A stretch of 25,957 nucleotides of DNA from a virus. Numbering within the stretch: the first letter of the stretch is position 1; each line of letters starts with the position of its first letter. The stretch spans positions 1 to 25,957 of IMG/VR virus record IMGVR_UViG_3300031800_000013, one strand, 5' to 3'. Below are positions 1-25,957 of the stretch, piece by piece. A model generated the notes under the pieces. The model searched no databases. It was not told the origin of the DNA and worked only from the letters and a program-made list of their open reading frames with translations. The position numbers and the translations under genes are program-made.

Positions 1-125
1 ATCAGCCGGTCGATGCCGCTACGCCACGCAATGCCGTGCGGACTCGAGGTGTCGAGGACGAGCACCTGCCCATCCTGACCGGATGGGAACTGCTGGCGCG
101 AGACTTTGCCTCGGAGGGTGGGCAC
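1..125 (-). CDS. Unknown phage protein, N-terminal part only (cut by the window edge)
   Basis: The minus strand directly after the TAG of the upstream tailspike gene opens with GTG and stays open to the window edge, giving about 41 codons. The protein begins MPTLRGKVSRQQFPSGQDG and continues with VLVLDTSSPHGIAW. The stop codon of the tailspike and this GTG touch, and a GGTGA sequence lies five bases before the GTG inside the end of the tailspike gene, so it is placed as a translationally coupled last member of the tail operon. I do not recognise the family. Position after the tailspikes suggests a further tail, tailspike-chaperone or lysis-region protein, but nothing in the visible residues decides this. 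Only the N-terminus can be seen. Confidence 0.55.
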   Translation of the reverse strand, partial: MPTLRGKVSRQQFPSGQDGQVLVLDTSSPHGIAWRSGIDRL

Positions 126-2348
126 CTAGTTCACCATCCTCGCCGTCTCATACCACTTGTTATCGGCCTTGAGCACCAGGGTCAGCGAGTCAGAGGCTGC
201 CATCGTGAAGTTGGCAGACCCATGCAGGATAATGTGCGTGCCGTCTGTGATGATAAGCCCGTGTTCTGCGAGTACGGTGATGGTCTGGCCCAGAACCCCA
301 TTATCGAAGTCGGTGATGGTGGCTATTCCGCCGGTGATAAATACATTCCCGCCGCTGACTGCCGGGGTTCCCGTGTTGTCGAGGGCCACTATCGCAGCAG
401 GGACAAACGGACCTCTGGCTGCCTTAATGCTGCCATCTTGGTTTACCGAAAAAGCGTCAGCCTTGGTGCCGGAGCCGTTTGGGGTGGTGCTGATAACAAC
501 GTCCGCGCTGGCCTTGTTACCCCCGCCCACCGAGGTTATACGGGCCTCGATGTTGGCAGCATTGAACGAGTCCGCGCTCCCTGTCCCTACTTCAAAGTCA
601 ATGGTGGCAGCGTTCTCCGTTGTAAGTTTCGTGGTCGGAGCGGCTATCGTGCCGTTGAACGAACGCAGGCCAAGCGATAGCGGAGCCCCGTACCCGGTTT
701 TTCTGACCACCCCCGTGGATTCCATCCGAGTTATGGCACCCACCCCGGTGGTCGCGTTCTTGATTAGAAACTCGCGCCCGTAGTTGCCATACAGTTTGTC
801 ATGGGCGAAGACACCGACAGAACTCTCGTACTCAAGAGTGCCTGTTTTTGCTGCGTTGTTCGTAAGGTTCTCGAACTTTATATGTCCGAAGTAAGTCACG
901 TCACCACGGGCGTTAAGCCTCCCACCTTGGTATGTGCGACAGGTCTGCGGGGAGCCGTTCAGCGTTTCGTTATCGCGGGTGTCGAATATCTCAAGGTTGA
1001 TGCAATTCGCGCCAATGTTCAACTCGTAGCCGGTGGAGGAATAGGTGTTTTCCTCGGCATAGACAAAGAGCCTAGATGACCGGAGTTTGCCTAGGTACAC
1101 TTGGTCCGAGGAGCCATCTCTCGCATTCGTTTCGGCGTATATAAACCCATCAAACTGGCGGCCCATAAAGTCAGACGCGAAGTACACCCCCGCCTCCCGG
1201 TTGTACTGCGAATAGATGCCGAGCCTGATTACTGAAGCGTTGTCATTTGTACCCTCAAACCTCAGACCGCTCCTTCCATTATACGAAGCCCAAATGTCAA
1301 GGAGGTCGCTTTTGTTCATGTTGGGGGCCGTGCAGTTGAAATGGAAGCCGTGCCCCTTGTGCTTCGTAGACGTGAACCTGCCGGAAACCCGTATCCGGTT
1401 GTTTGAAAACAGAACCCCATGCGCGGTGCTGCTTGAATTGTCTACGGCAGTATTTGCAGTCTGCGCCGCAGACGCCTCTACGGTCAGGCTTCCCGTGACA
1501 TAGTTGTAGGTCGCGCCACCTGTAAACGTGACACCGACACCATCGAAGTCTTTCAGAATGGTCGCGTTATCACCGTTAAGAGTTTTCCCGCCCGTGACGC
1601 TGATGCCCGAGGTTATCCTGAAGCTACCGGGCGGGAAGTGTATCCTGTTCCCTGCTGCCAGAGCCGCAGCTATGGCTGCCGTGTCATCGGCTACACCATT
1701 ACCCACCGCGCCGAAGTCCTTGACATTAATCACTTCGCCCCAACGGTCAGAGAGTAGCCTCGAGGTCACGCTACCCGTCGCAATCAGTCCCGTGGGCGCT
1801 GGCCCGAGGGCCGTGTTGTTCACCAGGGCATCCACATACGTCTTGGTGGTGGCGTCGGTGGTGGCAGTCGGCGTCCCGAGCGTGCTGATGCGGTTCCCAT
1901 TGGCATCGTACTGCCCTGAGCCATCCGTTGACGAGTCGAGCAGCGACAGGGCACGCTCCGCGAGTTCGCGGGTGCGGATGCCTTGCAGGGTTACCTTGTC
2001 CAGCGCCTCCTCGTGAGTCTCCGCTGGGAACGTACCCCCGCTGATGTAGTCCACTGCCTGCGTCATCGGAGGGTTGCCGTAGATGATGAGTGTCTCGCCG
2101 GTCTGAGGCTCCTGGTCTTCGATGAGGAACGTCACCGTGCCGCCCGCTGCTGCACCCTCGCCGGCCACCGAGTAGTCCGTGTCCAGGGTCTTGGTGGTGT
2201 CCACGCCCGTGGCATCCACGCGGACCAGCACCACGAGGTCGCTGATGGCGAGGAACCTGAACGGCACCGCAAAGACAAGTGTGCCCGGTACGCCTGGGGC
2301 CCCGTTGCCCGCGTAACTCACCCGGTTCTGAGTGCTGGTGATTGTCAT
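126..2348 (-). CDS. Tailspike protein with pectate-lyase-type beta-helix (second of a tandem pair)
   Basis: This 740-residue protein is a probable receptor-binding or polysaccharide-degrading tailspike on the outside of the virion. Residues 1 to about 130 resemble the T7-type tail fibre anchor, with FAVPFRFL, a DYSV strand and FPAETHEEALDK. A linker follows with DGSGQYDANGNRIS and ATGSVTSRLL. The beta-helix starts near residue 206 with VKDFGAVGNGVADDTAAI, the typical opening of the pectate lyase 3 superfamily. The region after about 480 is a fibre-like stretch, and residues from about 653 to the end form a module with ITDFDNGVLGQTITV that also occurs twice in the upstream tailspike. The start is an ATG with AGGAG seven bases before it. 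It lies 25 bases after the upstream tailspike gene. The substrate cannot be predicted, and catalytic residues were not assigned. Confidence 0.88.
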   Translation of the reverse strand: MTITSTQNRVSYAGNGAPGVPGTLVFAVPFRFLAISDLVVLVRVDATGVDTTKTLDTDYSVAGEGAAAGGTVTFLIEDQEPQTGETLIIYGNPPMTQAVDYISGGTFPAETHEEALDKVTLQGIRTRELAERALSLLDSSTDGSGQYDANGNRISTLGTPTATTDATTKTYVDALVNNTALGPAPTGLIATGSVTSRLLSDRWGEVINVKDFGAVGNGVADDTAAIAAALAAGNRIHFPPGSFRITSGISVTGGKTLNGDNATILKDFDGVGVTFTGGATYNYVTGSLTVEASAAQTANTAVDNSSSTAHGVLFSNNRIRVSGRFTSTKHKGHGFHFNCTAPNMNKSDLLDIWASYNGRSGLRFEGTNDNASVIRLGIYSQYNREAGVYFASDFMGRQFDGFIYAETNARDGSSDQVYLGKLRSSRLFVYAEENTYSSTGYELNIGANCINLEIFDTRDNETLNGSPQTCRTYQGGRLNARGDVTYFGHIKFENLTNNAAKTGTLEYESSVGVFAHDKLYGNYGREFLIKNATTGVGAITRMESTGVVRKTGYGAPLSLGLRSFNGTIAAPTTKLTTENAATIDFEVGTGSADSFNAANIEARITSVGGGNKASADVVISTTPNGSGTKADAFSVNQDGSIKAARGPFVPAAIVALDNTGTPAVSGGNVFITGGIATITDFDNGVLGQTITVLAEHGLIITDGTHIILHGSANFTMAASDSLTLVLKADNKWYETARMVN

Positions 2349-2373
2349 CGTGTTGCTCCTATGGGGGTCGGCA

Positions 2374-5352
2374 TCAGGCTATGTCGCTCCTGCTTATCTC
2401 GCTCCACTTGCCCGTCTCCAGCATGGTGAGCGTAATCGTGTCGCCCGTAGTCATCGCGAAGTTGCCAGCCAGTTCCAGGTCGCCACCGTCTGTGATGGTT
2501 ATGCTGGTCTTCGCCTTCACTGTGATGGTCTGGCCCACGACTCCATCGTCGAAGTCCGTGATTGCAGTGGTTCCAGCCGTCAGGAAATACTTGCCATTGA
2601 GGACGGTCGGAGTGGCATCGCCACCCGCGAAGGTGACCACTGGGAAACTCTCTCGCCTGCCAGTCTCGTACCAGTTAGTACCTCCGATATTCGCCAGGGT
2701 CACCGTGTCATCAGCAGCCATGACGAAATCCGCGTCCCCCTGGAGTTGGAGGGTGGCGCTGTCCGTGAGCGTGATAGCACCGTGAGCCCGGACGGTGATA
2801 ATCTGCCCGTCCACGCCATCATCGAAGTCGGTTATGGCGGTGCTGCCTGCCGTGATGAAGGTGCGGCCTGTGGCTACTGTGGGCGTGGCGTCACTGCTTG
2901 CGAAGGTGACGGTGCCCGAGAACTTGTCCTCATGCGAGGGAAACGCTGTCGCAAGCATTCCGCTCTCTGCGTCTAGGTCCATACCCCTGGATGACAAGTA
3001 AAAGCCCGAGAAGGCCGCGCCGACACCGCCCGCATCAAGCCAAAACCTGACGAACGCCGTGCTGGTATTCATAACATAAAACACTCGTCCCGCTTGGTAA
3101 TTCACCAAGGCACCTTGTTGGCCGAATTGCTTTACCCCTGAGCCCAGCCATGTAACGTCACGAATCTCTATGGTCTGCGTCCCCGTCCCGTCGCTGGTCA
3201 GGTTCACCACGGCACCGTCATAATCGTCTAGGAATTGGATGGTGGTAGAGTTCACCACGTTCACCCAGTAGTCAGTGCTAGTAGCCAATCCAGTCGGAAG
3301 AGCGCCGCTAGTGGTGAGATGGACGGGGCCGTCGCTGTCAATGAATTGGTGGGCCACTCCGAAATCCACTTGGTCGGATGCGTGCGTAGTCTCTGCCGAT
3401 GTGAACGTGGGGGATGAGCCAGTACGAACGATTTCCGCACCCGTGGAGTCGTAGCCTTTCAACCTGCCGCGCACGCCCGGATTGTTGAGCGTGGACGTGC
3501 CGCTGCCTGCATCGGCCAAAGCAACCACCGAGCCCCCATAGGCGTCCAAGAACTGAATCTTGTGCTTGTCCACTACGTTCAGCCAGTAGTCCGTAGTGGT
3601 GGCCGTGAGGCCACTGGGTAGTGCTCCGGTGGTTGTTAGCCTGATGGGCCCATAGTTGTCTGGGTATCCGTGCCGTGCCGTGCCGTAGTCTATTTGGTTG
3701 TTTGCGTAATCTGCCTCCGCTGACGTGAAAGTCCCTTCGACCCAGCCCGTCAAAGAGAAGTCGAAAATGGCCTGCCCCTGAGCACAGGGAAGCAGGGGGG
3801 ACTCGTAGAGAACTTGGTAACCCGTGGCGGTGATGTTCTTCGGGTTGATGGTGAGGTTAGACACCCCCGCGATGTTGTACCTCCCCCCGGCAAGCGTCAG
3901 CGATTGGTAATCGAATCCGACTAGCAACTTCTGGGGCGCATACTTGTCGAACGCATGGCGGACGCAGCACATATCTCCATTGTTCGTTACGTCCTCCTGA
4001 GTTGGGGCAGTGTACCGATGCCCGGACATGACGTGGGACCGTTCCACAATGCAGTCCACGGTTCCCCGAGCAAATACAATGCCGAGCACGCCCTCGTTAC
4101 GGATGCGGAGGAAGTAGTTGGCTCTCCCCACTTGGCAGTCAATAAGTGGCGTCGTTACGCCGCCACCGGGGTTATAGGTTCCCTCTAAGGTTCCGCCAAT
4201 GAAGTGGTTGTGGTTATGGCTATACGTTCCATCAACTAGTATGTGGTCGGTTCTGTTGATGTAGAAGGTGTTCTCGTTAATCCACTGTGTCGTACTCCCG
4301 GCGGGACTTGGGTTTGTATTGAGTTCAACCCTGTTGGCGTACTTCAGCCAAAAGGTCGAGTACGCGATGCTCGTCGTTGTCGCGTCATCCGTGTCCGCGT
4401 AGAACTGAATGTAATTGCAGAAGTCTACGGTTATCTGTTGCCCCTTGGCCCCGAGTAACCGAACGTCAGGCGTTGTGGTAGCGCCACCGTTGCGAGTGAC
4501 TTGCCTGATGTTTTGCGGGGGACCGTTGCCGCTTGACGAAGAGTTTCCAAGGATGACTATAATCCCGGTGTGGTATCCCACTATCACCGCAGACGATGCG
4601 TCCAGTTTCTTGTAGCGAAAGTCTACCGTTGCGGTGGTCTTGTAAGTCCCGTCTGGTATGTGCAGCGTTTCGTTGTTTGTGCAGGCAGCTATGGCTGCGT
4701 TGATTGCAGCAGTGTCATCCGTGGCCCCATCCCCAACGGCCCCGAAGTCTTTGACGTTAGTAACGCTGCCCCAGCGGTCAGCCAGTAGCCTCGAGGTCAC
4801 GCTACCCGTCGCAATCAAGCCCGTAGGCGCAGGGCCGAGCGCAGTGTTGTTTACCAGCACATCCGTGTACGTCTTCGTCGCTGCGTCACTGGCAGCAGTC
4901 GGAGCGCCCAAGCTGCTGATGCGGTTCCCGTTCGCGTCATACGCACCAGAGCCATCCGTGTCACTGTTACCGAGGCTGGGGGTGCGGGTGGCAATCTCGC
5001 GGGTCCGCTTCTGCTGAATCGTCAGGCGGTCCAGGGCCTCCTCGTGTGTCTCGGCGGGGAACGTGTCCCCGGCCAGGTAGTCCACCAGTTGCGTCAGCGG
5101 CGGGTCGTTGTAAATCACCACCTTCTGCGTGCTGGGAGGGGCTGTGACGAACGTAACCGTGCCATTGGCATCCCCGGCACCCAGCACCGTGTAGTGCGTG
5201 TAAATCGTCTGCACAACGTCCACGCCGGTCAGGATGGTCCGCAAGACCACCACGAGGTCGGTCTTGACCAGGAACTTGAAGGGGACGGCAAACGGTAAAG
5301 TGGCCCCGTCACCTGTGAACTCCACGCGCGTGGTTTCTGTGGAGATTGTCAT
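2374..5352 (-). CDS. Tailspike protein with beta-helix and two sets of tandem repeats (first of a tandem pair)
   Basis: This 992-residue protein is a paralogue of the next gene. Residues 1 to about 130 are the T7-fibre-like virion anchor (LPFAVPFKFLVKTDL, FPAETHEEALDR). A linker with DGSGAYDANGNRIS follows, and the beta-helix opens near residue 194 with VKDFGAVGDGATDDTAAI. Two tandem copies of a roughly 80-residue module, each starting FTSAE and carrying GPxxLTT(T/S)GALPxGL and a TDYW strand, cover about residues 541 to 728. Two tandem copies of a second module with ITDFDDGV form the C-terminus from about 811. The ATG overlaps the TGA of the giant upstream gene (ATGA) and has GAGGG about seven bases before it. 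The protein probably binds and cleaves capsule or lipopolysaccharide; this is inference from fold and position. The extra repeats make it 252 residues longer than its partner. Confidence 0.88.
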   Translation of the reverse strand: MTISTETTRVEFTGDGATLPFAVPFKFLVKTDLVVVLRTILTGVDVVQTIYTHYTVLGAGDANGTVTFVTAPPSTQKVVIYNDPPLTQLVDYLAGDTFPAETHEEALDRLTIQQKRTREIATRTPSLGNSDTDGSGAYDANGNRISSLGAPTAASDAATKTYTDVLVNNTALGPAPTGLIATGSVTSRLLADRWGSVTNVKDFGAVGDGATDDTAAINAAIAACTNNETLHIPDGTYKTTATVDFRYKKLDASSAVIVGYHTGIIVILGNSSSSGNGPPQNIRQVTRNGGATTTPDVRLLGAKGQQITVDFCNYIQFYADTDDATTTSIAYSTFWLKYANRVELNTNPSPAGSTTQWINENTFYINRTDHILVDGTYSHNHNHFIGGTLEGTYNPGGGVTTPLIDCQVGRANYFLRIRNEGVLGIVFARGTVDCIVERSHVMSGHRYTAPTQEDVTNNGDMCCVRHAFDKYAPQKLLVGFDYQSLTLAGGRYNIAGVSNLTINPKNITATGYQVLYESPLLPCAQGQAIFDFSLTGWVEGTFTSAEADYANNQIDYGTARHGYPDNYGPIRLTTTGALPSGLTATTTDYWLNVVDKHKIQFLDAYGGSVVALADAGSGTSTLNNPGVRGRLKGYDSTGAEIVRTGSSPTFTSAETTHASDQVDFGVAHQFIDSDGPVHLTTSGALPTGLATSTDYWVNVVNSTTIQFLDDYDGAVVNLTSDGTGTQTIEIRDVTWLGSGVKQFGQQGALVNYQAGRVFYVMNTSTAFVRFWLDAGGVGAAFSGFYLSSRGMDLDAESGMLATAFPSHEDKFSGTVTFASSDATPTVATGRTFITAGSTAITDFDDGVDGQIITVRAHGAITLTDSATLQLQGDADFVMAADDTVTLANIGGTNWYETGRRESFPVVTFAGGDATPTVLNGKYFLTAGTTAITDFDDGVVGQTITVKAKTSITITDGGDLELAGNFAMTTGDTITLTMLETGKWSEISRSDIA
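2377..2925 (-). repeat. Two tandem copies of a C-terminal tailspike module
   Basis: The end of the longer tailspike holds two consecutive modules of about 85 to 90 residues, near residues 811 to 896 and 903 to 992. Each runs from VTFAxxDATPTV through T(F/L)xTAG(S/T)TAITDFDDGV, GQxITV and a FxM...DT(I/V)TL strand to a W-E-x-(G/S)-R end. A third copy closes the shorter tailspike from about residue 653. Boundaries are approximate and were set by eye on the protein sequence. The modules are more diverged at DNA level than at key protein positions. Confidence 0.8.
3170..3735 (-). repeat. Two tandem copies of an internal tailspike module
   Basis: Residues about 541 to 622 and 648 to 728 of the longer tailspike align by eye: both start FTSAE, continue with (Q)(I/V)D(Y/F)G, GP(I/V)xLTT(T/S)GALP(S/T)GL, TDYW(L/V)NVV, (K/T)IQFLD and end with a G-(S/T)-GT-(S/Q)-T strand. 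A linker of about 26 residues lies between them. The shorter tailspike lacks this module. It looks like a small beta-sandwich or binding module; function is inference. Confidence 0.75.
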
Positions 5353-8300
5353 CGGTTAGCCCTCACTCTTCGCTTCTCTTCTGGGTTGAGCCCCATGAAG
5401 GGTGCCAGCGGGTTCTTTGTTTCTCCCGTCACAAGGGCCTCGGTGCCCTCGTAGATACGAATCGCTGCGGTCCCGGGCTTCTTGAAAACAATGCCGCCCA
5501 CCTCCACAGCCGCCCGGCCGGCAGAGAAGTCAGCCTCGCCCTGAACCGCCTGCTTGATAAGGTTGGTCGTGGCAGAAAAGAAGCGAGTGCCCGCCGGGCC
5601 GTCGTAATCCATGTACCCGCTCGCGATGCTGCTGAACTCTCGCAATAGCGGGAAGCCGGCCATGATGAACCCCATCGGCTCGAAGGCGATGGTGCGCGCC
5701 ACATACTCGTACCAGGGCTCGTCCTCGTCATAGTCTTGGCGCAGGGCGTCGAACATGAATTTGCTGAGTACCGCTGGGAGAACCCAGAGCAGCAGCATGT
5801 CCACGGCAAGCCTCCCCACTGCTTGCGGCTCATCCTTCAGCGCGGTCGGGATATTGCGCCACCCACCCGCCCGGTTCACCGCCTCTGCCGATAGGTTCTC
5901 CGTGGCATTGAAGAAGCCGAAGAACATGGTGAACATCTTCGTCACCTTTTCCCGCTGGACGGCAGACATATCCTTGATTTGCCCCGTGCCCTGTGTGTCG
6001 AAGACTGCGCGGTCGGCCATCGCCACGGCCTTCTTCTCGTCGCCCGAACCGATTGCCATTTCCTTCTCGTAGGCCCCCAGCCATGTGGGAACGTCCGCCA
6101 CCATCTGCATCTTCACGATGAAGTAGAAATAGGCGTCCATCTCCCCGCTGAAGATGCCGCCCTCCGTGAGTTCGCTCTGGAGTTCGCGCATCTCGCGCTG
6201 CATGTCGCTGCTCTTGGGATTCAGCCGCACCCGCATTCCAGGCGATTTGGACATAATCATGTCCACCGTTGACTGCATGTTCCCTGTCCCGCGTAGCCAG
6301 TTGCGTATGCCCAGGTTCACCCACTTGACCCCCACCCGTTGGTACGAGGCTATGATGCCGAGCGGCTGGAGGGCAGACACCGTTGCACTAAACGCGAGCG
6401 CCGAGACGGCGGTCCCCTTGCGGAGATTGTCCAGAGACCTCTCGAGCATCCCGCTCGCCGGCAGATTCCCCACCGCTATGGCTGTGACCGCATTCAGCAG
6501 TTGGTCATAGACGGGGTAGCCATAGCCCTGGATGATGGAACGCTGGATGGCCGTATCCCTCAGAATCTTGTTCGTGTCAATCAGCCACTCGTTCCACGCG
6601 ATGTCGTGGAGAACCCCGCCGACATGCTGGAAGATGACTGAGAAGTCCAGCGTGAACCTCTGGCCGCTGACCATCGCAGCGCGTTCCTTGAGGAAGCCCG
6701 CCCGCGTTTGGGCTGCGGCGAACGAACCATTACGCGCTTGAATGAGCGCCTCCTGCATCGGGTCCGCTCCGCCACGCTTGGAGCCCTGCCGGCGGTCGCC
6801 CACGATGGGGAAGTATCCGCCCCGCAACGTGGTGCCGTCACTGAACTGGAGCGGCTGTGCTTCCACCTTTTGCGGGGCCACACCCTTGACCCGTTTTTCC
6901 TTGGCGGCAATTTGGGGCCAGAAGCTGTCAATGAAGTCCCACACCTCCTGAACAAACGTCCGGTCGTCCTTGCTCAGGTTGTCCTTGATGGCCTCTATGT
7001 CTGTCTCTGTCCAGCCATACCCGTCCATGAGGCGAGCAAGGTTCCCCTCGTTCCCCATGTTCAGAACGGCCACCAAGTTGCCTACATGCGAAAGCTGAAC
7101 ACCTGGGGCCGCGCCCGGTACCTGCCGCTTCACCACCATCTTCGGCTTGAGGCTTTCTACAGAGCCCAGCGTTGCCGCCGAAAGAGTTTCTCGGACCTGC
7201 TTTTCGACGGACATATACCGCTTGAAAATCTCTGCGAGTTCTGTACCCGCCTCGACGAGCGCCGCGTGCTCGAGTGACCCGGCCTCATCCATCGGCCAAA
7301 TGATGGAGTCGAAGAAGACACCACCCAGAGTCCCATCGAACTCGTTCAGAAAGCTTGCGAACTTCCGATTGAAGGCGAAGTAGTCCTCCACGTTGTGGCG
7401 CTGACGGTCGGCTACATCTGCGCGGCTCTCGAGCGGGATGGGCTTATCGGTTCGCCTGTTCTCTGCCAGTGCGTCCAGCATCACCTCGCGGGTGCGCGCA
7501 AAGTCAGCGTCCCGCTTGGTCGTCAAGAGTTCCAAGTCTGTGCGGGCCAAGTGCTCGATGTTCTTCACCGCATCGACCAACTCACCAAACTGGGCCACCG
7601 TGAGTTCTCTCCACGGCATCCTGAAATCTTCGTTCTGGATATTCTCAGAGATGGCAAAGCCTGGGGCCATTTCCTGATTGGCCTCGGCCTTGGCTTCGGC
7701 CGACGCAATCCACTCGCGGAGCTTCATGCGCCGGTCCATCATGTCGTGCGTCATCGAACGCAGGTCGAACCTGTCCGTGAGCAGACCACCCTTGCCATAG
7801 AGTTGCTGGAAGTAGTCGATGCCCCTCTCGGCGTTCTCGCCAGACCCTGCCTTCGCGATGCGCTCGCGGGCGGGCTTCGCATCCATCCGCTTCAGATAGG
7901 TGCGACCCTTGGCGGCACCCTCTTTCGCCTTCGTGGCCTCTACCACGAGGAAGTGGTTCAGCAGTTGCTTCCGGCCAGCCTCGTGAGCGGCCTGCCAGTC
8001 CTCGGCCTCTACTGCGTCGAGCACGTCGCGGGCTGCCCGCTGCTCTGCAAGCCGGTAGCGGTGGGGGCTCAGGTCGCGAATCCTCTTGCCGGCAACCGCA
8101 GCCTGCGCCGCCCTGCGGGCCAGCCCCTGCGGCTTGTCCTTGGCACCGGCACGGCGGGCGAGGATGCGGCCCTGGCGGATGAGGAACGTCCCCTTGGCGT
8201 CGTTCTCCATTGCCTCAAGGGCTAGCTCAGGCAGGGTGCCGTCTCGCAGGATGTCGCCATAGGCGTCCTTCATCCTGCTCTGGGTTTCTTCGTCAATGGT

Positions 8301-11300
8301 GTCGTTTCGGTTCTTCGTGTTCAAGAGTTCCCGCACCATCGCGTCCCCAGACTCGAAGCCCCACAACTTGGCAACGTGCTCCGGGTCCAGACCCTCCCGC
8401 TGCCACACACCACGCGGGCCCTTCGGCAGCAGGTACTTCTTGGTCACCGGGTCTCTGCCAAGGATGGATAGCCCGAAGGACTCCACGAGGGCGTCCCGGT
8501 CCAGGCGATGCGTTTCGGCTTCGGCCTCGTCCTGACCCAAGCGCACCCCGTACTGGAGCCAATGCCGCAGCGAGATGATGGGCTGGGCGTTGATTTCCGC
8601 CTCTACCTCGGCCCGCATCTTCTCGTAGTTGTCTTTCCAGTCAGCCGTGGCCTCGCGCTGGAGTTCCGCGAGCAGCTTCTTCGTGGTCTGCTGCTCTGCC
8701 TGGAGGTGCATCCGCTCGTGGGCCTGCCGGTACGCTTCGTATTCAGCCTCGGTCATGCCAGCAGCTTCCGCACTCTCGAAGGCGGGAAGCATCCTCTGCT
8801 GCTCGCCGGCCAGGGCAATCTGCTCCTCGGTCGCCAGCATTCGGTCGAAGACCTCACGAATCTCCGGGGTCAGTTCCACATCCAACCCGCGCAGGGTGCG
8901 GTACACCTGGAGGAGCCAACGCTTGAACCGCTCGAAGGCGGCCTGGAGTTCTACGCTGGGGGCCTTGCCCTCGCGCAGGTACGCCTCGAAGGAACGGGCC
9001 CATACCTCGTGCTGCTCCGTGGTCAGGGCCTCGATGGACTCCGCACCCAGGTAGTCGAGGGCGGCCTGCATATCGGCCAGCAGTTGCGGGCTCGCGCCCT
9101 CGGTCTGGGCATCCTGCATCATCATCACGAAGAAGAGGTGGCCGCTCTCGTGGAGGGCCGTGCTCAGGTTCTTCGACTTCGTGAACCGCATGAGGATGTT
9201 GTTCAGTTCCGGGTCATAGGTGAGTGAACCCCGGACCCCATCGCGGGAAGGCTGGAATAGCGGCAGCCCCTGCTCCTCCACTGCCCGCTTCATCTCGGGG
9301 GTGAGCTTGAGGGTGTGGACTTGCTCGCTCGCCCTCTCGTCAATGAGTTTTTCGCTAAGCGCAGCCCTCGCCTCCCCCTCGGTGTCGAAGTGCAGCCCTC
9401 TTGACGAGTAGTCTTCGCTCTTTAGCATCCACTTGCCAGAAGTTGTCTGCGATGGGGGGGTTATGTGCCATCCGGCTTTCTTCCCAACATCAACGCCGCC
9501 CGCCTCCACCTTCGCACCGTACTTCTTGCCCAGCTTGTTCGCGGCCTTGACCAGTTTCGTATCGTAAACGTCTGTGAAGCCCTTGCCGCCAATCGTGAGG
9601 TTGTCGCCCTCGACCGTGCCGCTGGGACCACCTTCGAGTATCTGCCTCGCGATGTCCTTGCCCACTACGTCTTCCAGGGGAGTGTCTACGGGGATGTCTG
9701 CGGTGGCACTCTTGACTAGGCCCGTCTCCGGGTCAACGTGCATACCCACCGCCACGTTGCCGTCCTTGTAGGTAGCCACTGCTATCTCACGCGGAGAAAG
9801 CATCGGTTTACCGGGCCACCCGAGAGCCCGCTCGCCCGCCGGGTCTGTCGGTATCTCCCACTGGATACTGTCCACGGTCTGCCGCAGCGCGTCTTCGTAG
9901 CGGGCTACTTGAACGTGCCCAGGCGTCCAGGCAACCGAGTCATACCCCTCGCGGATGGCCTTGGCTATCATGCGCTTCAGGGCCATCTCATGGCTGGTGG
10001 TCTTGAACGGGCGGTCGGGGGCACCTTTGACCTTCGCATTCAGTTCATTGATGCGCTCAAGCCCCTGCTGGTAAACCTCGCTTGTTTCCGTGGTGTTGTA
10101 GTGGCTTCCATCGGGAGCGGTACGCACATTGCTAAAATCAAGAACGTCCTTAAGGCTCGCGAGTTCTTCAGCCTCTGCCTCGGAGAGACTCTCCGCGTAA
10201 CCTTCCTTCCGCCCAGCCTTCGCCCAGTCATCCTGTATCTCCTCGATGAACAGGACTTTCTCGCCGTTGGGACCAACGCGGTCATTGTGGCGAACGTGGA
10301 CTAGGACATTGGGGGCGACTTCGCCGTAGTGGCCGCCTTCAAAGTTACGAGTCTTCTGGCCGGATTCCTCTATGGCGCGTTGCCAATGCTCGCTCGCTGG
10401 GGTGTTCGTGCGAATCACATCGTCAACGTCATACCCATTAGCATCTGCAAAGGCTTTAGCCCTAAGCTCTGTCGGCAACGAACGCATTGGCAGCGTTATC
10501 AGCGTCTCCTGATAGTTCTCGCCACCGGGGAGGGTGTAGGATTCGTGTTGGACAGCCCCCTCAAACCCACCGCGCTGCGATGCGGTTTGCGTGGCTATGT
10601 GCGCGCGTATGGCATCCCAACCGTCTTGCTCTGTCTGGTTGTTCATATCCGCGTCAACATCCAGGAACCGCCCACCCGGACCTTGCACTGAGACGTTACC
10701 GGCATCCGGGTCAACATTGATTACAAACTGGTCCCCGGAGTTCCATTCTCCGACTTCTAGGTCATACCCGCCCGTTTCAATTTGCTCTTCGGTCTGTGTC
10801 CTTCCAATCTCTCTTAGGTCTGGCTCCGGCAACTCCTCACCACCCAGCACAACCTCTTCGACTTTGATGAGCTTGATGCTCTCCATCATCTGGTCGAGGT
10901 CAACCTTGGCCTCGGGGTCCAGTGCAGACAGGTACTCCTCCACGCCTGACCAGATAACTTCGTCCTTCTTGACGCTCTTCTTCTGGAGCATCTTGCGGAC
11001 TTGAGCCACGGTCATCTTCCGCTGCTTGGACTCGCGGAGTGCGCGGCCCAGCGTAGAGTGGAAAGCTCCCGCTAGAGGGCGTTCGTTCTCAAGCTCCACC
11101 GCCTGCTCGAGGGTGGTGGGGGCGAAGCGCGACTCAAGCTCCCCGATAATCTCCTCGTTCGTCATCTGCTCCAGGTCGAAACCCAACGTCTCCAGAACCG
11201 AAGCAAGTTGCGCGACCTCGGGCGTGGGGGCCTCGGGTGCCTCGCGGAGGGTGTTCAGCAAGGTGCCAATATCGACACGCGCCAGGGCCTCCTCGAGAGT

Positions 11301-13184
11301 CGGCGGGGCCACTGGACCCTCTGGACCCTCCACCTCCATCCCTTCCAGTTGCTCAAAGGCACGCTCCCCGGCCACACCCTCGGCACGAGTCTCGGCCTGG
11401 GCCCGGAGTATCTGGGCCACGAACTGCGCGTCCTCGGGACGCATCGCACCCGTGCGAACCGCCTGCTCGATGAAACTCTGCTCGACCCGCTCGCCAGGGG
11501 TCAGTTCTGCCGCGCCCTCTTCCGTGCCGGCCAGGGCATCCATTTCCGCCTGGAGGGCTGCCTCGTCCTCGGCCTCCGTGGCTTCGACCTCTGCCATGTT
11601 GCGAGCACCGTGGGCCTGACCCACGAGCGGAGCCAGAGTTTCATGGTGCTCTTTCAGATGGGCCAAGTAATCGGCGCGGGGAATGACCACCTCTGTCCCG
11701 GTCGCCAGTGCCTCGTGGATTTGGTCGAGCACCTCGGGCATCGCCTGGAAAGCCTCGGCTATGGCCTCGTCCTCCTGAAAGAGTTCCACCAAGTCCTCTA
11801 CCTTGATGTAGAGGTTGGGGTCTTCCCCGCTCTGCTCGAATATCTGCTGGAGGAACTGCCGTACTAGGTCCGGGTCAGCGTCCTTCATTGGCCCCGAGCG
11901 CAGTGCTTCGGCCTGGTCGCTCAGGTGCTCCGCTTTCGCTCGCGCCCGCATATTGCGCGCTACAGCCTCGCCAGCGAAGACTAAAGGAGTGGCGACTGTC
12001 GTCACGCCACCCCCACCGAGGGCCCCCTCCGTCGCCGCGTGCTTCAGCCTCTCCACGTTCTCAGGTGTGAAGAACTCAGGGTTCTCGTTCGTATAGTTTT
12101 CCTTGAACCAGTTCCCCACCAAAATCAGAACCGAGTCCTGTATGAACTCCTCGAGGCCCTCGGAACCGGCTGTCGCGGCGATTGCCCCCACCCGCTTGCC
12201 AAGGGCAGCTAGGTGCGGGTGCATCGCCCGAGAGGTCAGAATCTTCTTCGGGGTCATGCCCGCGATAGCTCCAACCAGCCGCTGCGCGCCCGAGTATTTG
12301 AAGAGGAACCGAGTCGCCCAAAACTCCACGCCACCGTTGACCAAGCCCACCAGAACCGAAGCCCCCAGGACAACCTCATGGGGGATGGGCTCGCGCACCA
12401 TGAACGGGATGTCGGGGGGGCGGCTATTTATCTCCCGCGCCTCTTCCGTGAGTTCGCCGTAAGCTTCCCCGAAGCTAAGCTTGAAACTGGCCCACCCGAG
12501 CCCCACTTTCGCCCCGCCTGCCGCAAAGGCTAGAGCACCCGGCCCGCTACCTATCCCCGCCAATCCCGCACCAGCCGCACCCACGCCCGCATACAGGCCC
12601 ATCATCGGCAAGGGCCCGGACAGTTGCTCCACCGCCGGCCCCCAAATATGCGCCCCCGTGTAGCCCGGGGCTTCGGGGACCACGGTGCGGTTGCGTTGCA
12701 ACTCCTCGAAAGCAATCTGCGCCGCCGGGTCACCGAGCAGTCCACCCCTCACGGCGAGGTCACTCAACGTCGTGGTTTCTTGCCCTCGTATTGCCCTCCC
12801 TATGAACGCATCGAACCCTCCGGCCATAGTCTTGGCGCTAGCCGGGTCTTGCATCACCAGAGTCCCCAGTGGGCCATTCAGAACATCCGCCCATGCGGGG
12901 ATGCTTTCCACCTGCACGGGCCCCAGTTGCTGGTAGGCATCCTGGGCGCGCACCTTGTCCATGTTGCGCTCTACCGTGTCGAAGGGTACGTCCGTGCTCT
13001 TAGCGAGTCGCGTGGCCTCGGCCCGCATCGGTGCCTGCTCGCGGGCCCGTAGCTCCGCAAGGTTCCGCACCTGCGCCTTGCGCTGCTTCTCTGCCTGCTC
13101 TTCCGCCTTGGCCCGCTCGCCCAGCGCCAGGATGTCTTCAGTCGTGTAGAGGGGGGAACTCATGGAGCTTCGGGCCACCTCCAC
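5349..13184 (-). CDS. Giant internal virion / large polyvalent protein with HEXXH metallopeptidase motif
   Basis: About 2611 residues, in the position of T7 gp16, so probably an ejected internal virion protein. The N-terminus is charged and helical. Gly/Ala-rich hydrophobic stretches lie near residues 191 to 235, 268 to 295 and 382 to 408. GTEVVIPRADYLAHL follows, then blocks typical of phage large polyvalent proteins: LPGGENYQETLITLP, NVLVHVRHNDRVGPNGEK, FIEEIQDDWAKAGRKEGY and TTSHEMALKRMIAKA. The motif HESGH at about 1345 to 1349, preceded by LSTAL, matches the zinc metallopeptidase of such proteins, with E1400 (SFEAY) a candidate third ligand. The remainder is mostly helical with hydrophobic segments near 2258 to 2285 and 2455 to 2480. 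No lytic transglycosylase motif was recognised. The GTG at 13184 is the longest start; an ATG at 13163 overlapping the upstream TGA is an equal alternative, giving 2604 residues. Protease activity is inferred from the motif only. Confidence 0.85.
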   Translation of the reverse strand: MEVARSSMSSPLYTTEDILALGERAKAEEQAEKQRKAQVRNLAELRAREQAPMRAEATRLAKSTDVPFDTVERNMDKVRAQDAYQQLGPVQVESIPAWADVLNGPLGTLVMQDPASAKTMAGGFDAFIGRAIRGQETTTLSDLAVRGGLLGDPAAQIAFEELQRNRTVVPEAPGYTGAHIWGPAVEQLSGPLPMMGLYAGVGAAGAGLAGIGSGPGALAFAAGGAKVGLGWASFKLSFGEAYGELTEEAREINSRPPDIPFMVREPIPHEVVLGASVLVGLVNGGVEFWATRFLFKYSGAQRLVGAIAGMTPKKILTSRAMHPHLAALGKRVGAIAATAGSEGLEEFIQDSVLILVGNWFKENYTNENPEFFTPENVERLKHAATEGALGGGGVTTVATPLVFAGEAVARNMRARAKAEHLSDQAEALRSGPMKDADPDLVRQFLQQIFEQSGEDPNLYIKVEDLVELFQEDEAIAEAFQAMPEVLDQIHEALATGTEVVIPRADYLAHLKEHHETLAPLVGQAHGARNMAEVEATEAEDEAALQAEMDALAGTEEGAAELTPGERVEQSFIEQAVRTGAMRPEDAQFVAQILRAQAETRAEGVAGERAFEQLEGMEVEGPEGPVAPPTLEEALARVDIGTLLNTLREAPEAPTPEVAQLASVLETLGFDLEQMTNEEIIGELESRFAPTTLEQAVELENERPLAGAFHSTLGRALRESKQRKMTVAQVRKMLQKKSVKKDEVIWSGVEEYLSALDPEAKVDLDQMMESIKLIKVEEVVLGGEELPEPDLREIGRTQTEEQIETGGYDLEVGEWNSGDQFVINVDPDAGNVSVQGPGGRFLDVDADMNNQTEQDGWDAIRAHIATQTASQRGGFEGAVQHESYTLPGGENYQETLITLPMRSLPTELRAKAFADANGYDVDDVIRTNTPASEHWQRAIEESGQKTRNFEGGHYGEVAPNVLVHVRHNDRVGPNGEKVLFIEEIQDDWAKAGRKEGYAESLSEAEAEELASLKDVLDFSNVRTAPDGSHYNTTETSEVYQQGLERINELNAKVKGAPDRPFKTTSHEMALKRMIAKAIREGYDSVAWTPGHVQVARYEDALRQTVDSIQWEIPTDPAGERALGWPGKPMLSPREIAVATYKDGNVAVGMHVDPETGLVKSATADIPVDTPLEDVVGKDIARQILEGGPSGTVEGDNLTIGGKGFTDVYDTKLVKAANKLGKKYGAKVEAGGVDVGKKAGWHITPPSQTTSGKWMLKSEDYSSRGLHFDTEGEARAALSEKLIDERASEQVHTLKLTPEMKRAVEEQGLPLFQPSRDGVRGSLTYDPELNNILMRFTKSKNLSTALHESGHLFFVMMMQDAQTEGASPQLLADMQAALDYLGAESIEALTTEQHEVWARSFEAYLREGKAPSVELQAAFERFKRWLLQVYRTLRGLDVELTPEIREVFDRMLATEEQIALAGEQQRMLPAFESAEAAGMTEAEYEAYRQAHERMHLQAEQQTTKKLLAELQREATADWKDNYEKMRAEVEAEINAQPIISLRHWLQYGVRLGQDEAEAETHRLDRDALVESFGLSILGRDPVTKKYLLPKGPRGVWQREGLDPEHVAKLWGFESGDAMVRELLNTKNRNDTIDEETQSRMKDAYGDILRDGTLPELALEAMENDAKGTFLIRQGRILARRAGAKDKPQGLARRAAQAAVAGKRIRDLSPHRYRLAEQRAARDVLDAVEAEDWQAAHEAGRKQLLNHFLVVEATKAKEGAAKGRTYLKRMDAKPARERIAKAGSGENAERGIDYFQQLYGKGGLLTDRFDLRSMTHDMMDRRMKLREWIASAEAKAEANQEMAPGFAISENIQNEDFRMPWRELTVAQFGELVDAVKNIEHLARTDLELLTTKRDADFARTREVMLDALAENRRTDKPIPLESRADVADRQRHNVEDYFAFNRKFASFLNEFDGTLGGVFFDSIIWPMDEAGSLEHAALVEAGTELAEIFKRYMSVEKQVRETLSAATLGSVESLKPKMVVKRQVPGAAPGVQLSHVGNLVAVLNMGNEGNLARLMDGYGWTETDIEAIKDNLSKDDRTFVQEVWDFIDSFWPQIAAKEKRVKGVAPQKVEAQPLQFSDGTTLRGGYFPIVGDRRQGSKRGGADPMQEALIQARNGSFAAAQTRAGFLKERAAMVSGQRFTLDFSVIFQHVGGVLHDIAWNEWLIDTNKILRDTAIQRSIIQGYGYPVYDQLLNAVTAIAVGNLPASGMLERSLDNLRKGTAVSALAFSATVSALQPLGIIASYQRVGVKWVNLGIRNWLRGTGNMQSTVDMIMSKSPGMRVRLNPKSSDMQREMRELQSELTEGGIFSGEMDAYFYFIVKMQMVADVPTWLGAYEKEMAIGSGDEKKAVAMADRAVFDTQGTGQIKDMSAVQREKVTKMFTMFFGFFNATENLSAEAVNRAGGWRNIPTALKDEPQAVGRLAVDMLLLWVLPAVLSKFMFDALRQDYDEDEPWYEYVARTIAFEPMGFIMAGFPLLREFSSIASGYMDYDGPAGTRFFSATTNLIKQAVQGEADFSAGRAAVEVGGIVFKKPGTAAIRIYEGTEALVTGETKNPLAPFMGLNPEEKRRVRANR

Positions 13185-14800
13185 TCACCACCGCGCCCCC
13201 AGTCGAGCAGCGACTGCCGGTATACGTCGCGAATGGTTTCGAGTGCTGCGGCCTCCTTTGAGTCGCCCAGGCCATACGCTTCGCGGATTTCCGCTTCGAT
13301 GTGGTGGGGCGGGTGGCCGTGAATGTCCTGACCTACGAGTTCCTGGGTAACCTCGTAACGCCGCACCATTTCGTCGCTGTGTATCCACTCCGCAGGGAAC
13401 GGTCGGTAATGCGTCAGCACCTGCTCGTCCGCGAGTCCGTCAACGATGTCGCGCAACTCATCGGTTTCCAGCCACGGGCGCTTCTCTTCCTCCATCTTGC
13501 GGATGAAGAAGTCCTCTAGGGTACGCTCTACTTGCTGAATCTCGAGCAGAGTCTCTGGCGTAGCTTCTGTGCGTCCAGCCTCAGAGCCCAAGTCGGGCAA
13601 GCCGAGGCGTACCAGCAAGCCCTTGACAGCGCGCCTCGTCCTATCGCCGTGCAGAACTTCCTTGCTCTCGGGCCCAGCCTTCTGAAGGGCCACGAGTTTG
13701 CCCAGGTGAGTATCAGTCACCACTGCCGCAATCGGGGGCAGGTCATCCTCGGTGCCCGGCTCTGCGTCTGGGCCCGGACGGGGTGAAAAGAAATCCATCC
13801 CGAAGAACTCCCGCTGCTCTGGGCCAGGAGTCACTGCGAGGTCGAGCAAGCGGTTGTATTCGACTCCCGAGGCCAAGTCACGCTGGGCCGTCGTGGGCAT
13901 GAGCAGTTCCAGCCACGCCTCGGTTTCAAGCCGTCCGAAGCCCTCGTCTGCGCTGATTTCAAGGATGGACTGCGCGGTGTGCTTGCCGGCTTTTATCTCG
14001 TGATAGATTTGCTCACGTCGCTTACTCCTGGCGCGGTCGGAGAGCGTCTGGTCCGTGGCAATCTGATGCTCCACGAGGGCCACAACCTGAGAGCGGAGTT
14101 CTCCGCGATAGCGACTGCGTGCGGCGTCCACTCGCGCCTGCGGGTCAGGGATGGACTGCCGCAACTTATCCGCTGCCACCTGCGCCTGTGTGACCATTTC
14201 ATTCTTCGCTACCCGGTTCTCGAGTTTTATCTGCATCGCAGCGGATTCGGACGTACTCCACAGCCCGCCACTCACGCCAGCCTGGAGTTCAGCGCGGATG
14301 GCGTTCAACGTCTGGGTCCGCTCCGTTGGGTTCGTGATGGTGTCCAGCGCATCCACCTGGGACTCGATGAAGAGCATCCGGCCAGCCTTGGCCGAATCCA
14401 CCTGCGCCTGCCGCACGCCTTGGGCGATGCCCATGCGGCCCCGCTCCAGTGTCCCCGCTATACGCTCATCGAAGAACCCCTGGAACTTCGGATACCGCAA
14501 CCCCTCGCGGAACTGGGCGGAAATCTTGGTCGCACCATCGGAGTACATTTTGTTGCGCTTGTGGTGGTCAGGCTCTGCGTCAACCTGCAGGCTCAGGTCA
14601 TTCAGGGCTCGCGTGGCCTCGGCCAGTGACCCGGACACCTTCGCGCCCATCTCCTGCTCGAAGAGTTCGCCTGCGATGCCGCTGATTTCGCTCGTCGCCC
14701 GGCCCAGTGCCTCCATGCCTTCGCCGCCACCGAAGTCACGCGGGACGGCCCTGCGACCGAGCCCGGCCGGGTCTGCAAGTACCTGGGGAATCTTAGGCAT
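13160..14800 (-). CDS. Internal virion protein, gp15-position
   Basis: This 546-residue protein begins MPKIPQVLADPAGLGRR and is largely helical and charged, with long stretches of heptad-like sequence (for example AQFREGLRYPKFQGFFDER, and a region rich in Q, A and R around residues 100 to 290). It has no signal peptide or membrane segment. Its place between the gp14-like and the giant gp16-position genes, and its composition, fit the ejected internal virion proteins that form the core or ejectosome in T7-like phages. The ATG is chosen because it overlaps the upstream TAA as TAATG and has GGGA six bases before it; a GTG 12 bases further upstream would add four residues. The 3' end overlaps the next gene as ATGA. 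Role is mostly from position; no enzymatic motif was recognised. Confidence 0.75.
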   Translation of the reverse strand: MPKIPQVLADPAGLGRRAVPRDFGGGEGMEALGRATSEISGIAGELFEQEMGAKVSGSLAEATRALNDLSLQVDAEPDHHKRNKMYSDGATKISAQFREGLRYPKFQGFFDERIAGTLERGRMGIAQGVRQAQVDSAKAGRMLFIESQVDALDTITNPTERTQTLNAIRAELQAGVSGGLWSTSESAAMQIKLENRVAKNEMVTQAQVAADKLRQSIPDPQARVDAARSRYRGELRSQVVALVEHQIATDQTLSDRARSKRREQIYHEIKAGKHTAQSILEISADEGFGRLETEAWLELLMPTTAQRDLASGVEYNRLLDLAVTPGPEQREFFGMDFFSPRPGPDAEPGTEDDLPPIAAVVTDTHLGKLVALQKAGPESKEVLHGDRTRRAVKGLLVRLGLPDLGSEAGRTEATPETLLEIQQVERTLEDFFIRKMEEEKRPWLETDELRDIVDGLADEQVLTHYRPFPAEWIHSDEMVRRYEVTQELVGQDIHGHPPHHIEAEIREAYGLGDSKEAAALETIRDVYRQSLLDWGRGGEWRWPEAP

Positions 14801-15348
14801 TAGTAGTCCCACTCATAAAAGGGTTTGCCTACGCGACCGATTGAGCCCATGAAGGACTGGTCAACGGTGCCGGGAGACTTCGTTGTGGTTTTCTTGCCAC
14901 CGGGGGTGCCGTAGAGCGAGAGCGCCATGCCGGCTACCCGCCCGGTTCCAGAGAGAAGCGCGGCACCCGCCCGCATACTCCCCTGCCGCAAGGCATTCGC
15001 CCCATGCGCCCGGTTCAGTCTCGCCGTGTTGCGCCCCGCTATCGAAGCGTTCAGCGCATTCACCTCGTACTCCGCAGCGTTCTGCACCAGGGCCTGAAGC
15101 CAACCACCCTCCTCGGCTATTACCCCGCTCTTCCCGGCCATCTGGACGAACTGACTCGAGAGCGCCCGCCGCGCCAACCTGCGCCTGCGACGCTCCTCCG
15201 CGTTCCCTTCCATCTCGGCCAGCACCGCGTTGTACTCAGCCGCTGCTGCCGCTGCCCGTGCCTGGGCCTTGGCCGCACTCGCCTGCATGATGGAACCCGC
15301 GAGCCCCGTGAGGGCGCTCACACCTAACAGTGCTGTGCCTGCTTCCAT
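14800..15348 (-). CDS. Internal virion protein, gp14-position
   Basis: The 182-residue protein starts MEAGTALLGVSALTGLAGS, a hydrophobic Gly/Ala stretch, and then turns into an Ala-rich helix with a run of basic residues (EERRRRRLARRALSS) near residues 55 to 70. A second part with NAAEYEVNALNAS and NTARLNRAHGANALRQGS resembles gp14-type internal virion proteins of podophages, which enter the outer membrane during DNA ejection. The ATG at 15348 is preferred over an in-frame upstream ATG at 15399: it lies two bases after the TAG of the gp12-like gene and has CAGGA about eight bases before it, whereas the longer form would overlap the previous gene by about 50 bases. Confidence 0.75.
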   Translation of the reverse strand: MEAGTALLGVSALTGLAGSIMQASAAKAQARAAAAAAEYNAVLAEMEGNAEERRRRRLARRALSSQFVQMAGKSGVIAEEGGWLQALVQNAAEYEVNALNASIAGRNTARLNRAHGANALRQGSMRAGAALLSGTGRVAGMALSLYGTPGGKKTTTKSPGTVDQSFMGSIGRVGKPFYEWDY

Positions 15349-15350
15349 GT

Positions 15351-17594
15351 CTATCGGTCCTGAGTATTCACTTGCGGCATAATTGCCGTGATGGTGCAAG
15401 GCAGCGGTAGCGTGTGCTTCAACGTCAACCGGCCCGCCTGCTCATAACCCTCGGGCCAGGACAGGACTTCCGTATCCCCATCGAACAAGGGAACGCCCGC
15501 GTCCATCGGGTCGAAGGAATCGCGCAGGTGCAACTCGTCCATGTCTGCGTCCACGTCCGTGGGCCCATACAGCAAACCCGAACCCGTCTGGTCGAGACGT
15601 ATCACTACGTTCGTGAATCGCTTGGTCTTGCCCTGGGCCGTGCCATCACTCGCGCCGGCCTCAAGGCGCATCGTCTGGAGCGTGGACGAGTAGGCGAGCC
15701 CGATATGTACGTTCGTGCTGGCCCGGTCGAGTGTCACCGAACCCCCGCTCACCGTCTTGTCCGGGTGCGTGGCCCCATCGGCCAAGATGGAAACCGTCTG
15801 CCCCTCCAGGTGCCCGAGCCCAGTCATCGTGGTCGCTGCCACGCCTGAGTACGAAAGACCCGAGTCCACGAAGAAGGCAGACGTGACCGCATTCGTCCGC
15901 ACCCATTCAGGCTCCAGCACCTCCACGAACCTCTTCGTGGCCCCGCCAATGGTGCGGCTCACAACCAGCCACAGTTGGTCTTGGTCCCCGTCCGGGTGGG
16001 GGATGACCGCAATGCTCTCCACCTTGGTATCCGTGCCGCCCAGGGTGTGCCGGTGCCATGCCGTGACCTGCTGGCTCCGCTCGTAGGTGAAGCAGATGAG
16101 CCCCCCGGTCGCGAGCGTGGCCCACAGCAGACGGTTGGGTTCTTGCTGGAAGGCCAGCCGGGTCATGCCGCCCAGGGTTACGTGGTCGGCTAGTACCGTC
16201 ATGTCCGGGGCTACATACGAGCCAGTGGTATCGTCGAAGACCAGTTCCCTGAGCTTGCGCCCTGACCTCTGGACGAAGAGCAGCACCTGCTCGACGCGCA
16301 GCGGGGCCACCTTGGTCTTGCTGCCATAGGTGGAATGCCGCACCACGCGGACATTCCCGGGCACCAGGGCCTCGGTTTCACTGGCTGCCGAGACAACGAA
16401 CTCGCCCCCAGCCGTGCCCACCATCAGCACCTTGCCGGCGTTAATCCACTCGATGACGTTCACTTGGTCGGTGTTCAGCGTGAAAATCAGCGCCGACTCG
16501 TCCAGGTCTACTATCTGGTGGTTCTCGTACTGGCTGGTCTTGGAGGCCCACAGTGTCTGCGGTTGCCCGTCCGTACCCGCCCACCACAGCCGGTCCTCGA
16601 AGAACGAGACGCTGCGGGGCCAGCCGTTCCTGCTCGTCCAAGCCCCATGCGACCAGCGGTGCGTGGCATTCGATGCCCCCACCACGCTCGCCGGCAACTG
16701 CTTCACAACATCAGCGGTGGCCGTCAGCCCGTCCACGGCGACGGCTGTGATGGTCACGTAGCCCTCGCCCGAATGCAGGTAATGCCAGTCCCACCTCCCA
16801 TCCGTATCAATGCCCGTGTCGTGGATGGGTGCGCTCGTTCCGGTATCGGATTCCCCGTTCTTGTTGTTGAGTTCGTAGACGTTGTTCTCAAAATAGACCG
16901 TATCACTCACGTTCAGTGTGGAGCCCGAGTAAAGAGTATTATCTGAACGCGCTTCCCACGTCCCATGATTGCTGCCGAGGATTTCCCGAAACTTAAAGTA
17001 TCCAAGTTTCATTAACTCCGTGAATAGGGCCGAACTCGCCGTGAGCGTGATGCCGTTGCCCGAGGCCGCACTGGCGTACACGGTCAGCGTCTTGTCCAGG
17101 TTCGTCGGCTCGAACGGCGCAAAGTCGAAGTCAATGACGGCCATCGTCCACGCATCGTGAGCGGTGCGCGTTACCTTGCGCGGGTTGTAGTCCGGGTGCG
17201 CGAGATAGAGCACGTCCGCTGACTGCGCGAACTGGATAGCGTCCAGCGCCGCCGATGGGTACGGGGTGACAATCTCGAAGACCGCAGGGCCAGCCCCAGC
17301 CAGCACCGCTCCCCCGTCCTTGTAGACCCGCATATACAGGTTGCCGAACTCGAGGATGTATGCCTGCGTGGTGCCAAACTCGAACGGGATGAGCCGCGTC
17401 ACATTCGCGGAGGTCTTCACCTCGGACACGAATCGGGTGCCGCTACGCTTGCGGGCACCACCCTGCACCAGGGGGATGAAGTTCTCCAGCTTCGCGCAGC
17501 CGTTGGCATACTTCGCCAAGTCCACGCGACCCTCGAGCGTGGGGCTGAGTTCTCCCGCGTTGAATGATGTTTGGATGGTCGAGGCTTTTGCCAA
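15351..17594 (-). CDS. Tail tubular protein B-like (gp12-like nozzle protein)
   Basis: A 747-residue protein when read from a TTG. The N-terminus AKASTIQTSFNAGELSP followed by NGCAKLENFIPLVQGGARK and SGTRFVSE is a hallmark of podophage tail nozzle proteins, and the gene directly follows the gp11-like adaptor, as in T7. The rest is beta-rich, with EDRLWWAGTDGQPQTLW and NVIEWINAGKVLMVGTAGG typical of the propeller-like part of this family. The TTG at 17594 lies one base after the TGA of gp11 and has GCGAGG seven bases before it. An in-frame ATG at 17621 has AGGAGG touching it, which is too close, and would overlap gp11 by 26 bases; the conserved part begins right after the TTG. The protein extends the tail tube and carries the tailspikes (family knowledge). 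Confidence 0.88.
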   Translation of the reverse strand: MAKASTIQTSFNAGELSPTLEGRVDLAKYANGCAKLENFIPLVQGGARKRSGTRFVSEVKTSANVTRLIPFEFGTTQAYILEFGNLYMRVYKDGGAVLAGAGPAVFEIVTPYPSAALDAIQFAQSADVLYLAHPDYNPRKVTRTAHDAWTMAVIDFDFAPFEPTNLDKTLTVYASAASGNGITLTASSALFTELMKLGYFKFREILGSNHGTWEARSDNTLYSGSTLNVSDTVYFENNVYELNNKNGESDTGTSAPIHDTGIDTDGRWDWHYLHSGEGYVTITAVAVDGLTATADVVKQLPASVVGASNATHRWSHGAWTSRNGWPRSVSFFEDRLWWAGTDGQPQTLWASKTSQYENHQIVDLDESALIFTLNTDQVNVIEWINAGKVLMVGTAGGEFVVSAASETEALVPGNVRVVRHSTYGSKTKVAPLRVEQVLLFVQRSGRKLRELVFDDTTGSYVAPDMTVLADHVTLGGMTRLAFQQEPNRLLWATLATGGLICFTYERSQQVTAWHRHTLGGTDTKVESIAVIPHPDGDQDQLWLVVSRTIGGATKRFVEVLEPEWVRTNAVTSAFFVDSGLSYSGVAATTMTGLGHLEGQTVSILADGATHPDKTVSGGSVTLDRASTNVHIGLAYSSTLQTMRLEAGASDGTAQGKTKRFTNVVIRLDQTGSGLLYGPTDVDADMDELHLRDSFDPMDAGVPLFDGDTEVLSWPEGYEQAGRLTLKHTLPLPCTITAIMPQVNTQDR

Positions 17595-17595
17595 G

Positions 17596-18156
17596 TCAGT
17601 ACCTCGCGTTAATCCAAGCATCCTCCTCGAATGGCATCGGGCTCTGCTCCTGGCCGTCTGCCATCCGGGCCCGAGACAGAATCTGCTCGTACTCGCGGGT
17701 CGCAACCTCGCGCTTCGTGTTGCTCTGCGTAAGCTCCTCGCATAGCTCCATCGCTAGACGCGCCGCTACTGCACTCACCAGCAACGCATCCCACTGGTTG
17801 GGGTCTTCCTCTCGCCGCACGTAGCGGATAGAAAGCGGTGAGCCCTCGTCAGAGAGGAGTTTCCGGCCCTCGACTACCCAGGGCAGGGTCGTGTCATAGA
17901 CCTCTACAACGCGAAGACAGTCGGCCGGGAGTTGGTACTGGTCATCATACCCGAAGGCCGGGTCCGTGGAGAGCTTCGCCAGGGAGGCCCGCGCAATGGC
18001 AGCATTCCAGGGATGAGCGCGGAGTACCTCGTCACGGACGTGCGTATATGCACCGTTGCAGGCCCTGGCCTGCTTCGAGTCATCCGTAAGCGAAGTAATC
18101 CGCGCTTCACCGACACGGCTAAGCGCCCTGTTGCAAACGTCTACGCTACTGGGCAT
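17596..18156 (-). CDS. Tail tubular protein A-like (gp11-like head-tail adaptor)
   Basis: This 186-residue protein starts MPSSVDVCNRALSRVGEAR and continues with TDDSKQARACNGAY, VRDEVLRAHPWNAAIARA and YQLPADCLRVVEVY. This order (N-rALsrlG, the HPWNfA motif, the LP-DCLRV motif) is the signature of T7 gp11-type tail tubular protein A, which sits below the portal as a dodecameric adaptor. Length is close to the 196 residues of T7 gp11. An ATG start is preceded by a G7AG tract about ten bases away. It is followed after one base by the gp12-like gene, so the two are probably coupled in translation. Assignment is strong. Confidence 0.93.
   Translation of the reverse strand: MPSSVDVCNRALSRVGEARITSLTDDSKQARACNGAYTHVRDEVLRAHPWNAAIARASLAKLSTDPAFGYDDQYQLPADCLRVVEVYDTTLPWVVEGRKLLSDEGSPLSIRYVRREEDPNQWDALLVSAVAARLAMELCEELTQSNTKREVATREYEQILSRARMADGQEQSPMPFEEDAWINARY
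17602..17607 (-). promoter_or_regulatory. Ribosome binding site deciding a TTG start
   Basis: On the minus strand GCGAGG precedes TTG at 17594 with a seven-base spacer. It lies within the last codons of the gp11-like gene. It supports the TTG over the in-frame ATG at 17621. Confidence 0.6.
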
Positions 18157-18181
18157 CCGTTATCGGCTCCCCCCCTTGGAA

Positions 18182-18763
18182 TCAGTCGCCCGCGGTATAG
18201 ATGGCTTCCAACGTCACTAGCGTGACGGTGCCGGTCATAGTTTCCGTCATCGTCATCGTGAGGTCGAACGTACCGCCCGGGTCAGCCGCGTAGGTCGCTG
18301 CGTCCGATATGTTGATAAGCTCCCAGACCCGACTGCCCATGTCCTTAGCAGCGTAGTCCCCGGCGAAAATCTTTTCGGTGCGAAGTGGTGATGTCGCGGT
18401 GTCAAAGACAAGAGCCGTGGTTGACATGGCGTCCACAGAGGCTGCGGAAGCAAGGGCACCATCGTGGGCGTCGCCCGTCAGATACCACCCCAAGTCCGCT
18501 TCACCTGCCGTTCCCGCGCCATCCGTACTGAAGAGCACAGAGTGGAGAATGTCGCTGGACTTGAGTGTGAGCATACGAACCTCATCGCCCGAACCTGCCA
18601 CCGTGCCGATGCTCACCTGGGCTACCGTGCGCCTTAGGCGAGAGTGAGAATGACCCGCAGAAGCTCGCCTCTGTGTATCGAGGCCAAGCTCCTCCGTGAC
18701 AGTACCGATGCCGGCACTGACGGTCCCACTCGAGTTGAATAGACTGCTGAAAATGGTCGCCAT
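18182..18763 (-). CDS. Probable head accessory or decoration protein, unknown function
   Basis: A 193-residue protein with no recognised motif. It starts MATIFSSLFNSSGTVSAG, contains a short basic helix-like stretch (SHSRLRRTVAQ) and then a beta-rich body with VRMLTLKSSDILHSVLFS, GWYLTGDAHDG and a Thr/Met-rich C-terminus (FDLTMTMTETMTGTVTL). It lies between the capsid and gp11-like genes, 85 bases after the capsid stop, where many podophages carry a small structural protein. Start ATG has AAGGAA about nine bases before it. A head decoration or cement role is inference from position and beta-rich, Cys-free composition; a head-tail connector accessory is equally possible. Confidence 0.7.
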   Translation of the reverse strand: MATIFSSLFNSSGTVSAGIGTVTEELGLDTQRRASAGHSHSRLRRTVAQVSIGTVAGSGDEVRMLTLKSSDILHSVLFSTDGAGTAGEADLGWYLTGDAHDGALASAASVDAMSTTALVFDTATSPLRTEKIFAGDYAAKDMGSRVWELINISDAATYAADPGGTFDLTMTMTETMTGTVTLVTLEAIYTAGD

Positions 18764-18795
18764 TTGATTTTGTTCCTTGTTACTGGTGACGTTCA

Positions 18796-18823
18796 GGGAC
18801 CGGCACGACTCCGCCCCGGCCCC
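18796..18823 (-). other. Hairpin downstream of the capsid gene
   Basis: In the 85-base gap after the capsid stop, GGGGCCGG and CCGGTCCC can form an eight-pair stem (one G-U pair) with a 12-base loop on the minus-strand RNA. No T-run follows, so it is not a canonical intrinsic terminator. It may stabilise or process the capsid mRNA, or reduce read-through into the following genes; this is inference. Confidence 0.4.
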
Positions 18824-18848
18824 CTCACATCAGTTTTTCGCTCTCGCG

Positions 18849-19721
18849 CTAGGCCACACGGTCCGCAACGATTTTGACAACCTTGCCCGCCTCGAGGCGC
18901 GTTGCCCCAATGGTGGTCTTGCAATAGACCTGCGTGGCGTAGGACTTGTCCTCACGCTCGCTTATCTTCGTCGTGATGTCGTTCCACACCGTCAGGTGCA
19001 TCCCGCTCTTCGCCCACATCGGGCAATCGGTAGAGGCCGTGACCGAAGTCAACCGCTCCGTGGTGATGAAGTTGATGCCCAGGAATGCACGCACCCGGCC
19101 ATCCACCAGCACCTTCGTGCTGTTGCTGTCGATGGTCTTGATGTCGGCCATGTTGAGCAAGTCTTCATGCTGCTCTGCGGTGATTGCCATGTAGATGGTG
19201 TCGTTGTCGAGGTCAACCTCGTTCGCCATGAGGATGCGCTTGCCCTCGAGCAGTTGCCCGATGGTCAGCACGCCGCCGCCAACGATTGCCACCTGACCCA
19301 CCGTGGAACCCAATTCGGTTCCCGTACCGTTCTCGCCCGTCGAGGAATCCGCGAAGAACGCGCCGATTATCTCGTCGTCGATGGCACGACCCATCGCATA
19401 GGCCCCGTTCACCGCATAGGGCGACTGGGGATTGATGAGCATCCGAACCTTGTCCTGGTCGTCGATGAGGTCGGCCCACTCGTAATCCACCGGAAACGTC
19501 CACCGCGCGTTGTGCGGGGTGTCGATTAGCGGCGTGTCCGCGTGCCGGGTCGTTCGCTTGACGGCATTGACTGCACCCACCTGCTCGACAACCTTGGCTG
19601 CCTTGCCGGTTGCGGTGCCGTTCGTGACTGAATCTCGGAACTTGCTGCCCCTCTGCTGCAACAGGTGAGCCACATTCGTGGCGTACTGCTGCACAAAGGC
19701 AGTCGATACTTGGTCTGACAT
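18849..19721 (-). CDS. Major capsid protein
   Basis: The 290-residue product starts MSDQVSTAFVQQYATNV and carries DTPLIDTPHNARWTF, EWADLIDDQDKVRML, SPYAVNGAYAMGRAIDDEI and GEGKRILMANEV-like segments (LLEGKRILMANEVDLDND). These are familiar blocks of a podophage capsid protein family, and the gene follows the scaffold gene as expected. The C-terminus has GINFITTERLTSV and a MWAKSGMHLTVWNDITTKI strand. It is shorter than T7 gp10A (about 345 residues) but in range for HK97-fold shells; the fold itself is inference. The ATG has GAGGA about eight bases before it. No slippery frameshift extension is evident: only a few codons are open beyond the TAG in the same frame. The 197-base leader with hairpin repeats could control its high expression. 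Confidence 0.92.
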   Translation of the reverse strand: MSDQVSTAFVQQYATNVAHLLQQRGSKFRDSVTNGTATGKAAKVVEQVGAVNAVKRTTRHADTPLIDTPHNARWTFPVDYEWADLIDDQDKVRMLINPQSPYAVNGAYAMGRAIDDEIIGAFFADSSTGENGTGTELGSTVGQVAIVGGGVLTIGQLLEGKRILMANEVDLDNDTIYMAITAEQHEDLLNMADIKTIDSNSTKVLVDGRVRAFLGINFITTERLTSVTASTDCPMWAKSGMHLTVWNDITTKISEREDKSYATQVYCKTTIGATRLEAGKVVKIVADRVA

Positions 19722-19741
19722 TGGGATAGTCCTCGTTTAAT

Positions 19742-19755
19742 GGCGCAACTGCGCC
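19742..19755. other. Short GC palindrome upstream of the capsid gene
   Basis: GGCGCAACTGCGCC is a perfect inverted repeat (six-base arms, two-base centre), about 21 bases before the capsid ATG. In RNA it would form a five-pair stem with a four-base loop. On the plus strand it is followed by TTT only. It could be a protein-binding operator-like site or an RNA hairpin close to the ribosome binding site; nothing decides between these. Confidence 0.4.
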
Positions 19756-19759
19756 TTTC

Positions 19760-19890
19760 GAGGCTTATCCGCCCGTTGGCGGGGCCTTCATTGAAAACGG
19801 CTTCCAAGGCTTGCCGGGATGCCACACCCGGGCCGATGTCATTGGCTGGAAGGCTTGCCCGGTTGCCATACCGGGGCCGTCGTTCAATGG
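19760..19890 (-). repeat. Three degenerate direct repeats, each containing a hairpin
   Basis: Between scaffold and capsid genes lie three units spaced about 45 bases apart: 19760 to 19793, 19806 to 19845 and 19850 to 19890. On the plus strand each reads AGGCTT, then a GC hairpin, then GGGCC or GGGGCC, then a TTG or ATGG end. Units two and three match at most positions; the first is more diverged. The stems are CCGCC/GGCGG (19769 to 19782), CCGGG/CCCGG (19814 to 19831) and CCCGGT/ACCGGG (19858 to 19875). Stem sequences differ while pairing is kept, which suggests selection on structure. The 197-base spacer holds no convincing gene. Confidence 0.7.
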
Positions 19891-19918
19891 TGTAACTCTG
19901 ATTCCTACCTCTCCCGTA

Positions 19919-20758
19919 TCACGCCTTTTCGCTACTCGCAACCTCGGGGTGCGCCAAAGAGTGCAGGCGGGTCATTCTTGCCACAGCCTCGGGACGCCCG
20001 TCCAGGTACTGCTCCATGAACTTCTCATCCAGGGTCAGGTCGCCAATCTTCGCCTTCGCGGCTGCCGGGGTCATGCCAAACGTGGTCCCGGCACCCGTGT
20101 CCTGCTCCCGGTCATTCGGCATCGTGTGTTCCCCCAGTCCCCGGCCAATCTCAGCCGATAGCTCCAGCAGTCCCCGCAGACCCAGGGCGCTCTCCAGTTT
20201 GTCCATCGTCCCATCGTCCAGACTGAACCGCTGCCGGAACCGGGTGCCGGCGGCGATGTTCTCCTCCCACGCCGTCCCCCATTCCTTCCGTAGCGCCTGC
20301 TCGTCGGAACTGGCCTGCTCTGCTCGCTGAGTCTCGAACTCCTGGCCGAGGTCAGCCAGTCGAACGTTGTACTTCTCGTAGATGCTCTGTGCCTGCTTCT
20401 TCGACAGACCCGCCTCGTGGGCCCAGTTCGCCAGGTCAGGGGTCAGGTCGATGCCGCCCTCGGGCACCTCGGGGCCCTTGAACTCGTAGCCACTGGCCTC
20501 CTCGGGCCTGCCAAGCCGGTTGTAGACGGCACCCCACTCCTCGGCGTCCGCATCCTCTTTCGGGAGGTGCAGAATCTGGTCCGCAGGTGCGCCCATCGAC
20601 TTCTCGAGGTTCCGGTACGAGTCCAGCATCTGCTCCGCACCCGTCCAGCCCTTGTTCTCGACGTACCCCTGAGCATCCTCGCCCAGTCCATCGGTCCATG
20701 ACGTGGACGCCACCTCCACTTCGGGGGCGCTCTCAGGTGTCGCTGTCTCCTCGGCCAT
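19919..20758 (-). CDS. Capsid scaffolding protein
   Basis: A 279-residue acidic, helical protein starting MAEETATPESAPEVEVA. It has GAEQMLDSYRNLEKSMGAP, DQILHLPKEDADAEEW and VYNRLGRPEEASGYEF, which are typical of podophage scaffold (capsid assembly) proteins that lie directly before the capsid gene. A coiled region with KKQAQSIYEKYNVRLADL follows, and the C-terminus contains LTLDEKFMEQYLDGRPEA, the likely capsid-contacting end. The ATG at 20758 was chosen because AGGAG lies four bases before it and because residues upstream of it lack scaffold character; an in-frame start at 20890 would overlap the small Cys/His gene completely. The scaffold guides shell assembly and leaves before DNA fills the head (family knowledge). 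Confidence 0.9.
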   Translation of the reverse strand: MAEETATPESAPEVEVASTSWTDGLGEDAQGYVENKGWTGAEQMLDSYRNLEKSMGAPADQILHLPKEDADAEEWGAVYNRLGRPEEASGYEFKGPEVPEGGIDLTPDLANWAHEAGLSKKQAQSIYEKYNVRLADLGQEFETQRAEQASSDEQALRKEWGTAWEENIAAGTRFRQRFSLDDGTMDKLESALGLRGLLELSAEIGRGLGEHTMPNDREQDTGAGTTFGMTPAAAKAKIGDLTLDEKFMEQYLDGRPEAVARMTRLHSLAHPEVASSEKA

Positions 20759-20924
20759 GCTGCTCCTCTCGGATGGGCGTGCAGGGGATGCCGCCCTCGG
20801 TTTGGTTTTCGTCCCATGTGTGACCGCAGTGCATACAATCCAGACCGGGCGTGTAGGCGTGGGGCTCCCCATCATTCGGGTGGCACCCACAGGACCGCGT
20901 ATACTGGCCGCGCCTATTCTTCAA
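20733..20924 (-). CDS. Small Cys/His (zinc-ribbon-like) protein
   Basis: A 63-residue frame begins with TTG, overlaps the TAG of the preceding gene by 11 bases and runs 26 bases into the scaffold gene. It contains CGCHP at residues 12 to 16 and CMHCGHTWDE at 30 to 39, a pattern of Cys12, Cys14 or His15, Cys30 and Cys33 that could bind one zinc ion. The G-H-x-W after the second pair is common in zinc ribbons. GAGGGG lies 11 bases before the TTG, so initiation is not secure, but the region would otherwise be a rare non-coding gap of about 150 bases in the operon. Function is unknown; a tiny nucleic-acid or assembly factor is possible. Confidence 0.5.
   Translation of the reverse strand: MKNRRGQYTRSCGCHPNDGEPHAYTPGLDCMHCGHTWDENQTEGGIPCTPIREEQHGRGDSDT
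20763..20770 (-). promoter_or_regulatory. Ribosome binding site of the scaffold gene
   Basis: On the minus strand GAGAGGAG ends four bases before the ATG at 20758. It fixes the scaffold start and excludes a longer in-frame reading from 20890. Confidence 0.7.
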
Positions 20925-21162
20925 GGTCCGCTTGCCCCTCCATCTCGGGCATCTCGGTCAAATCGCGGTAGCCCTGGATGCGGAGCCACACCTGCCGCCG
21001 CCCCTCCAGTTGTGATGTGCCGTGGGAATCGCCCTCAACGTGCGTGGTCGAGTTGGCATGGCAGAACCTCGCCAGGTCATCAAGCACCTCGGCTGCCCGC
21101 TCCCCGTCGAATGTGTCACTGTATGCCTGTGCGCGGGCCAGCAGGGCATCACGCAATACCAC
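20914..21162 (-). CDS. Bbp19-like small phage protein
   Basis: The 82-residue product contains RDALLARAQAYSDTFD, VLDDLARFCHANSTT and LEGRRQVWLRIQGYRDL. This AY..TFD, VL.DLARFC, EGRR.VWLRI series is the pattern I know from small proteins of the Bordetella phage Bbp19 type, usually found next to the portal gene. Its biochemical role is not established. The start is one of two adjacent GTG codons (21165 or 21162); GGAGG lies six bases before the second, which is preferred. It overlaps the end of the portal gene by 14 bases and its own end overlaps the small Cys/His gene, so translational coupling is likely. Confidence 0.75.
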   Translation of the reverse strand: MVLRDALLARAQAYSDTFDGERAAEVLDDLARFCHANSTTHVEGDSHGTSQLEGRRQVWLRIQGYRDLTEMPEMEGQADLEE

Positions 21163-22807
21163 CACCAGCCTCCGCAGGCAGTGCCGCCTGGGCCTGAGCC
21201 ATGTCCTTCACGGCCGGGGCCATCTGAGCCATGCCCTCAAGCATCTGCTGCTGCTGGGCCTGCTGGGCCTGCTGCTCTTGAATCTCTTCCATCTCTTCGG
21301 GCGTCCGCAAGATGGAGGTCGGTGCCCCATTGATTTCAGCCGCGAGCCGGATGACCTCCTCGGGCTTGAAGATGGCGAGGACGCTGGGGTCAGCCTGGGC
21401 AAACGGGGCGGCAATCTCCAGCGTCCTCTGAATCCCTACAAGCTCCTCACTGCGCTGGAAGCGCATGGCAGGTGACTCGTAGGTGATTTCATATTCGCCC
21501 TCGGCCTCGGCCAGGACGGGAGGAAGCGTGGGCAGGTAGCCCTGCCGGCCCAGGATGTTGAACTCCCGGTGAATCTGCGGGCCCAGCATCTCGGACTGCT
21601 GACGGCCCACGGTGGGCGCGAGCAGTTGCCCCTTCTCCTGGGCACGAATCAGCGCCTCGGTCGCGGTCATCTGCGGCTGGTCAACGAGAATCTGGAAGAG
21701 CGTCACGAGGAAGGCGTCATTGATGACTTCGCGCTCCTTCTCGAGCATCCCCTCCGTGATGTCCAGCCTCGCCCCAGTCTGGAGCGGGACGATGAGCGGA
21801 CGGCCCTGGGCATCGACCCCGCCATAGTTCAGACCACCGGGGGTTAGTCTGACCTGCTTGGAGCCGGCACCCAGGACACCATCGTCATGGAGCAGGAGCG
21901 GCGGGTCCACAATCTTGTGCCCGCTGCGAATGAAAGTCTTCTGCATCTCCTGGGCCATCTTGATGGCTGGCAGGACAAGCATGGCCGGGCTGCGGCCGTA
22001 CATCTCGGTCGGGTTGACGGTGTACCTAGAGTACATGTACGGGAACTCCTCGTACCCGCCCTCATCGACCATCGCCTTGTCTTCGATGCTGATGTGGTAG
22101 GAGTGCCAGGGCATCCCCTCGTAGTCCTTGCGCTCCAGGTCGCGCCCCTCGCGTGGACTCACCACATGGACGAACTCAAACTGCTTGTAGTGGTTGTCCG
22201 GGCTCGAATAGGCCACTGCAACCTTCGGCGGCAGCTTGTCCTCGCCCCACTCCTGAGCCGCAGCCTTCGCGCTCATCGTGTACTTCCGGTAGACCGTATC
22301 CACCTTGCGGGCCGGGTCGAGTTCGATGTAGACGCTGCCCACGTGGCACTGGACATACCGAACGCCCAGCCCATCCTTCGGCTCATCGACGAACAGGCAG
22401 GCATTGCCAAATGCACCGAGCGACTTGTAGCCCTCGTGCATCTGCGCGTAGTAGCCCGCCTTGGGCGAGTTGCGCGCCTGGAACATGATGCGCGCCACTT
22501 CCTCAAACCACTTCTTGACGGCGGAGTCCTTGTTTAGTTCATCGTTCGTCGCACGCAGGGTGTGCCACTTCTGTGCCCTGGGCGTCAGCATCGACTCCAT
22601 CGCAGCCGAGAACTTCTCAAGGGCCAGCGAAGCCGTCGCATCGAATATCTTCGTGCTGCGCTTCTCGCCTGGACTCCGAGCGGTCAGGAACTCGTCCGAG
22701 GCCGGCCACACCCGCTCCGCAATCTCTTGCCAATGGGTGTCCCAGTTGTGGCGGCGACCCTCGAGTTCGCTGAGCCTCCGCAGACAGTCCTCGACTGTTT
22801 TCGCCAT
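21149..22807 (-). CDS. Portal protein (T7 gp8-type head-tail connector)
   Basis: The 552-residue protein starts MAKTVEDCLRRLSELEGRR and has HWQEIAERVWPASDEFLT, FDATASLALEKFSAAMES and LTPRAQKWHTL, the hallmark N-terminal part of T7-type head-tail connectors. Further family blocks are EVARIMFQARNSPKAGYY, LGAFGNACLFVDEP and MYGRSPAMLVLPAIKMAQE. The C-terminus (from about residue 510) is rich in Q, M and A (QQAQQAQQQQMLEGM), a likely coiled extension or barrel region. Length is close to the 536 residues of T7 gp8. The ATG has GGGAG eight bases before it and lies three bases after the upstream gene. It forms the dodecameric channel at one capsid vertex and is the docking site of the terminase (family knowledge). 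Confidence 0.94.
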   Translation of the reverse strand: MAKTVEDCLRRLSELEGRRHNWDTHWQEIAERVWPASDEFLTARSPGEKRSTKIFDATASLALEKFSAAMESMLTPRAQKWHTLRATNDELNKDSAVKKWFEEVARIMFQARNSPKAGYYAQMHEGYKSLGAFGNACLFVDEPKDGLGVRYVQCHVGSVYIELDPARKVDTVYRKYTMSAKAAAQEWGEDKLPPKVAVAYSSPDNHYKQFEFVHVVSPREGRDLERKDYEGMPWHSYHISIEDKAMVDEGGYEEFPYMYSRYTVNPTEMYGRSPAMLVLPAIKMAQEMQKTFIRSGHKIVDPPLLLHDDGVLGAGSKQVRLTPGGLNYGGVDAQGRPLIVPLQTGARLDITEGMLEKEREVINDAFLVTLFQILVDQPQMTATEALIRAQEKGQLLAPTVGRQQSEMLGPQIHREFNILGRQGYLPTLPPVLAEAEGEYEITYESPAMRFQRSEELVGIQRTLEIAAPFAQADPSVLAIFKPEEVIRLAAEINGAPTSILRTPEEMEEIQEQQAQQAQQQQMLEGMAQMAPAVKDMAQAQAALPAEAGGGIA

Positions 22808-22810
22808 GCT

Positions 22811-23086
22811 CTATGCTCCCGTGAGGTACTTCTTGGCCGTTGTCGCCGGGGCCGGTACGCCCAACGGTGACCCGCTCATAATGGTCGAAGCCCGGCCACC
22901 ACTGCGCTGGTTCCGCCTACGCATCTCGGCCATCTTCGCTGCCGTGATGGCCCCCTCGCGACCAATGTCAGCCGGGGGTTCCGGTTTCTCAGCGGGGGGT
23001 GGTTGCTTCCCCTTATCAGCAAGTGCCATACCTGTCTGCGCCACGCTGGAGAGCGTCATCAACATTATCAATTCCGGTAGTCCCAT
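22811..23086 (-). CDS. Small phage protein with C-terminal RAST...AKK.L.G motif
   Basis: A 91-residue protein starting MGLPELIMLMTLSSVAQTG, with a hydrophobic N-terminal segment (residues 2 to 21), a Pro/Glu-rich linker (QPPPAEKPEPPAD), a charged helix (AAKMAEMRRRNQRSG) and the end GRASTIMSGSPLG...ATTAKKYLTGA. Small proteins with a similar end occur next to portal genes in podophages, but I know no proven role. The ATG at 23086 has an AGGGGGGAAG stretch about six bases before it and lies 13 bases after the stop of the previous gene; an in-frame start at 23143 would overlap that gene. A membrane-associated or virion role is possible. Its C-terminus resembles that of the upstream neighbour. Confidence 0.7.
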   Translation of the reverse strand: MGLPELIMLMTLSSVAQTGMALADKGKQPPPAEKPEPPADIGREGAITAAKMAEMRRRNQRSGGRASTIMSGSPLGVPAPATTAKKYLTGA

Positions 23087-23099
23087 CTGTCTTCCCCCC

Positions 23100-23918
23100 C
23101 TAGCCCAGCAACTGCCGAGCCGATGTCTGAGAGCCACCACCACCTAGTGGTTGGCCCAGTAGGTTGCTCGCCCGTAGACGCCGACGCGGTGAACTCCCGG
23201 CCGATCTCTGCGACCGGCCAAGACGTGCCTGCTCGGCAGCCGTCGCCCGTGCGCCCTGCCGGCCCGAGGTCGCTACGCCGCCGCCCCGTCGGGCGCTGCC
23301 GCCTCCACGCTCAAGGCGCAACTGCTCTGCCGCTGCCGCAGCCTCGGGGAACGGCTTGCCCAACAGTTTCTTTGCCGATTGCTGCTCCGCGTAGGCTTCC
23401 GAGCGGGATGCGAACGTGTCCCCCGGGCTGTCTGCAATGCCCTGGAGTTCCACGACCCTTCTCTGGAACTTAGTCTCTGTTGCCTCCCAGAATCGGGAAC
23501 GGTCCTTCTGCACGTCCGAGTGATACACGCCGATGTAATTCTTTGGCCCCAGCCCCTGAGAGTGGAATGGATTCGTGTAGTACCAGGGGGCAAAGTCAGT
23601 AGTCTTCACGTCGGCCTTACCCCGATACTTAGGGTCTAACCCCCTGTAAGCGCTGGCCTTGTATTCCTTGCCCCAGTATTCATCCTTCAGCTTCGACAGG
23701 GAGCGAATCGTCCCGATGTCCTTTAGATGTCTCTGGACATTCTCAAGGCTGTCCCAGTCGAACTCGCCCGTAAGCGACTGGTTCTTGAATAGGCTACCGC
23801 CGCGGCGGATTTCGTGCGAGCGAGTACCTAGGCCACCCCACGGTGAAACGTACTTGCCCGTCTTGTAGGCCGCTCCCGGTGCGGCCGGCGTCCCCCTAGA
23901 GCCCCCTGCGTGACTCAT
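23100..23918 (-). CDS. Unknown phage protein with Arg/Gly-rich C-terminus
   Basis: A 272-residue protein without a recognised domain. Residues 1 to about 165 look globular and aromatic-rich (GKYVSPWGGLGTRSHEIRR, FAPWYYTNPFHSQGLGPK). From about 170 it becomes low-complexity, with helix-like AEQQSAKKLLGKPFPEAAA followed by an Arg/Gly/Ser-rich tail (GGGSARRGGG, SAGSSPRRRLRAS). It ends RASNLLGQPLG...TSARQLLG, similar to the end of the next gene product. The ATG overlaps the upstream TGA as ATGA, with GGGGGTGAT three bases before it. It lies between terminase and portal, so a head or packaging accessory role is possible. The basic tail could bind nucleic acid; this is inference from composition. 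Confidence 0.75.
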   Translation of the reverse strand: MSHAGGSRGTPAAPGAAYKTGKYVSPWGGLGTRSHEIRRGGSLFKNQSLTGEFDWDSLENVQRHLKDIGTIRSLSKLKDEYWGKEYKASAYRGLDPKYRGKADVKTTDFAPWYYTNPFHSQGLGPKNYIGVYHSDVQKDRSRFWEATETKFQRRVVELQGIADSPGDTFASRSEAYAEQQSAKKLLGKPFPEAAAAAEQLRLERGGGSARRGGGVATSGRQGARATAAEQARLGRSQRSAGSSPRRRLRASNLLGQPLGGGGSQTSARQLLG

Positions 23919-24322
23919 TGCATCACCCCCAGATTCCGGTACGCGCCGCGCTCATACCCCACCCAGCCACGAGAGCGGAGGAAGCGGCGCAGTGCTCGTG
24001 CCGGTACGCGCACATCGAATCCGTCTTCTCCGGTCACGACGAAGAGCCGCGTGGCCCCGAGCAGTTCCCCGATGACCTCGATGGCTGTCATGTGCCGCTC
24101 AGTGCCCAGGTGACCACGCACCTCGGGTGCAGCACACGCATGAAGCGCGAGGCTGTCATCGGTGGGGCCCGGCAGGAACCAGACCAGAACGCCCTGGCCG
24201 TACCTGACCCAGGTCGCCGTTTCGGCCTCGAGTTCCCCAACCGGACGCGGGTATCCCCAGGCGAGCACGTCACTGCGTGCGCCTGCCCAGTCGGTTTCCT
24301 CGCGGAAGAAGTCTATGCCCAT
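23915..24322 (-). CDS. GNAT-like small phage protein
   Basis: The 135-residue product has a GNAT-like order of elements: a strand VLVWFLPG, a strand with SLALHACAAPEVRGHLGT, a helix AIEVIGELLGATRL, a strand LFVVTGE, and a helix ARALRRFLRSRGWVGYER near the C-terminus. The APEVRGHLGT part sits where the acetyl-CoA pyrophosphate loop (R/Q-x-x-G-x-G/A) would be, but it is only a partial match. It overlaps the terminase stop as TGATG and its own stop overlaps the next ATG as ATGA. Small GNAT-fold proteins near head genes are known in podophages, where some are internal or head proteins; acetyltransferase activity is uncertain. Confidence 0.65.
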   Translation of the reverse strand: MGIDFFREETDWAGARSDVLAWGYPRPVGELEAETATWVRYGQGVLVWFLPGPTDDSLALHACAAPEVRGHLGTERHMTAIEVIGELLGATRLFVVTGEDGFDVRVPARALRRFLRSRGWVGYERGAYRNLGVMQ

Positions 24323-25791
24323 CAGAGAATCGCCTGCGTCTGCGTCGGGCCGTTGCGGTGACGGTTGGCGGGCATCAATGCCTCGCGACCCTCGCCGCTC
24401 CCCATCAGCGCATACTCGGCGGCTTCGACCGGGTGGCTGTAGATGTTCTTGTCCGGCAGGTCGGTGTAACGCTCGCTGTTGGCAATCTTCAGCCGCCGGT
24501 AGCAGAACCCGCCCATCAAACCCTTGCGGACCATCTTGGCCTTGGGCGAAACCTGGAGTGCAGGCTTGCCATCCATGCAGATGCGCCTTGCGGGGTTCGC
24601 GATGGCCGCACGCCGCAGGTCAGGGGAGTTGGTCGAGCACGGCTGCGCCGGGATGCCCGAGGCCCGCAGGATGCGAATGGGTGTGTCCTCGGTCGCCTGG
24701 CTCTGGGCACTGCCTGCCGGGTCACACCAGACCTCGACGGGCATTCCCGAGTAGTTCGCGTCGAGCCACAGCTTGAGTTCCGGCCCGAAGATGGCTGCGC
24801 TCATGTCGGTGGCACAGAGTTCGTCAAGCACAACGCGCCGTCCCATGTCCTCGATGTGCTGGGTGACTACCGCTGCCGGCGTGCGCCCGAAGTCGATGCC
24901 GATGATGAGCGGATAACGCTTGTCCACCTCGATGGGCTCAGGAGTGCAGTGAACGCTGTCCACGTACTCGGGATGCACGGGCTTGCCGTCCACCGTGAAG
25001 CCGAAGGAGTTGGCTAGCATCACGTCAATCCAATCCTCGGCCTTCCCTTCCAGCCCCTGCGTGTAGTAATCCTGGGGCAGGTTCACGAGGTTCTCGGCAT
25101 CGGGGTTGGGAATCCACTCGCCTTCCTTCTCGCCAGGGAAGACGCCACCCGGCTGCCGGAAGAACCGCCACCCCTTCGGCCGCACCTCTTCGGCCAGATG
25201 GAAATACCAGTGGTCTTCATCGGGGGCATTCGTGTCCCCGAGCATCCCGTGCCAGGTCGGTGTGACACCGCCCGAGGCCAGCGACGGGTAGCGACCGTGC
25301 CGCAGGTCGGCCATGTCCACCACGCTCTTGACCAACTCTTTCATTTCGTTGAACCACACCCCGGTGCATTGCTGGCCGCGGAGGCGGCGAACTGAATCCT
25401 CTCTGTCGAGCGCGAGGAAGACCACCTCGGAGCGCACGCGGGTGCCGTCCTCAAGGTTGAAGTCAGCGCGGTAGGTCGGCGGCTCCAGGCCCCCGTACCG
25501 CATCTTCCCCAGGCCACCCGAGCCCTCACCGAACACGGCCAAAAAATCCTTGACCGTCGTGGACATGAGGTCCGGGTACGTGTTGCGGACTGCGAGGAAC
25601 CGGGTCGGCCGCTCGCCCTGGGCGTTGGGCTCCTGCTCCACCATGTGCTGCAGGAGGCGCTGCACGGCCGCAAAGGTCTTGCCTGAGCCGAGCGGACCCA
25701 TGATGGCCGAGACGCGCTCACGGCAGCGCATGAAGTCATTCAGCACCGGGTACTGCGGCACGCCCATCCTGATTTCAGTTGCCGCTACCAC
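24322..25791 (-). CDS. terL: Terminase large subunit
   Basis: The 489-residue protein is the DNA-packaging motor. The ATPase domain has a Walker A GPLGSGKT at residues 32 to 39, an adenine-binding region TFAAVQRLLQHM, and a Walker B-like strand TGVWFNE at about 143 to 149 with catalytic Glu149 and Asn in place of the usual Asp before it, a form common in podophage terminases. The C-terminal RNase H-like nuclease begins with LIIGIDFGRTPAAVV (Asp300) and has RRVVLDELCATDMSA and WCDPAGSAQSQATED. The GTG at 25791 was chosen because it is preceded by a G8 tract in ribosome-binding position and because upstream in-frame residues are low-complexity. It overlaps the small-subunit gene by 17 bases. 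It cuts concatemers and pumps DNA through the portal (family knowledge). Confidence 0.93.
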   Translation of the reverse strand: MVAATEIRMGVPQYPVLNDFMRCRERVSAIMGPLGSGKTFAAVQRLLQHMVEQEPNAQGERPTRFLAVRNTYPDLMSTTVKDFLAVFGEGSGGLGKMRYGGLEPPTYRADFNLEDGTRVRSEVVFLALDREDSVRRLRGQQCTGVWFNEMKELVKSVVDMADLRHGRYPSLASGGVTPTWHGMLGDTNAPDEDHWYFHLAEEVRPKGWRFFRQPGGVFPGEKEGEWIPNPDAENLVNLPQDYYTQGLEGKAEDWIDVMLANSFGFTVDGKPVHPEYVDSVHCTPEPIEVDKRYPLIIGIDFGRTPAAVVTQHIEDMGRRVVLDELCATDMSAAIFGPELKLWLDANYSGMPVEVWCDPAGSAQSQATEDTPIRILRASGIPAQPCSTNSPDLRRAAIANPARRICMDGKPALQVSPKAKMVRKGLMGGFCYRRLKIANSERYTDLPDKNIYSHPVEAAEYALMGSGEGREALMPANRHRNGPTQTQAIL

Positions 25792-25957
25792 TCGCCCCCC
25801 CCGTGTAATCCTTGATGACAACAACGGGGCCGCCCTCGTCGCCCGTAATATGTGTCTGACTGGGGATGAGCTTTCCCACCAGGGTCGCGAACGTCTTCGG
25901 GTCGCTGTCCCGCAGGCCCGTGAAGAACTCTTCGCCGCCATCCTCGGCCGTAGCCTC
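25775..25957 (-). CDS. Probable terminase small subunit, C-terminal part (cut by the window edge)
   Basis: The minus strand is open from the window edge to a TGA at 25775 to 25777, giving the last 60 residues of a protein. They include EEFFTGLRDSDPKTFATLV and GKLIPSQTHITG, then VVVIKDYTGG. The pattern of a helix with a D-P-x-x-F and L-(V/I)-x-K-x-(I/L)-P-x-Q is common at the C-terminus of small terminase or terminase-associated DNA-binding proteins. Position directly before the large subunit, with a 17-base overlap, supports this. The DNA-binding N-terminus is outside the window, so the assignment is probable rather than certain. Confidence 0.65.
   Translation of the reverse strand, partial: EATAEDGGEEFFTGLRDSDPKTFATLVGKLIPSQTHITGDEGGPVVVIKDYTGGASGSGN
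25795..25802 (-). promoter_or_regulatory. G8 tract in ribosome-binding position before the terminase large subunit
   Basis: Eight consecutive G residues on the minus strand end three bases before the GTG at 25791, inside the end of the small-subunit gene. They can pair with the CCUCC of 16S rRNA using one G-U pair. A homopolymer of this length is also prone to slippage or sequencing error, and both reading frames near it depend on its length. Confidence 0.5.

Follow-up and report, generated by a model that had tools for sequence, protein, structure and literature searches.

The spacer ahead of the major capsid gene in the window (the whole 25,957-nt stretch of podovirus DNA analyzed here) is probably, at a probability of about 0.62, a leader-type RNA element that controls capsid translation, which would be ON when a small hairpin unit is formed and OFF by default. 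Judged from its sequence, the element looks like an undescribed on/off switch for phage shell production. A tailed phage has to produce capsid subunits by the hundred and match their amount to that of scaffold and portal. If the reading is true, a widespread RNA switch where the scaffold and capsid genes meet would offer a general explanation of how this balance is set, as well as a family new to Rfam, and the capsid leaders of other phages are worth examining.

The spacer belongs to a minus-strand morphogenesis operon encoding terminase, a Head-tail_con portal, a scaffold-like protein, the capsid and tail proteins. The same strand also carries a 2611-codon ORF amid tail and internal virion genes (window 5349-13184) and a tail spike-like protein with a pectate-lyase type domain (PF12708; window 126-2348). 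With the scaffold-like ORF ending at 19919 and the capsid ATG starting at 19721, the gap (19722-19918) is the 197 nt already described by the sequence-only reading. A 25-27 nt hairpin unit with the consensus GG-N-C-[stem]-R-Y-A-A-N-CC occurs three times on its mRNA strand. The unit has an outer stem, P1 (GGC/GCC), and an inner stem, P2; the internal loop between them has C in its 5' strand and RYAA in its 3' strand. The features of the locus, in the order of transcription, are the following:

19919-20758, minus strand: scaffold-like gene upstream (phrog_3742; weak phrog_458 'protease'), with a stop codon 40 nt upstream of unit 1
19852-19878, minus strand: unit copy 1, GGCCCCGGUAUGGCAACCGGGCAAGCC, with P1 GGC/GCC, P2 CCGGU/ACCGG, a 3' bulge YAA and UGGC in the loop (covariance model 33.2 bits, E 7.8e-7)
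19808-19834, minus strand: unit copy 2, GGCCCGGGUGUGGCAUCCCGGCAAGCC (covariance model 30.5 bits, E 4.3e-6)
19762-19786, minus strand: unit copy 3, proximal to the ribosome binding site (RBS), GGCCCCGCCAACGGGCGGAUAAGCC (covariance model 26.3 bits, E 6.4e-5)
19759-19770, minus strand: anti-Shine-Dalgarno (anti-SD) strand GGAUAAGCCUCG, comprising the 3' half of unit 3 and three flanking nt, which pairs with 19724-19735 in the minimum-energy fold
19742-19755, minus strand: spacer hairpin GGCGCA..UGCGCC, which closes the loop of the predicted OFF helix
19724-19735, minus strand: capsid Shine-Dalgarno (SD) region CGAGGACUAUCC, with the SD core GAGG at 19731-19734, complementary to the 3' half of unit 3
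18849-19721, minus strand: major capsid protein gene (PF19821 Phage_capsid_2; phrog_3437), the proposed regulated gene

The covariance model was trained on 21 units from diverse phages, window copies 1 and 2 included, and finds the three spacer units as the only significant matches in the 26 kb (next best E 0.92). A degenerate 27-nt pattern that covers copies 1 and 2 had no match in 100 shuffles. The three direct repeats seen earlier are present, with starts 44 and 48 nt apart, but the conserved core is that of the short unit and not the 35-41 nt first proposed. The fourth palindrome noted near the capsid RBS is the GGCGCA/UGCGCC hairpin, which forms the loop of the RBS-proximal fold; its counterpart has another spelling (GACGCAC/GUGCGUC) in some relatives and is missing in others. 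Folding stability is mildly above that of shuffled sequences for the whole 226-nt spacer (z -1.7) and clearly above it for the RBS-proximal 71 nt (z -4.06).

The proposal had been staked on finding conserved pairing or a conserved repeat at this place in related phages, and it survived their examination. The unit stands directly upstream of a PF19821-type capsid gene in 181 fetched loci, representing 115 distinct leaders, and pattern scans of IMG/VR gave 268 units in these 181 loci, at most 400 nt upstream of the capsid ORF. Retrieval by capsid yielded 80 loci, with three or four units in close relatives (capsids 69-83% identical) and one in distant relatives. One copy is usual, copy 3 of the window being its counterpart in most relatives, and three or four are found in the clade of the window; one relative carries four in tandem (L004:1823-1990). 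Unit-bearing capsids range down to ~25% identity, the value for a gut phage. Capsid-alignment retrieval in bacterial and archaeal genomes located the unit in contigs assigned to Ensifer adhaerens ST2, Achromobacter HZ34, Nitrosovibrio Nv4 and Caulobacter, where P1 shows the variants GGU, GGA and GGG/CCC.

The association with the capsid gene is tight. The pattern GGCCCCTCC..GAGGAYAAGCC precedes a capsid ORF in all but three of 52 contigs, two of which end at the sequence edge and one of which (L104) is a real exception. The leftover pattern matches are mostly lone matches to a looser pattern in contigs lacking a capsid gene (chance level), or lie at contig ends. When 24 phage records were scanned whole, the strong model matches sat at the capsid leader. 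Three secondary matches, from one phage record and two bacterial genomes, were inspected and all fall within coding sequence, and the remaining matches in bacterial genomes have scores in the chance range. Among the best bacterial matches inspected, none was convincing as a host genomic copy that would point to a host binder. Related pelagiphages, vibriophages, Alteromonas phage ZP6 and Yersinia phage YeP5 lack the unit, and the model found none in those scanned whole. No cultured phage with the unit was seen in INPHARED, where it appeared in two records from uncultured sources.

Across homologues the unit is a conserved structured RNA with compensatory changes in P2, in agreement with the earlier observation that stem sequences differ between copies while pairing is retained. 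P2 occurs with 31 distinct arm pairs and covaries strongly (0.398 vs. 0.108 ± 0.020 in shuffled sequences), G-U pairs included, and its cells are paired in 97.7% of cases (83.7 ± 1.4 shuffled; at most 43% when the structure is slid). All statistics across phages given here come from related representatives, so that p-values assuming independence are too small and significance is overstated. When units were chosen by their flanks only, pair 3 of P2 was formed in 88% and pair 4 in 90%, against 60% and 42% with the arms shuffled. P1 is nearly invariant, so that few variants bear on its pairing; its third pair is C-G, U.G or A.G, or G-C in three distant leaders read by eye (GGG/CCC; L273, L280, L282). 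In one clade a small ORF reads through the unit in two different frames (SDKP and RTS), which places the constraint at the level of RNA; conservation through a coding peptide (DKP) is ruled out, since the frame differs between phages. As a separate observation, the three-copy clade (window 19742-19890; L005, L007, L018) keeps the UGGC loops of copies 1 and 2 while the stems change, and the linker sequence UUCCAGCCA is likewise retained. The RNA could form a UGGC/GCCA pseudoknot there, and a CUUCCA/UGGAAG helix around copy 2, but both are invariant, so that covariation is uninformative.

The second line of evidence is the complementarity between unit and SD, which in the window involves the 3' half of unit 3. 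In other clades it is the 5' arm of the single unit, together with its loop, that complements the SD, as in CCUCCUACGA with UCGUAGGAGG (L061) and CCUCGUAG with CUACGAGG (L208). This complementarity is phage-specific: over 70 representatives the unit region matches its own SD with a score of 19.85, against 14.30 (sd 0.34, maximum 15.22) in 200 swaps, a statistic that is not biased by the retrieval of loci with DNA patterns, which does bias the unit sequence. The best SD partner within 194 nt lies inside the last unit plus 10 nt in 50 of 69 leaders (12.5 expected), and the OFF helix overlaps the unit stems in 48 of the 70 representatives; the complementarity is weak in 14 and misses the unit stems in 6. 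In the clade of the window the OFF helix is conserved (84% paired, at most 48% when slid) and shows no compensatory change, because the unit fixes one of its strands. A general upstream strand complementary to the unit (GGGGC/GGGCC) was considered and rejected, being no more frequent than in shuffled sequences (17/61 vs. 15.8).

Folding predictions suggest how the two pairings compete. Predicted SD accessibility is 0.097 in the real leaders, 0.286 ± 0.015 in chimeras of unit and SD, and 0.376 with the unit deleted. Imposing the unit, in a comparison made without a loop-matched control, raises the prediction from 0.10 to 0.36, with an increase in 91 of 114 leaders and a decrease in 5. Unit folding and SD sequestration would then be mutually exclusive in most representatives, and the element may be placed, on these models, among the SD-sequestering translational switches, with two exclusive folds of which one hides the SD. 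When the unit unfolds, the anti-SD strand would capture the SD and turn capsid translation OFF; when the unit forms, the SD would be released and the capsid gene turned ON, which is the direction we infer. The comparative data support the earlier suggestion of mRNA-level control of capsid expression and indicate one mechanism for it, the competition between unit and SD sequestration; an array of repeats is not essential, as most relatives have one copy.

What would bring about the ON state? The predicted OFF fold is on average ~6 kcal/mol more stable than the unit fold. With OFF favored by energy alone, either something has to stabilize the unit, or its effect is short-lived and due to its being transcribed first. 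The conserved internal loop is dispensable for the OFF fold, which argues that the unit is recognized by something. Each candidate is tentative. Our first guess is a phage protein that recognizes the C.R/YAA internal loop, and within this class the scaffold protein is favored over the capsid protein. Taken one by one, a purely kinetic switch with no ligand is slightly more probable than the scaffold protein; a host RNA-binding or ribosomal protein is rather less likely, the capsid protein less likely still, and a small molecule is the most doubtful. For a metabolite aptamer 25 nt would be small, which also counts against the switch reading as a whole. A phage assembly protein is the simplest assumption, since the unit tracks the capsid lineage and not the host group, and since the scaffold gene lies immediately upstream. 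Given a protein trigger, the two extra upstream copies in the clade of the window would be extra binding sites. In its fullest form, which we consider doubtful, the proposal would be of an undescribed RNA family, widespread in short-tailed phages with PF19821 capsids, acting as a sensor that permits capsid translation in the presence of an assembly partner such as the scaffold, with the anti-SD nucleotides themselves forming the sensing hairpin and tandem copies adding cooperativity. The product of the small ORF was rejected as a universal ligand, the ORF not being found in the window.

The low SD accessibility of real leaders would also follow from static sequestration relieved by translational coupling, in which ribosomes coming from the upstream gene open the SD with no ligand and no recognized unit. 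This alternative is unlikely, although the clade with the small ORF offers a setting for it: the ORF crosses the unit and the anti-SD strand and stops 18-38 nt before the capsid ATG, a ribosome terminating there would open the SD, and coupling probably adds to the switch in these phages. In the window, however, the scaffold stop lies ~133 nt ahead of unit 3, in addition to its distance from unit 1, which is too far for melting by a terminating ribosome, and the upstream ORF ends ahead of the unit in ~40 other leaders too. Coupling also leaves the invariant GG..C..YAA..CC with its covarying P2 unexplained.

The recognition-like internal loop, the presence of up to four copies and the gene for an abundant assembly protein downstream would suit a repressor operator, bound by capsid or scaffold protein to block capsid translation as the coat protein does in ssRNA phages. 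We regard this as still less probable, for unit formation is predicted to open the SD, not to close it, in the large majority of leaders given above, and the last unit is mostly 26-71 nt upstream of the start and does not cover it. Processing of the spacer by RNase III or RNase E, setting the level of capsid mRNA, is improbable. T7 is known to have RNase III sites between its late genes, and the OFF fold of type-B leaders is a long interrupted hairpin; that duplex includes the SD, however, so that cleavage would harm the ribosome site, the short hairpin with its invariant C/RYAA loop corresponds to no RNase III signature known to us, and the phage-specific SD complementarity is left unexplained. 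A DNA-level, packaging or termination signal, suggested by inverted repeats within an intergenic gap, is highly improbable, given that the element is strand-specific and accompanies the capsid gene, that its covariation includes G-U pairs, that its pairing partner is the SD, and that a scan of 19500-20200 found no terminator-like or promoter-like site. The same scan gave no alternative U-run terminator, leaving attenuation by termination, one of the roles raised by the sequence-only reading, unsupported; packaging, another of them, is unlikely for an element that is tied to the capsid leader and has the SD as pairing partner, with nothing comparable elsewhere in the scanned phage records.

The switch proposed here differs from the systems it most resembles. 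Rfam 15 at its gathering threshold has no match in the window or in 19 related loci (102.7 kb), and a relaxed search of the spacer returned chance-level matches only. The best of these, c4-a1b1 (RF03163; targets of C4 antisense RNA), was rejected at 16.1 bits and E 0.14, against a gathering score of 46.7 and with no match in relatives; its likeness lies in a CGGGU-UGGCA-CCCG-like hairpin in unit copy 2. Translational riboswitches and protein-responsive leaders share the two exclusive folds, one hiding the SD of the downstream gene, but here the 25-27 nt recognition unit itself holds the anti-SD, and the element lies inside a late phage operon in one to four copies, only before capsid genes. 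The coat-protein operator hairpins of the ssRNA phages MS2 and Qbeta are likewise small bulged hairpins near a phage structural gene, whereas the present unit belongs to a tailed dsDNA phage, precedes the capsid gene, leaves the start codon uncovered and is predicted to activate. The P22 scaffolding protein controls its own synthesis post-transcriptionally, a case of RNA-level control among podovirus scaffold and capsid genes; here, in contrast, the element lies between scaffold and capsid and its predicted target is the capsid. The glutamine riboswitch of the marine phage Melnitz, which controls ssrA (PMC9004378), is also a cis-regulatory RNA on a marine phage, but is unrelated, the present element having no Rfam match and the capsid, not ssrA, as proposed target. 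No description of the unit was found in the open-access literature; a 2017 survey of 224 candidate RNAs was covered via Rfam only.

Two further observations concern the same junction. Proteins of one family, 60-85 aa long (EIRLECLKLA...VIAMAREYLAWV, followed by a basic tail that is sometimes RGRPPK-like), are encoded between scaffold and capsid at L038:2719-2973, L045:2686-2895, L118:5682-5894 (minus strand) and ~60 other loci, but not in the window. The family matches no Pfam family and no PHROG convincingly, and its AlphaFold model is a two-helix hairpin with a disordered tail; where it occurs, it may bind RNA or DNA and be a partner of the element. The pelagiphages and vibriophages with related capsids, which lack the unit, nevertheless have a spacer before the capsid gene, and the pelagiphage leaders (L096, L097, L098) seem to share an AUGCC-stem-GAGAAC hairpin there, possibly an analogous element.
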